Positions 1 to 64,000 of a stretch of 64,000 bases of DNA are shown here, piece after piece. Numbering within the stretch: position 1 is the first letter of the stretch; each line of letters begins with the position of its first letter. This DNA is from Bacteroidota bacterium (GTDB lineage Bacteria; Bacteroidota; Bacteroidia; B-17B0; Aurantibacillaceae): the NCBI GenBank assembly GCA_013697245.1, contig JACCXH010000001.1:1-64000 (forward strand), written 5' to 3'. The translations under genes and the position numbers were made by a program. The notes beneath the pieces are model-generated. The model worked only from the letters and a program-made list of their open reading frames with translations, had not been told where the DNA came from and searched no databases.

Positions 1-3000
1 GTGTCGTGTCCGGTTCAGCTGTAATTACAAGTGTAAATAGCCCAACAACAACATTAACGGCTGTAGGCTTAGGCACTAATGTTTTACAATGGAGTATTAC
101 AAACGGAGGAGCTTGTCCATTTACAAGCTCAACAATGACAATCATTGTAAATCCCGCACCAAGTATTGCATTGGCCGGCCCAACTCAAACACTTTGTATT
201 TTAAATCCAACAACGACATTAGCGGGCAATACTCCAACATCCGGTATAGGAACATGGAGTGTCGTGTCCGGTTCAGCAGTTATAACAAGTGTAAATAGCC
301 CAACAACAACACTAACGGCTGTGGGCTTGGGTACAAATGTTCTGCAATGGAGTATTACGAACGGAGGCGCTTGTCCGTTAACAAGTGCGACGATGACAAT
401 CATTGTAAATCCTGCACCAAGTATTGCCTTAGCCGGACCAAACCAAACCTTATGTATTTTAAATCCAACAACTACACTAGCTGGTAATACACCAACTAGT
501 GGCGTCGGGACTTGGTCTGTTATTTCTGGTTCAGCAGTTATAACAAGTGTGAATAGCCCAACAACAACATTAACGTCTGTAGGCTTAGGCACTAATGTTT
601 TACAATGGAGTATTACGAACGGAGGCGCTTGTCCGTTAACCAGTGCTACAATGACGATCATTGTTAACCCAGCACCAAGTATTGCATCAGCCGGCTCGAA
701 CCAAACACTTTGTATTCAAAATCCAACAACTACTCTTGCGGGAAATACTCCAACATCCGGAGTAGGAACCTGGTCGGTAATTAGTGGAAGCGCCACAATT
801 TTAAATCCAAATAACCCAACAACAACTTTAACGGCTGTAGGTTTAGGTACCAATGTATTACAATGGAGTATCACTAATAATGGCGCTTGCCCATTTACAA
901 GTGCTACCATGACAATAATTGTTGATCCTGCACCAAGTGTTGCAACAGCGGGATCAAACCAAACAGTTTGTATTAGTTCACCTACAACGACAATGGCTGG
1001 AAATACACCAACTACAGGTGTGGGTACGTGGTCGGTAATATCAGGTTCAGGAACGATTACAAGCCCTAATAATCCAACCACAACGGTTACAGGTTTGGGA
1101 CTAGGAATAAATGTTTTACAATGGAGCATTGCTAATGGTGTTTGCGCAACTACATCTGCAACAATGAGTATACAGGTTGATAATGTGCCGACTGTTGCCA
1201 GTGCAGGCCCAAGTCAAACTTTATGCATCTCAAGTCCAAGTTTAATAATGGCAGGAAATATTCCTGCGGTGGGGACGGGATCATGGTCGATCATTTTAGG
1301 CTCTGCTACAATTACAACACCAACTTCCGGCACCACAACGGCAACGAGTTTAGGTTTAGGACAAAATATTTTCTTGTGGACAATATCCAATGGTGTATGT
1401 AATCAATCTACATCTAGTGTTATTATAACAATAGACCCTCTACCAAGCGCAGCTTTTGCAGGTGGAAATCAAACAGTTTGTATAAGTTCACCATCTGTGA
1501 ATTTAAACGGAAATAATCCTGCTGTTGGCACTGGAACGTGGAGTGTAGCATCCGGTTCAGGAACAATAACTTCACCAGGCTCTTCAACTACTACCGCAAC
1601 TAATTTAGGCTTGGGTACAAATGTATTACAATGGAGTATTGGTACAGTTGGATGTGCGCCAACTATTTCTACATTAAGTGTATTAGTTCAACAAGTTCCT
1701 ACAATAGCGAATGCGGGGCCTAACCAAACATTATGTATCAATAATCCAACCACAACATTAAATGCCAATAATCCAATTGTTGGTATTGGAAGTTGGTCAA
1801 TTATAGCTGGTAGTGGAACACTTAGTAATTCTCTTTCTCCAACAAGTGCCATAACTGGTATGCCAACAGGCACGAATGTTCTGCAGTGGACAATAGCAAA
1901 TGGCGTTTGTGCACCAAGTATTTCAACAATGAGTATCCAGGTCGACAATAATACTATTTTTGCTTCTGCCGGACCAAATCAAACGCTTTGCGCGGCTTCG
2001 CCAAGTACCACTCTTGCCGGCAATACGCCAACCGTTGGTGCAGGAACATGGGTTCTACTTGTTGGAAGCGGAAGTATAACAACACCTAGTCTCTCTAATT
2101 CATCCGTAACAGGATTGGGAACGGGAACGAACATTCTACAATGGACAATCATTAATGGCGTGTGTTCATTCAACTCATCTGTAATGTACATTTATGTAGT
2201 GCCTTCACCTGGTGTTCCAAATGCCGGGCCAAGTCAAACACTTTGTATCAATAATCCTACTACAACGATCTCTGCAAACTCACCAACCTTGGGTACTGCC
2301 AGTTGGTCTGTTGTTTCCGGGACCGCAAATATTGTTACGCCTTTAACCAGTACAAGTAATGTATTAAGTTTAGGAATAGGAAATAATATTTTGGCGTGGA
2401 CTATGAGTTATAGTGTTTGTTCGCTCACGTCAACCTTAAATCTTCACGTAGATAATATTCCATCTATACCGGTTGCAGGACCAAACCAAACATTGTGTAT
2501 TAGTAGCCCTACAACAGTTTTAGCAGGTAACACACCAACAAGTGGAGTCGGTACATGGTCGTTAATTTCAGGAAGTGGTACGATCACAACACCAACACTT
2601 GCAACCAGCCCTGTAACAGGTTTAGGTCTTGGAATAAATGTTTTACAATGGACAATTAATGGTGGAGGATGCGGCACAAGTTCTTCTACAATGAGCATTA
2701 AGGTTGATAACTTACCAACCACAGCCGCTGCAGGTGGAAACCAAACTTTATGTATCAGTAATCCAACAACAGTATTAACTGGTAATATACCGGTTACAGG
2801 AATTGGTGTCTGGTCTTTCCTTGCAGGAAGCGGTACAGTTACAACACCAACTTTAGCTACCAGTCCAGTTACAGGTCTTGCTGCAGGTTTAAATATTTTA
2901 CAATGGAGTATTGCAAATGGAGGTTGTGTAAGTACTTCTACGATGAGCATACAGGTTGACAATTCACCAACCATATCTAATGCGGGTGCTAGCCAATCAC

Positions 3001-6000
3001 TATGTATCAGTTCGCCAACAACTGTGTTAACAGGAAATCCTCCGTTGGTTGGACTTGGAACTTGGTCGGTAATTGCCGGTAGTGGAACGATTACAACACC
3101 AACACTTGCTACAAGTGCAATAACAGGTTTAGGCTTGGGTGCAAATGTTTTACAATGGACGATTGCCAATGGAGTTTGTTCATCAAGTAGTTCTACCATG
3201 AGTATACAAGTTTATCCTGCGCCAACTATAGCAACAGCCGGACCAAACCAAACTTTATGTATCAGTTCGCCTACTACAACATTAACAGGCAATACGGCAA
3301 CCGTTGGTATTGGAACGTGGTCTATTATAGCTGGAAGCGGAACCATCACGAATTCATTAGTTGCAAACTCAACAATTACTAATTTAGCATTAGGATTAAA
3401 TATTTTAGAGTGGGATATTAGTAGTGGTGCATGCGGGGTAACTACTTCTACCATGAGTATCCAAGTGGATAACGCACCAACTATTTCAAACGCAGGATCA
3501 AATCAAACTTTATGTATAAGTACACCTACAACTCTTTTGGCAGGAAATACAGCCCTTGTTGGAACAGGCACATGGTCTATTATTGCCGGAAGTGGCAGTG
3601 TTACAACGCCCACACTTCAAAGCAGCTCAGTTACCGGTTTAGTTGCAGGCGTAAATGTTTTACAATGGACGATCGCCAATGGCGCTTGCGGATCAAGTAC
3701 TTCTACAATGAGTATCCAAGTTGACCAAGCTCCGACTACTGCAACTGCAAGCGCAAACCAAACAGTTTGTATTACCTCACCTACTGCTACAATAATTGGC
3801 AATTCGCCAACCGTTGGAACAGGAGTATGGACCTTGATCTCCGGTACAGGAACAATATCTTCCGCGGCCTCTGCAACAACAGCCGTGGTAAATTTAGGTG
3901 CGGGTACTAATGTATTTGAGTGGACAATAAGCAATGGTATTTGTGCAGTTTCGGTTTCGGATGTCACCATAACGGTTGATCCCGCCCCAACAATTGCAGC
4001 CGCAGGCCCTAACCAAACAATTTGTATAAGTAGTCCTGTAGCTACAATGGCAGGTAATATACCGGCTATTGGAACAGGTTCGTGGACACTTGTTTCAGGA
4101 ATTGGCTCAATTACTAGTACAACAGTATCAAATACGGGCATCACCGCTTTAGGATTAGGAGTAAATGTTTTTGCTTGGACTATTATTAATAACTGTTCTT
4201 CATCAACATCTACAATTTCTATTAAGGTTGATCAGGCTCCAACAACTGCAATAGCTAGTGCAAATCAAACGATTTGTATTGGTAATCCAACCACAACGAT
4301 AATTGGAAATGTTCCGGTAGTTGGAACTGCAACATGGATATTGACTTCGGGAAGCGGAACAATAACTTCTTCAAATTCACCAACCACAACGTTAACGAAT
4401 TTAGCCTTAGGAAATAATGTTTTTGAATGGACGATCTCAAACGGTGTTTGCGCTACATCTGCATCAAGTGTTCAGATAACTGTCGATCCTTTACCAACAA
4501 TTGCAACAGCCGGACCAAACCAAATTATTTGTATCAGCAGCCCAATTGCTACCATGGGTGCAAATAACGCTGCTGTTGGAACAGGCTCGTGGAGTATAGT
4601 TTCAGGAAGCGGAACCATCACAAACGTAAATTTAGAAACTACAACCATTACAAATTTAGGCTTAGGAAATAATATTTTTGCGTGGACGATCTTTAGTGGT
4701 TGTGGTTCGTCCACCTCGAACGTAACAATTACGGTTGATCAGGTTCCAACCACAGCCGTGGTTAGCCCGAACCAAACCTTATGCGTATCAAGTCCTACAA
4801 CAACTATAATCGGAAATATACCAACTGTTGGAACAGGTGGATGGACATTGATATCAGGAACCGGTACAATAACTTCGCCGGCATCTGCAACCACAACGGT
4901 TACCGGTTTAGGTGTTGGCGCAAATATTTTTGAGTGGACGATCACAAACGGAGTTTGTGCACCTTCAAATGTAAACCTTCAAATAACGGTTGATCCTTTG
5001 CCAACAATTGCAGCGGCAGGACCTAACCAAACCGTTTGTATAAGTAGTGGTGCAATAATGGCCGCAAATAATGCTGCGATTGGAACCGGATCATGGAGCG
5101 TTGTTTCCGGAAGTGGAACAATAACTAGCGTTAATTTAGAGACTACATCTATTACAAATTTAGGGGTAGGAAATAATGTTTTTGCATGGACCATTTTTAG
5201 CGGCTGCGGTTCTTCTACTTCAAACGTTACAATTACTGCGCAACAAGCCCCAACAGCTGCAACTGCTAGTCCAAACCAAACACTTTGTGTTAGTATTCCA
5301 ACAGCTACTATAGGAGGCAATGTGCCGACCGTTGGCTCCGGTACATGGGTATTAATTTCAGGTACAGGCACTATAACTTCTCCCGGCTCAGCAACAACCT
5401 CAATCACAAATCTGGGTGTTGGTGTTAACGTATTTGAATGGATAATAAGCAATGGAGTTTGCGCTGCTTCTAATGCAAGCGTGCAAATAACGGTTGATCC
5501 AATTCCAACATTACCTGTTGCTGGTGGAAATCAAACGATCTGTATTGGCAACCCGGTAACAATGGCCGGTAATACACCCGCAATTGGAACTGGTTCATGG
5601 ACCGTTGTTTCAGGAAGTGGAACTATAACCACACCTACACTAGCGACTACAGGAATTACAGGCTTAGCTGTTGGTGTAAATGTTTTTGGATGGACAATAA
5701 GCGATGCATGCGCCTCAGCAACTTCAACAATTTCTGTAACCGTTGATCAATTGCCAAGCAATGCTATAGCAGGCCTTGATCAAAATTTATGTGCTGCCGG
5801 AACAACCAACTTAGCAGGAAATAATCCTGTGATTGGTACCGGAAGCTGGTCGGTGATTATAGGTGGATCTATTGTCACATCTCCAGGAATAAATAATTCA
5901 GCTATAACAGGTTTAACTACCGGGACAAATAGTTTGGTTTGGACTGTAACTAACGGCTCGTGCCCTGCATCAAAAGATACTGTAAATATTATTATTGATG

Positions 6001-6480
6001 CATTGCCAACTGTAGCTAATGCAGGTCCTGATCAAACGAGTTGCGCAACCAATAATGTGTTAAGCGCAAACATTCCAGTTGTTGGAACAGGAGCCTGGTC
6101 TGTGCTTAGCGGAGGCTCTTCTGTTGCAACAGTAACATTAAATACGTCTGCAGTTACTTCGTTAGCAACTCCGTCAAACGCATTAGTGTGGACGATCACA
6201 AATGGTATTTGTCCAGTATCAACCGATAAAGTTGTAATTAATGTTTTACCTCCTACCGCTCCTGCATTGGCAGGAAACGATACAACGGTATTTGTTAATC
6301 AGGTAACTCTAAATGGTAACAACCCTGCAACGGGAACAGGTTTATGGACACTTATTAGTGGCAATGGAAGTATCGTAAATGCAAATAGTTTCAACACGCT
6401 TGTTAATTCTCTACAGCCTGGTGTGAATACATTCCAATGGACGATCACAGATGTGTGCGGTATAACATCAGACAATATTA
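1..6480 (+). repeat. Tandem coding repeats, ~250-258 bp unit, ~25 copies
   Basis: In-frame tandem repeats encode the Ig-like modules of the giant adhesin. The spacing of equivalent bases is 258 bp four times in succession (anchors 261, 519, 777, 1035), then 255 bp. The first three units are almost identical at the DNA level, while units further 3' have diverged. From about 3720 the units alternate between two subtypes, giving a higher-order period of 507, 507, 504 and 504 bp. Confidence 0.92.
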
Positions 6481-6755
6481 ATGTAACGTTAATTGATGTG
6501 GAATTACCAAATGGTATTTCTCCAAACGGTGATGGTTTAAATGATGTGTTTGTTATTCCATACATCAACTCATATAGTAAGGTTGAAATTCAGATCATTA
6601 ACCGGTGGGGTAACCTTGAATTTGAAGATAAGACCTATAATAACAATTGGGGTGGCTTGAACCAAAGTGGAAACCCTTTATCAGAAGACACATATTTTTA
6701 TGTTTTAAAATTAGATAATGTACTTAAAAATGGATATATAACACTTAAACGATGA
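3..6755 (+). CDS. Giant tandem-repeat T9SS adhesin, type B sorting domain (5' partial)
   Basis: The 3' portion of a very large secreted surface protein; the reading frame is open at the left edge, so the start lies outside the window. About 2,250 residues are visible, almost all of them some 25 Ig-like repeats of 83-86 residues. Each has a core resembling AGPNQTLC, then a GTGxWS segment, an NVLQWTI/NVFEWTI segment and a second Cys (NGVCA), which suggests one disulfide per unit. The last ~85 residues, starting near LPNGISPNGDGLNDVF, are a gliding-motility-associated C-terminal (type B, CHU_C) sorting domain with the usual RWGN segment and a terminal YITLKR. In known T9SS systems this domain directs export through the outer membrane and surface attachment. 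The stop overlaps the start of the PorP/SprF gene (ATGA). Adhesion or gliding is inferred from the architecture; the ligand is unknown. Confidence 0.93.
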   Translation, partial: VVSGSAVITSVNSPTTTLTAVGLGTNVLQWSITNGGACPFTSSTMTIIVNPAPSIALAGPTQTLCILNPTTTLAGNTPTSGIGTWSVVSGSAVITSVNSPTTTLTAVGLGTNVLQWSITNGGACPLTSATMTIIVNPAPSIALAGPNQTLCILNPTTTLAGNTPTSGVGTWSVISGSAVITSVNSPTTTLTSVGLGTNVLQWSITNGGACPLTSATMTIIVNPAPSIASAGSNQTLCIQNPTTTLAGNTPTSGVGTWSVISGSATILNPNNPTTTLTAVGLGTNVLQWSITNNGACPFTSATMTIIVDPAPSVATAGSNQTVCISSPTTTMAGNTPTTGVGTWSVISGSGTITSPNNPTTTVTGLGLGINVLQWSIANGVCATTSATMSIQVDNVPTVASAGPSQTLCISSPSLIMAGNIPAVGTGSWSIILGSATITTPTSGTTTATSLGLGQNIFLWTISNGVCNQSTSSVIITIDPLPSAAFAGGNQTVCISSPSVNLNGNNPAVGTGTWSVASGSGTITSPGSSTTTATNLGLGTNVLQWSIGTVGCAPTISTLSVLVQQVPTIANAGPNQTLCINNPTTTLNANNPIVGIGSWSIIAGSGTLSNSLSPTSAITGMPTGTNVLQWTIANGVCAPSISTMSIQVDNNTIFASAGPNQTLCAASPSTTLAGNTPTVGAGTWVLLVGSGSITTPSLSNSSVTGLGTGTNILQWTIINGVCSFNSSVMYIYVVPSPGVPNAGPSQTLCINNPTTTISANSPTLGTASWSVVSGTANIVTPLTSTSNVLSLGIGNNILAWTMSYSVCSLTSTLNLHVDNIPSIPVAGPNQTLCISSPTTVLAGNTPTSGVGTWSLISGSGTITTPTLATSPVTGLGLGINVLQWTINGGGCGTSSSTMSIKVDNLPTTAAAGGNQTLCISNPTTVLTGNIPVTGIGVWSFLAGSGTVTTPTLATSPVTGLAAGLNILQWSIANGGCVSTSTMSIQVDNSPTISNAGASQSLCISSPTTVLTGNPPLVGLGTWSVIAGSGTITTPTLATSAITGLGLGANVLQWTIANGVCSSSSSTMSIQVYPAPTIATAGPNQTLCISSPTTTLTGNTATVGIGTWSIIAGSGTITNSLVANSTITNLALGLNILEWDISSGACGVTTSTMSIQVDNAPTISNAGSNQTLCISTPTTLLAGNTALVGTGTWSIIAGSGSVTTPTLQSSSVTGLVAGVNVLQWTIANGACGSSTSTMSIQVDQAPTTATASANQTVCITSPTATIIGNSPTVGTGVWTLISGTGTISSAASATTAVVNLGAGTNVFEWTISNGICAVSVSDVTITVDPAPTIAAAGPNQTICISSPVATMAGNIPAIGTGSWTLVSGIGSITSTTVSNTGITALGLGVNVFAWTIINNCSSSTSTISIKVDQAPTTAIASANQTICIGNPTTTIIGNVPVVGTATWILTSGSGTITSSNSPTTTLTNLALGNNVFEWTISNGVCATSASSVQITVDPLPTIATAGPNQIICISSPIATMGANNAAVGTGSWSIVSGSGTITNVNLETTTITNLGLGNNIFAWTIFSGCGSSTSNVTITVDQVPTTAVVSPNQTLCVSSPTTTIIGNIPTVGTGGWTLISGTGTITSPASATTTVTGLGVGANIFEWTITNGVCAPSNVNLQITVDPLPTIAAAGPNQTVCISSGAIMAANNAAIGTGSWSVVSGSGTITSVNLETTSITNLGVGNNVFAWTIFSGCGSSTSNVTITAQQAPTAATASPNQTLCVSIPTATIGGNVPTVGSGTWVLISGTGTITSPGSATTSITNLGVGVNVFEWIISNGVCAASNASVQITVDPIPTLPVAGGNQTICIGNPVTMAGNTPAIGTGSWTVVSGSGTITTPTLATTGITGLAVGVNVFGWTISDACASATSTISVTVDQLPSNAIAGLDQNLCAAGTTNLAGNNPVIGTGSWSVIIGGSIVTSPGINNSAITGLTTGTNSLVWTVTNGSCPASKDTVNIIIDALPTVANAGPDQTSCATNNVLSANIPVVGTGAWSVLSGGSSVATVTLNTSAVTSLATPSNALVWTITNGICPVSTDKVVINVLPPTAPALAGNDTTVFVNQVTLNGNNPATGTGLWTLISGNGSIVNANSFNTLVNSLQPGVNTFQWTITDVCGITSDNINVTLIDVELPNGISPNGDGLNDVFVIPYINSYSKVEIQIINRWGNLEFEDKTYNNNWGGLNQSGNPLSEDTYFYVLKLDNVLKNGYITLKR

Positions 6756-7639
6756 AAAAATTAAATGTCATATTAATTTTGATTCTATTTTCAAGTAGTT
6801 TTTTTGGGCAACACTCCACCCTTACATCAAACTATTTGTTTAATATTTTTTCAATTAATCCCGCTTATGCGGGCCAAAGAAGATCTTTAGATGTGACCAT
6901 GTTTTATAGGAAACAATGGGTAGGCCCTGCCGGAACCCCTCAAACGGCAAGTATTATGGGCAGTATGGAAATTAAGCCTAAGAATTTTTCGGTAGGCTTT
7001 CAATTGGATAATGATAATATTGGTTTTACTACTTCGCAAAGTGTGAAAGTAGCTTTCTCTTACAGGCTTAAATTAGATAAAAAAAGAAAATTAGCCTTTG
7101 GTATCATGCCGGGTTTTAAAAGAACGTTCTATGATTTTAGAAAAGTAAGAACAACTACAACCGGCGACGGAACATTTAATGCAAATTCGCCTACAGTAAA
7201 TACTTTTATTTCAGGATTTGGCGCTTTTTATTACTCTAAAAAAATGTATATCGGTTTATCTTCACCTGAGATCTTAAATTTAAACGGATCTAATCCTTCG
7301 CCTGAAGTAAATGTAATTGCGGGTTATATAATTAAAATAAACCCCGATATAGTTTTAAAACCTTCATTTTTAGTAAGGGCAATTCAAAATTCGCCAGTAC
7401 AGTTTGACCTGAATGCCACAGCCTATTTTAAAGAAGATCTTGGTGTTGGGCTTGCTTACAGGAACAAAGAAGCTATTGTTGCGTATTTTGATTGGGTAAT
7501 AGATAAAAAATTTAAAGTTGGTTATGCTTATGATTATTCTGTTGGGCCATTACGCAAATTTAATTCCGGCACACACGAAATTATGTTGAATTATTTTTTT
7601 GGTAAACTTTCTCACGCACCTTCTCCAAGATTCTTCTAA
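6752..7639 (+). CDS. PorP/SprF family type IX secretion membrane protein
   Basis: A 295-residue outer-membrane protein with a signal peptide (residues 1-20, ending near FFGQ), the family hallmark INPAYAG at about residue 35, and alternating beta-strand segments through to the C-terminus. PorP/SprF proteins are barrel-type components. Relatives such as SprF are needed specifically for export or attachment of a partner protein carrying a type B sorting domain. The ATG overlaps the stop of the giant adhesin by 4 bp, so the two are almost certainly co-translated. I infer that this is the dedicated outer-membrane partner of that adhesin. Length and motif fit the family well. Confidence 0.9.
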   Translation: MKKLNVILILILFSSSFFGQHSTLTSNYLFNIFSINPAYAGQRRSLDVTMFYRKQWVGPAGTPQTASIMGSMEIKPKNFSVGFQLDNDNIGFTTSQSVKVAFSYRLKLDKKRKLAFGIMPGFKRTFYDFRKVRTTTTGDGTFNANSPTVNTFISGFGAFYYSKKMYIGLSSPEILNLNGSNPSPEVNVIAGYIIKINPDIVLKPSFLVRAIQNSPVQFDLNATAYFKEDLGVGLAYRNKEAIVAYFDWVIDKKFKVGYAYDYSVGPLRKFNSGTHEIMLNYFFGKLSHAPSPRFF

Positions 7640-10600
7640 ATGAGCCCTCTTTCCGGATTATGGAGTTTTTTATTTTTTATGCTTACAGCTGTAAGTATGT
7701 TCTCTCAAAATAAATTTCTTTTTGATTCTGCAACAATTGATCTGCGACCGTTAAACGTTAATACAAAAGAATCAGAGTTTAGCCCTTTCATTATTGGAAA
7801 TACATTTTATTATACTTCTTCAAAAGAAAGAAAAGTAGGCGTAACGCATATGGAAAAAGCAACAGAGCGACAGATGCTTGACATTTATAAAGGTAAACTG
7901 TCTGATTCTGTTACTGTAAAAGACATTAAAGTGTTAACCCGTAAAATAAACAACTCTGTAAATCAGGGAACTTGTTTTTTTGATATAGAAACTTCACGAC
8001 TTTATTATTCCGGCGATGTGCCTACACAAAGCCACTACAAAAAATATAAGTTGGCAATTTTTTCAAGTGAGTTTAAAAATAATGAATTTCAATACCCAAA
8101 AATTGAATTGGTTCTTGCGGATACATTTTCTGCCGCTCACCCAATGCTATATAAAGGCCGACTTTATTTTTCGGCAAATCTTATTGGCGGTAAAGGCAAA
8201 ACAGATATTTATTATGCAGAAAAATTAGATAACCAATGGGTAAATATAAAGAACTGCGCTTTTTTAAATACACCCGAGTGCGAATATTTTCCTTATGTAA
8301 TTAATAATGAAGAGATCTATTTTTCAAGTAACAGGCCCGGTGGCTATGGTAAATTAGATATTTATAAGTGCACAACTGTCGACTCTACTTACTTGATCCA
8401 GAACTTGGGAAGTCCGGTAAATACAAAATATGATGACTTTGGTGTGTATATTGACAGTTTACAAGAAGGAGGTTATTTTTCATCCGATCGGAAAAAGGCA
8501 CAGGATGATATTTATTTCTTTAAACAAACCTGGCCCGTTTTTAAGAATTGTAAAGAACCTATTAAAGAAGATTATTGTTATAATTTAACGGAGGAAAGCA
8601 CTTTAGATTCTGATTCATTAAAAGGGTATTATTATCAATGGTCTTTTGGCGATGGAACTACGGAAAAAGGACTTAATGTGCGACATTGTTTTCCGGGGCC
8701 GGCAAGTTATTTAATTAATTTAAATATTATTGATTCGGTAACCCGCGCTGTGTTTATGAGCCAGGCTAGCTTCGACTTGAAAGTAGATTCTATTGTGCAA
8801 TTAAAGATTAATTGTTTGGATACGGTTTTACAAAATAAAAAATTTAATATTAATACAGACTGGACCTATTTGCCGAATAATAAAATTAATGGTTATTATT
8901 TTGAAGTAGACGGCCGGCGCATGCGCGGTAAGTCGCACGATGAAGTGTTTGCAGATAAAGGTCGGCATAAAGTATTGCTTGGTGTAGCAACTTATAATAC
9001 ATTAACTAAACAAAAAGAATTATTATGTACCACTAAAGAAATTGTTTGCGTAGACTCTGCAACTTGGTTGGCGGTGGAAAAAAGACAGATCCAAAAAATA
9101 GCTGAGCAATTTGCCTTCAAAAAATTTCCGGGTGATTCGGCTTTATTAACTAATATGAACTACAACGATGAGGAAATGAAGTTTAATAAAAAAGGCTTAA
9201 ATGGCGCTCTGGCAGCAGCCGAGATAAAAAAAATTGTAGATGAAAAGATCGCTAACAAAACGAATAGAAGTGATACGGTTAATAATGACATTGCGGCAAA
9301 AAACAAAACCAACGACCAAAATAACACAGCCACAACCAATAATAAAAACGAAACCGATAGTGCATATAATGGTATAGTTGGGTCAAAATATATAAAGCCG
9401 GTGATGGACACATTGATGAATATAAAAGAAGAAGAGGATGTTTCTTTTAAAGTAAATTTAGGCTCCAGTAAAACTGCAAAAGACACTACTTTATTAAATG
9501 CTAAAGGTATTACCGGGATAAAAGAACAAAAAGTTGGCGATGAATATCAATATACATATGGTAACGAAAAGAAAATTAAGGATATTGAAAAGTATTACGA
9601 CAAAACCATAAAGGCAGGAATTGAAGATGCAGTTGTGGTTGCTTATAAAAATGATTCGATAATAGGTACGCAGAAAAAAAATACGAAAGGAGTTGATTTT
9701 GATAAAGTAAAAACAAAAGAAGATAGTTTAAGAATTGCAAAAAACATTGAAGGCAAAAATGCCGTACAAAATAATACTAATAATTTAAACGCAATCCAAT
9801 TAAGAGTAAAGGCTAATACATTAATTGCTGAAGCCGTTGATAAAGATCTTAAAGCCGGCGTTATTAAAAATGATGCTGCAACAAAAAGCGGAACTGAAAA
9901 AGATAGTTTAGTGGCTATTGCAAGTATGTTGGAAACAAAAGCACAAGACCAAAAACTACAGGCGGCTAATTTACTTCAAAAAGCCAATATGCTTGATTAT
10001 CAAAACAACAGCGTTACAATTAAAGAACAATTAACCAAATTAAAGAAGACAAAACCGGTGTTAGCGAACGAATTTATTGCTAAAAACACAGAAATAAGCG
10101 CACAAAAAACGGAAGCTGAAAAACTTAAAAAAGAAGCGAACGAAATGTCAAACACGCTCGAAAAAATTGCTGCTTTAAATGTGGTTGAACAAAAAGAAGC
10201 TGCTATTTTATTAAAACAAGACCAATTAATAAGTCAATTAAAAGAAGCAAATGCAAATAATACAATAGTATCAAACTCTAAAAATAATACCAATTCTAAT
10301 CAAGAAAACAACATAAATGTTGTTAATAATACAAAAAATAATGTTAGCAATTCAAATAACTCCTTAAACAATAAGAACGAAAATGGCAGTGATAATCCCA
10401 CGGTAAAAAATAATTCAAGCAATACTAACCAGTCTAATTCAAAAAATACAACCAACACGAATTCAAATTCAAAAAACAAGAATACAACAAGCTCAAATGA
10501 AGATGACTTTGATGAATATGGTTTTATTCCAACAACAGATATCCAAAAAACAAATATGGAATTTTTGGAAGATTTTGGCGACATAGAAGTTGAAGACCTT

Positions 10601-11404
10601 GAGTTTAAAGTGCAGGTTGGTGTATTTAAAAAAAGAACCACCTATCATTTTCCTAAATTAAAAGGTTTAGGTAAAGTTGCCAACGAACGTTTAAAAGATG
10701 GAAGCACCCGTATGACCATGGGTGGCTCTTATAGAACATTGCGACAGGCCTTCAGGCATAACAAAAGGATCGTAAAGGCAGGCCAAAAAGACGCTTTTGT
10801 TTCTGTTTATTATAAAGGAAAAAGAATAGGTATCGAAAATTTAAAACGTAAAGGGGTTTTAGTTAAAACTCAGGTTGTAACCGATACAGTTTCAGAAACA
10901 AAATTAACTATCAACTCCTCTAATTTAACCGAGTATGCAGAGATGGAAACAAATGAGATTCCTGATTATAATCCAACTGAGAAAGACCCTGTAAAAAGCG
11001 AAGCAACTTTACCTATAGCTGCAAATGAAACAGAATCGGAAGAAAATTTTGTATTTGCTCCGCGAACAAATATTCAAAAAAAGACCATGTTCTATGCCGA
11101 GAAATATGGAAATATTGCGGCTGATGGTCTTGAGTTTAAAGTACAAATTGCCATATTTAAGTACCGAAGCAGCTATTCTTTCCCGAAATTAAAAAATTTA
11201 GGTAAAATAGAAACCGAAATTGCCGATGAGGGCGGCACCAGAATGACTATTGGTGGCGCATTTAAAACTCTTAACGAGGCCTTCGAATTCAATAAAAAGG
11301 TAGTAAAAGCTGGGCAAACCGACGCCTTTGTCTCTGTTTTTTACCAGGGTAAACGTATTTATATCGAAAACCTTGAGCGTAAAGGAATCTTTACTACTAA
11401 GTAG
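7640..11404 (+). CDS. PD40/PKD-domain envelope protein with two C-terminal SPOR-like domains
   Basis: A 1,254-residue exported protein starting directly after the PorP/SprF stop (TAAATG). Signal peptide at residues 1-23. Residues ~40-290 contain PD40 (TolB-like propeller) repeats such as IYFSSNRPGGYGKLDIY. Residues ~305-385 are a PKD domain (YQWSFGDGT). A long Lys/Glu/Asn-rich, probably coiled-coil region follows, with an extremely Asn-rich linker at about 870-957. The C-terminus has two homologous ~110-residue domains (from about 963 and 1140), each with FKVQ[VI][GA][VI]FK, TRMT[MI]GG and DAFVSV[YF]YxGKRI. These resemble SPOR peptidoglycan-binding domains, which is a match by eye only. The gene order adhesin, PorP/SprF, PD40 protein suggests a periplasmic link between the outer-membrane partner and peptidoglycan, as in PorE-like proteins, although no OmpA domain is visible here. 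Confidence 0.82.
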   Translation: MSPLSGLWSFLFFMLTAVSMFSQNKFLFDSATIDLRPLNVNTKESEFSPFIIGNTFYYTSSKERKVGVTHMEKATERQMLDIYKGKLSDSVTVKDIKVLTRKINNSVNQGTCFFDIETSRLYYSGDVPTQSHYKKYKLAIFSSEFKNNEFQYPKIELVLADTFSAAHPMLYKGRLYFSANLIGGKGKTDIYYAEKLDNQWVNIKNCAFLNTPECEYFPYVINNEEIYFSSNRPGGYGKLDIYKCTTVDSTYLIQNLGSPVNTKYDDFGVYIDSLQEGGYFSSDRKKAQDDIYFFKQTWPVFKNCKEPIKEDYCYNLTEESTLDSDSLKGYYYQWSFGDGTTEKGLNVRHCFPGPASYLINLNIIDSVTRAVFMSQASFDLKVDSIVQLKINCLDTVLQNKKFNINTDWTYLPNNKINGYYFEVDGRRMRGKSHDEVFADKGRHKVLLGVATYNTLTKQKELLCTTKEIVCVDSATWLAVEKRQIQKIAEQFAFKKFPGDSALLTNMNYNDEEMKFNKKGLNGALAAAEIKKIVDEKIANKTNRSDTVNNDIAAKNKTNDQNNTATTNNKNETDSAYNGIVGSKYIKPVMDTLMNIKEEEDVSFKVNLGSSKTAKDTTLLNAKGITGIKEQKVGDEYQYTYGNEKKIKDIEKYYDKTIKAGIEDAVVVAYKNDSIIGTQKKNTKGVDFDKVKTKEDSLRIAKNIEGKNAVQNNTNNLNAIQLRVKANTLIAEAVDKDLKAGVIKNDAATKSGTEKDSLVAIASMLETKAQDQKLQAANLLQKANMLDYQNNSVTIKEQLTKLKKTKPVLANEFIAKNTEISAQKTEAEKLKKEANEMSNTLEKIAALNVVEQKEAAILLKQDQLISQLKEANANNTIVSNSKNNTNSNQENNINVVNNTKNNVSNSNNSLNNKNENGSDNPTVKNNSSNTNQSNSKNTTNTNSNSKNKNTTSSNEDDFDEYGFIPTTDIQKTNMEFLEDFGDIEVEDLEFKVQVGVFKKRTTYHFPKLKGLGKVANERLKDGSTRMTMGGSYRTLRQAFRHNKRIVKAGQKDAFVSVYYKGKRIGIENLKRKGVLVKTQVVTDTVSETKLTINSSNLTEYAEMETNEIPDYNPTEKDPVKSEATLPIAANETESEENFVFAPRTNIQKKTMFYAEKYGNIAADGLEFKVQIAIFKYRSSYSFPKLKNLGKIETEIADEGGTRMTIGGAFKTLNEAFEFNKKVVKAGQTDAFVSVFYQGKRIYIENLERKGIFTTK

Positions 11405-11524
11405 CCAAAACCTACACAAATTCGACAAAATACCTTCTTAAGGGTATAAAGAAAAGTAGAAAAATATTTTTTTTATTTAGTTATTTACGTTTCTTTGTTA
11501 AAGCTAAATTAATTGCATCTTACC

Positions 11525-12484
11525 ATGAAACTATTCTTCCGCTTTTTCCTGCTATTGTTGGTGTTTAACAACTCCATCCATGCGCAACAAATGCCTTCTC
11601 CCGATGAAAATATTCCTTTTTTGGTAACTTTTAGCAAATCATCCGATAAGACCTGGGGCGATGATGATAATATTCAAATCTATTTCTTTGCCATACCACA
11701 GGATATTAAAACCCCTTTTTATATCAGGATCTTTGATGCGGATAATGGCGGAAAATATGATGAGAATAGAAATGGATTTAATTCCAAAACTAAATTTAGT
11801 GTATATGGCGGAAAAGGTGCACATAGCAATCCTGCTTCAAAAGAAAAAGACCCAAAAGGCAATTACAATAGTGGTATATTATTGAACACAAAAACTTTTG
11901 GAGAAGATGTTCAATACGATGATAAGTGGTTTAATTTTGGCCCCATAAATCCAACCGAAGGAGAACTGCAACCTGAGATGGGCTATGTTTTTAAATTGGT
12001 TGTTGAAGGTGGAGAAGGTGATGACGGAAATTTGTACCGTTTAAGTCTTTCAAGTTCTAAAGATGAAAACGTAAAAGTGGAAGGTGGAAATATTTTAACC
12101 TACGAATATTGTTTTAGAACTTCAGATAACGCAGGCTCTGTTTCACATTTGTACCCCTTCGTTACAAAAGGAATCGTATCAGTTACTATTGATGTGTTTG
12201 ATTATGATGATGAAGGTATCATTCGTATCATTTCTGTTTCTAAAAAAGGCGAAGCTACAAAATTAGAAAAGCAAGAAAACCGCGAGATCTCTAAACACAC
12301 AATTGTGAGTGATGAGGTCAATACTTCGTTGGATGTTCAATTCATAAAGAACAAGGCATCCAAAAATAATAATATAACCGTTTCAATTGCTAACCAATAT
12401 GGCGAGTCGCTTGCGTTTTATACCGTGCCTATTGGGGGTGTCCCAAAATATAAATATGTCATCAAGGTAAATAAGGCTCAATAA
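11525..12484 (+). CDS. Secreted protein of unknown function
   Basis: A 319-residue protein with a clear signal peptide (MKLFFRFFLLLLVFNNSIHAQ). I chose the ATG at 11525 over the in-frame TTG 12 bp upstream because the signal peptide begins there. The body is rich in Asp, Gly and Lys and looks beta-stranded. It has acidic stretches such as WGDDDN and DADNGGKYDENRNG that could bind calcium. No sorting domain, lipobox or enzyme motif is visible. It follows the adhesin/PorP/PD40 genes after a 120-bp gap on the same strand and may belong to the same surface system, but that is only positional. I do not recognise the family. Confidence 0.75.
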   Translation: MKLFFRFFLLLLVFNNSIHAQQMPSPDENIPFLVTFSKSSDKTWGDDDNIQIYFFAIPQDIKTPFYIRIFDADNGGKYDENRNGFNSKTKFSVYGGKGAHSNPASKEKDPKGNYNSGILLNTKTFGEDVQYDDKWFNFGPINPTEGELQPEMGYVFKLVVEGGEGDDGNLYRLSLSSSKDENVKVEGGNILTYEYCFRTSDNAGSVSHLYPFVTKGIVSVTIDVFDYDDEGIIRIISVSKKGEATKLEKQENREISKHTIVSDEVNTSLDVQFIKNKASKNNNITVSIANQYGESLAFYTVPIGGVPKYKYVIKVNKAQ

Positions 12485-12585
12485 TAATTAAGACATAAGT
12501 TATTTTACTAAACATTAAAAATAAAAGTTTAACCCCTTTTTTTACTTCAAGAATTATTGGATCAAACGTTGGTTTAAAAACAAAT

Positions 12586-15500
12586 TTGTTTAAATCCAAA
12601 ATAATTTTTTTCCTTTTTATTTTCTTTTTCAGTTTTGAAACTTTTTCTCAGGTTTATTCTTTTAAAACTTTTACCGAGGACGATGGACTTTCGCAATCTT
12701 TTATTTACGATGTGTGCCAGGATAGTAGGGGCTTTTTGGTAATTGCAACCGGCGACGGTCTATCCACATATGGCGGCCATGGTTTTAAGGTCTTTAAAAC
12801 AGTCAGCGGTTTGGCAGAGATTGGCATCTCAGCCTTATATAAAGATAGTAAGAATAAAATATGGTTAGGCCATTTTGAAGGTGGGGTAAGTTATGTAATG
12901 CCATCAGGAAGGATTGGTAAAGTTAATTTTAAAGAACCCTTAAGTGCAAAACTTATCCAGATATTAGAGATCAGCCCAAACAATTATATTTTTTTAAAAA
13001 AGAACATTGGCCTTGTTTTATACAATTCGGCAACCGGCGTTGTAGATAATATCCAGGATGAAAATTTTATGGAAACTGTTTCTATACTCGCCAATAAAGA
13101 TGAGCTCTTTTTATTAAAACCTGATGGTGTTTATTCTATAAAAATAAAAAACCTGCTTTCTAAAAAATACCAGATTGAACAAAAAATAAAATTAAAAGAA
13201 GGCGCTTGCATGCAATACAGCGTTGCAAAAGATAATCTCTTAATTGCCGATAACAGCCTTGGACTATTAACGTATCGGGCGGACGAAAATCTTTCGGCGC
13301 TTGATACTTTTAAGCTAACGCGCTTAAACGGATCAACGTTTACAAAAATAATTTCAGATAGGTTCTCAAATATTTTTGTTGCAACAACCGACGATGGGTT
13401 TTTTAAAATAAATCCATCATCCAAATTAATTAAAACCTATACCATAAAAAATGGATTGAAAGCAAATGCAATTCAAAGTTTGTTTATAGACCGTGAAGAT
13501 AACCTATGGGTTGGCACTTACGGTTTTGGTTTACAGCAATTAAATAACGAAATGTATAGCTATCGTTTTATTAAAGATGACGAAGGTATAAGGCTACCTA
13601 TAAATTCAATCATAAGGTTAAATGGCAGAAATGCTGTTGCCACAGATAAGGGTATGGGTTACATTAACGAAGATAAAGTTGATTTTGCAAATAACCCGCA
13701 GGTGAGCAATAAAAAATTTAAGAACCTGATGTTGTATAATAATTATTTTGTTTTTTCAACTGCGGAAGGCGAACTTTTTAAAAGTGATACGCTATTTAAA
13801 ACAATTACAAAAATCCCACTATTTACAACAAACCAAAAACTGGTTATCAATTCTTTAAGTTCCGATATTAAAAATATTTATGCCTGTACTTCTGCAGGTT
13901 TATATGTGATCGATCCAAGTAACTTTCAATACACAGTATTAAATACCGAAAGCGGTTTATTACACAATAATGTAAAATTTGTTTTTATAGATTCTAAAAA
14001 ACACATGTGGGTTTGCTCACAAGGCACGCCCATTTATTATGTAGATAATTTAAAAGATGTAAAAATATTTGACGATGTGCAGGGTTTAAAATTATTTAAC
14101 ATTCAAACTATTTGCGAAGATAAAAATAAAAATATCTGGATCTCATCCTTAGGAGATGGCGTTTTTAAATATACCGGACGCAGGTTTGATAATTATACAG
14201 TAGCTGATGGTTTAAAATCAGCCTACAGTTATGGTATCGTTGCCGATTACAAAAATGGTTTGTGGGTGGCACAGGCAAATGCCCTTTCGTATAAGAATAG
14301 CAATAAGAAAAACTTTAACAGGATAGGTGGTAATTCGGACCTGTTGCAAAATAACTTCGTTGAAAATTCTGTTTTTTATGATAAAACAGAGAACGAGATC
14401 TTTTTTGGAACCACAGAAGGTATTGTAAGAATTAATACTTCTAAACAACGATTTAATGAGATTGAACCGGTTTTAAATATTTTAAATATTTCCATAAATG
14501 GAGATAGGGTTGAAAGCTTAAAGGATACTGTATTAAAATATAACTCTTACGATTTTTCTTTTGAGTTTATTGGTGTATGTTTATCCGAACCTTCTGAAGT
14601 TAAATACAGATACAAACTTAAATTAGAAGGTGCCGAAGATAATTGGGAAATTATTTCGAGCGAGACAAGAAGATTAAATTTTCCGAAGCTAAAGAACGGC
14701 GATTATACGTTTATGATCTATGCTGCCAACAACGATGGCCTATGGAACTCCAACCCTCTGGAATATAAATTCAGAATTGACAAACCTTTTTGGCAAAAAT
14801 GGTGGTTTATTATTACAAGTGTTTGCAGTATTAGTCTTTTAATATTTGTTGGTATTAAATGGCGGACAAAAAAATTAATTGAAAATCAAAAAGAATTACA
14901 ACGCAAGATCGATCTGCAAACTATTGAGATAAGGACTGAAAAAGAACATATCTCAAAAATGGCAGAAGAACTTAAAGTCGTTCATGATGACCTAAAAGAT
15001 AGTATCAATTACGCCAAAAATATTCAAAGCAGTATTATCCCAACATTCGAAAATCGTTTAGGTGCGGTAGATATCTTTGAACACTTCCAGCCAAAAGATG
15101 TAGTAGGTGGCGATTTCTTTGGATTTTATTTATTGCCTGATAATAATAAGATCGTTTTCCTTGCAGATTGTACTGGTCACGGTGTGCCGGGCGGATTTCT
15201 TACAGTAATCGCAAAAGCATTATTGGATAAGATTGTTATTGAAATGAAGATCTATCACCCAAAAGATATTATCTATAAATTAAACAGCGAGTTCAGGTTA
15301 TTCTTCGGCGGAAATTCTACCGACGAAAATGTGAGGTACGAAGGATTGGTAATTTCTTTCTGTCATATCGATTATTCAAAAAAGATGGTTGATATTTGTG
15401 TGGCCGGTAATCCATTTTATTATTCTACCCAAAGCATCGATGTTATTAGTTACAAAGGCAGCAGAAGCTCGGTTGGCTATGAAGAAAACATGGGTGAGCT

Positions 15501-15747
15501 CAATGTGTTGCAGTTGCCATTAGAAACAGGCTTAAGGTTATATATGTTTTCCGATGGTTTACAAGATCAGTTTGGCGGCAAAGATGCTAAACGCTTCTCT
15601 TCTAAAAAAGTGGCGGCGGCCTTAAACAAATCCAAATCATTAACTGTTAAAGAGCAAGGTTACCTTGTTTTATCCGAATGGAATGATTGGAGAGGAGAAT
15701 CAGAGCAGGTTGATGATGTGTCGTTAATTATCATGAAATTTGAATAA
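12586..15747 (+). CDS. Beta-propeller sensor with SpoIIE-type PP2C phosphatase domain
   Basis: A 1,053-residue membrane signalling protein. A TTG start is used because no in-frame ATG precedes the signal peptide (MFKSKIIFFLFIFFFSF). Residues ~35-640 hold repeated two-component-regulator propeller motifs (for example DSRGFLVIATGDGLS, DREDNLWVGTYGFGL, DKNKNIWISSLGDGV). A Y_Y_Y domain lies at ~668-733, a membrane span at ~738-760 and a coiled coil at ~763-815. The C-terminus (~818-1053) is a SpoIIE/PP2C phosphatase with VVGGDFFG, ADCTGHGVPGG (about 860) and FSDGLQDQFGG motifs. In known families an external propeller senses a ligand and the inner SpoIIE domain dephosphorylates an anti-sigma-factor antagonist. 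Here that partner is unknown. A related SpoIIE module is encoded at 31875-34004 and an RsbW-like ATPase at 28527-28934. Confidence 0.9.
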   Translation: MFKSKIIFFLFIFFFSFETFSQVYSFKTFTEDDGLSQSFIYDVCQDSRGFLVIATGDGLSTYGGHGFKVFKTVSGLAEIGISALYKDSKNKIWLGHFEGGVSYVMPSGRIGKVNFKEPLSAKLIQILEISPNNYIFLKKNIGLVLYNSATGVVDNIQDENFMETVSILANKDELFLLKPDGVYSIKIKNLLSKKYQIEQKIKLKEGACMQYSVAKDNLLIADNSLGLLTYRADENLSALDTFKLTRLNGSTFTKIISDRFSNIFVATTDDGFFKINPSSKLIKTYTIKNGLKANAIQSLFIDREDNLWVGTYGFGLQQLNNEMYSYRFIKDDEGIRLPINSIIRLNGRNAVATDKGMGYINEDKVDFANNPQVSNKKFKNLMLYNNYFVFSTAEGELFKSDTLFKTITKIPLFTTNQKLVINSLSSDIKNIYACTSAGLYVIDPSNFQYTVLNTESGLLHNNVKFVFIDSKKHMWVCSQGTPIYYVDNLKDVKIFDDVQGLKLFNIQTICEDKNKNIWISSLGDGVFKYTGRRFDNYTVADGLKSAYSYGIVADYKNGLWVAQANALSYKNSNKKNFNRIGGNSDLLQNNFVENSVFYDKTENEIFFGTTEGIVRINTSKQRFNEIEPVLNILNISINGDRVESLKDTVLKYNSYDFSFEFIGVCLSEPSEVKYRYKLKLEGAEDNWEIISSETRRLNFPKLKNGDYTFMIYAANNDGLWNSNPLEYKFRIDKPFWQKWWFIITSVCSISLLIFVGIKWRTKKLIENQKELQRKIDLQTIEIRTEKEHISKMAEELKVVHDDLKDSINYAKNIQSSIIPTFENRLGAVDIFEHFQPKDVVGGDFFGFYLLPDNNKIVFLADCTGHGVPGGFLTVIAKALLDKIVIEMKIYHPKDIIYKLNSEFRLFFGGNSTDENVRYEGLVISFCHIDYSKKMVDICVAGNPFYYSTQSIDVISYKGSRSSVGYEENMGELNVLQLPLETGLRLYMFSDGLQDQFGGKDAKRFSSKKVAAALNKSKSLTVKEQGYLVLSEWNDWRGESEQVDDVSLIIMKFE

Positions 15748-15758
15748 TACAAAGATCC

Positions 15759-17270
15759 ATGCCTATCATAAACTCCATAGCAAGTTGGCTTATGAAAAAG
15801 CGCATGCACCAGATTGAACTTTTTATTAAATACCCGGTAGATGTTCAATCAGAGTGGATGATTTCATTGCTTAACAACGGCGCGAATACTTATTACGGAA
15901 AAAAAAATAAATTCTCCGACATCAAGTCTTACAGTCAATTCAAAGAACAAGTTCCTATAAATGATTACGAGTCTTTAAAACCACTTATTGATCGCACACG
16001 TCGTGGCGAACAAAATTTGATCTGGAACTCAGAAATAAAATGGTTTGCAAAAAGTAGCGGCACAACCGATAAAAGCAAATTTTTACCTGTAAGCAAAGAA
16101 AGCCTGGACGGTTGTCATTACAATGCAGGAAGGGATATGATAACACTACATTGTTATAATAACCCCGAGACACAGTTGTTTACCGGAAAAAATTTGGCGC
16201 TGGGCGGAAGTTTTAAAGAAGATGTTTTTGGCGAATATCATTCTTATCATGGCGATGTTAGCGCTATCATCATTCAAAACTTACCCGTGTGGGCGGATTT
16301 TTTTAGAGCGCCAGATATAAGCATTGCCTTAATGGATGAATGGGAAAGTAAACTTGAGAAAATGGCCATCAGCATGATGAACGAAAACGTTGCCAGTTTA
16401 GCCGGCGTACCAAGCTGGATGATGGTTTTGTTGAAACGGATCTTGGAGAAAAAAAACGCGAAAAGCATAAACGAAGTTTGGCCAAATTTAGAAGTGTATT
16501 TTCACGGTGGCGTAAGTTTTACGCCTTACAAAGAACAATTTGTAAAATTATTTGATAACGATAAAGTAAATTTTTTACAGCTCTATAGTGCCTCAGAAGG
16601 TTTTTTTGGCATCCAGGACCAACTTAAAAGCGATGAGCTTTTATTAATGTTGGACTATGGTATTTTTTATGAATTTATTGAGCTGGCCGATTGGCAGAAT
16701 AATAATTTTAATAAGGTCATCAATTTAGAGGATGTAAAAGTTGGTATTGACTATGCCATAATTATTACTACCAATGCCGGCTTGTGGCGCTATCAATTAG
16801 GTGATGTGATAAGATTTACAAGCACCAACCCCTACCGCTTTAAAATTTCCGGAAGAACAAAACAACATATTAATGTTTTTGGCGAAGAGCTAATGGTTCA
16901 CAATACTGAGGAAGCCATTGCTATTGCCTGCGAAAAAACACATGCCCTTGTTAAGGATTATACTGTAGCGCCAATTTTTATGCAAAAAAATTCCGGGGCA
17001 CACGAATGGCTGATCGAATTTGAAAAAGAACCAAACAATTTTGAGTTCTTTGTAGCGTTATTAGATGAGTCGTTAAAAAAGCAGAATAGCGATTACGAAG
17101 CCAAACGTTATAATAACTTTGTTTTACATTTTCCGGAAGTAAAAAAAATGCCGCACAATACATTTTATAATTGGCTTAAAGCAAATAATAAATTGGGCGG
17201 GCAATATAAAGTGCCAAGGTTAAGTAACGACAGGAAATTAATTGAAGAAATATTAAAATTAAATGCTTAA
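15759..17270 (+). CDS. GH3 family acyl-adenylate amido-synthetase-like protein
   Basis: A 503-residue cytoplasmic protein resembling the GH3 (auxin-responsive promoter) family of the ANL superfamily. Visible features are the ATP-binding segment SSGTTDKSKFLPV at about residue 99, the YSASEGFFGIQ segment (acyl-adenylate motif region), LWRYQLGDVIRF, and ISGRTKQHINVFGEEL near the hinge to the C-terminal subdomain. Plant GH3 enzymes conjugate acyl acids such as jasmonate or auxin to amino acids. The substrates of Bacteroidota members are unknown, so only the family is called. It begins 11 bp after the SpoIIE sensor gene and its last 8 bp overlap the next gene, so the three are probably one transcript. 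Confidence 0.88.
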   Translation: MPIINSIASWLMKKRMHQIELFIKYPVDVQSEWMISLLNNGANTYYGKKNKFSDIKSYSQFKEQVPINDYESLKPLIDRTRRGEQNLIWNSEIKWFAKSSGTTDKSKFLPVSKESLDGCHYNAGRDMITLHCYNNPETQLFTGKNLALGGSFKEDVFGEYHSYHGDVSAIIIQNLPVWADFFRAPDISIALMDEWESKLEKMAISMMNENVASLAGVPSWMMVLLKRILEKKNAKSINEVWPNLEVYFHGGVSFTPYKEQFVKLFDNDKVNFLQLYSASEGFFGIQDQLKSDELLLMLDYGIFYEFIELADWQNNNFNKVINLEDVKVGIDYAIIITTNAGLWRYQLGDVIRFTSTNPYRFKISGRTKQHINVFGEELMVHNTEEAIAIACEKTHALVKDYTVAPIFMQKNSGAHEWLIEFEKEPNNFEFFVALLDESLKKQNSDYEAKRYNNFVLHFPEVKKMPHNTFYNWLKANNKLGGQYKVPRLSNDRKLIEEILKLNA

Positions 17271-18060
17271 AAAAAATAAAAATAGTTTATTCTTTTTCCT
17301 GGTAATATGTTTTTGTTTTTCATTTATAAAGCAAGACAAACCAAAACGACAGGTAATTAAAACCAAGTTAGATTATTTTACTACAGATAATATTGGAAAT
17401 ATATATACGGTAAAAGAAGATGAGCTGATTAAATACCTTGCTAGTGGCAAAATGTTTGCGCGTTATAGTAATTTAAAACTTGGCAGAATAGCAACTGTAG
17501 ATGCGACCAATCCTTTAAAATTACTTTTATATTATCGCGATTTTCAACAGATCGTTTTTTTAGACAACCAGCTTACAACAAACAGCGAACCTATTTCTTT
17601 AGAGAGTTTGGGTTATGAGCAAACAGACCTTGTTTGTGCCGGTGCTAATAATAGTTTTTGGATTTATAACAAACAAAATAATGAGTTGATTCGTTTTAAC
17701 GAAGTATCAAAAAAAATAGCGTCTACCGGTAATTTAAAACAAATATTGCAAGCTGATCTAAAGCCAAATTTTATGAAAGAGCACAATGGTTATTTGTTCT
17801 TAAACTCGCCCGAAACCGGAATTTACGTGTTTGATATTTTTGGAACTTTTAGCAAGATCATATCTTTAAAAAATCTTAAACAATTTGAAGTAAATGAGGA
17901 TATTATTTACTACCAAAAAGATAGTATTTATTGTAGTTATAATTATAAACTCTTTGAAGAGGCGTGTAAAGGGCTAAAAGGTTATAAAAATGCCAGCGAG
18001 GCGAAATATAGCAATAGCAGGATCTATGTTGGATATAAAGATTCGTTGGTGGTTTATTAG
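17263..18060 (+). CDS. Exported or membrane-anchored protein of unknown function
   Basis: A 265-residue protein whose start lies inside the end of the GH3-like gene (8-bp overlap). A hydrophobic N-terminus (residues ~8-22, LFFFLVICFCFSF) is a signal or anchor. The rest consists of repeated strand-turn segments such as NIGNIYTVKEDELIKY, NSFWIYNKQNNELIRF and NGYLFLNSPETGIYVFD, which look like blades of a small beta-propeller. No catalytic motif is visible. Proteins of this layout recur in Bacteroidota, but I cannot assign a role. Tight coupling to the GH3-like gene suggests joint function. Confidence 0.75.
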   Translation: MLKKNKNSLFFFLVICFCFSFIKQDKPKRQVIKTKLDYFTTDNIGNIYTVKEDELIKYLASGKMFARYSNLKLGRIATVDATNPLKLLLYYRDFQQIVFLDNQLTTNSEPISLESLGYEQTDLVCAGANNSFWIYNKQNNELIRFNEVSKKIASTGNLKQILQADLKPNFMKEHNGYLFLNSPETGIYVFDIFGTFSKIISLKNLKQFEVNEDIIYYQKDSIYCSYNYKLFEEACKGLKGYKNASEAKYSNSRIYVGYKDSLVVY

Positions 18061-18128
18061 CGGTTAAAAAGGTCGTGAAAGACCAGCTAAATAAATCAAT
18101 TAAGCCTCGCTTATTTTGTAAATTAATG

Positions 18129-18136
18129 TATATTTG
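18129..18136 (+). promoter_or_regulatory. Candidate Bacteroidota -7 promoter element
   Basis: TATATTTG matches the Bacteroidota sigma-ABfrA -7 consensus TAnnTTTG exactly and sits 16 bp before the GH16-like lipoprotein gene. No convincing TTG is present at the -33 position. It would drive the GH16-MBOAT-AlgX cassette. Confidence 0.45.
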
Positions 18137-18152
18137 AGTTTCGTATTTTAAT

Positions 18153-20177
18153 ATGCAGTTCACTTCAAAAATTTACACCTTTAGCCTGTTAACAATTTTA
18201 TTTTTCTCAAATTGTAAACGAAATTCTTTTGAAGTAGAAAAATTCAATCCACTTAGCAATTACAACACAAAAAAAAACGATTCCACTTTTTTAATTACAA
18301 CAGACCTTAGTAATTCTGTACTTTATGGAATAGAAATACCAACGGTAAAACAACTTCCAAATGGCAAATTTACTTTTGAGTTCTCCATAAAAAATAACGG
18401 AGCTCCTCAACAATTTTTTTATAAATTATATTATCAGAATGAATCTTATAAATGGGAGAATGGCGATTCGTTAGATACCGAGAACTTTTATGGCAGTTGG
18501 GACGTTGTTGAAATGGAATATAAGTCTACACCCATTATTGAAAAAGAGTTGGCTGTAAAAGATAGTTTTAGGATAATTGGCAACCCCCGTGACGAAAAAT
18601 TATATTATGGCGCCGATCCTGAAAAAACATTTATGAACGATTCGCTACTGAAAGGTTTTATTAAAAAAGTTAATTCAGAAAGCGATTGGGTTGAAAGTAT
18701 TAAACAAAAAGCAATAGGAAACAAGATCTCGATAGAAGAACAAACGTATTTGGAAGCCCTCTGGTCTATCGACAATAGCTTTCAAACCGATTCGGTTTAT
18801 AACAATCGTTATAAACGAAACCCACGTATGGGCAATTATAAATTCTTATTAGTGGTGTGTGATGGAGTTGGCTTATCTAAAATTCCGGATGACGTTAAAA
18901 GTATCGGCAAAAAAAACGAGAAAGGTAATTTTACAAACCCCTTCACTTATTTTTTAATGAACGAAGGTAAAAACTTAGAAGGCACAAAAGTAATGCTTGC
19001 CAAACAGCAACTGGCCGTTAGTTCCAGCCTTGATCTTGGTTCAGGGCTTTATGTAGATAAGTTAAAGATCAACAGTTCAAAGATCAATACTTCTGCTTTT
19101 AAACCAAATTGCAATACTTCCGAAACTTTGCGCCGCACAGCGCATTTCTCACAATATTTCCACCACATAAATAAAACTATCGAATTTGTAAATGTAAAAG
19201 AGATACGTGATGTGATCGCAGAAAATTTTACACGCGAGCAATACGCAGATCTTATTAGTTCGTATGGTAAAAGCAAAAACTTTATTCATACATATAGCAG
19301 TGTAACAGATTGTCCATGTAAAACGGTAACTTCCGATAATGATTCAAAAGCCATTACAATTTTTAATCCTGCCAATGCACCAAACGAATTTAAGAAAGAG
19401 CATGTTGGCGTTATTTCACGTATTGGTTTTACGTATGGTAAATGGTGCGCAAAAATAAAATTCCCAAAAATAATGTCAAAAGATAATGTTTGGAATGGTC
19501 TAACAACTGCATTTTGGTTGATCTTCCAGGCCGATTCAAAATGGAACATGCGCCGCATTTGTAAATCGGATGTGGGTTATATTCCAAAACAATTTCCGGA
19601 TGATGAAGGATCAGTAAAAGAAGCAAGGCCGCAGGTAACTTATTCTGAGATCGATTTTGAGATCTTAAAAGAATCTAAATACTGGACCAAATCAGCGTAT
19701 AATAACGGAGATAATTACCCGAAGGAAGACGCGTCAAAAAATAATGATCTTACTATTTGTTGCACCAATTGGGATATGGGTTGCCAGCAACCAAAAAATT
19801 ATGTTATTGGTGCAAAAAAAATAAATGTCGATGGAAAAGAAATAGAATTTTGTCGATGGAATTATTTTAATAAACTGGTTACATCAAAAGTATCAGCGCC
19901 GCATGAAGAAGTATTTAATGATGATTTTTATTATTTTGAGATCGATTGGCAGCCGCAACGTATCATTTGGCGCATTGGAAAAGATAAGAATAATTTAAAG
20001 GAGATTTGTAGTATGAATAATGAAATGACAAGTATTCCAAACAACCAAATGCTAATGGTGATGTCGCAGGAGTTTCATTACCAGGAATGGTGGCCAACAG
20101 CCCCCTTCCAGCAAAATTACACACCTTTTCCTAAAAACGACTTGGTCGGAAAATTATTGGAGGTAGAGATTCGGTAA
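18153..20177 (+). CDS. GH16-like glycoside hydrolase lipoprotein
   Basis: A 674-residue lipoprotein: hydrophobic signal with Cys21 in LFFSNCKR, a relaxed Bacteroidota lipobox. The N-terminal half is uncharacterised and includes, at residues ~165-207, a short helical module (WVESIKQKA then ISIEEQ) that recurs twice in the protein two genes downstream. The C-terminal ~260 residues fit a GH16-type concanavalin-like fold: ISRIGFTYGKWCAKIKFP, AFWLIF, then SEIDFEIL. The EIDFE core (Glu499, Asp501, Glu503) is the GH16 catalytic signature (nucleophile, assisting Asp, acid/base). FEIDWQPQRIIWRI follows, as in that family. GH16 enzymes cleave beta-glucans, agars and related polymers; the substrate here is unknown. 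The stop overlaps the AlgI-like start (TAATG), so a role in trimming or releasing the acetylated polysaccharide is inferred. Confidence 0.85.
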   Translation: MQFTSKIYTFSLLTILFFSNCKRNSFEVEKFNPLSNYNTKKNDSTFLITTDLSNSVLYGIEIPTVKQLPNGKFTFEFSIKNNGAPQQFFYKLYYQNESYKWENGDSLDTENFYGSWDVVEMEYKSTPIIEKELAVKDSFRIIGNPRDEKLYYGADPEKTFMNDSLLKGFIKKVNSESDWVESIKQKAIGNKISIEEQTYLEALWSIDNSFQTDSVYNNRYKRNPRMGNYKFLLVVCDGVGLSKIPDDVKSIGKKNEKGNFTNPFTYFLMNEGKNLEGTKVMLAKQQLAVSSSLDLGSGLYVDKLKINSSKINTSAFKPNCNTSETLRRTAHFSQYFHHINKTIEFVNVKEIRDVIAENFTREQYADLISSYGKSKNFIHTYSSVTDCPCKTVTSDNDSKAITIFNPANAPNEFKKEHVGVISRIGFTYGKWCAKIKFPKIMSKDNVWNGLTTAFWLIFQADSKWNMRRICKSDVGYIPKQFPDDEGSVKEARPQVTYSEIDFEILKESKYWTKSAYNNGDNYPKEDASKNNDLTICCTNWDMGCQQPKNYVIGAKKINVDGKEIEFCRWNYFNKLVTSKVSAPHEEVFNDDFYYFEIDWQPQRIIWRIGKDKNNLKEICSMNNEMTSIPNNQMLMVMSQEFHYQEWWPTAPFQQNYTPFPKNDLVGKLLEVEIR

Positions 20178-21604
20178 TGGTATTTAGCAGCATCATATTT
20201 TTACTTTATTTTTTCCCGATCGTATTTATACTTTATTTTTTGCTGCACAATAAAGTAAAGAATGCTTTTTTACTTATTGTAAGTATTTTGTTTTACATGT
20301 GGGGCGCGCCAAAATTTATTTTCGCGATTTTAATTACAACCTGTTTGGATTTCTTTTTGGTTAAAACAATGTCCAACTCTTCTTCTGAGAAAAAGCGAAA
20401 ATTATTCCTTGTACTTTCGTTAAGTTTAAATGTAGGCATGTTATTTTATTTTAAATACTGCAATTTCTTTATTGATAATGCCAATGCCATTTTAGGTGTG
20501 TTTACAACCAAACAAGTTCATTGGGCCGATATTGTTCTACCAATCGGTATTTCATTCTATACCTTCGAAAGTTTAACGTATGTAGTAGATGTATATAGAC
20601 GTGTACACAAGCCACTTGATAATTTTTGGGATTACCAACTCTATATTATTTTGTTTCCGAAATTAATCGCGGGCCCAATTATTCGGTATCACGAACTTTC
20701 CGATCAAATAAAAGGTAGAATTGGCAAAGAAACCATTGATGGCGCGCTTACAGGTTTTTACCGATTTATTATTGGTTTAAGTAAAAAGGTTTTAATTGCC
20801 AATACTATGGCTGCCTTTGCCGATCAGGTATTTAATACAAAAATCGCCGAATTAAATACATCAATGGCCTGGTTGGGAATGTTTGCTTATACCTTTCAGA
20901 TCTATTTTGATTTTAGCGGTTATAGTGATATGGCCATTGGTATGGGAAAAATGCTGGGCTTTAAATTCCCCGAGAATTTTAATAATCCTTACACTTCTTT
21001 AAGCATTACCGAATTTTGGCGCAGGTGGCACATGACATTAGGCGCCTGGATGAAAAATTATTTATACATCCCTTTAGGAGGTAACCGGGTAAATTCTAAA
21101 ATGAAATTATTTTTTAATTTATGGTTGGTGTTTTTAATATCAGGGTTTTGGCATGGTGCCGCGTGGACCTTTATTTTTTGGGGAATATACCATGGCCTAT
21201 TATTAATTGCTGAACGTTTATTTTTATTAAAAATTTATGCTAAGCTTCCAAAGTTCATCCCACTTATTATCACATTTTTATTAGTAGCTGTTGGCTGGGT
21301 ATTTTTTAGGGCCGATTCTTTTAAAGGCGCTGTTCTATTTGTAAAAAAATTAGTTTCATTTAATTCTAACATTAATTACATTTACATTAATAGCGAAATT
21401 GTATTTTATTTTACGCTTGCAATTTTATTTTCGTTCATCACATTAACATCAGTAGGTAAAAAATTACAGGAGCGTATCTTCTTTTCAAATTATTCTCCTG
21501 TAGGTTATATTGTAGCTACCTTATGCAGTATTACTTTATTTTATTATTGTGTAGCTTCTATTTCATCCAGTACGTTTAACCCTTTTATTTATTTTAGATT
21601 TTAA
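20177..21604 (+). CDS. AlgI-type MBOAT polysaccharide O-acyltransferase
   Basis: A 475-residue polytopic membrane protein of the MBOAT family. The signature EFWRRWHMTLGAWMKNYLYI (His285) and ISGFWHGAAWTFIFWG (His326, corresponding to the essential MBOAT histidine) are both present, with about ten hydrophobic segments. AlgI-type proteins carry acetyl groups across the inner membrane and pass them to a periplasmic SGNH partner that acetylates an exopolysaccharide. That partner is encoded immediately downstream with a 1-bp overlap (TAATG), and the same overlap joins the upstream GH16-like gene. Length is normal for the family. The acceptor polymer is unknown. Confidence 0.93.
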   Translation: MVFSSIIFLLYFFPIVFILYFLLHNKVKNAFLLIVSILFYMWGAPKFIFAILITTCLDFFLVKTMSNSSSEKKRKLFLVLSLSLNVGMLFYFKYCNFFIDNANAILGVFTTKQVHWADIVLPIGISFYTFESLTYVVDVYRRVHKPLDNFWDYQLYIILFPKLIAGPIIRYHELSDQIKGRIGKETIDGALTGFYRFIIGLSKKVLIANTMAAFADQVFNTKIAELNTSMAWLGMFAYTFQIYFDFSGYSDMAIGMGKMLGFKFPENFNNPYTSLSITEFWRRWHMTLGAWMKNYLYIPLGGNRVNSKMKLFFNLWLVFLISGFWHGAAWTFIFWGIYHGLLLIAERLFLLKIYAKLPKFIPLIITFLLVAVGWVFFRADSFKGAVLFVKKLVSFNSNINYIYINSEIVFYFTLAILFSFITLTSVGKKLQERIFFSNYSPVGYIVATLCSITLFYYCVASISSSTFNPFIYFRF

Positions 21605-23031
21605 TGCAAACAACTTTAAAATACATATTAGGTTTTATAATTGCCATTGCATTATTGCTGCCAATACTGCAATCTAATTTCGAACTTATAGAGTTAAAAC
21701 CTTTAGAAGCTATTACCGTTGCGCAAAAGCCTGAATTTAAAAAAGAAAATTATTGGCGCCTTAACTGGCAGGAAAATTACGCCACGTATTTAAACGATAA
21801 TTTTGGCTTCAGGCCTTGGTTAATTCGTTTTTATAACGAGTTTCAAATGACTTTATTTAAAACAACCAAAGCGCCGGGTGTTGTTGTTGGTAAAAATGGC
21901 GAACTTTTTATTGAATCGTACATTGATGACTATATAGGAAGAAACTTTATTGGTAATTCAAAGATCAATGAGCAGGCTTTAAAGTTAAAAGCGGTGCAGG
22001 ATTCTCTGAAAGCCCGTGGTAAAGATCTTATTGTTGTTTTTGCACCAGGCAAGGCCTCTTTTTATCCTGAATTAATTCCGGATAGATATTTGAAGAAGAA
22101 AAAAGACAGTACAAATTATGTTTCTTTTGCCAATGCGTTTAAACAGAACGGTATCAATTTTATTGATATGAATAAATGGTTTGTAGATAATAAAACTAAA
22201 TTTAAACATAAGGTATATCCAAAATTTGGTACGCATTGGAATCATTATGGTATGTGTCTTGGATTAGACTCGATTATAAAATATATAGAGAAAAAGAGAA
22301 ACATCAACATGCCTGATTTTGATTTCTCGATCGTAAACTATAATACGGCTTTAAAAGGAAATGATTTTGATGTAGGTATTTTAACCAATTTACTTATTCC
22401 ATTAGATCCCGATCCAAATCCATACCCGATCTATAAATACAAGGCCGATGCCAATACTGTAAAGCCCGATGTATTGGTTGTTGGCGATAGTTATTGGTGG
22501 TGCCCTGTTGGCGACGACCTGCCGATACATTTTTTCAGGGAAGATGAATATTGGTTCTATAACAAAACGCAATTGGTGCATAACCAAAAACGCAAGGATG
22601 TAAAATTATTGAACCTAAGCGCTGCTTTAGCTCAAAGAGATGTGGTGTTATTAATTGCAACCGAAGCTACCTATTATATGTTCCCATATGGATTTGGCGA
22701 TGATGCTTATAAATTATATTGTAATGATAATAGTAAACGCATTAGCGAGATCATTGCGGATATGAAAAATAATAAAAGCTGGTATGAAAGTATTGTTGCA
22801 AAAGCACAAGAGAATAACATCGCCCTTGAAAAACAACTTAAACTGGATGCGGAATTTATTTTATGCACCGAGATCATCAACCCAAAAGAGACCGTTGAAC
22901 AAATTATTGACCGCATCCGAAACGATGTAAGTTGGATGAAAACCATCAAGAAAAAATCGGAAGATAAGAATATTACCATCGAACAACAGATCAAAGAAGA
23001 TGCACAATGGACCTTTGATAATAATAAATAA
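21604..23031 (+). CDS. AlgX/AlgJ-like SGNH O-acetyltransferase partner with two C-terminal helical modules
   Basis: A 475-residue protein with one N-terminal membrane segment (residues ~7-23) and a periplasmic SGNH-like domain. The nucleophile segment is VVGDSYWW (Ser296) and the His segment is FGTHWNHYG (His211). In characterised AlgX/AlgJ proteins an Asp lies two residues before the catalytic His (DxHW); here that position is Gly209, so the acidic residue is either supplied elsewhere or lost. After about residue 375 there are two copies of a ~40-residue helical module (SWYESIVAKAQENNI and SWMKTIKKKSEDKNI, each followed by an acidic/Gln-rich stretch), also found in the GH16-like protein. It overlaps the MBOAT gene by 1 bp, which fits a final acetyl-transfer step. 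Confidence 0.86.
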   Translation: MQTTLKYILGFIIAIALLLPILQSNFELIELKPLEAITVAQKPEFKKENYWRLNWQENYATYLNDNFGFRPWLIRFYNEFQMTLFKTTKAPGVVVGKNGELFIESYIDDYIGRNFIGNSKINEQALKLKAVQDSLKARGKDLIVVFAPGKASFYPELIPDRYLKKKKDSTNYVSFANAFKQNGINFIDMNKWFVDNKTKFKHKVYPKFGTHWNHYGMCLGLDSIIKYIEKKRNINMPDFDFSIVNYNTALKGNDFDVGILTNLLIPLDPDPNPYPIYKYKADANTVKPDVLVVGDSYWWCPVGDDLPIHFFREDEYWFYNKTQLVHNQKRKDVKLLNLSAALAQRDVVLLIATEATYYMFPYGFGDDAYKLYCNDNSKRISEIIADMKNNKSWYESIVAKAQENNIALEKQLKLDAEFILCTEIINPKETVEQIIDRIRNDVSWMKTIKKKSEDKNITIEQQIKEDAQWTFDNNK

Positions 23032-23089
23032 ATCTTTTATTTAACGTACATCTTTCGTTTTTTAGAATAAAAAAACATATCTTCATTTA

Positions 23090-24820
23090 ATGAAAAAAAT
23101 AATATTTCTCTTTTTCTTTTTTGGCACGCTAAATATTTTCGCAACGCACAATCGAGCTGGCGAGATTTTATATAAGCGTATACCGCCGTACACAACTTAT
23201 ACGTATTCTATAACCTTAATCCGATATACTGATCATGGAAATGGTATAGCGGACAGATGTGTTGATACACTTTACTTTGGAGATGGGCAAAAAGGTGTTG
23301 CCCCAAGGACAAATGGTGGAACGGGCCTTTGTAATGATTGCAGTCAATGTGGCGAAATTCTAATCAATGAACCGGGTTATGTTTTAAAGGAAAATATTTA
23401 TTCTATTACGCATACCTATTCCAGCCCCGGAACTTTTGTTGTTAGTTCATCAGACCCAAATAGAAATGGTGGAATAATAAATATTCCTAATTCAGTTAAC
23501 CAACCTTTTTATGTTGAATCGGTAATTGTCATTAATGGATCATTAGGAATAAACTCTTCTCCGGTTCTTACAAATCTACCTGCAGACAAAGGCTTTGTCA
23601 ATACTTGTTATTATCATAACCCGGGAGCGTTTGATGCAGATGGCGATAGTTTATCGTATCAACTTATTGCATGTAAAAACGCTTCAAACCAAAATATACC
23701 CGGGTATTTTTTCCCACCTTTCGCTCCAGGTGGCACATTTAGTATTAGCCCTACAAATGGATCGCTGGTTTGGTGTACGCCGCAAAGCCAAGGGGAATAT
23801 AACATTGCTATTTTGGTGACAGAATGGCGTAAGATAAATTGTACAGGGCCATACCTGTTTATGGGTTCAGTTATGCGCGACATGCAAGCAGTGATTAATA
23901 ATGGAACTTCAGCTTTTATATCTGTCTCTTCAATTATAGACACTTGCGTTGTGGCCGGAACGGTATTTAATAAAACCTTTACAGTAACTAATAATAATCA
24001 AACCAATCTAACATTGATAGGTTCAGCCGCAAATAAAAGTAATTTACCATTGGCTACACTAAGTTCTACAACAGGTATTAATAGTTTTAATAGTTCTGTT
24101 GTATGGAATACAAATTGTGCTCATGCGCAAAATAATTCGCATAAAATTGTTTATTACGCTGAGCAAGTAAATACGCCAAGACAAAAAATTTATAGCCAGT
24201 TTAATTTAAAAGTTGTACCTCCGGCGCCAGTTATTGTAAGTGTTACTACTCCAACAAATCATGTTGTTTTAACATGGAAAAAAGTAAATGGTTGTAATAA
24301 TATTAAAGGTTACTACATATATCGCAAGGTTGGCACAAATTCATGGTCACATTCAAGTTGCGAAACTGGCGTTCCTTCATATGCGGGTTTTACTTTAATT
24401 GGTTATAAAATCCCTACCGATACCGTTTATGATGATGGCCTTTTTAATCCGGTTGCAAATGGTTCAACAGGAAATTATATAGTAACTACCTTAATGAAAG
24501 ATTGTTTGGAAAGTTTTGCCGATACAATTAAAACAGTTTCTTTTATTGTGGGATTAAAGGAAAATAAATTAAACGAAAATGACCTGTCTGTTTATCCAAA
24601 TCCGTTTTTAAATAATCTACAGATAGACCTTCAGGCATTAACCTTTGAAAAAGTAGAAAGCACTTTGTATTCAATAGATGGCAAACGTATTAAAAGTCAG
24701 GTGGATAAAAACTGCAAAGGTTATTTAACCTTAAACACTGTTGATTTGGATGCAGGAATATACTTCTTGTACCTTAAAACCGAAAAAGGGACTCTTGTTA
24801 AAAAAGTGATAAGGCAATAG
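23090..24820 (+). CDS. Secreted protein with T9SS type A sorting domain
   Basis: A 576-residue secreted protein. The signal peptide (residues 1-18) is followed by THNRAGEILYKR, an opening seen in many Bacteroidota extracellular proteins, and a Cys-rich N-terminal region (LCNDCSQCGE). A PKD/cadherin-like part contains FDADGDSLSYQL, and a fibronectin-like segment lies near residues 375-480. The last ~75 residues (from LSVYPNPF, ending VKKVIRQ) are a type A T9SS sorting domain. Nothing enzymatic is visible, so a structural or adhesive surface role is inferred. It starts 58 bp after the polysaccharide cassette and may be transcribed with it. Confidence 0.88.
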   Translation: MKKIIFLFFFFGTLNIFATHNRAGEILYKRIPPYTTYTYSITLIRYTDHGNGIADRCVDTLYFGDGQKGVAPRTNGGTGLCNDCSQCGEILINEPGYVLKENIYSITHTYSSPGTFVVSSSDPNRNGGIINIPNSVNQPFYVESVIVINGSLGINSSPVLTNLPADKGFVNTCYYHNPGAFDADGDSLSYQLIACKNASNQNIPGYFFPPFAPGGTFSISPTNGSLVWCTPQSQGEYNIAILVTEWRKINCTGPYLFMGSVMRDMQAVINNGTSAFISVSSIIDTCVVAGTVFNKTFTVTNNNQTNLTLIGSAANKSNLPLATLSSTTGINSFNSSVVWNTNCAHAQNNSHKIVYYAEQVNTPRQKIYSQFNLKVVPPAPVIVSVTTPTNHVVLTWKKVNGCNNIKGYYIYRKVGTNSWSHSSCETGVPSYAGFTLIGYKIPTDTVYDDGLFNPVANGSTGNYIVTTLMKDCLESFADTIKTVSFIVGLKENKLNENDLSVYPNPFLNNLQIDLQALTFEKVESTLYSIDGKRIKSQVDKNCKGYLTLNTVDLDAGIYFLYLKTEKGTLVKKVIRQ

Positions 24821-24876
24821 ACTTCCGGATTGACCTTCTTTAACAATTTTAACCTTTAAAAACCCACCTGCTTTGC

Positions 24877-24884
24877 TATATTTG
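24877..24884 (+). promoter_or_regulatory. Candidate Bacteroidota -7 promoter element
   Basis: TATATTTG fits TAnnTTTG exactly, 73 bp before the DUF4175 start, and would give a leader of roughly 65 nt. The -33 side is weak (only a T-rich stretch). Two tiny reading frames lie in the leader; one of 10 codons (24925-24957) ends immediately before the ATG. Confidence 0.45.
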
Positions 24885-24957
24885 TGTAACACTTTACGTG
24901 GTTTTTTGTTATGAACCTGTATTTATGGAAATAACCAAAAAAAGCATCTCAATATAA

Positions 24958-27900
24958 ATGCAGAACTCAGAGAACATACTTATTCAAAAGCTCGACGAAT
25001 TTATTCGCCGTTATTATAAAAATCAATTAATTAAAGGTACTTTATATTCAAGTGGTATTTTATTGGCTGCATTCCTATCAGTTGTTTTTTTAGAATATTT
25101 TGGTGAGTTCAATACCCTTGTTCGTGGTGTTTTATTTTTTAGCTTTTTATCATCAACACTTTTTATACTCGCAAAGTACATTGCAACACCTTTACTTAAA
25201 TTAAACAAGATCGGTAATATAATTTCTTACGACCAGGCTGCAGGAATTATTGGCAACCATTTTACCAATGTGCAGGATAAATTACTAAACGTTTTACAAT
25301 TACAAAATAACAAATTGCTTTCCGGTTCGGACGAATTGCTCTTAGCCGGTATCAATCAAAAAATAAACGAGCTCAAGCCTGTTCCCTTTACAACCGCGGT
25401 TAACATAAACGAAAATAAAAAGTATTTAAAATATGTGCTTCCCCTTTTAATTTTCACTACCGGCGTTTGTATCATCTGGCCGCAAATAATTTCTAAAAGC
25501 GCGCAGCGTTTGGTTCATTACCAAACCTATTACGAAAAAGAAATGCCTTTTCAATTTACCATCCAAAATAAGAACCTGCAAGCATTACAAACGCAGGATT
25601 ATAACCTGGATGTGAAAATTACCGGTAACCAATTACCAAACGATGTATATATCAACATCAATGGTATCGAATATAAATTAGATAAAGAAAGCAACACACA
25701 GTTTAAATATACCTTCTCCAACCTTCAGTCTAACACTACTTTTCAATTAGACGCTGCGGGCTTTACATCGAAAGAATATGAATTAAAAGTATTGCCAAAA
25801 CCAACTTTAATGCAATTTAATTTGCAGTTAATTTATCCGGCATACCTAAACAAGCCAAATGAGAATATTGCCAATACCGGCGATTTGCAGATACCGCAAG
25901 GCACAAAGGTTAATTGGGTATTTAATACCAAAAATACAGATCAGTTACAGATCCGATTTAGCGATAGTTTAGCCTCCCCTCAAAAAAATAATACCAATCA
26001 ATTTCAATTCTCGCGAAAATTTATTCAAAGTAATAGTTACACCATTAAAGCTATTAATCAATTTGTTTTAAATGCTTCCGACTCGGTTAATTATAGCGTG
26101 AATGTATTGCCTGATCAATATCCAACAATTGATGTGAGTGAAAAACTGGATTCCTTAAACCCTAAGAATATTTATTTTAGCGGGCAAATAAAAGACGATT
26201 ATGGTTTTAACCGCTTAACTTTTCACTATAAAAAGTTAGGGACGGATAGTACCGGTAAATCAACAGAAACAAATGGTAGTTATCCCATCATGGTTAGTAA
26301 AGGCCAGGTTGCCCAGCCTTATTTTTATTTTTTAGATGCGGCGCAATTTGATCTGCAGCCCGGCGATAAAATTGAATATTATTTTGAAGTATTTGATAAC
26401 GATGGTGTAAATGGCGCCAAATCTGCAAAAACGCAGCTAATGGTTTTTAAAGCCCCAACCAAAGATGAAATTAACGAGAACACCGAAAAAAATAATACCG
26501 AGATAAAAAAAGATCTTGAAGAAAGTATTAAAAAAGCGCAGCAGCTTCAAAAAGAGGTAAATGAATTGTCGAAAAAAATAAACGACAAAAAACAATTAGG
26601 TTACGAAGAGAAAAAGAAACTGGAAGATCTTTTAAAGAAACAGAACGAACTTCAAAATAAGATCGAAGAACTAAAACAAGAGAATAAACAAAACAACCAG
26701 CAGCAGAATGAGTTCTCAAAAACGGACGAATCTATAATGGAAAAACAAAAACAATTAGAACAATTGTTTGAGAATGTGATGACACCGGAAATGAAAAAAT
26801 TATTTGATGAACTGAATAAGATGTTAGAAAAACTGGATAAGAACGAGATCCAACAAAAATTAGAGGATATGAAACTCTCTAATAAAGATATTGAAAAAGA
26901 ATTGGACAGAAACCTTGAAGCCTTTAAACAGTTGGAAGTTGAGAAAAAAATGCAGGATGCCATTGATAAATTAGATGAACTAAAAAAGAAAGAAGACGAG
27001 CTGAACAAAGAAACGGAGAATAAAAAAGAAGATAAAAAAACTGACGATAAGAGTCAGGACAAAAAAGACGACAAGAATCAAGACAAAAAATCTGATGGCA
27101 AAAATTCAGATAAAAAGGATGATAAGAATTCTGACAAAAAGGATGACAAAAAGAATCAGGATAACAAAGACAATAAAAAGCCGGATACAAAAGAATTAGA
27201 AAAAAAGCAGGAAGATATTGCCAAACAATTTGAAGAACTTAAAAAAGACCTCAAAGAACTTGAACAAAAAAATAAAGAATTAGAACAGCCAAACACCTTA
27301 CCAAAGACTGAGGAAAAGCAAAACGAGATCAGCAAAGAAATGAAGAACAGTTCTGAACAATTAAGTAAGAACAGTAAAAAAGATGCCGCCAAATCTCAAA
27401 AATCTGCCAGCGAAAAAATGCAAGAGATGAAAGAGGAGATGGAAAACTCAATGGAGTCAAGCGAAAAAGAACAGGCGGAAGAAAATGCGGAAGCCTTACG
27501 CCAGATCTTAGAAAATTTGGTTAACCTTTCTTTCGCGCAGGAAGAATTAATTAAACAATTACCAAAAACGCGTATCGACAATCCGCAATATGTAACTATT
27601 CCTAAACAACAAAATAAATTAAAAGACGATAGCAAAATTATTGAAGATAGTTTGTTGGCATTAAGTAAACGCGCGCCACAAATTAGTGCAATTGTTAACC
27701 GCGAAATAAATGCGATCAATTTAAACATGAACAAAACTGTGCAGGCCCTAGCCGATAGAAATACCGGCGAAGGTACCATGCGCATGCAAACTACCATGAC
27801 CTCTGTAAATAACCTGGCTCTTTTATTGAACGAATCGTTGGAACAAATGCAAAAGCAAATGAAACAACAGCAACAGCAAAAAGGCAGTAGCGGTAAATGT

Positions 27901-28527
27901 AAAAAACCGGGCTCAGGCAAAGGTTCAAAACCTTCGGATAAACCAAGTATGCAAAGCATGAAAAAATTGCAGGAGCAATTGAACGAGCAAATGAAGGCAA
28001 TGAAAGAGGCAATGGAAAAAGGCCAGAAACCGGGAGATAAACCCGGCGACAAAAAAGGTCAAAAACCTGGGCAGGGCCAAAGTGGCAATAGTGGCCTTAT
28101 GATGCCCGGTAATAGCGAACAATTGGCTAAAATGGCTGCACAACAGGAGGCTTTAAGAAGACAAATGCAGGGAATGATGGATAAATTGAAGAATAAAGGC
28201 AAAAATCCGGGGGGCGAAATTGCCGATATGATGGAGCAAACCGAAAAAGACCTTGTAAATAAGCATCTTACAAACGAAACCATGAAACGCCAGCAGGATA
28301 TCCTTAGCAAATTGCTCGAGAGCGATAAAGCCGAGCGCGAAAGAGAGCAGGATGAGCAAAGGAAAAGTAATGAAGCAAAAAATCAAATTTTAAGCAACCC
28401 TAATCAATTTTTAGAGTATAAAAGATTAAAAGAAAAAGAAATGGAGTTGTTAAATACCGTTCCACCTAGTTTAACGCCATACTATAAAGAAAAAGTAAAT
28501 AATTATTTTAATAGCGTAAACAAGTGA
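24958..28527 (+). CDS. DUF4175 family membrane protein
   Basis: A 1,189-residue protein of the DUF4175 type found in Bacteroidota. Hydrophobic segments at residues ~25-45, 52-70 and 160-178 anchor it, followed by a large periplasmic-looking beta-rich part (~190-500). From ~505 to the end it is a very charged, coiled-coil region. Within this, residues ~670-745 are a Lys/Asp/Asn low-complexity tract (repeats like KKDDKNQDKK), and residues ~960-1070 are rich in Gln, Met, Gly and Lys. Its function is not established. The stop overlaps the start of an RsbW-like ATPase (TGATG), so the two are translationally coupled. Several long antisense frames here are shadows of the low-complexity coding. Confidence 0.88.
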   Translation: MQNSENILIQKLDEFIRRYYKNQLIKGTLYSSGILLAAFLSVVFLEYFGEFNTLVRGVLFFSFLSSTLFILAKYIATPLLKLNKIGNIISYDQAAGIIGNHFTNVQDKLLNVLQLQNNKLLSGSDELLLAGINQKINELKPVPFTTAVNINENKKYLKYVLPLLIFTTGVCIIWPQIISKSAQRLVHYQTYYEKEMPFQFTIQNKNLQALQTQDYNLDVKITGNQLPNDVYININGIEYKLDKESNTQFKYTFSNLQSNTTFQLDAAGFTSKEYELKVLPKPTLMQFNLQLIYPAYLNKPNENIANTGDLQIPQGTKVNWVFNTKNTDQLQIRFSDSLASPQKNNTNQFQFSRKFIQSNSYTIKAINQFVLNASDSVNYSVNVLPDQYPTIDVSEKLDSLNPKNIYFSGQIKDDYGFNRLTFHYKKLGTDSTGKSTETNGSYPIMVSKGQVAQPYFYFLDAAQFDLQPGDKIEYYFEVFDNDGVNGAKSAKTQLMVFKAPTKDEINENTEKNNTEIKKDLEESIKKAQQLQKEVNELSKKINDKKQLGYEEKKKLEDLLKKQNELQNKIEELKQENKQNNQQQNEFSKTDESIMEKQKQLEQLFENVMTPEMKKLFDELNKMLEKLDKNEIQQKLEDMKLSNKDIEKELDRNLEAFKQLEVEKKMQDAIDKLDELKKKEDELNKETENKKEDKKTDDKSQDKKDDKNQDKKSDGKNSDKKDDKNSDKKDDKKNQDNKDNKKPDTKELEKKQEDIAKQFEELKKDLKELEQKNKELEQPNTLPKTEEKQNEISKEMKNSSEQLSKNSKKDAAKSQKSASEKMQEMKEEMENSMESSEKEQAEENAEALRQILENLVNLSFAQEELIKQLPKTRIDNPQYVTIPKQQNKLKDDSKIIEDSLLALSKRAPQISAIVNREINAINLNMNKTVQALADRNTGEGTMRMQTTMTSVNNLALLLNESLEQMQKQMKQQQQQKGSSGKCKKPGSGKGSKPSDKPSMQSMKKLQEQLNEQMKAMKEAMEKGQKPGDKPGDKKGQKPGQGQSGNSGLMMPGNSEQLAKMAAQQEALRRQMQGMMDKLKNKGKNPGGEIADMMEQTEKDLVNKHLTNETMKRQQDILSKLLESDKAEREREQDEQRKSNEAKNQILSNPNQFLEYKRLKEKEMELLNTVPPSLTPYYKEKVNNYFNSVNK

Positions 28528-28934
28528 TGATTCCAGCAAGGAACGAGACCTTGAAAATAAACTCAAGGCCGGAGCATTTAAGATTAGTAGAGCGTTTGAT
28601 AGACGATGTGTGCCAGGTTTTTAACGTGCAGGAAGATTGCTATGGAAACATCCTTATTGCCGTTACCGAAGCCGTAAATAATGCCATTTATCACGGCAAT
28701 AAAAATAACCCCGATAAATTTGTCAATATAGGATTCCAAAACTCCGAGAAACAACTTATTTTTTCTGTTACCGACGAAGGCCAGGGCTTTGATTTTTTAG
28801 GCCTGCCTGACCCTACCGATCCAAAAAACATTGATAAGCCAAGTGGCCGTGGCGTTTTTTTAATGAAAAATCTGGCCGATTCTATCCAGTTCGAACAAAA
28901 CGGCAAGACCGTAAAACTGGCTTTTAATAATTAA
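28527..28934 (+). CDS. RsbW-like anti-sigma factor ATPase (HATPase_c_2)
   Basis: A 135-residue GHKL ATPase of the anti-sigma-factor serine kinase type. The N box is AVTEAVNNAIYHGNK, the G1 box DEGQGFD and the G2 box SGRGVFLMKNLAD. In RsbW/SpoIIAB systems such a protein binds a sigma factor and phosphorylates an antagonist, which a SpoIIE/RsbU phosphatase reactivates. Two SpoIIE-domain proteins are encoded nearby (12586-15747 and 31875-34004), but no STAS antagonist is seen in the window. I chose the ATG at 28527, which overlaps the DUF4175 stop; a GTG three bases earlier is also possible. Confidence 0.88.
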   Translation: MIPARNETLKINSRPEHLRLVERLIDDVCQVFNVQEDCYGNILIAVTEAVNNAIYHGNKNNPDKFVNIGFQNSEKQLIFSVTDEGQGFDFLGLPDPTDPKNIDKPSGRGVFLMKNLADSIQFEQNGKTVKLAFNN

Positions 28935-28948
28935 AGATTTTATATTTC

Positions 28949-29054
28949 GTCCCTACGGGACTTGATAATACACCACATATATTTTCTATAATATCTGACT
29001 CCTACGGAGTCTTTTTTATTTATACATATTTCATTTAATTGTCCAATTAGGGAC
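28949..29054 (+). repeat. Cluster of three REP-like palindromes
   Basis: Three short palindromes occur in a row: GTCCCTACGGGAC (28949-28961), GACTCCTACGGAGTC (28998-29012) and the imperfect GTCCAATTAGGGAC (29041-29054). The flanks are AT-rich and there is no open frame. The first two share a CCTACGG core. The arrangement looks like a decayed dispersed REP-type element following the RsbW-like gene. Confidence 0.65.
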
Positions 29055-29155
29055 AAGATCTCGGTAGAAAATATATTAAAAAATAAAATAAGTCTAGTAT
29101 GGACGAAATAAGATATAATGGCTGTGTTTCTTCCCGCACTTTAAAAAAATAATTT

Positions 29156-29190
29156 AAAACACGGGATCTTTTGATTCCGTGTTTTTTATT
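29156..29190 (+). terminator. Strong intrinsic terminator
   Basis: A 13-bp stem (29156-29168 with 29173-29185; core ACACGGGATC and GATTCCGTGT, one G-U pair) with a TTTT loop is followed by a T-run. It lies 220 bp after the RsbW-like stop, so it ends either a long 3' untranslated region or a small transcript beginning in the gap. Confidence 0.8.
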
Positions 29191-29249
29191 TGGAAGAAAT
29201 TGTGAAAAAAATAGAAAATCCTTGATTCACCTTCATAAACCAGCGCTTT

Positions 29250-29269
29250 GTTAGTATATTTATACTAAC
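29250..29269. promoter_or_regulatory. Perfect 9-bp inverted repeat, candidate operator
   Basis: GTTAGTATA and TATACTAAC are separated by TT, 41 bp upstream of the TPR gene at 29311. The centre includes TATATTTA, a one-mismatch version of the -7 promoter element. A dimeric repressor site overlapping the promoter is a reasonable inference. Confidence 0.4.
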
Positions 29270-29273
29270 TATT

Positions 29274-29303
29274 CCCCCTTAGAAAAAGGAGGTTATGGAG
29301 ATT
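29274..29303 (+). repeat. Dispersed hairpin element, copy 1
   Basis: A C-run, then AGAAAAAGGAGG, then a G-rich tail ending GGAGATT. The tail (AAGGAGGTTATGGAGATT) aligns with those of the copies at 40684 and 45578. The AGGAGG at 29287-29292 is 18 bp from the start codon, so it is unlikely to be the ribosome binding site. Confidence 0.5.
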
Positions 29304-29310
29304 AAATAAC

Positions 29311-31149
29311 ATGACTTTTTTTCAAAGAATTATTTTCTCAATTATAATTGTACTTTTTGTACAAAGTAATTCGTTTGCGCAAAAACCAACCAATAACGCT
29401 GATAAATTAGCGCTGCAATATTTCGAACAAAAAGAATACGAAAAGGCTAACGAATATTTTGAAGATCTATATGACAGAAATCCCGAAGGCTGGTATGTAT
29501 ATTATTATAAAAGTTTAATTGGCGCCAACGATCTTTCAAGAGCAGAAAAGATCACCAAAAAACAATTAAAACAAAATAAGAACAATGTTTACCTCTACGT
29601 TTATTTAGGCAGGATCTATAAATTACAGAACGAAGAGAAAAAAGAAAAAGAAGTTTATGATAAAGCATTAAAAGAATTATTGGCTGTGCAGCCTTTTATT
29701 CAAACTCTGGCAAATGCCTTTGTAGAAGATGGTCTATACGATTATGCCATTGAAACTTATAACAAAGGTAGAAAAATTACACCCGACTATCCTTACTTTT
29801 ATGAGCGCGCCGATGTTTACAAACAAAAGAACGATCTTAAAGGCATGATCAACGAATACCTGGATGCTTTAGAGTTTCGAGATACCGAAATAGCAACTGT
29901 GCAGGGTAATTTGCAGAACTCTTTAGGTTACGATGATACAGAAGGTGGCATCAACAATCCGTTATTAAAACAAGAGCTTCAAAAAAGAATTCAGAAAAGT
30001 CCGGATAAAATTATTTTATCGGAATTTTTAATTTTTATTCAAAAACAACAAAAAGATTTTGAAGGTGCTTTTGTGCAGACCAAAGCTTTAGATAAACGTT
30101 TAAGAGAAGACGGACACCGCATCTTTGATCTTGCTAAGATCTGCACATCCAACCAACAGTGGGAAACCGCTAAGCGCTGTTACGATTATATTATCGAAAA
30201 AGGACAAAATAATTTGTATTACGATGCCGCGGTGATTGATGGCATGAATGTAGAATATTTATCTATTACCCAAAAACAACAACCTACGCACGAAGAATTA
30301 TCGGCCCTTGAACAAAAACTAGCTTCTGCTAACGAAAAATATAAGAATACGTCGTTAAACGCACAAATAATAAAAAATCTTAGCTCTCTAAAAGCGTTTT
30401 ATTTAAATAAAGGCAATGAAGCAATTTTATTGTTACAGAATTTTATCGATCAGCCCGGCATGGATAATATGGCAAAAGCAGATTTTAAAATTTTGTTGGG
30501 GGATATGTATATACTTACCGGCGAGATCTGGGAAGCTTCTTTATTATATTCGCAGGTTGAAAAAGATTTTAAATACGAGGCCATTGGCCAGGAAGCAAAA
30601 TTCCGAAATGCTAAATTAAGTTTTTACGCCGGCGATTTTGCTTGGGCAAAAACACAGGCCGATGTTTTAAAAGGCGCCACCACAAAATTAATTGCGAATG
30701 ATGCTTTAAATTTATCCTTAGTAATTACCGATGCCATTGGTGTTGACACCAATGATGTGCCATTAAGATTATATGCCAGCGCCGAGTTAATGTCGGTACA
30801 ACATAAATACAAAGAAGCCATTGCGCGCATGGATAGTATTAATTTATTATTTAGCACCAATACCTTGGGTGATGATATTAATTACAGCAAGGCGCAAATT
30901 TATATGTCAATAGGAAAATATGCTGAAGCCGAGGCTATGTATAAAAACATTTTAGAATATTATGGCACTGAATTATATGGAGATGATGCGCAATTTAAAT
31001 TGGCAGAGTTGTATGAAAAGAATTTGAACGATAAAGAAAAAGCCAAAGCCGCTTATCAGGATGTGCTCACCAAATACCCCGGCAGTATTTATACCGTAGA
31101 GGCCCGCAAACGTTTCAGGGAGCTGAGGGGAGATAATTTAAATAATTGA
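29311..31149 (+). CDS. Exported TPR-repeat protein
   Basis: A 612-residue protein with a signal peptide (residues 1-23, ending NSFAQ) and tetratricopeptide repeats throughout, for example ALQYFEQKEYEKANEYFEDLYDRNP at the start and YAEAEAMYKNILEYYGTELYGDDAQFKLAELYEK near the end. The last repeats (DVLTKYPGSIYTVEARKRFREL) resemble those of outer-membrane assembly TPR proteins. A periplasmic scaffold or assembly role is inferred; the partner is unknown. It is preceded by a terminator and a palindromic operator-like site, so it probably has its own promoter. Confidence 0.85.
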   Translation: MTFFQRIIFSIIIVLFVQSNSFAQKPTNNADKLALQYFEQKEYEKANEYFEDLYDRNPEGWYVYYYKSLIGANDLSRAEKITKKQLKQNKNNVYLYVYLGRIYKLQNEEKKEKEVYDKALKELLAVQPFIQTLANAFVEDGLYDYAIETYNKGRKITPDYPYFYERADVYKQKNDLKGMINEYLDALEFRDTEIATVQGNLQNSLGYDDTEGGINNPLLKQELQKRIQKSPDKIILSEFLIFIQKQQKDFEGAFVQTKALDKRLREDGHRIFDLAKICTSNQQWETAKRCYDYIIEKGQNNLYYDAAVIDGMNVEYLSITQKQQPTHEELSALEQKLASANEKYKNTSLNAQIIKNLSSLKAFYLNKGNEAILLLQNFIDQPGMDNMAKADFKILLGDMYILTGEIWEASLLYSQVEKDFKYEAIGQEAKFRNAKLSFYAGDFAWAKTQADVLKGATTKLIANDALNLSLVITDAIGVDTNDVPLRLYASAELMSVQHKYKEAIARMDSINLLFSTNTLGDDINYSKAQIYMSIGKYAEAEAMYKNILEYYGTELYGDDAQFKLAELYEKNLNDKEKAKAAYQDVLTKYPGSIYTVEARKRFRELRGDNLNN

Positions 31150-31171
31150 TTAGGTTTATTCTTGAACCACA

Positions 31172-31207
31172 AAGACACAGAAGACACAGAGGACACAAAG
31201 AAACACC
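31172..31207 (+). repeat. 9-bp direct repeat tract (AAGACACAG type), four units
   Basis: Four consecutive 9-bp units (AAGACACAG twice, then AGGACACAA and AGAAACACC) lie between the TPR gene and the zinc-ribbon gene. This resembles the CACAAAGACACA-type dispersed repeat seen in many bacterial intergenic regions. No open frame. Confidence 0.6.
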
Positions 31208-31272
31208 AAGAGTTATTTTAATACACAAGGACAAGCATTTTTTTTGTATCTTTATTAATAAAACTTATACAC

Positions 31273-31770
31273 ATGTTTTTTATTTTCGGCTGGAATCACA
31301 CAAAAATTACTGAGTATGGCGCAGTGCAAGAAGAGAAGTGCCAAAATTGCCATAATACAGATATCTGGCAATTAAAAAAGATCTCCAGGTATTTTACACT
31401 ATTTTTTATTCCTGTTTTTCCGCACGATAGTGAGAATTTGTATCACTGTCCTATTTGCAATTATGGGTTAAAGTTAGAGCACGAAGAATTTGAAGACTAT
31501 AAAGCCATTGCTGAGGTAAACACGAATTGCCTTGACAAAAAAATTACGGAAGAAGAACGATCGAACCGCTTGGACGAGATCCACAGAAAGATGCAACAAA
31601 GAAATGAGAGTAGAAATTCTAAAAATAGGCAGGACAGTAAAAAATGGGAAACACTTGCGGCAGAAAAATCAGATGCCGAACTTCAAACCATTTTAGCTCA
31701 AAAAAGCGAACAGTACAACCCTGCTTTTATTATCGCTGCAAAAACGGAACTTGATAAAAGAAAAAGTTAA
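31273..31770 (+). CDS. Zinc-ribbon domain protein
   Basis: A 165-residue protein with two Cys pairs near the N-terminus (EKCQNCHNTD at about 23-30 and YHCPICNYGL at about 57-64) forming a probable zinc ribbon, with a hydrophobic stretch (FTLFFIPVFP) between the pairs. The C-terminal half is charged, helical and low in hydrophobics. The opening FIFGWNHTKITEYG is typical of the zinc-ribbon-15 type proteins of Bacteroidota. The function of that family is not established. TATCTTTA, a near match to the -7 motif, lies at 31248-31255. Confidence 0.82.
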   Translation: MFFIFGWNHTKITEYGAVQEEKCQNCHNTDIWQLKKISRYFTLFFIPVFPHDSENLYHCPICNYGLKLEHEEFEDYKAIAEVNTNCLDKKITEEERSNRLDEIHRKMQQRNESRNSKNRQDSKKWETLAAEKSDAELQTILAQKSEQYNPAFIIAAKTELDKRKS

Positions 31771-31874
31771 CCTATTCTTAACTTTTATTCTTTCTCCCAA
31801 AGCGCAACTGCTTTTAATAAACTGTCAAAGCATTTCCTTTTTTATTTTCTTATTTTTTTCTAATTTAACGCGGT

Positions 31875-34004
31875 ATGAGATACCTCGTTTTAGTGTTATT
31901 TTTTTTATCCTCTTTTTTAAGGGCACAAACAGATAGTTTGCAAAAAGCCCTGGTGAAATGGGAATCAAAACCCAATTACCAAAAAGACACCAATTATATT
32001 TTAAACCTTAACCTTTTAGCAGAAGCTCTTTGGAGAAAGGAGTTATTGAATGAAGCGGCCGTCTATTCTAAAAAAGCACTTGCCCTGGCCAAGCCACTTA
32101 ATTATTTATTAGGTATGAGCAATGCATACAACAGCACGGGTATTATATACTGGTACACGGGCAAATATGACTCTGCCATTTATTCTTTTGAAAGCGCCTT
32201 GCCTATTTTCATAAAAATAAATAATAAAAAAGGCGTTGCCAGTAGTTTAAATAATATTGGTATGCTTCATGCCACTAAAGGCGATTTTCCAAATGCACTC
32301 ACTTATTTTTTTAAAGCACTTAAAATAAACGAAGAAAATAATAATTTAAATGGCCAGTCGGGTTGCTGTAATAACATTGGTATCATTTACAAAGATCTTA
32401 AGGAGTACGATAAAGCACTTGTTTATTATTACAAATCAATAGCCATAGATACGAAACAAAAAAACACACTTGGTGTAAGTACTACGCTTATTAACCTTGG
32501 TGTGATCTATGATCTTAAGGGAATGCCCGATTCGGCTATGGGCCATTATAACCGCTCGCTCGCAATGCATAAACAATTAGGTGCAACAACTGGTTTAAGC
32601 ACACTTTACATTAATATTGCTAAGATATACCTCGTAAAGAAAGAATATGAGAAAGCGGAAACCAATTTTAAAGAAGCGATAGAAAATTCTAAGATCAACG
32701 ACGAGAGATCCAAAGCAGCCGAAGGTTACGCGCAATTGGGATCAATGTATGTTATTACCAATAAATTATCACTTTGTTTACAGAATCTGCAAAAGGCAGA
32801 GGCGCTTGCAAAAGAGTTGGATGCTACCCTCATTAAAAAAGAAGTGGCAAAAGCCTTTTCAGAATACTATAAAAAAACGCATAACGCAGCTCTGGCTTTA
32901 AAATACATGGAAGAGTATGTGAGCCTAAAAGATTCTTTATACTCAGAGGATGTGCGCGAATCCGCCCTTACAACACAGCTGCAATATGAGTTTGAAAAAA
33001 AACAATTAATTGATTCTGTGAAGTATGAAAAAATTAATGCAAAAAAAGATCTTGAATTAGCGGATCAGAAAGTTGAGCTGGCAAAAGAGCGCACCATAAA
33101 ATATTTGTTAGCGTTGGGCGTTGTATTTTTAATTGCGATAGCACTAGTGGCGTTAAGAGCTTACAATAATAAGAAAGCCGCCAACAGAGAGATCTTCGCA
33201 CAAAAAGAACTGATCGAGAATCAAAAAGGACTGGTTGAAGAAAAGCAAAAAGAAATTCTCGATAGCATCACTTATGCCAAGCGTTTACAAAATGCCATTT
33301 TACCTTCTGATAAAACATTAAGTAAATACTTGCCAAGGCATTTTGTGTTTTACAAACCAAAGGATATTGTGGCCGGTGATTTTTACTGGGCCGAATCTAT
33401 TAACGGCACTTGTTTTATTGCGGTTGCCGATTGTACCGGCCACGGTGTGCCTGGGGCTATGGTAAGCGTGGTTTGCCATAATGCGTTGAACCGAGCGGTG
33501 CTGGAATTTGGTATTAAAGAACCCGGAAAGATCCTCGACAAAACCCGCGAGCTGGTAGAAGAAACATTCAGTAAAAGTGATAGTGATGTAAAAGACGGTA
33601 TGGATATTTCTTTATGTAGTATTAAAACAAATGCTGATAGAACAGTTATTGTAAAATGGGCTGGTGCTAATAATTCATTATGGTATTTTTCAGAAGCTGT
33701 TTTTTACGAGATCAAAGCGCATAAACAAACAATAGGTAAAACCGAGAATCCAAGTAATTTTCCAACGCACGAGTTTCAATTGAAACATGGAGATAGTTTA
33801 TATCTATACACCGATGGTTTTGCTGATCAGTTTGGCGGACCAAAAGGAAAAAAATATAAATCCAAAAAATTACAAGAAACCATATCCGAATTAGTATCAA
33901 AGCCCGCTGCCGAACAAAAGGCTGGCCTTGTCACTACCTTTGAAAACTGGAAGGGTTCGTTGGAGCAGATCGATGACGTAACCGTTATTGGGATTATATT
34001 GTAA
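31875..34004 (+). CDS. TPR-domain sensor with SpoIIE-type PP2C phosphatase
   Basis: A 709-residue protein with a signal peptide (residues 1-18), TPR repeats at ~40-330 (for example GNFPNALTYFFKALKINEE-type units), a coiled coil, a membrane span at ~410-425 (LLALGVVFLIAIALVAL), a second coiled coil, and a SpoIIE/PP2C domain from ~465. The metal-binding motifs AGDFYW, ADCTGHGVPGA and YTDGFADQFGG are intact. The layout parallels the propeller-SpoIIE protein at 12586-15747 with a different sensor. By family knowledge the phosphatase acts on a phosphorylated STAS antagonist. It converges with pabB, with 1 bp between the stops. Confidence 0.92.
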   Translation: MRYLVLVLFFLSSFLRAQTDSLQKALVKWESKPNYQKDTNYILNLNLLAEALWRKELLNEAAVYSKKALALAKPLNYLLGMSNAYNSTGIIYWYTGKYDSAIYSFESALPIFIKINNKKGVASSLNNIGMLHATKGDFPNALTYFFKALKINEENNNLNGQSGCCNNIGIIYKDLKEYDKALVYYYKSIAIDTKQKNTLGVSTTLINLGVIYDLKGMPDSAMGHYNRSLAMHKQLGATTGLSTLYINIAKIYLVKKEYEKAETNFKEAIENSKINDERSKAAEGYAQLGSMYVITNKLSLCLQNLQKAEALAKELDATLIKKEVAKAFSEYYKKTHNAALALKYMEEYVSLKDSLYSEDVRESALTTQLQYEFEKKQLIDSVKYEKINAKKDLELADQKVELAKERTIKYLLALGVVFLIAIALVALRAYNNKKAANREIFAQKELIENQKGLVEEKQKEILDSITYAKRLQNAILPSDKTLSKYLPRHFVFYKPKDIVAGDFYWAESINGTCFIAVADCTGHGVPGAMVSVVCHNALNRAVLEFGIKEPGKILDKTRELVEETFSKSDSDVKDGMDISLCSIKTNADRTVIVKWAGANNSLWYFSEAVFYEIKAHKQTIGKTENPSNFPTHEFQLKHGDSLYLYTDGFADQFGGPKGKKYKSKKLQETISELVSKPAAEQKAGLVTTFENWKGSLEQIDDVTVIGIIL

Positions 34005-34005
34005 G

Positions 34006-35073
34006 TTAATGTTGGATGGTTGCATTCAAAGCTTTCAAAAGCGCATCTGCTTTTAATAAACACTCATCGTATTCTTTTTCAGGCTCACATAAATAAGTAA
34101 TGGCGCTGCCAACGGCAATAGATAAACGTTTTGTTTTTTGGTTATAAAAAATACTGCGAATATTTACTGCTAAAGTAAAATCTTCTTTTTCATCAATAAT
34201 ACCCATCGCACCGGAATAATTTTTTCGTTCAAAATCTTCAAACTCACTTATCAGTTGCATGGCCCGTAGTTTGGGCGCTCCTGTCATACTAGCCATTGGA
34301 AATGTAGCATCAATTATTTTTTCAAAAGTTATATCTTCCTTTAATTCGCAGCTCACTGTGCTTACCATCTGATGCACGGTTTCAAAACTTTCAATAGTAT
34401 ATAATTTGTTTACGTGTACGGTTCCTTTTTTTGCCAATTGCGAAAGATCGTTTCGTGCTACATCAACGGCCATCACATTTTCTGTACGTTCTTTTAAATT
34501 GTTGTACAAAGTATTTTTTAATGCTTCGTCTTCTTCCTTTGTTTCGCCCCGTTTGGCGGTACCTTTAATTGGTTTGGTATAAAGTAGATCTCCTTCTTTT
34601 TTTAAGAAAAGTTCAGGGCTGGCGCTAATAATATAATCATCATTTAATTTTACTAGGCATGCATAAGGTGCTTTGCTTAGCGCATTCAATTTTAAAAAAG
34701 CAGCCAGAGCATCAATTTCAACATCCTCTGCAAAAAACTCTATACAATAATTTATTTCGTAAATATTTCCTAGTTGAATATGCTTTTTTAAAACAACTAA
34801 ATTCTGTATGTATTTTTCTTTTGTTGTTCCAGGTTGTAATAAAATTATTTTTTGCTGAGGTAAAACGGCAGGTAACTCTGCTTTTGTTTTTTCAATTATT
34901 TTATAAAAATAACTTTTCGGTTTTTTTATTTGCGGATTTTGATAAGGCAATAGAACAAAACTGTTTATTGCAAAATCCTTAATTGCAGAAAGCCCGTATA
35001 TATCAAAAGAACTCATGCCCTCGTCATTCTTGGTAAGCAAAAAGCAGTCTGAATTGTTAAAATATGGCTTCAC
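34006..35073 (-). CDS. pabB: Aminodeoxychorismate synthase component I
   Basis: A 355-residue chorismate-binding enzyme. PIKGTAKRG (about residue 166) carries the Lys typical of PabB rather than the PIAGT of anthranilate synthase. Further family motifs are NDLSQLAKKG, YTIESFETVHQMVSTV, FPMASMTGAPKLRAM and YSGAMGIID. PabB converts chorismate and ammonia to 4-amino-4-deoxychorismate for folate synthesis; the glutaminase and lyase partners are not in the window. The start is GTG, the first possible start after an in-frame stop; an ATG 20 codons in is an alternative. It is short for the family, lacking part of the usual N-terminal domain, as in many Bacteroidota copies. Confidence 0.88.
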   Translation of the reverse strand: MKPYFNNSDCFLLTKNDEGMSSFDIYGLSAIKDFAINSFVLLPYQNPQIKKPKSYFYKIIEKTKAELPAVLPQQKIILLQPGTTKEKYIQNLVVLKKHIQLGNIYEINYCIEFFAEDVEIDALAAFLKLNALSKAPYACLVKLNDDYIISASPELFLKKEGDLLYTKPIKGTAKRGETKEEDEALKNTLYNNLKERTENVMAVDVARNDLSQLAKKGTVHVNKLYTIESFETVHQMVSTVSCELKEDITFEKIIDATFPMASMTGAPKLRAMQLISEFEDFERKNYSGAMGIIDEKEDFTLAVNIRSIFYNQKTKRLSIAVGSAITYLCEPEKEYDECLLKADALLKALNATIQH

Positions 35074-35178
35074 AAGCCAAAATTAACAATTTTATTTTTT
35101 AAATGACCTTTGCGAGTTACTAAACGGCTTGGATTTTTGAACCATATAAATTAACTTAGATATATAGTAAAAACGAGC

Positions 35179-35802
35179 ATGAAAAAACTAATACTATCTC
35201 TGTTTATTGCAATCGCCACATTTTCTTTTTCACAAAATGTTGGTATAAACGGAACAGGAGCAGCACCCGCAACCTCTGCCATGTTGGATGTTGTATCCAC
35301 TACAAGCGGTATGCTTATTCCGCGAATGACAACCTTACAAAGAACCGCCATTGGAGCGCCGGCAAATGGGTTACTGGTTTTTGATACAAATTTGGGTTGT
35401 GTGTATATGTATTTGACCAGTACCGGTGCATGGCGATCTATGTGTGATTCATATGGCCCCTTTTATTCTGAAACAACAACGCTTTTTAATCCGGTTGCAA
35501 CCACTCTTAAAACTCTTGTTGTAACTACCGCTGCCGCGACTGATAGAGTTTTAATCGAAGCAGAATTTGATTATTCAAAAAATGCAACGGCCTCCTACGT
35601 TGCTATTGGACTCTTTAGAAATGGTGTTGAGATCCACGAAGTGGCCAAGTACAGTGTGGCAAACGCAGATAACAGTATTAAACTTACCTGGGTAGATGTG
35701 CCCGGCGCAGGAGCTCAAACCTATACTTTACGATATTATTTAGGGGCTGGTGCCATTACTACTTTTTATGGAAGTAATTTAGTTGCAACTGTTTTACCTT
35801 AA
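35179..35802 (+). CDS. Secreted protein with NVGINGTGAAP N-terminal domain
   Basis: A 207-residue secreted protein: signal peptide to about residue 18 (FSFSQ), then NVGINGTGAAPATSAMLDV and IPRMTTLQR...GLLVFDT, a Bacteroidota surface-protein opening that recurs in the gene at 36300. The C-terminal ~110 residues are beta-rich (Thr/Ala/Val strands) and resemble a jelly-roll binding domain. There is no sorting domain. It heads a group of four secreted proteins on the plus strand with gaps of 15-60 bp. A surface or fibre role is inferred. Confidence 0.78.
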   Translation: MKKLILSLFIAIATFSFSQNVGINGTGAAPATSAMLDVVSTTSGMLIPRMTTLQRTAIGAPANGLLVFDTNLGCVYMYLTSTGAWRSMCDSYGPFYSETTTLFNPVATTLKTLVVTTAAATDRVLIEAEFDYSKNATASYVAIGLFRNGVEIHEVAKYSVANADNSIKLTWVDVPGAGAQTYTLRYYLGAGAITTFYGSNLVATVLP

Positions 35803-35826
35803 AAAATTTATTTAATTCCGGTTGAT

Positions 35827-36240
35827 ATGAAAACAATAAAAAAACTATTAATTGTACTAATCGTTTTAAACGTGTTTATTTCTGTGGCACAAAATAAAAG
35901 TTTTGCTACGAATGATCTGCCTTTAAGGCAATCTTTAGCTGCAAAATACTTGAAGGAAAACTTCTTTGATTATAAAACCGCCGAAGCAAAAGCTTCGCAC
36001 GCAATTATTTTAAAAGCTTTTGAAAAAACCTCGGAAATAATAAATTTAAATTTAAATAATGTAGCAGATCCTGAAGACAAGGCAAATTTAAATTCTTTTA
36101 TTGGCGGTTTAAACTCAATACTAATTTTAACCCCTAATTGGGATGATCTTGTAAAATTGGAAAAGGACAAACTTATTTTTGAAGATAAAGCTCTAAACAG
36201 GAAGCCGCAATTCGAGGAAAACAAAGCGCAACAAAAATAA
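35827..36240 (+). CDS. Small secreted helical protein of unknown function
   Basis: A 137-residue protein with a signal peptide (residues 1-21, ending ISVAQ) and a mature part that looks fully helical and charged (KAEAKASHAIILKAFEKT-like spacing, Lys/Glu-rich C-terminus). No Cys and no recognisable motif. It lies between two secreted proteins that share an N-terminal domain, with 24 and 59 bp gaps, and is probably co-expressed with them. Confidence 0.7.
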   Translation: MKTIKKLLIVLIVLNVFISVAQNKSFATNDLPLRQSLAAKYLKENFFDYKTAEAKASHAIILKAFEKTSEIINLNLNNVADPEDKANLNSFIGGLNSILILTPNWDDLVKLEKDKLIFEDKALNRKPQFEENKAQQK

Positions 36241-36299
36241 ACTCCTTGTAACAATGCTAAAAGAAAAAATATGAGTAACTTTAATTTATATACATTAAT

Positions 36300-37796
36300 A
36301 TGAAAAAAATAATTTTCTTTTTTTTAATACTGATTTCTTCGTGTTCATTTGCACAAAATGTCGCAATAAATGGTACCGGGGCCGCTCCGGTAGCCTCTGC
36401 CATGCTTGATGTAGCTTCTACAAATAGCGGGTTTTTAACACCTAGAATGACCACCGCACAGAGACTTTTAATTGCGGCACCCGCTACAGGACTATTGGTA
36501 TATGATACAACACTAAGCGCATTTCTTTATTTTGATGGCGTTATCTGGCGTTTAATGGCTTACTCAGGCGGTTGGCTTTTAGCAGGAAATACATTAACAG
36601 GTACTGAATTTATGGGTTCGATCAATGGTCAGGCAGTTAAATTTTATTCAAATAACCTCGAAAGAATGCGTTTAGATGCAACAACAGAAGAGATAATGAT
36701 GAATACAACTGCCCCAACAGCGGGTAATATTTTAACAGCAAAGTCAACTAATACTTTATGGCCCATTAATGGTTATGTAACAGGCACGCAACCTGTAGCT
36801 GCCGGATATTTTGAAAACAATTCATCCTCAAATGCAGGCTTTGGGGTTCTTGGAACTGTTGGCGGAGGATCGGGTTCTGCCGGTGTAAGAGGCATTGGAA
36901 ATACTTTAAACGGTAACGGCGTGTCGGGAGTTGGCCAATCGGCAACAGCTTTTGGTTTCAGGGGTTCAAATTCAAATGCATCAGGAACTGGCGCTGTAAT
37001 TAATGGTAACGGAGTTGGTGCAACGTATTTAATTACAGGTGGAGGCGCAGCTATTACAGGCTCTGTAATGGGCGTTTGGGGAAGAGTTACAGATGCTACC
37101 GGAACAGGTGGTATATTTTCCGGGAATGCAGCAGGTGCAACCAATATAGTTGGAGGGTCGGGTGTATCGGGCGTTGGAACAAATATTGGTGTTGCAGGTT
37201 TTTCAAGTTCTTTACTTAATGGTGTTTTAAGAGCCGGCGGTTATTTTGATACTGGTGCCGGTCAGTCATTTGCGTATGTTGGTGCAAGAACCACACTTAA
37301 TGTAATTCGTAAGATAGAGGGTAACGGCACGGTGAATACCGTTGTAAAAGATCTTAATGATAAACAGGTGGTATTATCTGCACCTGAAGCTCCGGAAAAT
37401 CTTTTTCAGGATTTTGGCCAGGGACAATTAGTAAATGGCAAAGTTCATATTACAATAGATCCTATTTTTACAAAAAATATTATTGTAAATGAGAAACATC
37501 CGTTAAGAGTTTTTATTCAACTTAAAGGAGATTGTAATGGCGTTTTTGTGAGCAACGAAACCGCTACGGGTTTTGATGTTGTTGAGCTAAAAGGTGGCGC
37601 AACAAATACAAAATTCTCGTACTTTATAACTGCAAACAGGGCCGACGAAGTATTGTCGGACGGTTCTGTGTCAAAATATTCTGACGAAAGATTTGCACCA
37701 TCTATGGGCGCACAAAAAATAGAAAAGAAGGAAACAAGGCCCCTGAATGATATAAATGAAACTGAAATAAACAGAACAAGATCACAAAATAAATAA
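36300..37796 (+). CDS. Secreted Gly-rich fibre-like protein
   Basis: A 498-residue secreted protein. After the signal peptide (to about residue 19) it repeats the opening of the gene at 35179 (NVAINGTGAAPVASAMLDV, PRMTTAQR, GLLVYDT). The middle (~160-330) is a Gly/Ala/Ser-rich repetitive stretch with GVxGxG segments, like beta-helical tail-fibre proteins. The region ~360-450 (FGQGQLVNGKVHITIDPIF, NEKHPLRVFIQLKGDCNGV, ATGFDVVEL) is a conserved module found in other bacterial surface proteins. The C-terminus is charged and has no T9SS sorting domain. A surface filament or adhesin is inferred. Confidence 0.78.
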   Translation: MKKIIFFFLILISSCSFAQNVAINGTGAAPVASAMLDVASTNSGFLTPRMTTAQRLLIAAPATGLLVYDTTLSAFLYFDGVIWRLMAYSGGWLLAGNTLTGTEFMGSINGQAVKFYSNNLERMRLDATTEEIMMNTTAPTAGNILTAKSTNTLWPINGYVTGTQPVAAGYFENNSSSNAGFGVLGTVGGGSGSAGVRGIGNTLNGNGVSGVGQSATAFGFRGSNSNASGTGAVINGNGVGATYLITGGGAAITGSVMGVWGRVTDATGTGGIFSGNAAGATNIVGGSGVSGVGTNIGVAGFSSSLLNGVLRAGGYFDTGAGQSFAYVGARTTLNVIRKIEGNGTVNTVVKDLNDKQVVLSAPEAPENLFQDFGQGQLVNGKVHITIDPIFTKNIIVNEKHPLRVFIQLKGDCNGVFVSNETATGFDVVELKGGATNTKFSYFITANRADEVLSDGSVSKYSDERFAPSMGAQKIEKKETRPLNDINETEINRTRSQNK

Positions 37797-37811
37797 CGAT
37801 TGTTTTTAAAA

Positions 37812-39395
37812 ATGCATGTAATAATAAAATATTTTCTTTTAGTTACCATTGGCCTTCCTGCTTTTTCTTTTGCTCAGGGTATTATAAATAATGGCGGAAG
37901 CATTGTTTTTTCTGGTGCTGCCCACATTTACGTTGCCGGAGGAACAAATGGCAATTATCTTAGTCAGGCCGGCGGCATAGTATATCCAAGCCCAACAGGT
38001 AATATCTGGATAGAAGGCGATTGGACAAACAATTCTGCCAACACGGGTTTCTTTTCAGACGATGGTACTGTTAATATGAACGGTGCCAACGAATCTATTA
38101 ATGGCACCAATTCTACTACTTTTAATAATCTTACACTTTTAGGCTCCGGTGTAAAAACGCAGAACTTAAATACAAATGTTGGTGGTGTTGTTACTACTAA
38201 CGGTGTATTATCGGTCGGTAATGTTATTTACGATCTTAATTCCAATATTCTTACAATAACAAATCCGGTTGCTGCTGCTGTAACATTTGGCGCCGGATAT
38301 ATTTTAAGTGAAACGAATGCTGCGGTAAATCCAAGCATCATGCGCTGGAATATGGCTGCCAATGTAGGCGCACACGTTTATCCATTTGGTGTTGCAGGAA
38401 CGCAAATTCCTTTTACATTTAATAAAACTACTGCCGGTATTTCAAACATTGATGTTTCTACACGTGCTACTGCCGCTTCGGATAATGTGCCGTGGGCAGG
38501 CGCCAGCAATGTTGGCGGAGTAACATTTTTTTATTGTCCAAATAATGCAATGGCAGGCAATCCTTGCGCCACAAATTCTGTAATAGACAGGTGGTGGGAT
38601 ATTACACCAAGTGCTGCGGTTACAGCTAATTGTACTTTTAGTTACCGTGGCTCTGAGAATACCTTGAACGTGCCGTATAACACCGGTAACATTGGTGCAC
38701 AATGGTGGGATGGAACAGCATGGAATTTAAATAATGCCACTACAGGTAGTGCTGCTGCGGTATTAGCAGGCGTTGGTTCAGTTACTGCGCCGGGCTTAAA
38801 CCAATTTTGTCCGTATGTGCTTTCTTCTGTAGCAATTCCTTTGCCAATTGATCTAATCGATTTTTCTGCCATGTGCGATGGTGAGAATAACGTGGTTTTA
38901 AACTGGAGCTCCGCTTCAGAAAAAAATTCAGCTTATTTTGATATTATGAATAGTAAAGATGGATTTACTTTTACAAAAATCGCATCTGTAAGTTCAAAAG
39001 GTAATTCTGCAGCCATTAATCATTATTCTTTCATGGTTGAGAACAAAAAAAGTTTAGGAAATTATTTCCGTTTAAAAATGGTAGATAGCGATCTTACTTA
39101 CAGAAATTCAAAAACAGAATATGTAAGCGATGATTGTAACATGACCGAAGAAAAACCAAATTTATATTACAACCAACATAATGGCATTGTCATTACATCC
39201 ACCAATAAAGATGCCACAAACTATAAATTAAATATTATTGATGCTGCCGGAAGACTTATCAGAACAGAATCACTTCCAATACATACAGGATATAATAACA
39301 TTACAATAAGTACCGAATTGGCCGCAGGAGTTTATCTTGTTAACCTTACCTATAATAACGGACAGATGATCTCTAAAAAGATCCCTGTTTATTAA
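37812..39395 (+). CDS. Secreted protein with T9SS type A sorting domain
   Basis: I chose the ATG at 37812 rather than the in-frame TTG at 37800 because the signal peptide (MHVIIKYFLLVTIGLPAFSFAQ) begins there, giving 527 residues. The N-terminal part has Gly/Asn-rich repeats (NNGGSIVFSGAAHIYVAGG) typical of beta-helical surface proteins. The section near 335-425 (IDFSAMCDGENNVVLNWSSASEKN) is a fibronectin-like module often found just before the sorting domain. The last ~75 residues end in YNNGQMISKKIPVY, a type A T9SS signal. It is the last and only clearly T9SS-tagged member of the four-gene secreted cluster. Confidence 0.85.
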   Translation: MHVIIKYFLLVTIGLPAFSFAQGIINNGGSIVFSGAAHIYVAGGTNGNYLSQAGGIVYPSPTGNIWIEGDWTNNSANTGFFSDDGTVNMNGANESINGTNSTTFNNLTLLGSGVKTQNLNTNVGGVVTTNGVLSVGNVIYDLNSNILTITNPVAAAVTFGAGYILSETNAAVNPSIMRWNMAANVGAHVYPFGVAGTQIPFTFNKTTAGISNIDVSTRATAASDNVPWAGASNVGGVTFFYCPNNAMAGNPCATNSVIDRWWDITPSAAVTANCTFSYRGSENTLNVPYNTGNIGAQWWDGTAWNLNNATTGSAAAVLAGVGSVTAPGLNQFCPYVLSSVAIPLPIDLIDFSAMCDGENNVVLNWSSASEKNSAYFDIMNSKDGFTFTKIASVSSKGNSAAINHYSFMVENKKSLGNYFRLKMVDSDLTYRNSKTEYVSDDCNMTEEKPNLYYNQHNGIVITSTNKDATNYKLNIIDAAGRLIRTESLPIHTGYNNITISTELAAGVYLVNLTYNNGQMISKKIPVY

Positions 39396-39415
39396 TATTG
39401 TTTGTAAATTATCTT

Positions 39416-40060
39416 TCAAATTTTCCCTATCCACTTATAGTTAAAAATGCCTTTTGCTAAACTGTAATTTTTATTTAATTTTTTTGAAAAATAATTTTCG
39501 AGAATTACTATTATCTGGTTCTCAGTTAAAACAAGCGCATCGTTAAGATCTATATTTGCTTTTTGAATATACCAACCCTGACACATCAGATTATATTTTT
39601 TTTCTTCATTCGTGATATTTTGTTCAAGTAAAGACGCAGCTGTATTTACCGATTCAAATTTTGCATTGGCATGGGGGTGATCCAAACCTAGTATATGGCC
39701 TAGTTCGTGGGCAATAGTGCGTTTATTTTTTCCGGAGTTGATCGAGTCAATATGTTTTGGATTTAATTTTATAAGCAAACCTCCAAAATCGGCTTCTGCC
39801 ACATTATCATTGGTAACATGATCGCTAATGGCTATAACCAGATTATTATAAAGTAAGCGCAGCTGATGTTTGTAAATTGGTTTAATTGTTGCAATCGTTG
39901 TTAATTCAAGCGAGCTAAATTTCCCTGAATAAACACTTTCTATTTGTTTTTTTATTGAAGATGCAAGAATAAAAAGATTTACATCTGTATTTGATCTATT
40001 AATAAGATAGATATCAAAATTAATATTTACTGTATTCTCTTTTTTAGTCAACCGCAACAT
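39416..40060 (-). CDS. Metzincin-motif zinc metalloprotease-like protein, no signal peptide
   Basis: A 214-residue protein with the full metzincin zinc signature HELGHILGLDH (His118, Glu119, His122, Gly125, His128) and a likely Met-turn at Met159 (YNLMCQGW). Length and layout resemble matrixin or archaemetzincin-like catalytic domains. No signal peptide, lipobox or sorting domain is visible, so it may be cytoplasmic or exported by an unrecognised route. It converges with the T9SS gene and diverges from nadD. The substrate is unknown. Confidence 0.78.
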   Translation of the reverse strand: MLRLTKKENTVNINFDIYLINRSNTDVNLFILASSIKKQIESVYSGKFSSLELTTIATIKPIYKHQLRLLYNNLVIAISDHVTNDNVAEADFGGLLIKLNPKHIDSINSGKNKRTIAHELGHILGLDHPHANAKFESVNTAASLLEQNITNEEKKYNLMCQGWYIQKANIDLNDALVLTENQIIVILENYFSKKLNKNYSLAKGIFNYKWIGKI

Positions 40061-40096
40061 TGTATAAAATTAAAAAATAAGCAGTAATTTTAGGCT

Positions 40097-40672
40097 ATGC
40101 ATATTGGTTTATTTTTCGGTTCTTTTAATCCAGTTCATATTGGTCATTTAGCTATTGCAGATTATATGATCAATTACACGGATATGGAACAGGTCTGGTT
40201 CATGGTCAGCCCCCATAACCCCTTAAAAAATAAAAATCAATTATTAGACCAGAACAACCGTTTGCATTTGGTTAACCTGGCGCTTGATTTTCATCCAACA
40301 ATTAAAGCGAGTAATTTTGAGTTTGATCTTCCTCAACCGTCTTACACTATTAATACATTGGTTCGTTTAAAAGAAAAATATCCCGAACACCAATTTAGTT
40401 TAATTATGGGACAGGATAATTTACAATCCTTTCATAAATGGAAAAATTATGAAGAGATCTTGAAACGCAATAATATTTATGTATACCCGCGTCCGGGTTG
40501 TTCTGCAAGTGAATTTGATACGCACCCAAACGTTCACTTTACCAACGCACCAGTAATGGATATCTCATCTACTTTTATTCGCAACGCTATAAAAGAAAAA
40601 AAAGACATTCGATTTTTTCTGCATCCAAAAGTGTGGGAAGAAATTGATAGTATGAATTTTTATAAGAAGTAA
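40097..40672 (+). CDS. nadD: Nicotinate-nucleotide adenylyltransferase
   Basis: A 191-residue nucleotidyltransferase with the N-terminal GLFFGSFNPVHIGHLAIADYM motif (HxGH ATP-binding signature) and C-terminal ISSTFIRNAIKE. NadD transfers AMP from ATP to nicotinate mononucleotide, forming deamido-NAD in NAD synthesis. Length is normal. TAATTTTA, close to the -7 motif, ends 4 bp before the ATG. Confidence 0.95.
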   Translation: MHIGLFFGSFNPVHIGHLAIADYMINYTDMEQVWFMVSPHNPLKNKNQLLDQNNRLHLVNLALDFHPTIKASNFEFDLPQPSYTINTLVRLKEKYPEHQFSLIMGQDNLQSFHKWKNYEEILKRNNIYVYPRPGCSASEFDTHPNVHFTNAPVMDISSTFIRNAIKEKKDIRFFLHPKVWEEIDSMNFYKK

Positions 40673-40683
40673 GTTGTTCTTTT

Positions 40684-40712
40684 CCCCCTTTGAGAAGGGG
40701 GTAGGGGGGATT
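40684..40712. terminator. Hairpin between convergent genes; dispersed element, copy 2
   Basis: CCCCCTT (40684-40690) pairs with AAGGGGG (40695-40701) around a TGAG loop, followed by a G-rich tail (TAGGGGGGATT). It lies between the stops of nadD and the M28 peptidase gene and could serve as a terminator for both. The hairpin-plus-tail structure matches the elements at 29274 and 45578. Confidence 0.55.
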
Positions 40713-40716
40713 GAAA

Positions 40717-41865
40717 TTAAAGTTTTTCAGCAAACTCTGTAATCAATTTAAAAACATCCACGTAATCCGTTAAAGGTAATGTTTTCGCAATATCAAATAC
40801 ATCGTGGTAAGCTTTTATTCCACCCATAGTATAAATAAAAAAACAAGGCACACCGGCTTCCGAAAACCAGTAATGATCGCTGTTTGAAGCCTTACCACGT
40901 TTTTTTATTTCTTTTATAAAATTCTTTTCTTTATTTATTTTATCTAATAAATTAAATTGTTTTTCAAAGGTGTATCCGTTCACCACCATGATACCCTCAT
41001 CACCTGTTCCTAAAAGATCAAGATTAACTAAGAATTTTATTTTTGTAAGATCCAACACTTTGCTATCCACAAAATAATGCGAACCTATTAATCCTGCTTC
41101 TTCTCCGGCAAAAAAAATAAATACCGTTTTATATTTTGGTGGATTTTTTTGATAATATTTTACAAGGTTCAGCAACACACTTACACCGCTGGCATTGTCG
41201 TTTGCCCCGGGAAAAAAAGTAGCTTTTCCCATGCCGCCTAAATGGTCGTAATGCGCCGAAAAGACCATAACGGTATCGTTATTTATTTTACCGGGAATAA
41301 ATGCGCAAATATTTTTATTGATGTATTTGGTTAAAACTTTACTTTCAATATTTACTTCAATATTGCTGATGTTCTCAGGAGCGCTTTCGCTTAAAAGATC
41401 GATCGTGCAGCCAACAACTGAATGAGTTGCCACACTATAGGTTAATTTTTTTTTGATTTTTACGCTTATCGGTAGCGCCATATTATTAGCAATGTATGTT
41501 ACGCTATCTTTTTTTAATACAGTATATTTACCTTTCACGGTGCCGCTTTCAGGGCTAATAATGTAATCAATACCCGGCTTAAGAAATTTGTTGTTGATCT
41601 TTACATTTACTTTATTAGGAAAAGTATTTACATTAAAATCAAACCACTGAAAATAACCTGTCGGAAAAAATGGCTGCGCTTTATTTGCCTTTAATTCTGA
41701 AGCTATATATTTAGCGGCCACATCCAGGCCATTATTTAAATACCCGCGACCAAAACATTTTTTTGAAGTTAAAAATTTAATAACCCCTCTTGCATACGTG
41801 GTGTCTTGCGCCAACAAAGTCTTAAAAGAGATCAAAAACAAGAAAATGAGAATGGCAGAACGCAT
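40717..41865 (-). CDS. M28 family zinc metallopeptidase, exported
   Basis: A 382-residue secreted aminopeptidase-like protein: signal peptide to about residue 19 (FKTLLAQ), a protease-associated region, then metal ligand motifs in order FSAHYDHLGG, PGANDNASGVS, FAGEEAGLIGSH, LVNLDLLGTGDEG, and a C-terminal His segment (YHDVFDIAKT). These are the five ligand regions of the di-zinc M28 family. It probably releases amino acids from peptides in the periplasm or outside. The ATG overlaps the stop of the gene upstream (TAATG). Confidence 0.92.
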   Translation of the reverse strand: MRSAILIFLFLISFKTLLAQDTTYARGVIKFLTSKKCFGRGYLNNGLDVAAKYIASELKANKAQPFFPTGYFQWFDFNVNTFPNKVNVKINNKFLKPGIDYIISPESGTVKGKYTVLKKDSVTYIANNMALPISVKIKKKLTYSVATHSVVGCTIDLLSESAPENISNIEVNIESKVLTKYINKNICAFIPGKINNDTVMVFSAHYDHLGGMGKATFFPGANDNASGVSVLLNLVKYYQKNPPKYKTVFIFFAGEEAGLIGSHYFVDSKVLDLTKIKFLVNLDLLGTGDEGIMVVNGYTFEKQFNLLDKINKEKNFIKEIKKRGKASNSDHYWFSEAGVPCFFIYTMGGIKAYHDVFDIAKTLPLTDYVDVFKLITEFAEKL

Positions 41866-42443
41866 TAATTAAAACGTTTTTTTATGAGAGAAAAAAAGTA
41901 GTTAGCAACTTCGCTGTTGTCTTTCCATCCATACAGTGGTTTTAAACTGTTCAGGTAAATTTCCGTATCCTGCCATGTTTTTAAAGCATTTATCTGTTCT
42001 ATTGCAATATTATATTCTGAATTGTTTTGTTTGAACAATTCATTTATAAAACGAAATTTATCATTTATACCTACAGAAATATCCTCTAAATTTTTTTGAT
42101 TTCCTTTTTCTTCGTCTAAAGGCTCTTCTGATTTTAATTTGGTGAGATCAGGCCTTTCTTCATGAATAATTACCTTAATATCATTTTTGATTTCTTCAAT
42201 TTTCTCTTTTGGTATTTCCTTCTCACTTACTTTAGCATGAATGCTAAAGCTAGGCGAGATCTCCTTGTTTATCTTATTGTATTTATACACCGCTAAATTT
42301 TCCTGTATAAGGCTTAGCTGTTGCTGTAATTTTTCGCAGCTATCTACAGACGGTTGTATGGTTTCATCCACAAACAATTCCAAAGTAGGCGCCAAATCAT
42401 TAATTTGGGATTGAATTTTATGTAGGACCTTTTCTAACGACAT
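41865..42443 (-). CDS. Cytoplasmic coiled-coil protein of unknown function
   Basis: About 192 residues from MSLEKVLHKIQ. A longer reading from 42491 adds an AT-derived stretch (NQIIFNNIIIHKK) that looks non-coding, so the inner ATG is preferred. The protein is charged and helical (QINDLAPTLELFVDE, then a Lys/Glu-rich linker at ~65-105) with no membrane segment. The C-terminal part (NDKFRFINELFKQNNSEYN, LKTLYGWKD-like ending) resembles a small conserved Bacteroidota protein family of unknown role. It is coupled to the M28 gene by a 1-bp stop/start overlap. Confidence 0.75.
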   Translation of the reverse strand: MSLEKVLHKIQSQINDLAPTLELFVDETIQPSVDSCEKLQQQLSLIQENLAVYKYNKINKEISPSFSIHAKVSEKEIPKEKIEEIKNDIKVIIHEERPDLTKLKSEEPLDEEKGNQKNLEDISVGINDKFRFINELFKQNNSEYNIAIEQINALKTWQDTEIYLNSLKPLYGWKDNSEVANYFFSLIKKRFN

Positions 42444-42533
42444 CTTTTTGTGAATAATTATATTATTAAATATAATTTGATTTTGCCACATCTTACAGTA
42501 CTTTTAAGTTTTGTTTTTAACGCCTTTTAAACA

Positions 42534-43109
42534 ATGTTTTTAGAAAATAATAATAACGAGCGTAAGCGGGGCTGGATAGAGGTTATCGTAGGAAGTATGT
42601 TCTCGGGTAAGACCGAAGAATTGATAAGGCGTTTAAGGCGCGCGCAATTTGCAAAGCAAAAAGTAGAGATCTTTAAACCCACGGTTGATACACGTTACGA
42701 CGAGTTTAAAGTAGTTAGCCACCAGGGTATTGAGATCATGAGCACACCTGTTCCTTCCAGCGCAAACATTTTATTATTGGCCACCGATGTGGATGTTGTT
42801 GGTATTGATGAAGCTCAGTTTTTTGATAATGAACTTCCTTACGTATGCAACCAGTTGGCCGATAGAGGGATTAGAGTTATTGTTGCGGGTTTAGACCTTG
42901 ATTATACCGGAAAACCTTTTGGCCCTATTCCAAATCTAATGTCAACAGCAGAATATGTTACAAAAGTACATGCCATTTGCATGCAATGTGGTAATTTAGC
43001 TTACGTTAGTCACCGCAAAACAAACGAAGAAAGTTTGGTTGTGTTGGGCGAGACAGATAGCTACGAACCTTTATGCAGGAATTGTTTCAATAAAAATTTT
43101 AAAAAATAA
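42534..43109 (+). CDS. tdk: Thymidine kinase
   Basis: A 191-residue type II thymidine kinase: P-loop [11 protein letters not shown] (about residues 21-31), DEAQFF (Walker B and catalytic Glu), the lasso region [16 protein letters not shown] with the first zinc Cys pair, and CRNCF as the second. It phosphorylates thymidine in the salvage pathway. It is followed 9 bp later by murF-alr, a gene order seen in other Bacteroidota. Confidence 0.96.
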
Positions 43110-43118
43110 ACGCACAGT

Positions 43119-45566
43119 ATGTACAACCTGCAACAAATAGCAGAGATCACAAATTCAAAATTTATTGGCGGAACTAATAATAAGGTCAGTATTTTTTTAA
43201 ACGATAGTCGTGCATTACAATCTCCTGCAGATACTTTATTTATTGCTTTAAAGACAGCGCGTAATAACGGGCATAATTATATTGCCGATCTTATTGAAAA
43301 AGGAGTTAGGTCTTTTCTTATCCAGGAGAATGAATTTGATATTTCGAAATATAAGAACGCAGATGTTTCTTTTGTTGTTTCTGCAAATCCTTTAAGGGCC
43401 ATTCAACAGCTCGCTGCATTTCACCGCAAACAATTTACTATTCCAGTAATTGGTATTACCGGCAGTAATGGTAAAACTGTTGTAAAAGAATGGCTGTATC
43501 AACTTTTAAAAAGTAATTTTTCTATCTGCCGTAGCCCAAAAAGTTACAATTCGCAAATTGGTGTGCCTTTAAGTGTTTTAAATTTAAACCACACGCATAC
43601 GCTGGCCATTTTTGAAGCAGGTATTTCTTTACCAAACGAAATGGATGCTTTGGTGGAGATCATTAATCCAACAATTGGCGTGTTTACTTCTATTGGTACA
43701 GCTCATGATGAGGGCTTTGAAAGTCGCGAACAAAAAATAAATGAAAAACTAAAATTAATTGCGCGCTGCGACAAAAAAATAATTAATGGTTTACATAAAG
43801 AGCAGCTGCCTGACGCAATTTTAAGTAAGTCTCTTCTTGTTTCTGAATTTGACGACGCCGATCTTAAAATTTCTTTTAAAGACGAAACATTAGAGTTAAA
43901 AAGCCCGAGTGCCGCACATCAATATAAAATTCCATTTTCTGACAAAGCTTCTATATTAAATGCTTCTACCTGCGCGGCAACATTAATGCAATTGGGTTTT
44001 AAAGAGGCAGATATTGCGCAGCGTTTAACGTTGCTGCAACCTGTTGCTTTACGTTTAGAAATTAAAACAGGAATAAACAATGCCTTAATTATTAATGATT
44101 ATTATAATTCAGATATTGATTCTATAAAAATTGCTTTAAATTATTTATCGCAACAAAATCGCAGGCTGCGTAAGATCGTTATTGTGTCTGATCTTGAGCA
44201 ATCCGGTATTTCGGCAAACACGCTTTATAAACAACTGGCCGAACTTTTTTTACAAAATAAAATAGACCTCGTAGTTGGTATTGGTAAAGAGATCTCTAAT
44301 CACAAACCATTATTCAAAGCCAACTCTTTATTCTTTTTTGATACACAAAGTTTTATTAATCAATTTAAATTAATTAATTACCAGTTCAGCGAAGCAAGCA
44401 TACTTTTAAAAGGTGCGCGCAGTTTTGGTTTCGAGAATATCAGCCGTGTATTGCAACTTAAAAGTCACGATACTGTTTTTGAGATCAACTTAAATAAGTT
44501 AATTAATAACATTAATTATTACCGCTCGTTAATTGCGCCAAACGTAAAATTAATGTGCATGGTAAAAGCAATGGGTTACGGTAGCGGTGGTGCCGAGATT
44601 GCAAAAACATTACAACATATTGGTGTTAATTATCTGGCTGTGGCTTATGCTGACGAAGGGGTTGAGTTAAGACAATCACAAATTACATTGCCAATAATGG
44701 TAATGAGCCCGGAAGATGATGCACTCGAGGATATTATCAATTACCAGTTAGAACCTGAGATCTATAGTTTTAAAGTACTTCACGCTTTTGTAAAAAAACT
44801 AGATGCTTTAGGAATTACAGAGCCTTACCCTGTACATTTAAAGATCGACACTGGCATGCACCGTTTGGGTTTTGAAGAAAAAGATCTTGAGGCATTAGTC
44901 TTAGAATTGAAAAATTTACCGCAGTTAAAAGTAAGATCTGTATTCTCTCATTTAGTAGGTACAGATAATTCTAACCTAGATGATTTTACAAATGAACAGA
45001 TGCGTGTGTTTGAAAAAGTATTTTCTGCTATTGAATTGGTTTTAGGTTATTCTGTTTTAAAACACATTTGTAATTCGGGCGGCATTACGCGTTTTAAAAA
45101 CGCGCATTACAATATGGTGCGTTTAGGCATTGGTATGTATGGCATTGGGGTGAATGGTGCAGAACAAGCGCAATTAGAAAATGTTGGAAGTTTAATTACC
45201 CGCATTAGCCAGATAAAAAATGTTTCTGCGTCACAAACTGTTGGTTATAACCGAAATGGTAAATTAGATAAAGAGACAAAAATTGCAACAATACCTATTG
45301 GTTATGCAGATGGCTTTAATCGCTTATTAGGCAATGGTAACCATGGTGTTTATATTAATGGAAAATTTTGTAAGACCATTGGTAATATTTGTATGGATAT
45401 GTGTATGGTTGATATTAGCCATATTAATTGCCATGAAGGTGATGAGGTAATTATTTTTGAGAACACCGAACAGATAAATGCCATGGCCGCCGCTTTAAAT
45501 TCTATTTCTTACGAAGTGCTTACAAATGTTTCGGCACGGGTGAAACGTGTTTATGTGCAGGAGTAA
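43119..45566 (+). CDS. MurF-alanine racemase fusion
   Basis: An 815-residue bifunctional enzyme. Residues ~1-450 are UDP-MurNAc-tripeptide:D-Ala-D-Ala ligase (MurF), with ATP-binding GITGSNGKTVVKEW near residue 112 and a YNSQIGVPLS segment. Residues ~455-815 are a PLP-dependent alanine racemase with the PLP lysine Lys483 in MVKAMGYGSG, GMHRLGF, and the second catalytic region VGYNRNGK. Together they make D-alanine and add D-Ala-D-Ala to the peptidoglycan precursor. The fusion is known in Bacteroidota. In this copy the PLP motif reads KAMGYGSG rather than the common KADAYGHG. Confidence 0.95.
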   Translation: MYNLQQIAEITNSKFIGGTNNKVSIFLNDSRALQSPADTLFIALKTARNNGHNYIADLIEKGVRSFLIQENEFDISKYKNADVSFVVSANPLRAIQQLAAFHRKQFTIPVIGITGSNGKTVVKEWLYQLLKSNFSICRSPKSYNSQIGVPLSVLNLNHTHTLAIFEAGISLPNEMDALVEIINPTIGVFTSIGTAHDEGFESREQKINEKLKLIARCDKKIINGLHKEQLPDAILSKSLLVSEFDDADLKISFKDETLELKSPSAAHQYKIPFSDKASILNASTCAATLMQLGFKEADIAQRLTLLQPVALRLEIKTGINNALIINDYYNSDIDSIKIALNYLSQQNRRLRKIVIVSDLEQSGISANTLYKQLAELFLQNKIDLVVGIGKEISNHKPLFKANSLFFFDTQSFINQFKLINYQFSEASILLKGARSFGFENISRVLQLKSHDTVFEINLNKLINNINYYRSLIAPNVKLMCMVKAMGYGSGGAEIAKTLQHIGVNYLAVAYADEGVELRQSQITLPIMVMSPEDDALEDIINYQLEPEIYSFKVLHAFVKKLDALGITEPYPVHLKIDTGMHRLGFEEKDLEALVLELKNLPQLKVRSVFSHLVGTDNSNLDDFTNEQMRVFEKVFSAIELVLGYSVLKHICNSGGITRFKNAHYNMVRLGIGMYGIGVNGAEQAQLENVGSLITRISQIKNVSASQTVGYNRNGKLDKETKIATIPIGYADGFNRLLGNGNHGVYINGKFCKTIGNICMDMCMVDISHINCHEGDEVIIFENTEQINAMAAALNSISYEVLTNVSARVKRVYVQE

Positions 45567-45577
45567 ATATAACACAT

Positions 45578-45620
45578 CCCCCCTTTGATAAAATCCTCCT
45601 AACCGCCTTCTCCAAGAAGG
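45578..45620 (-). repeat. Dispersed hairpin element, copy 3
   Basis: Read on the minus strand: a hairpin CCTTCT-TGG-AGAAGG, then a G-rich tail (CGGTTAGGAGGATT) and a G-run. The tail matches copies at 29274 and 40684. It lies between murF-alr and the minus-strand gene that ends at 45640. Confidence 0.5.
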
Positions 45621-45639
45621 AATAGAACCGGATCAATTC

Positions 45640-46332
45640 TCAACAAATTATCATCAACCTGGTCTGTCCATTTTTTTCTCTTGGTGCACGGTGAATACAA
45701 GGAGGAACTTTACTTTCAGGATGATCGACCGCTAACCGCCATAAATTACCATGGCCTAAGTTTATTGGCTGCGCATTAGCTGTAGCCTGGTAGTGCAGAT
45801 CAAAAAAATGTTCTGTTAAAAAAGATCCAAAATCTTCATCTGTTCCATTATGTAATTTTTTTAACTCATTACGTATCTCCGGCACAAGCACTTTTTGTAT
45901 GCTTTGCGAATTTGGTAATATTTCACTAGCCTCGCCAAAGTAAGTACATAAAAAAGTATCGGTTGGTATGGGGGAGCGATCTACATGAAACGAATAAACA
46001 TCGGTTGGAAAAAATGAATCATCTCTATCATAGTAACTAATAACATTAAGTACAGGCGATGCGCCATGAGCTTTTAATAGTTTCAAATCATTTAAAATAA
46101 TTTCTCGTGCAATTTGCCCTTGTTCGCTCAATTGAAGTTCATAAAGTTCTTCCTCTTCAATTGCTCTAATATTTTCTTTTAGCTCTATCTTTTTTACGAT
46201 CTCAGAAAAATCACCCGTTAGTTTACGGTTCCAACAGATCGCGTTCACTTCTCCATAAAATGGCGTAGAAACAAGTTCTTGAAAATTCGTGACAACCTGA
46301 ATTTGATTTTCAGTAGGAGATTGATCTATCAT
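45640..46332 (-). CDS. Uncharacterised protein, possibly DUF1826-like
   Basis: About 230 residues from MIDQSPTENQIQ. A longer reading from 46371 adds a hydrophobic AT-derived stretch and is less likely. The centre has VYSFHVDRSPIPTDTFLCTY and the C-terminus PPCIHRAPREKNGQTRLMIIC. The HxDR ... HRxP ... R pattern resembles DUF1826 proteins and the metal-binding layout of 2-oxoglutarate oxygenases, but this is a match by eye. No signal peptide in the shorter form. A GC-rich palindrome separates it from the gene upstream. Confidence 0.62.
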   Translation of the reverse strand: MIDQSPTENQIQVVTNFQELVSTPFYGEVNAICWNRKLTGDFSEIVKKIELKENIRAIEEEELYELQLSEQGQIAREIILNDLKLLKAHGASPVLNVISYYDRDDSFFPTDVYSFHVDRSPIPTDTFLCTYFGEASEILPNSQSIQKVLVPEIRNELKKLHNGTDEDFGSFLTEHFFDLHYQATANAQPINLGHGNLWRLAVDHPESKVPPCIHRAPREKNGQTRLMIIC

Positions 46333-46441
46333 AATGGTAATAAATATAATAAAAACGAATTTGTAATTCATTCCTATTTCTTAACCGAAATATTGATCAA
46401 TAACTTATTAATATGGAGCACAGATCCATTTTTTTGTGATT

Positions 46442-46468
46442 CGCCGCAGGATTAAAAATCCTGCGGCG
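46442..46468. terminator. Perfect 12-bp palindrome, probable terminator or REP-like repeat
   Basis: CGCCGCAGGATT (46442-46453) pairs with AATCCTGCGGCG (46457-46468) around an AAA loop. It lies 22 bp after the stop of the minus-strand RidA gene. No T-run follows, so a REP-type element is as likely as a terminator. Confidence 0.6.
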
Positions 46469-46489
46469 CTAGTAGGAATTATAATAAGA

Positions 46490-46927
46490 TCAATTCGCAA
46501 TCACCGAGATCTCCACATGCGCACCTTTGGGCAATGTTCTTACTTCAACGGTTTCGCGGGCGGGTGGATTTAATTTAAAATATGTTTTATACACCTCGTT
46601 TACTTTTGCAAAATTTTTAATATCGGTTAAATAAATAGTTGCTTTACACACATCATCCATACTCATGCCGCCGGCTTCAACAATGGCTTTAATATTATTA
46701 AGTGCCTGCGTACTTTCTCTCTCAATAGAAGTGGTGTCAAATGTACCATCAGGTTTTAAACCTACTTGTCCAGATACATATAAAGTGCCACCGGTTTTAA
46801 TGGCCTGGCTGTAAGGGCCAATAGGCGCAGGTGCCAGTTGGGTTAAAATAACTTCTTTCCTGTTCTTACTCGTAAAAGCAAAAACTAAAACAATTGCGGC
46901 ACAAGCAATGATTATTTTTTTTAGCAT
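46490..46927 (-). CDS. Exported RidA-family enamine/imine deaminase
   Basis: A 145-residue RidA (YjgF) domain with an N-terminal hydrophobic signal or anchor (residues 1-18, LKKIIIACAAIVLVFAF). Active-site positions are present: Tyr39 (PIGPYSQA), Arg124 (PPARETVEV, equivalent to E. coli Arg105) and Glu140 (HVEISVIA). RidA hydrolyses reactive enamine/imine intermediates released by PLP enzymes, normally in the cytoplasm. Here the signal suggests a periplasmic or membrane site. The gene begins 3 bp after the Tat-type class V PLP enzyme, which points to a shared pathway. Confidence 0.9.
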   Translation of the reverse strand: MLKKIIIACAAIVLVFAFTSKNRKEVILTQLAPAPIGPYSQAIKTGGTLYVSGQVGLKPDGTFDTTSIERESTQALNNIKAIVEAGGMSMDDVCKATIYLTDIKNFAKVNEVYKTYFKLNPPARETVEVRTLPKGAHVEISVIAN

Positions 46928-46930
46928 AAT

Positions 46931-48241
46931 TTATTTTTGTGGAGTAGGGGCTTCCATTTTTGAGATCTCGGTTAAACCTTTTACTAATACATCAAGATCT
47001 TCGGTATTTGTATAAACATTTGGCGCAATTCTTATACCATTTACTTTTTCAAGGATCATAGATACAGTATGTATTTTATGTTTTTCAAATAACTTTGCTT
47101 CTATTTGTTGTGCCTGCCATCCTTCAAAGCCAATGGTTGCAACAGCGCATGAGAATTCGGGTTTCATAGATGTGTAGAAATTTGCTTTTGGTAATTGGTT
47201 ACATTTTTCTGCCCAGTAATTTTTTAAATAACGCAATCGCGCTTCTTTACGTTTACCGCCAATTAAATTATGAAAATCTACAGCAGTTCCAATTGCCATT
47301 TCTGATGCAAAAGAACGTGTGCCCAAGCTTTCAAATTTTTTCATATCGCCTCCGTCCGGATCAACTGATGAAAGTAAAGCCCAAATATTTTTGATCTTAT
47401 CTTTTTTAATATACATCAGTCCGCTACCAAAAGGCGCGCATAACCATTTGTGCAAAGAGGTTGCTAAATAGTCGGCGCCGGTCTCTTCAAATTTCATATC
47501 TATTTGTCCGAAAGAGTGTGCTGCATCCACGATCACTTCGCAGCCTTTGCTGTGAGCCATATCGGCAATGGCTTTAACAGGAACAAAATTACCTGTCCAA
47601 TTCATCATGTGTGTGATGTGAACGATCTTTGTTTTAGAGGTAATGGCTTTTTCGTATAGTTTTACAATTGTTGCTGCATCATCAGTTGGTTGTGGAATGT
47701 TTATCCAATTCAATTTTATCTTATCACGTTTCTCTCTCTGCTTCCAGGCATTCATCATATTAGGATAATCAAAAGTGCTTAGCACTACTTCATCGCCGGC
47801 TTTTAAATTCAAACCAAAAATAACATTATTCAAACCTTCGGTTGCATTTCGGTTAATGGCCAACTCTTCAGGTAACACACCACAAAGCGTTGCTAATTTT
47901 TCGCGTAAGGCTTCTCTTCCCTGATCTAATATGCGCCACATATAATAACTTGGCGCCTCGTTAGAATATTGATAAAAACGAATATGCGCATCTTGCACTA
48001 TTTTTGGCTGCGGACTAACACCTCCGTTATTTAAATTAATTATGTTGGGTGATACGGTATAACTCTCGCGTATCCATCCCCAAAAATCTTCGTTCTCTGT
48101 GGCTGCATCAAAACTCATATTCTCAAGTTTATTTAGATGCTTATCTAGCTGTTTTGCAAAAGGCAGATCAATTGATGAGAATAGGTCAAGTGCAGAAACA
48201 GAGCCTGCAGTTGCTAACAAAAAATTACGGCGATCCATCAT
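46931..48241 (-). CDS. Exported aminotransferase class V-type PLP enzyme
   Basis: A 436-residue fold-type I PLP enzyme of the class V (isopenicillin N epimerase/cysteine desulfurase-like) group. The N-terminus MDRRNFLLATAG is a twin-arginine-type signal. The PLP lysine is in SLHKWLCAPFGSG, preceded by VDAAHSFGQ (Asp contacting the PLP nitrogen). Catalysed reactions vary widely (epimerase, desulfurase, lyase), so the substrate is not called. Tat export fits a cofactor-loaded, folded protein. The RidA gene follows 3 bp downstream. Confidence 0.88.
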   Translation of the reverse strand: MMDRRNFLLATAGSVSALDLFSSIDLPFAKQLDKHLNKLENMSFDAATENEDFWGWIRESYTVSPNIINLNNGGVSPQPKIVQDAHIRFYQYSNEAPSYYMWRILDQGREALREKLATLCGVLPEELAINRNATEGLNNVIFGLNLKAGDEVVLSTFDYPNMMNAWKQREKRDKIKLNWINIPQPTDDAATIVKLYEKAITSKTKIVHITHMMNWTGNFVPVKAIADMAHSKGCEVIVDAAHSFGQIDMKFEETGADYLATSLHKWLCAPFGSGLMYIKKDKIKNIWALLSSVDPDGGDMKKFESLGTRSFASEMAIGTAVDFHNLIGGKRKEARLRYLKNYWAEKCNQLPKANFYTSMKPEFSCAVATIGFEGWQAQQIEAKLFEKHKIHTVSMILEKVNGIRIAPNVYTNTEDLDVLVKGLTEISKMEAPTPQK

Positions 48242-48257
48242 GAAGATTATTTTTTAT

Positions 48258-48287
48258 TAAAGGTAAAAAAGGAAAGTTAATAAGCAA
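48258..48287 (-). promoter_or_regulatory. Candidate promoter of the PLP enzyme-RidA pair
   Basis: On the minus strand TACCTTTA (48258-48265, one mismatch to TAnnTTTG) has a TTG 19 bp upstream (48285-48287), the expected -33/-7 spacing of Bacteroidota promoters. It lies 16 bp before the start at 48241. Confidence 0.4.
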
Positions 48288-48336
48288 TAGTATTGTCCTT
48301 ATAATTTAGTTGATCTTTTAACAAAAGAACAGTTTA

Positions 48337-48708
48337 TTATGATATCCTCAATTTCAAATTGCAGGTTTTGTAGGCCCAATACATTAATACAAATTGTAAC
48401 GGTAAACGGATAACAACGATTAGAAATTTAAGATCTATTTTTGACGAGGCTTCTGCCAGCATTTGGAAATGTACCGGTAAAAACGCAAAGAGCATTAAAA
48501 TGATCAACCACCCGGCCATTTTTTGTGTTCGTTTAATAAAAAGAAAAAGGCCCAACACAATTTCAATAACGCCGGTAAAATAGATCATGAATAAATGAAA
48601 CGGAATATAATTTGGCATTATTTTTAAATAGAATGAAGGATTGGCAAAATGATAAATCCCTGCAAAGATATAAAGAGCGCCCATTAGGCTAAGTGAAACC
48701 TTTCTCAT
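48337..48708 (-). CDS. DoxX-like small membrane protein
   Basis: A 123-residue protein with four hydrophobic segments and the DoxX-type opening (SLMGALYIFAGIYHFANPSFYLKIMP, GVIEIVLGLFLFI). DoxX family members are small membrane proteins of uncertain function, sometimes linked to redox or quinone processes. It lies 3 bp after the outer-membrane protein gene and is probably co-transcribed with it and the SDR gene. Confidence 0.82.
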   Translation of the reverse strand: MRKVSLSLMGALYIFAGIYHFANPSFYLKIMPNYIPFHLFMIYFTGVIEIVLGLFLFIKRTQKMAGWLIILMLFAFLPVHFQMLAEASSKIDLKFLIVVIRLPLQFVLMYWAYKTCNLKLRIS

Positions 48709-48711
48709 GAC

Positions 48712-49452
48712 CTAAAACCTAAAACCTAATTGTAGTGCTAAGTGCATGCTACTAATATTAAGTGAACTGGCTGCGTATTTTTCTTCAAAATAATATTGAG
48801 AAAAACCATAACGAAAATTAAGTTCAGCAAAAAAATTACTTTTAGAGCCACTGATCGCATTTTTCTGAAAGCCCAGTGTTGCACTAACAAAAGAGTTTAA
48901 ATGGTTATTGATAAACGGCGTTTTAAATCTCAGATCTACCACGTCTTCTTTTACCTTGTTGCCATTTTGTGTTACTGATAAATTTGCCGGTAATAAATAA
49001 CGTAAATGATAACCGATCATAATGTATGGACTGAACATACTATTGTTCTCGCGGTTAAAAGAATACTTCATTTGCAAGGGCAGGCCAAGTTCATTCACGA
49101 TGAGGGAGTAGTGATATGGAAATGTTTTGTCATATAATTGTAGACTGTCCGGTTTAAAATAATAGGATCTAAAATTTACACCGTGTAAAAAATATTCGAA
49201 ACCAAATAAAAAAAATGTTTTAAAACTTTTATCGCACTTTATTTCTTTTTTAAAACTAATCATGGCACTCATTTTTTGAGTTGCGTTTTTTGCGTGGTTT
49301 GGATTGATCGTGTAAATACCTAATGCCGGGCCAAAGCCAAAGCGGATTCCGGCACCGGGAATACGTTTCTGGGCAGAGCATAGGTTTGAGAACACTAAAA
49401 GAAAAAGAAGCGCTATCGAAAAAAAAACGTTTGTATTTGTTTTTTTTATCAT
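48712..49452 (-). CDS. Outer-membrane beta-barrel protein
   Basis: A 246-residue protein with a signal peptide (residues 1-27, ending NLCSAQ) and alternating hydrophobic strands, ending in aromatic LALQLGFRF, a typical barrel C-terminus. GAGIRFGFGPALGIY and SFVSATLGFQK are barrel-like. No specific transport or enzyme motif is visible. It sits 4 bp after the SDR gene and 3 bp before the DoxX-like gene. Confidence 0.8.
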   Translation of the reverse strand: MIKKTNTNVFFSIALLFLLVFSNLCSAQKRIPGAGIRFGFGPALGIYTINPNHAKNATQKMSAMISFKKEIKCDKSFKTFFLFGFEYFLHGVNFRSYYFKPDSLQLYDKTFPYHYSLIVNELGLPLQMKYSFNRENNSMFSPYIMIGYHLRYLLPANLSVTQNGNKVKEDVVDLRFKTPFINNHLNSFVSATLGFQKNAISGSKSNFFAELNFRYGFSQYYFEEKYAASSLNISSMHLALQLGFRF

Positions 49453-49456
49453 TTAA

Positions 49457-50209
49457 TTAATTTCGAATGACATTGGTTGCTGTTGCCTGAACGGTTGGCA
49501 TAATGATAATATCATTAATATTGACATGTGCAGGACGGTCAGCTACCCAATAAATTGTTTCAGCAATGTCTTCCGGTTTTAACGGCTCTAAGCCGGAGTA
49601 CACTTTTTTCGCTTTTTCTTCATCACCATCAAAACGCACAATGCTAAATTCTGTTTCTACCATGCCGGGATTGATAGCCGTAACTTTTATATTATGCGCT
49701 AAGAGATCAATGCGCATACTTTTGCTTAATGCATCTACCGCATGTTTTGTAGCACAATACACATTGCCGTTGGCATACACTTCTTTGCCGGCAATAGAGC
49801 CAATATTAATAATATGACCTTTCTTATTTTCGATCATGATATTTGAAACTGTCCGCGAAATATACAAGAGACCTTTTACGTTGGTATCTATCATACGTTC
49901 CCAATGATCGATATTCCCGTTTTGTATGGCGCTTAATCCTGCTGCCAGGCCCGCATTGTTTACAAGCACATCTATTTTTTTATGATCAACTGATAAAGAT
50001 GAGATCGCTGTTTCAACTTCATTTAATTTTCGAATATCAAAACAAAGTGTGGCGACTTTAATTTTAAAAGCAGTTTCCAGTTTTGTTTTTAGTTCTTTGA
50101 GTCGTTCATCTCTTCTTCCTGTAATAATAAGATCGTGACCATTTTTTGCAAAGATCTCTGCAGTACTTTTTCCTATGCCAGAAGTGGCGCCTGTAATTAA
50201 AACCAGCAT
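49457..50209 (-). CDS. Short-chain dehydrogenase/reductase (YdfG-like)
   Basis: A 250-residue SDR: TGATSGIG nucleotide-binding motif at the N-terminus, NNAGLAAG, catalytic Ser in NIGSIAG and YxxxK in VYCATKHA. Basic residues after the Gly motif (GRRDERL) favour NADP. The closest well-known type is YdfG (3-hydroxy acid/serine dehydrogenase), but the substrate is not certain. It starts just beyond the APC permease stop (1-bp gap) on the same strand. Confidence 0.92.
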   Translation of the reverse strand: MLVLITGATSGIGKSTAEIFAKNGHDLIITGRRDERLKELKTKLETAFKIKVATLCFDIRKLNEVETAISSLSVDHKKIDVLVNNAGLAAGLSAIQNGNIDHWERMIDTNVKGLLYISRTVSNIMIENKKGHIINIGSIAGKEVYANGNVYCATKHAVDALSKSMRIDLLAHNIKVTAINPGMVETEFSIVRFDGDEEKAKKVYSGLEPLKPEDIAETIYWVADRPAHVNINDIIIMPTVQATATNVIRN

Positions 50210-50210
50210 A

Positions 50211-51935
50211 TTAAATTTTTTGAGGTGCTAATTTACTATGCTGACGTCCGTAAGCAAAATAAATAATTAAACCAATAACTAACCATATTGAAAAATACAA
50301 CCAGTTCTTATAACCCAATTGCGAGAGCATATAAAAGCAGCTTAAAAGTCCTAATGTTGGAATGAGCGAAAAATTGTATTTAAAGGCCATTACTGCAATA
50401 GCTGCAAAACCAATAAAGAAAAAATAAATGGGGATCTTGGTTAAGAACGCGTTGAACGATTCGTACTTTAAATAATAATCTATCCATGGTTTGTTATATA
50501 CCGACATTAGAATAATGGTTAAAATAAATAAACTGCCAATAATAAATTTTGAATTAATGTAAGGTGTTTTAAATTTGGATGGCGGTGCTGTAGGATCCAT
50601 GCGCAATTTTAATACGCCGGCGCACACCAGGCAAAAAGCAAAGAGCGTTCCGGCAGAGCATATGTCGGTTACCATGTTTATGTCAACAAAAAATATGGGC
50701 ACTGCTACTAAAAACCCGGTAAAGATAGTTGAGAAAGATGGCGTTTTAAATTTTGGATGGATCTTAGCGAATGCCGGAGGCAACAAACCATCGCGACTCA
50801 TGCTCATCCAGATGCGTGGTTGTCCTAATTGAAAAACCAACATCACGCTTGCCATAGCAACAACAGCGCTCACGGCAATAACGCTACTCAGCCAATGGAG
50901 GCTTTGCACTTTTTCGAATACATAAGCAAGTGGGTCGCCAACATTTAATTCTGTATAACTTATCATACCGGTAATAACTAACGCAATAGCAACATATAAA
51001 ACAGTACAGATAACAATAGAGTATAAAATGCCTCTCGGCAGATCGCGCTGTGGATTTTTACATTCTTCGGCAGTTGTAGAGATGGCATCAAAACCTATGT
51101 AAGCAAAAAATACGGCACTTATTCCTGAAAGTAAACCACCAATACCGTTCGGTAAAAAAGGATTCCAGTTCTTTGTGTCAACAAAAAAAGCACCAACAAA
51201 AATTACAAGTAAAACAACTACAATTTTTATGATCACCATAATATTACTGGCGTTACGGCTTTCTTTTATGCCGCGATATACCAACATGGTAATGATAACA
51301 TTGATCAACAAAGCAGGGCCGTCAAAAATAATTCGCATGCCAAATAATTTTGGCGCTTGTCCATATGCGACAAATCCTTCCATTAATCCTGCGGTCTGTC
51401 CGTTCTTTTGAATTTCTTCTAATGGAACACCGGCAACCATCATTGATGAAACAAGATCATAATTATGTTTCGCCGAAAAATAATCCAGACAGAGCCATTC
51501 ATTGACTCGATAATTAGTGGAGTTTTGAATTAAAGAACTAAAATAATCACTCCAAGAAATAGCAACGGTTACGTTACCAATGGCATATTCCATAATTAGC
51601 GCCCAGCCGATGATCCAGGCAAATAGTTCGCCAAAGGCAACGTAACTATAAGTATAGGCACTACCACTCACCGGAATTAAAGAAGCAAATTCGGCATAGG
51701 CAAAAGCTGCGAAGCTGCAAGCCACGGCTGTAAAGATGAATAATAGAATTACTCCCGGTCCGCCATCAGCGCTGGCTTTGCCGATAGTTGAAAATATGCC
51801 GGCACCAATAATTGCAGCAATACCAAAAGCGGTAAGATCTCTAACGCCTAAATGTTTAGCTAAACTACCATGATGACTTTCGGCTTCTGCGTTCTTTAAG
51901 ATCGTATCAATTGATTTTTTTCTGAATAAACTCAT
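50211..51935 (-). CDS. APC-family amino-acid permease
   Basis: A 574-residue transporter from MSLFRKKSIDTI. A longer reading from 52094 adds 53 residues that overlap the upstream gene and look non-coding. The family opening LGVRDLTAFGIAAIIGAGIFSTIGKA and about 12 membrane spans are clear, as is the conserved GFDAISTTAEECKNPQRDLPRGI segment of the cationic amino-acid transporter (CAT/YfnA) group. A cytoplasmic-membrane amino acid importer or exchanger is expected; the substrate is not determined. It precedes the SDR gene with a 1-bp gap. Confidence 0.9.
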   Translation of the reverse strand: MSLFRKKSIDTILKNAEAESHHGSLAKHLGVRDLTAFGIAAIIGAGIFSTIGKASADGGPGVILLFIFTAVACSFAAFAYAEFASLIPVSGSAYTYSYVAFGELFAWIIGWALIMEYAIGNVTVAISWSDYFSSLIQNSTNYRVNEWLCLDYFSAKHNYDLVSSMMVAGVPLEEIQKNGQTAGLMEGFVAYGQAPKLFGMRIIFDGPALLINVIITMLVYRGIKESRNASNIMVIIKIVVVLLVIFVGAFFVDTKNWNPFLPNGIGGLLSGISAVFFAYIGFDAISTTAEECKNPQRDLPRGILYSIVICTVLYVAIALVITGMISYTELNVGDPLAYVFEKVQSLHWLSSVIAVSAVVAMASVMLVFQLGQPRIWMSMSRDGLLPPAFAKIHPKFKTPSFSTIFTGFLVAVPIFFVDINMVTDICSAGTLFAFCLVCAGVLKLRMDPTAPPSKFKTPYINSKFIIGSLFILTIILMSVYNKPWIDYYLKYESFNAFLTKIPIYFFFIGFAAIAVMAFKYNFSLIPTLGLLSCFYMLSQLGYKNWLYFSIWLVIGLIIYFAYGRQHSKLAPQKI

Positions 51936-51990
51936 TCTGTATTTTTGAACTTTTCCTTTTAGTAACGCTAATAAATATACAAAGTAAATT

Positions 51991-53493
51991 TTAATTAGAG
52001 ATTGACTCTTGCTTGTTTTTCCCAACAGGCAGGTAATAAAGGGCTGCAAGCAGTATAAAAACAACCGCCGGGCTCCGGTACCTGAAAATTGCACCGCTAT
52101 TTGGGGTGCTTAAACCAATTAAAAAGCACAATAATATGGCAAAGAGTACAAAGGCAACGGCAGGAAATTTGTCTTTTTTATTTTGGATAAGGCCAAATAA
52201 AAAGATAAAAATCGAGATAAGGATAAGCAGATTTTCGAAAGATGCTAAAAGTTGGATCAGGCTTTTAGAATTAAAAAAGAAAGGATAAAAAAGACTGTAA
52301 TAAAACGCGGAAACGGTAGCGCCGATAAAATTTTTTGTATCGAACAAAATATTAGAACCGCTTTTTGGTAGTTGGTAAACTAATTTATACTGGGTTAATG
52401 TATCCAAATTAGCAGAAGAAAACAAAGTATCTTCCTGGTGCGAATGCTCCCAATAAATATAAGGCACGTTTTTTTTGATGGTAAAAAGGCTATCATTGGT
52501 ACCCACTTTTTTTACAAGTGTAGAGTCAAATTCTAACCGTACAAATTTTACATTATCCAATAAAAAGATTCCCCCTTTAGAAGCATCTGCAAACATTTTT
52601 TGCTGTGTAAGGGCCGCGCTCAACAACGATCTGCTTTTGAATTTAATGGAAGCAAGATTCAATGATGAGATTGCAACCATTAACAAGATAATAAACGCAA
52701 GAGTTTTATATTTTATTTTTTTGGAGTTATTTACCAGGAAAAATATACCAAATGTGCAGCTGGCAAAAAAAAGTAAATAAGGTTTTAGGATCAAAGAAAC
52801 AAAAAATAAAAAAAGTAAAAGAACAAACATGTGAAATTTAAAACCATGCTCAAAATAATTTTTGATCAGGTAAATTGTACATCCAAAAATAAAAATAACC
52901 AGACCTTCTTTTAGTAATGCGCCTGTGTAAAACCAAAGCGCAGGTAACAAACATAAAATGGCCAAGACAAAAATTTCTTTTCCCGCAAAAAAACTTTTAA
53001 AGCTTTTATAGAGATAGGTAATGCCAATAAAACTTAAAAAACAACTGAACAAAGCGTGCACGTAATAAGAATTAAAAGCAATAAAATGTAAGAAGGAATG
53101 TATTCTTATAACAACACGGTTGTCGTTATATAGATATTCTTTTAGCCTTCCGTTATCCCATTGCGTGGTTTTAAGGATGTAATTATCGTATAAATTTGTT
53201 CCGGGGTTTTCGTCTTGCAAGCCAAACAATAATTTTATATAACCTAAAAGGTCGTTTTTGGCATAATCGTTAATTATTCTTGAATCCTCGTAAAATTTGC
53301 CGGCATCAAAACGTTCAAGACCACCATACAATTTTTTATAAACAAAATAAAATACCGGTACTGCAACTATTTTTAGTAAGAAAAAAAAAATAAATGTTTT
53401 TGAATTAACACGTTCATCTTTAAATATACCAAAAAAGTTGTTCTTATATATCAAAAACAAAATGATGAAAAGATATATAATAAAGGCTAGCAA
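51991..53493 (-). CDS. Polytopic membrane protein of unknown function
   Basis: A 500-residue protein with about ten hydrophobic segments and one soluble loop near residues ~285-375. The general layout (long hydrophobic helices, periplasmic loop, small C-terminal tail) is like GT-C glycosyltransferases or O-antigen polymerases, but no diagnostic motif was found. The start is TTG directly after the stop of the GNAT gene (TAA then TTG) and in the same frame, so translation is probably coupled. No earlier ATG is possible. Confidence 0.75.
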   Translation of the reverse strand: MLAFIIYLFIILFLIYKNNFFGIFKDERVNSKTFIFFFLLKIVAVPVFYFVYKKLYGGLERFDAGKFYEDSRIINDYAKNDLLGYIKLLFGLQDENPGTNLYDNYILKTTQWDNGRLKEYLYNDNRVVIRIHSFLHFIAFNSYYVHALFSCFLSFIGITYLYKSFKSFFAGKEIFVLAILCLLPALWFYTGALLKEGLVIFIFGCTIYLIKNYFEHGFKFHMFVLLLFLFFVSLILKPYLLFFASCTFGIFFLVNNSKKIKYKTLAFIILLMVAISSLNLASIKFKSRSLLSAALTQQKMFADASKGGIFLLDNVKFVRLEFDSTLVKKVGTNDSLFTIKKNVPYIYWEHSHQEDTLFSSANLDTLTQYKLVYQLPKSGSNILFDTKNFIGATVSAFYYSLFYPFFFNSKSLIQLLASFENLLILISIFIFLFGLIQNKKDKFPAVAFVLFAILLCFLIGLSTPNSGAIFRYRSPAVVFILLAALYYLPVGKNKQESISN

Positions 53494-53928
53494 TTAATAT
53501 TTTTCAAAGAATTTAATTTCCATAATTCTTTCAGGCATGGCAAGTGGGGTAAATCCATATTGTAAATACAAGCCCTGCGCATCACGTGTAGCAAGCATCA
53601 TACGACGCAGTCCCTGAAGATCGGGATGCGCCATAATAAATTGCATGAGTTGTTTTGATAAGCCTTTTCCACGATAGGTTTCTAAAATAAACACATCGGC
53701 CAGGTAGCCAAAAGTTGCACTATCTGTAACTACACGGGCATAGCCAATTTGTTTACCCTCTAAATAAATTCCAAAACAAATGCTCCCTATAATACTTTTT
53801 TCAATAATTTCTAAAGGCATATTTTGTGCCCAATAACTTTCTTTGCTTAAATATGTGTGAATGACCTCTTTTTGTAATTTAGTTTTATCGGTACTAAATA
53901 AATGGCCGTTTATTATTTTTTCATACAT
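53494..53928 (-). CDS. GNAT-family N-acetyltransferase
   Basis: A 144-residue acetyltransferase with the acetyl-CoA loop YRGKGLSKQL and surrounding strands (DVFILETYRGKG, LATRDAQGLYLQYGFTPL). GNAT enzymes transfer acetyl from acetyl-CoA to amines; the substrate here is unknown. It lies between the membrane protein gene and the PD40 protein gene with gaps of 0 and 4 bp, apparently one operon. Confidence 0.9.
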   Translation of the reverse strand: MYEKIINGHLFSTDKTKLQKEVIHTYLSKESYWAQNMPLEIIEKSIIGSICFGIYLEGKQIGYARVVTDSATFGYLADVFILETYRGKGLSKQLMQFIMAHPDLQGLRRMMLATRDAQGLYLQYGFTPLAMPERIMEIKFFEKY

Positions 53929-53932
53929 GGTA

Positions 53933-54823
53933 TTATAAATTATCTACAACAACTAAATACTTGTTTTTGGGATCAAAATTAAAACGTGTTATTTTTTTTA
54001 TTCCAAATGTAGATAGATCAAATAAGCGGATCCATTCTTTTTTTGCTTCATCATAACGCAATAATTTATTACCTTCAGATTTTACAAGACCGTGCTGTTC
54101 ATGCCAAATGGCATCTTCATTGGTAGAGGCATAGTCACAGTACTTTTCGGCTTTTTGTAATACAAGATCGTACTTGTAAAAAGTAACTTTTGTTGAATCT
54201 TTAATGCCATAAATAAATGCATGGCGGTTTAAATTTTTAAATGCACGAATAGGATTATTACCAAGCCATGTATTTTTTCCGGTGCTAATGCAATAAGCAT
54301 TTAAAGAATGTGGTTGCGTTAATTTATAATATAAAACAGTATCAGCATTCAAAAAAGTAAAATATCCAATAGAATCTATTGCGGAAATTTGACTCATTTC
54401 AAATTTACTAGTTGGATACTCTGAACCTTTGCCGGTAGCAAGATCTAATGGAAAAATAATTTGTGAACTATCTTCTAATACCACAACACAAGCTAATGAT
54501 TTTTTATCGGGAGTTATTGTAGGCGAATACTCACTTTCTTTTGTTTTGGTGAATTGAAGTGTTTTTCCGCTGCCAATTTCATATGTGTAAATATCGGCCT
54601 GTTTGCCTTCGCGAATACTTACATAATAAATTTTTTTTGAATCAGTACTAAAGGATGGCTGATTGTCGTAACCGGGCCTATTGGTAATATTTTTCGGATC
54701 GCTAAGTTTAAGATCTGTTTTGTTTTTTTCTATTTTAAACAACCAAATATCTGTATCGGGAAGTTGCGATCGAAGTATAAATGAAGCTAAAACAAAAATT
54801 AGTATGTTAAACTTTTTGTTCAT
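53933..54823 (-). CDS. Secreted TolB/PD40-like propeller protein
   Basis: A 296-residue protein with a signal peptide (to about residue 19) and PD40-type strands such as NQPSFSTDSKKIYYVSIREGKQADIYTYEIGSG and EYSPTITPDKKSLACVV. It resembles half of a TolB-type beta-propeller. The 5' end overlaps the PAP2 gene by 17 bp. No enzyme motif; a scaffold or binding function is inferred. Confidence 0.85.
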   Translation of the reverse strand: MNKKFNILIFVLASFILRSQLPDTDIWLFKIEKNKTDLKLSDPKNITNRPGYDNQPSFSTDSKKIYYVSIREGKQADIYTYEIGSGKTLQFTKTKESEYSPTITPDKKSLACVVVLEDSSQIIFPLDLATGKGSEYPTSKFEMSQISAIDSIGYFTFLNADTVLYYKLTQPHSLNAYCISTGKNTWLGNNPIRAFKNLNRHAFIYGIKDSTKVTFYKYDLVLQKAEKYCDYASTNEDAIWHEQHGLVKSEGNKLLRYDEAKKEWIRLFDLSTFGIKKITRFNFDPKNKYLVVVDNL

Positions 54824-55385
54824 CTAATTTCAAAAAATGTTTATTCATGATCTTGTAAACGAGTACCCCAAAAATAATTCCGACCAGCATACCGGTTCCA
54901 ATATCTATGGGGTAATGCACGCCCAGGTACATGCGGCTATACACAACAATTAAAGGGTAAATAAAAATAAACACCCGGTATTTTTTTGGGATCCAATGCA
55001 CGCACAAAAAAATAAATGTGATCAGGCCAAATGTATTTGCCGAGTGCCCCGAAAAAAAAGTAAACTTTCCTCCACGGTAATCATGTACGAGATGTATTTG
55101 GTCTTTAATTTCTAAATTATGCGTGGGGCGATAGCGTTCCACCACATGTTTTACAGCATTTGATGACATATCTGCACATGCAAATACAATTGCGCAACCC
55201 ACTAAAAATTCTACAGCTTTTTTTAAATAGTATTTTCTATAGAAAGCGTAAGCAACGGCAAGTACAATGATGATGGTAGGCCAGGTATAACTAAAAAACC
55301 ACATTACCTCATCAAGCAATGGGTTGTGCATAGAGTTTATCTTTAACAACAAACTTCTGTCAAGCATTTCTATGGTTTCAAACAT
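54807..55385 (-). CDS. PAP2-family membrane phosphatase
   Basis: A 192-residue membrane protein with the three PAP2 motifs: KHVVERYRP, FFSGHSAN and SRMYLGVHYPIDIGTG, with membrane spans between them. Family members dephosphorylate phosphatidic acid, undecaprenyl diphosphate or phosphatidylglycerophosphate; which one is not clear from the sequence. Its 3' end overlaps the PD40 gene. Confidence 0.92.
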   Translation of the reverse strand: MFETIEMLDRSLLLKINSMHNPLLDEVMWFFSYTWPTIIIVLAVAYAFYRKYYLKKAVEFLVGCAIVFACADMSSNAVKHVVERYRPTHNLEIKDQIHLVHDYRGGKFTFFSGHSANTFGLITFIFLCVHWIPKKYRVFIFIYPLIVVYSRMYLGVHYPIDIGTGMLVGIIFGVLVYKIMNKHFLKLDEQKV

Positions 55386-55453
55386 GCTTAAAAGTAATAA
55401 AAATATTTATTACTATAGGTCAATCAAAGTGACAAGTGTTTGAAAAAAAAGAA

Positions 55454-56050
55454 CTAATTAACTTTATCGCCACTCTTAAATACAAAATGCCATTCGGGGC
55501 CATTGTTATAATCAGGTGCTGGGGCTGTACGAAGATGGTATTGTCCCTGATTGATATCAACGCTTGAGCCGGTTAGTTTCATTTTTCCATCAATATCTTT
55601 AATAAATCCACACCAGGTATGGTCTTTATCTCCATCTATATATGGTTTTACAAATGGATAAACTTTCCACGCAACGTTATTGGTATTTATACTTCCTTTA
55701 TAAAATGTGTTCTCACTCCACATTTGGATGGTAACCTGTTTGTATTGTTTAAGTTTGAATGGAATATACTTTGTGCTTGCATCAAACTGCAAGGATTTGT
55801 TACTTGAAAGATTTCTCCAGGTAAGTTTATTGCTATCGGCCAAAATTTTTAATTCAAAGGTATCTGTTCTGGTTACTAAGGTGCTTAGATCATAGTTTTG
55901 TCCAAGTGATTTGAACATAATGTAATTCACAAGGTATTTTCCTTGCAGATCGTTTATTTCAAAATTAACCATATCATGTTCGTTCACAACATTTTTTTCA
56001 CATTGTGTAAAGAACAAAACCACCGTAACTATAAGTATGAGTTTTTTCAT
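55454..56050 (-). CDS. Lipoprotein of unknown function
   Basis: A 198-residue protein with an N-terminal lipoprotein signal (LFFTQCEKN, Cys about 17). The mature part is beta-rich with Trp/Tyr, like a lipocalin-type barrel (WKVYPFVKPYIDGDKDHTWCGF). No enzyme motif. It lies 4 bp downstream of the outer-membrane protein gene at 56055, so the two probably function together. Confidence 0.78.
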   Translation of the reverse strand: MKKLILIVTVVLFFTQCEKNVVNEHDMVNFEINDLQGKYLVNYIMFKSLGQNYDLSTLVTRTDTFELKILADSNKLTWRNLSSNKSLQFDASTKYIPFKLKQYKQVTIQMWSENTFYKGSINTNNVAWKVYPFVKPYIDGDKDHTWCGFIKDIDGKMKLTGSSVDINQGQYHLRTAPAPDYNNGPEWHFVFKSGDKVN

Positions 56051-56054
56051 TTTT

Positions 56055-57491
56055 CTACTCTTTATTTTTTCTTGCTTCTCTCACAAATTTTCTTGAGGCT
56101 CTTCGTGTTGCAGCTGATTTGTAAATTCGTACAGGTGGAATAAGATATGAAACCGATAATTGTTTACCAGATGAACCTTTTGTGGTTTTGTATTTGTAGT
56201 TCTCAAACCCAATACTAACCACTCCCATTTCAAGTCTTACACCTGTAAATGTAAAATCGGATCTCGTAAATAATTCGGGTTTCATATTATCCGAGGGGGC
56301 ATATCCCGGAGAAACGTTTATAATATTATCAAGATGTTGCTGGGCATTCACATCATTATAAACCGGCTTTCCTGTAAAGGTGGTTTGGCCCCAACCTCCC
56401 ATTATAATAAGACGTACAAAACGGGTTGCTTTTGTATATTGCTTATTTGCGCCTTGTATACTAGAATTAGCTATGGCCGAAACAATATCAATTCCACCCG
56501 AAACAGCATATTGAGATGCATTTTTGTAGCCGGTAAGATCTGTGCTTGTGCCATAAACTGCTGAAATAGTTGCAGGATCTATGGGGCTGGCAAAGCCTAA
56601 TTTTCCGGTTGTATAAAATGCATCTAATGCAACTACGCCAATTCTAAATCCTGTTGCACCGCCGTACATTAATGTACCTCTTTTATCTTGGGCATACATA
56701 ATAGAAGAGTTTATTTTTGGACTTATATACCAAAATCGTCTAATATCGCTAACTGTTGAAGAAACGGTTTGGTCTTTGTATTTTGTTACTTCTCTATAAA
56801 CATCATACCAATTTCCATTTTTGTAAGTTGTGTATGAGTAATCACTAGTAACTTCTTTAAATGTAATAACGCCTGTGGTACTTCTTTTTTGAGGATTCAT
56901 TAAACCCCAACCGGTTTCAAGATACACGCCAAGTATTGGAAATCCCATAGGCCCGTTCCATGCATTTCGTTTTGATGGTATTGATAAAGTGGTTAAATAT
57001 TTGCCTACAACTTTAACCGGACCAACTTTAACGCCAATTCCTGCAGTAATTCCTGCGCCAACAGATAAGGCATCTGTATCTTCTATATCATCAACCCTGG
57101 CGTAATTAATATCAAGAGCTATCTCAGGTTCAATGGCAATAAAGTTTCTGATAATATGTACAGGTTTATTGTATTGCACACCAATAAAAGCATATTGTCC
57201 GCCACGGCGTTCAATATTACCATCTCTAAGTTTTAGTGCACTTCCTTTAGCATAACCAAATCTAAAGAACATGAACTGTAAATTGTATCCTACCCAAGGC
57301 GATTCGCTTTTCCAATCTAATTTTAATTTTGGCCACATCATATCCATGCCCCAATAATTGTTTGAGCTTAGATAGTTTCCTTCTTTTTTTTTGGACGATT
57401 CTTTTAATGTATTAGACGCACTTGCTGTTGAATATTGTGCGCTACTGTACAGAGAAAGTAATAAAAAAAGTGTAGTACATTTAAGTTTCAT
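56055..57491 (-). CDS. Outer-membrane protein, probable beta-barrel
   Basis: A 478-residue protein with a signal peptide (MKLKCTTLFLLLSLYSSAQ) and strand-like segments across the length (VGYNLQFMFFRFGY, GAGITAGIGVKVGPVKVVGKY, FTFTGVRLEMGVVSIGFENY), ending in a basic tail. Likely a beta-barrel of unknown function. TATATTTG, an exact -7 motif, ends 4 bp before the ATG, which would place transcription start at or next to the start codon. Confidence 0.78.
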   Translation of the reverse strand: MKLKCTTLFLLLSLYSSAQYSTASASNTLKESSKKKEGNYLSSNNYWGMDMMWPKLKLDWKSESPWVGYNLQFMFFRFGYAKGSALKLRDGNIERRGGQYAFIGVQYNKPVHIIRNFIAIEPEIALDINYARVDDIEDTDALSVGAGITAGIGVKVGPVKVVGKYLTTLSIPSKRNAWNGPMGFPILGVYLETGWGLMNPQKRSTTGVITFKEVTSDYSYTTYKNGNWYDVYREVTKYKDQTVSSTVSDIRRFWYISPKINSSIMYAQDKRGTLMYGGATGFRIGVVALDAFYTTGKLGFASPIDPATISAVYGTSTDLTGYKNASQYAVSGGIDIVSAIANSSIQGANKQYTKATRFVRLIIMGGWGQTTFTGKPVYNDVNAQQHLDNIINVSPGYAPSDNMKPELFTRSDFTFTGVRLEMGVVSIGFENYKYKTTKGSSGKQLSVSYLIPPVRIYKSAATRRASRKFVREARKNKE

Positions 57492-57641
57492 ATATCAAAT
57501 ATATACTTTTTGCTTATTCTATAAAATACGCAGTTCTTCGTACTTAAATAACAAGAAACAAATTTTAGAGTTTGTGCCTCGAAGCTTCTCGAATGGCAAA
57601 TCTATGTATTAACAAAAGGCGTTGATTATGCCTAATTTATT

Positions 57642-57811
57642 TAGCCACTAATTACATTAATTTCCACAAAATAAAGAATTCAAGAAGTGAATATTTAATT
57701 TGTGTTAATTTTAATTTTTCTAAAGAGTTTAGTTCTTTAGAAAAATAAATTGCACGAATTAATAACAAAAGTAAACTCTAAATTAGTGTTGATTAGTGAA
57801 ATTAATGGCTA
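57642..57811. repeat. MITE-like ~170-bp inverted-repeat element
   Basis: Ends TAGCCACTAATTAC (from 57642) and, reversed, TAGCCATTAATTTCAC (to 57811). The arms pair imperfectly along their length and become a perfect 12-bp stem at the centre (57715-57726 with 57734-57745, loop GTTTAGT). No coding frame. It makes up about half of the 347-bp gap between 57491 and 57839; the rest shows nothing recognisable. Confidence 0.6.
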
Positions 57812-57838
57812 GTATTAACTTCTAGGTTACCGTAAATT

Positions 57839-59248
57839 TTATTTGGTAGATGAACAGGCTTGCGAAACTATTTCAGTATCTACGTCGCTTACTTTACTAA
57901 TGGCTCCAAAACCACCGTTAACGTTGGTGAGGTTAGTATAACCATTTGCTTTTAAGATCGAAATAGCGATCATACTTCTGTAACCTCCGGCGCAGTGCAC
58001 CATGTAAGGGTGTGCCTTATCATTCGAATCTATCCAATCAAAAATAAAATCAAGGGGTTTTGGTTGGCCATTGCTTAAATGTGCCGAATCAAATTCACCG
58101 GGTTTTCTAACGTCTAAAGTTTTTGCACCTTTTTTATACTGGTTCAAAAATTGTTCGGCATTAACTGTTGCAACTTTTTCTGTTTTTTTACCGGCGGCTA
58201 TCCACGCTTCCATTCCACCTTCAAGGTAGCCAATACAATTGTCGTAACCTACGCGCGATAAGCGCATAACCGTTTCTTCTTCTTTACCTTTTGGTGCAAT
58301 GATGATGATTGGAAAATTAATATCACTAATTAAAGTGCCAACCCATGGTGCAAATTGTCCATCCAACCCAATAAATAAAGAACCGGGAATATTTGCTTCA
58401 GCATATTCATCCGCTTTTCTAACATCTAAAACAATGGGTTTTAAATTTTTGATCAACTCATCAAACTCATCAACAGACAAGCCTCTTGAACCATCTTTTA
58501 ATACTTCCGAATAATTTTTATAACCCTTTTTATTTAAGAATGCATTCTTTTGAAAATACTGCGGCGCAGGTAAAATGCCGGTAGTTAATTCTTTAATAAA
58601 ATCTTGTTTGGAGATGTTTTGTAAAGCGTAATTTATTTTTTTTTGACTGCCAAGCGTGTCAAACGTTTCTTTGCTCATATTTTTACCGCAAGCCGAACCT
58701 GCGCCATGAGCAGGATACACAATAACATCATCTGGCAAAGGCATAATTTTATTTCTTAAACTATCGTAAAGCATACCTGCAAGATCTTCTTGCGTAAGCT
58801 CTGATTTAATGGCAAGATCGGGCCTGCCAACATCACCAATAAATAATGTATCGCCGGTAAATATTGCTACAGGTTTTTTATTTTCGTTCAATAATAAATA
58901 GGTGGTCGATTCTAACGTATGTCCTGGTGTATGCAGCGCTTTTAAAGTTAGATCTCCAATTTTGAATTCTTCATTATCTTTTGCGATATAACTTTTATAA
59001 TCGGTTTGTGCGTTGGGTCCAAAAACAATGGAAGCTGCCGTAGCTTTTGCAAGGTCAACATGCCCACTAACAAAATCTGCATGAAAATGAGTTTCAAAAA
59101 TATATTTTAATGTATCTTTATTTTGTTTTAAAAGATGTAGGTATGGCTGTGTTTCCCGAAGTGGATCAATAATTGCGGCTTCGCCTTTATGCGAAATATA
59201 ATAGGCGCCCTGCGCCAAACAATTAGTGTAAAGTTGTTCTACCTTCAT
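57839..59248 (-). CDS. MBL-fold hydrolase with two rhodanese domains (persulfide dioxygenase-like)
   Basis: A 469-residue protein. Residues ~1-245 are an ETHE1/Blh-type metallo-beta-lactamase fold: THFHADFVSGH, HTPGHTLES, FTGDTLFIGDVGRPDL and YPAHGAGSACG supply the metal ligands. Two rhodanese domains follow (~255-360 and ~365-469). The second has the catalytic loop HCAGGYRS with its Cys; the first has IAPKGKEEE there, so no catalytic Cys and probably no sulfur transfer. Such proteins oxidise glutathione or other low-molecular-weight persulfides to sulfite. TAATTTTG ends 5 bp before the ATG. Confidence 0.93.
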   Translation of the reverse strand: MKVEQLYTNCLAQGAYYISHKGEAAIIDPLRETQPYLHLLKQNKDTLKYIFETHFHADFVSGHVDLAKATAASIVFGPNAQTDYKSYIAKDNEEFKIGDLTLKALHTPGHTLESTTYLLLNENKKPVAIFTGDTLFIGDVGRPDLAIKSELTQEDLAGMLYDSLRNKIMPLPDDVIVYPAHGAGSACGKNMSKETFDTLGSQKKINYALQNISKQDFIKELTTGILPAPQYFQKNAFLNKKGYKNYSEVLKDGSRGLSVDEFDELIKNLKPIVLDVRKADEYAEANIPGSLFIGLDGQFAPWVGTLISDINFPIIIIAPKGKEEETVMRLSRVGYDNCIGYLEGGMEAWIAAGKKTEKVATVNAEQFLNQYKKGAKTLDVRKPGEFDSAHLSNGQPKPLDFIFDWIDSNDKAHPYMVHCAGGYRSMIAISILKANGYTNLTNVNGGFGAISKVSDVDTEIVSQACSSTK

Positions 59249-59308
59249 AATAACAAAATTACAATTAAATGCCTTTTAAAGGAATATATATTATACATAG
59301 AATATCGT

Positions 59309-59316
59309 TAAATTTG
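59309..59316 (+). promoter_or_regulatory. Candidate Bacteroidota -7 promoter element
   Basis: TAAATTTG matches TAnnTTTG exactly, 21 bp before the RidA-like gene at 59338. No clear TTG at -33. Confidence 0.45.
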
Positions 59317-59337
59317 TAGAATAAGAAACAACGCAAG

Positions 59338-59760
59338 ATGTCAAACTCTGAAAAAATAGAATCGTCCAAAGCTCCAGAACCTGTTGGCTTATATCCGCAT
59401 GCGCGCAAGGTGGGTAATTTATTATTTTTAAGTGGTGTTGGTCCACGCGAAAGGGGCTCAAAAAAAATTCCAGGTGTTGAATTGGATGAAAATGGTTTAA
59501 TTGTAAGTTATGATATTGAAAAGCAGTGCCATAGCGTTTTTAAAAACATAAAATATATTTTAGAGGACTCTGGCAGTAGTTGGGATAAAATTGTAGATGT
59601 AACCGTTTTTTTAACTAACATGAAAGACGATTTTCCAATCTATAATAAGATCTGGGCCGAGTATTTTAAAGAAAACCCTCCCTGCCGAACAACTATTGAG
59701 ATTAACAAATTACCAACGCCCATTGCGATAGAATTAAAAGTTTTAGCTTTAATCGATTAA
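59338..59760 (+). CDS. RidA-family protein, 2-aminomuconate deaminase-like
   Basis: A 140-residue RidA-fold protein of the type annotated as 2-aminomuconate deaminase: KAPEPVGLYPHARKVGNLLFLSGVGPRE, and PPCRTTIEINKL with Arg117. The kynurenine-type aromatic degradation pathway is the known context for relatives, but none of its other enzymes is encoded here, so a general imine-deaminase role is equally possible. It diverges from the MBL-rhodanese gene. Confidence 0.85.
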   Translation: MSNSEKIESSKAPEPVGLYPHARKVGNLLFLSGVGPRERGSKKIPGVELDENGLIVSYDIEKQCHSVFKNIKYILEDSGSSWDKIVDVTVFLTNMKDDFPIYNKIWAEYFKENPPCRTTIEINKLPTPIAIELKVLALID

Positions 59761-59843
59761 AAATCAATTAATTAACAATTAATTAAAAAATTCAAGCAAA
59801 GAATTTACGGTTTAAACAAATGCTGTTAACATTTATTAGTGAG

Positions 59844-59883
59844 TAATAAGTCTATTTTGATAAGATAATAAGACTATTTTATC
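59844..59883 (+). promoter_or_regulatory. 22-bp-spaced direct repeats upstream of the stress gene
   Basis: TAATAAGTCTATTTTGAT (59844) and TAATAAGACTATTTTATC (59866) are direct repeats with a 22-bp period, about two helical turns. They lie 36-75 bp before the UspA start. TAATTTAG at 59896-59903 is a one-mismatch -7 element. Regulator binding is inferred. Confidence 0.4.
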
Positions 59884-59918
59884 GAATAATTTTCATAATT
59901 TAGTTAAAAATTACGCCG

Positions 59919-60749
59919 ATGCTTATTAATTCAAACAGATCCATTTTAATTCCGATAGATTTTTCTAAGCAATCGCTTGTTGCAGTTAGGCAGGCATACA
60001 ATTTAGCCAAGTTTACAAAATCAAAAATAATTTTAATGCACGTTTCTGTAAAAAGTGCAGATGAGAATAAAACAGAATTAGAAGAATTAGCTGCATCTAC
60101 AAGGGCGGCATCTGGTCTTGAAGTTGAAACATTAAATTTAAAGGGTGACGTTTACGAGTTAACCGATAAAAAGGCAGCTGAGTTAAAGTGCAATTTAATT
60201 GTTATTGGCTTAGATTCGCACGTAAGGTTTAGAAGTTTTATGGGTGGAAGTAATGTTGGGAAATTTATTAAAAATGCCCCATGCCCTGTAATTACTATCA
60301 GATCGGCAGAGAACAGGGATGGTTGTAAAAATATTATTATGCCATTTGACCTTAGTCCTGAAAGCCGGGAAAAAGTTTCTATCGCCGTGCAGTTGGCAAA
60401 TTTTTATGGTGCCGATATCCGTATCGTTTCTGTGTTCCATCCAAACGATGATAAATATGAGAACAAATTGTTACCGTATTTACAACAGGTAAAAAAATTC
60501 ATTAAAGAAAAAGGAATTAATTGTACCAATAAATCTGTGCCGAGTACTAAAGTGGCCGAAGCAATTGTTGAGTATGCAAATAAGAACGAAGGCGATCTTA
60601 TCGTTCAAATGAACCAAAAAGATCTTAGTATTGGCGATATGTTTAGCGGCACTGCCGGAGAAAAGGTGGTTGAAATAAGCAATTTACCTGTGATCACAAT
60701 TCCACCAATGAAACGCGAAAGCGTTAGTCACTTTGGTAGTGGAATGTAA
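59919..60749 (+). CDS. Tandem-domain universal stress protein
   Basis: A 276-residue protein of two UspA domains. The first (~8-130) has SILIPIDFSKQSLVAVRQA and ends in the ATP-type loop GLDSHVRFRSFMGGSNVGKFI; the second (~140-268) has NIIMPFDLSPESREKV and a shorter equivalent ending, GTAGEKVVEISNLPVITI. UspA proteins respond to starvation and other stresses. A direct repeat upstream may control it. Confidence 0.93.
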   Translation: MLINSNRSILIPIDFSKQSLVAVRQAYNLAKFTKSKIILMHVSVKSADENKTELEELAASTRAASGLEVETLNLKGDVYELTDKKAAELKCNLIVIGLDSHVRFRSFMGGSNVGKFIKNAPCPVITIRSAENRDGCKNIIMPFDLSPESREKVSIAVQLANFYGADIRIVSVFHPNDDKYENKLLPYLQQVKKFIKEKGINCTNKSVPSTKVAEAIVEYANKNEGDLIVQMNQKDLSIGDMFSGTAGEKVVEISNLPVITIPPMKRESVSHFGSGM

Positions 60750-60751
60750 TA

Positions 60752-60830
60752 AAAACTTGATTTTTTTTAGTTGATCTGCATTTTTAATCCTGAGAGCTAT
60801 CGGGATGTTCGCCCAAAAAAATCAAATTTT
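60752..60830. repeat. Inverted-repeat element between convergent genes
   Basis: AAAACTTGATTTTTTT (60752-60767) and AAAAAAATCAAATTTT (60815-60830) are inverse complements with one mismatch. They enclose a second imperfect palindrome, TCCTGAGAGCTATCGGGA (60788-60805). It lies between the ends of uspA and the disrupted outer-membrane gene and may act as a bidirectional terminator. Confidence 0.55.
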
Positions 60831-60854
60831 TAAGGGTATTCTAAAATGAAATTA

Positions 60855-61628
60855 TTATGATTTTGCGGTTTTTAGCGGTCTTGCCGTTGGCTTTGCTTTT
60901 AACGGTCTGAAGAAATAAGTTAACCTAAATCCTGCAAAATTTCCTTTGGTTGTAAAGTCATGTGTATAGTTCACGCCATCTACAGTATAATTTACAGTTG
61001 ATTTTGCCAATTGTCTTAAGCCAGCGTTAAATATTAGACTCGCATTTAAAATACTACCCTTTTTAAAAACTTTTTCGCGGGCTACCGAAAAGCGTAACAT
61101 GGTGTAAGCCCCGCCATTAGTGCTGGAGATACTGTTTAAATAATTAGAGTTAGTAGTTCCATCATTCGCCACCTGAAAATTTCTTGTAAGCGTTTGCGCT
61201 CCAGTAAAATTTTGCGAGAAACCACCACCAATAAGCCATTTAGCGTTATTACAATTGGGATTGAATTTATAATAGATCATTAAAGGCAGGTCTAAAGCAG
61301 TGAACTCGCTCTTTATGCCTGAAAAATGAGATTTTGGACTGTATAAAGAGTAATTCTCTGCTAACGCATATTGAAAGCCAAAGGTGTTAAAACCCAGGCC
61401 AAATGTACCCATCTAGTGTTTGTTAAGATCGTAACGGGCATTAAAATTAATAGCGGCCGCATCAAATTTATTTTGATGAAAATGAGCATTTGCATCCGAC
61501 ATTCCACCGGCAAATTGGGCGCGGGTGCCCTGAAAGCCCCATTGGATGCCGAATCTCCAGGTATCAGTTTCTTGTGAAAAACCCGCTAAAGCTAAACAGG
61601 TAAATGCCGATAATAGTATTTTTTTCAT
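60855..61628 (-). pseudogene. Outer-membrane beta-barrel gene broken by an in-frame amber codon
   Basis: Read from 61628: signal peptide (MKKILLSAFTCLALAGFSQ), then barrel strands (WRFGIQWGFQGTRAQFAGG) to RYDLNKH, then TAG at 61413-61415, directly followed in the same frame by MGTFGLGFNTFGFQYALAENYSLY and 185 further residues ending in a Lys/Ala-rich tail. Joined, the parts make one barrel protein of about 257 residues. A single G-to-A change (TGG to TAG) at a Trp codon would explain it. TAG is a normal stop elsewhere in the window, so recoding is unlikely. A sequencing error is possible. Confidence 0.8.
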
Positions 61629-61784
61629 GCTGCTTATTTTAACTAAAGTTATAATTTTTTAAATACAAATAAAAATATTTGCCCTGTTTTGATGGTTTTT
61701 TAACGTAAAGGTTTAATGCAAATTCAGAGTTTTATTGTTAAATTCGCTCTCCTTTTTTAGGAGGAAATGATCTTAATTAAAAAC

Positions 61785-64000
61785 ATGAAGAAATACCCCG
61801 AATATAAGAAATTAGACCTATCACAGATCTCTAAAGACATTTTAGAGTTTTGGAAACAAGATAAAACTTTTGATAGATCTATTTCTACCCGTGATGAAAA
61901 TAAACCGTGGGTATTTTATGAAGGTCCACCAAGTGCCAACGGTATGCCGGGTATTCATCACGTTATGGCGCGTGCCATTAAAGATATTTTTTGTCGCTTT
62001 AAAACATTACAGGGTTACCAGGTTAAACGCAAAGCCGGTTGGGATACGCACGGTTTACCAATTGAGTTAGGCGTTGAAAAACATTTAGGCATTACAAAAG
62101 AAGATATTGGTAACGAAAAAAGTAAAAAATATATTTCGGTTGAAGATTACAACAAAGCCTGTCGTACCGAAGTAATGAAATATACCGATAAGTGGGAAGA
62201 GGTAACTGAAAAGATGGGCTATTGGGTAGATATGAGCGACCCATATATTACTTACGAAAATAAATACATTGAAAGCGTTTGGTGGTTATTACAAAATCTA
62301 TCTAAAAAAGATTTGCTATATAAGGGCTTTACCATACAGCCATACTCGCCGGCAGCAGGAACTGGTTTAAGTTCGCACGAATTAAATCAACCGGGTTGTT
62401 ATAGAGATGTGAAGGATAGAACAGCTACCGCTCAGTTTAAAATTAAAGCCGGCTCTAAAATCCTCTCCTTTGGGGAGGATTTAGGTGAGGCTTATTTTCT
62501 CGCTTGGACAACAACGCCTTGGACCTTGCCGTCGAACACTGCTTTGGCCGTTGGAAAAAATATTGAATATGTTTTTGTTAAGAGCTTCAATCCGTTTAGT
62601 GGAGAAAAACAAACTTTTATTTTAGCGAAAGAGCTCTTAAATAAATTTTTTTCTGAAAAACATACCGACCTTAAATTTGAAGATTATAAACCCGGCGATA
62701 AAAACATTCCATTTAAAATTGTTGGGCATGCTAAAGGTTCTGACCTTGCCGGTATTTCTTACGAGCAACTTTTACCTTTTGTGCAACCAACAGATGGCGA
62801 TGCATTTAAAGTGATTGTAGGAGATTTTGTTACCACTACTGATGGTACAGGAATTGTACACATTGCGCCAAGCTTTGGTGCTGATGACTTTAGGGTTGCC
62901 AAACAAAATGGAATTGGTTCTTTAACATTGGTAGATAAGCGCGGTAAATTTTTACCCGAAGTGCAGGATGGTGTTTTTCTTTATGGCGAAGAATTTGTAA
63001 AAGAAGCGTATTTGAATGATGCTGAAAAACAAAGTGAATTCGAAAAACAGAAAAAAGTATTAGAGGCCAATCACAAAATAAAAGAGCTTAAAGTTTATTT
63101 AAGTGTTGACGAACGTATAGTTTTAAAATTACAAGAAGAAGGTAAGCTCTTTAAAAAAGAAACTTACGAGCACAGTTATCCGCATTGCTGGCGTACCGAT
63201 AAACCTGTGTTATATTATCCTTTAGATAGTTGGTTCATTAAGTCTACGGCTATGAAAGACCGAATGATAGAACTGAACAAAACAATTAACTGGAAGCCGG
63301 AAGCTACCGGTACCGGACGTTTTGGCAATTGGTTAGAAAATTTAAATGATTGGAATTTATCCCGCTCGCGTTTTTGGGGAATTCCAATTCCGATATGGAC
63401 CAGTGAAGATAAAACTGAACAAATTGTAATTGGCAGCGCCGAAGAATTAAAAAAAGAAATTGATAACGCGGTAGCAAAAGGATTTATGCCAACAAATCCA
63501 CTGGCAAAATTTGTTCCCGGAAACTTTAGTAAAGAAAATTACGATACGTTCGATCTACATAAACCTTATGCAGATACTATTTATTTAGAGAAGAACGGTA
63601 AAAAATTAGTTCGCGAACCAGACCTTATAGATGTTTGGTTTGATAGCGGCGCCATGCCTTACGCTCAGGTACATTATCCATTCGAGAACAAAGAACTTAT
63701 TGATAATAAAAAATATTTCCCGGCAGATTTTATTGCCGAAGGCGTTGATCAAACCCGTGGTTGGTTCTTTACCTTGCACGCTATTGCAGTAATGAATTTT
63801 GATTCGGTAGCATACAAAAATGTTGTATCCAACGGTTTGGTGCTTGACAAGAATGGCAATAAAATGAGCAAGCGCTTAGGAAATGCTGTTGACCCTTTTG
63901 AGACCTTAGAAAAATATGGCGCTGATGCAACCCGCTGGTATATGATCGCTAATGCAGCACCATGGGATAATTTAAAATTCGATCTGGAAGGAATTGCAGA
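61785..64000 (+). CDS. ileS: Isoleucyl-tRNA synthetase (3' partial)
   Basis: The first ~738 residues of IleRS, cut by the right edge. ATP-site signature PPSANGMPGIHHVMAR (about 48), class I motif KMSKRLGN (about 693), WTTTPWTLPSN of the editing domain, and DVWFDSGAMPYAQ are all present. The GIHH-type signature is that of the type 2 (eukaryotic-like) IleRS. It attaches isoleucine to tRNA-Ile. I chose the ATG at 61785 (MKKYPEYKKLDL); an in-frame ATG at 61767 has AGGAGG only 2 bp away. Residues ~226-235 (ILSFGEDLGE) are encoded by an inserted hairpin repeat. Confidence 0.95.
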   Translation, partial: MKKYPEYKKLDLSQISKDILEFWKQDKTFDRSISTRDENKPWVFYEGPPSANGMPGIHHVMARAIKDIFCRFKTLQGYQVKRKAGWDTHGLPIELGVEKHLGITKEDIGNEKSKKYISVEDYNKACRTEVMKYTDKWEEVTEKMGYWVDMSDPYITYENKYIESVWWLLQNLSKKDLLYKGFTIQPYSPAAGTGLSSHELNQPGCYRDVKDRTATAQFKIKAGSKILSFGEDLGEAYFLAWTTTPWTLPSNTALAVGKNIEYVFVKSFNPFSGEKQTFILAKELLNKFFSEKHTDLKFEDYKPGDKNIPFKIVGHAKGSDLAGISYEQLLPFVQPTDGDAFKVIVGDFVTTTDGTGIVHIAPSFGADDFRVAKQNGIGSLTLVDKRGKFLPEVQDGVFLYGEEFVKEAYLNDAEKQSEFEKQKKVLEANHKIKELKVYLSVDERIVLKLQEEGKLFKKETYEHSYPHCWRTDKPVLYYPLDSWFIKSTAMKDRMIELNKTINWKPEATGTGRFGNWLENLNDWNLSRSRFWGIPIPIWTSEDKTEQIVIGSAEELKKEIDNAVAKGFMPTNPLAKFVPGNFSKENYDTFDLHKPYADTIYLEKNGKKLVREPDLIDVWFDSGAMPYAQVHYPFENKELIDNKKYFPADFIAEGVDQTRGWFFTLHAIAVMNFDSVAYKNVVSNGLVLDKNGNKMSKRLGNAVDPFETLEKYGADATRWYMIANAAPWDNLKFDLEGIA
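62461..62490 (+). repeat. Hairpin repeat inserted in frame within ileS
   Basis: CCTCTCC-TTT-GGGGAGG (stem with one G-U pair) plus the tail ATTTAGGTGAGG, exactly 30 bp. It adds ten codons immediately before the editing-domain motif FLAWTTTPW. Structure (hairpin then G-rich tail) matches the intergenic elements at 29274, 40684 and 45578. Confidence 0.6.

Follow-up and report, generated by a model that had tools for sequence, protein, structure and literature searches.

A small helical module, present in three homologous copies in two neighbouring enzymes of a Bacteroidota bacterium, marks glycan enzymes of unrelated folds in many Bacteroidia, including polytopic proteins of about 600 residues without a Pfam match. 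It is an uncatalogued accessory module of three helices which is predicted to fold independently, and its homology and distribution could be established from the sequences. We consider, with a probability of about 0.45, that it serves in the periplasm as a recruitment module, transferable between proteins, whose ligand is shared and differs from the module itself; this ligand would most likely be a scaffold or partner protein acting in an envelope-glycan pathway. A single profile allows members of such a pathway to be found in many uncultured Bacteroidia and, if the module is indeed a recruitment tag, it could be used as bait to isolate the complete machinery together with the glycan.

The locus and its three genes

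The window (the whole stretch of 64,000 nucleotides that was analysed) contains a GH16-like, an MBOAT and an AlgX-like open reading frame, all three on the forward strand and each overlapping or abutting the next. The GH16-like gene (18153..20177) encodes a lipoprotein of 674 amino acids with a signal peptide and a cysteine (Cys21) conserved in the homologue alignment, an N-terminal beta-rich domain carrying one inserted module and a C-terminal GH16 domain. The Pfam match to GH16 is just under the threshold (E 2.4e-4, 21.1 bits versus a cut-off of 22). The ExDxE signature of this family is present (YSEIDFEILKE, E499-I-D501-F-E503), and E499, D501 and E503 are invariant or nearly so in alignments of 18 and 47 homologues. 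In the AlphaFold model of the whole lipoprotein (pLDDT 91.7, pTM 0.90), residues 289-674 adopt the GH16 jelly-roll fold, matching GH16 structures with Z up to 17.6 and a Foldseek E of 1e-8.

The second gene (20177..21604) encodes an MBOAT O-acyltransferase of 475 amino acids (Pfam MBOAT, E 2.9e-33). Its C-terminus is FIYFRF (21584-21601, forward strand), which fits FxYxxF, a motif known from PatA and DltX as an acyl shuttle (PMC12148441) and kept in 77/77 homologues. The third gene (21604..23031) encodes an AlgX-like SGNH protein, also of 475 amino acids, with an N-terminal membrane anchor, an SGNH domain and tandem modules at the C-terminus (Pfam ALGX, E 3e-16). AlgJ (4o8v) is matched with an E of 4.8e-5, the phmmer alignment to it spanning residues 90-269 only. 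H211 and S296 are invariant in 112 aligned sequences, and Gly209 (window 22228-22230) aligns with the Asp of the DxH triad motif of AlgJ, so that the motif reads GxHW here. Gly occupies this position in 107 of 129 AlgX-like homologues and Asp in 6; for this reason the window protein is not filed as AlgX proper. The acyltransferases with Gly may rely on Ser and His alone or on a different acid. A second MBOAT-AlgX pair occurs in the same genome (L002:1327-2670, G000:C30), and the C-terminus of its AlgX-like protein is a decayed fourth module (NKQIQVYAKQIRETPGLLKK..LDSAIRVDAMKM) that has lost the Trp.

The helical module and its predicted fold

The earlier note on this DNA had described one copy of a helical module in the GH16-like lipoprotein and two in the AlgX-like protein, with none in the MBOAT between them, and all of these observations hold. 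Copy A (18639..18788, forward strand) covers residues 163-212 of the GH16-like lipoprotein, with helices at 163-175, 177-190 and 194-212, and contains DWVESIKQKA from residue 178 and the ending KISIEEQ..EALW. Copies B (22732..22878) and C (22894..23028) follow each other on the same strand at the end of the AlgX-like protein. Copy B comprises residues 377-425 (helices 377-389, 391-403 and 408-425), with SWYESIVAKA from residue 392 and the ending DAEF; copy C comprises residues 431-475 (helices 431-440, 442-455 and 459-474), with SWMKTIKKKS from residue 443 and the ending DAQW. The module is likewise missing from the relatives of the MBOAT. The three copies are homologous: their pairwise local BLOSUM62 scores of 67, 79 and 84 stand against shuffle means of 25-26 (z = 8.6, 10.5 and 11.3) and were reached by 0/1000 shuffles. 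The size of 35-40 residues proposed at first had to be corrected to about 45-50, as the first helix begins some 15 residues ahead of the Trp.

AlphaFold predicts three helices per copy for the tandem of copies B and C with a pLDDT of 93, their lengths being 13, 13 and 18 residues in B and 10, 14 and 16 in C; the pTM of 0.58 leaves the relative placing of the two copies uncertain. These three helices recur in copy A in the model of the whole GH16-like protein (pLDDT about 90-93), where the N-terminal domain accommodates the copy between its strands 132-139 and 227-236. The alignment of 387 copies from three host classes gives the consensus I-x5-W-x3-[IV]-x2-K-A ... [ED]-x2-L-x2-D-A-x-[WYF]. The residues conserved across all host classes can be read, from the alignment, as core, capping or internal K-D pair; the suggested roles are a hydrophobic core, an Ala-Ala helix contact, a Lys-Asp pair and an S/T-x-D/E helix cap. 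No conserved ligand site could be named from the residues common to all classes in these 387 copies, and the mean net charge varies from class to class while staying close to zero (-1.0, -0.5 and +0.3).

Searches of Pfam, NCBIfam and PDB gave no credible match for the module. Scans of single copies against Pfam, NCBIfam and PHROGs returned scattered weak matches, each in one to three of the copies, and TPR or armadillo families were absent from the Pfam matches of 25 copies. The PDB profile matches to armadillo or toroid repeats were designed repeats only and were rejected as an effect of composition: they span about 14 residues summed over identical repeats, and no single repeat is significant. 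Dockerin, TPR and armadillo identities were all discarded, the first by the absence of its loop and the others by the lack of a family match. The fold search of PDB with the tandem model was not significant either (best Foldseek E 2.3, best Z 4.3), and Escherichia coli YdbL (28oj; prob 0.41, Z 3.5) is too weak a candidate to be used as a fold relative. Related to this, no description of such a module was found in open-access papers, bearing in mind that absence of a family from the libraries does not prove that nobody has seen it.

Distribution and host proteins

Profile A2 detected the module in 51/120 relatives (22/57 genera), and profile A4 in 92 of 395 sampled Bacteroidia genomes, which belong to 54 of 199 genera. 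In the phylum sample it appeared in 0/295 other genomes among the matches listed, where positives are a lower bound, owing also to the composition of this sample, and no absence is claimed. An alignment search of 84,980 genomes with the GH16-like protein yielded 277 relatives, 80 of which were kept; all 80 genes bear the module and nearly all are labelled Bacteroidota. Across the fetched loci the profile matches 308/2465 ORFs, and it matches nothing once these ORFs are reversed or shuffled; these loci were partly chosen for carrying the module and only the contrast with the reversed or shuffled ORFs counts. A plasmid search with the AlgX-like protein gave no match.

The earlier note had proposed such a profile search, with enrichment in MBOAT-linked or polysaccharide-acetylation proteins as the outcome that would support its idea, and the matches are mainly MBOAT-linked AlgX-like proteins and GH16-like lipoproteins, together with further enzymes of envelope glycans, and they cluster at a single locus. 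The new host ORFs of the class sample comprise 34 AlgX-like proteins, 17 GH16-like proteins and 35 others; among the 32 scannable others, Pfam recognises 9 PMT_2, 5 Wzy_C with TPR, 2 GDSL lipases, 1 CotH, 1 NAGPA and 1 VTT. Among the remaining hosts, many are polytopic, about 530-640 residues long, and bear the module at their extreme C-terminus, some 150-200 residues past the last transmembrane helix, and we infer that these tails are periplasmic; those of about 600 residues have no Pfam match, and a home-made GT-C profile classified no host. Taken together, the hosts are almost entirely envelope-glycan proteins with a signal peptide, an anchor or many transmembrane helices: GH16-like lipoproteins, MBOAT-linked AlgX-like proteins, PMT_2/GT-C-like glycosyltransferases, Wzy_C ligases with TPR and GDSL esterases. 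Wzy_C-type ligases in which a TPR stretch is followed by one C-terminal module are found at L116:4969-7077, L128:179-2314 and L308:2681-4750.

The module is a C-terminal appendage of one to three copies on AlgX-like, GT-C-like, Wzy_C and GDSL hosts and a loop insert in GH16-like proteins. Its usual place at the extreme C-terminus would suit a sorting or processing signal recognised during export. Such a role is nevertheless highly improbable, given the internal position in GH16-like proteins and in one NAGPA-type protein, the copy number of one to three and the fact that most genomes are devoid of the module.

Six GH16-like relatives (L137, L138, L306, L328, L271 and L326) lack exactly the module segment, GNPRNE passing through a short linker to NNRWKRNPR. 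L306, L328, L271 and L326 lie in module-positive genomes and have another module-bearing gene 0.1-2.9 kb away in 4/4 cases; since these regions were fetched for holding the module, the closeness is informative and 4/4 is not a rate. The neighbouring genes encode a GDSY-motif protein with two modules, a polytopic protein, a second polytopic protein of similar build and a protein like the GDSY group. In another locus (L269:5643-7817) the insert of the GH16-like protein contains two modules rather than one.

Two species of one genus have stand-alone lipoproteins of about 140 amino acids, in which a signal peptide and lipobox precede two modules and nothing else is present. One of them (L267:3806-4237) lies immediately ahead of an MBOAT-AlgX pair and another (L088:3894-4310) near a GH16-like gene. 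These proteins, as well as the module supplied by a neighbour of the module-less GH16-like genes, fit an interaction element. They also bear on the idea that the module has no binding partner and serves solely to stabilise or cap the protein that carries it. The confident packing of copy A in the GH16-like model and the structural look of the conserved residues agree with this idea, but lipoproteins made of two modules alone make a purely structural role unlikely. The presence of the module on unrelated host folds, the GH16-like proteins that do without it and the clustering of hosts at loci speak against it too, and it is held to be very unlikely.

Gene linkage and copy number

Hosts are clustered. 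In genomes with at least two hosts, another host lies within 15 kb for 50/78 host ORFs of the profile A2 set and for 31/32 of a second set, compared with 1.4 and 0.8, respectively, expected by random placing in 4 Mb. At half of the GH16-like loci (40/80) an AlgX-like gene with a module lies no more than 8 kb away, located downstream on the same strand in 25, downstream on the opposite strand in 9, upstream on the same strand in 4 and upstream on the opposite strand in 2. The linkage thus survives rearrangement into four relative orders, an indication that the genes serve a common function. A search of the flanking genes for a conserved third partner found none: no family recurs in more than 3 of 82 neighbours, and these neighbours, mostly housekeeping genes, gave no recurrent clue to the polymer.

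In seven loci (L079, L080, L082, L162, L206, L214 and L215) AlgX-like genes form tandem arrays, with up to three MBOAT genes inside about 10 kb, and most of the AlgX-like copies bear their own module; this organisation suggests several acylations of one glycan. At L085:11006-11726, a broken MBOAT gene and a 61-residue remnant of an AlgX-like tail with an intact module adjoin an intact GH16-like gene.

Copies in adjacent partners could mean that the modules pair with each other and so build an enzyme complex. Of the AlgX-like genes that share a locus with a GH16-like gene, all 63 bear at least one module and 40/63 bear two or three, whereas among 48 AlgX-like genes without such a partner 8 have no module at the threshold and only 7 have two or more; this comparison ignores relatedness, and the unlinked set was partly fetched for carrying the module. 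However, 20 near-complete genomes from 19 genera possess one module copy each at E <= 0.001, with all candidates scored and the search taken down to E 0.1, where a single genome showed a marginal second match (E = 0.09). In the class sample, 69 positive genomes reach a completeness of at least 95%, and 44 of them show one copy among the matches listed. Where the genome has one copy, no partner enzyme offers a second one to pair with and, consequently, docking between modules is not the general function, although self-pairing of lone copies into homodimers is possible. Besides, GH16-like and AlgX copies from a shared locus resemble each other no more than copies from separate loci do (permutation p 0.61), and the same comparison revealed no recent gene conversion between partner copies. 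The copies follow the host class instead (95% of the GH16-like copies have Gln at position 30, where most other copies have Met or Ala), which implies that the module settled in its hosts long ago. Pairing of modules between enzymes is therefore an unlikely explanation. The earlier note had suggested a docking or scaffold element bringing the enzymes together or to a common site: the common site is still viable, whereas bringing the two enzymes together does not stand as a general role.

Proposed function

In the recruitment reading, each copy would bind the shared non-module ligand on the periplasmic face, and a hydrolase and an MBOAT/SGNH acetyltransferase (elsewhere a transferase or a ligase) would be gathered to act at one spot on a single polymer. 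From what is known of these families, the MBOAT of the window would load an acyl group onto its C-terminal Tyr, the AlgX-like protein would hand this group to the glycan, and trimming or editing of the glycan would fall to the GH16 lipoprotein. Recruitment is favoured by the single profile that covers all hosts, the homology of the copies, the confident three-helix models, the envelope-glycan nature of the hosts, their clustering, the stand-alone forms and the sufficiency of one copy per genome. It is weakened by the lack of a recurrent partner gene and of a nameable ligand site, and by the patchy distribution (92/395).

The other explanation to be weighed is that the polymer itself is what the helices bind: the module would then do the work of a carbohydrate-binding module, though helical in build, and hold the enzyme on its substrate. 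What the hosts have in common is substrates rather than sequence, one copy per genome would be enough, tandem copies would confer avidity and anchored dual-module lipoproteins exist; in Pseudomonas aeruginosa AlgX, moreover, the SGNH domain is followed by a carbohydrate-binding module (PMC4148444, PMC9734138), at the same place as the modules described here. On the other hand, the predicted fold is all-helical, no conserved exposed aromatic site is demonstrable and the near-zero net charge, variable between host classes, indicates that there is no common polyanion binding. Glycan binding is possible but rather doubtful, and recruitment is slightly preferred to it because the fold explains the conserved residues, the charge is variable and no ligand-like surface common to the hosts is apparent.

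A broader form of the recruitment reading, fairly doubtful at present, is that the module is the general address tag of a new periplasmic assembly, in which hydrolases, acetyltransferases, GT-C transferases and ligases dock on one scaffold and the dual-module lipoproteins act as free adaptors. If true, this would be a cellulosome-like organisation for making and editing a surface glycan rather than degrading one.

Comparison with known systems

As in PatA/PatB and AlgI/AlgJ/AlgX, an MBOAT with a C-terminal FxYxxF adjoins an AlgX/AlgJ-type SGNH protein with invariant Ser and His. The window system differs from both in the one to three helical modules behind the SGNH domain of the AlgX-like protein and in the linked GH16-like lipoprotein with the same module, and from AlgJ/AlgX in the replacement of the DxH Asp by Gly in most members. 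The carbohydrate-binding module of P. aeruginosa AlgX has no sequence match to the repeats found here, which are predicted to be all-helical units of about 45 residues and are present in many other enzyme classes. Like dockerins, the module is small, helical, partly in tandem and common to different glycan enzymes; unlike them, it has three helices per unit, no cohesin-like partner was found and the calcium-binding DxDxDG-type loop is absent from the consensus of the 387 aligned copies. Finally, the lipoprotein of the window shares with GH16 glycoside hydrolases the jelly-roll fold and the ExDxE site of its catalytic domain, and departs from them in having an N-terminal domain of unknown family with an inserted helical module and linked acyltransferase genes.
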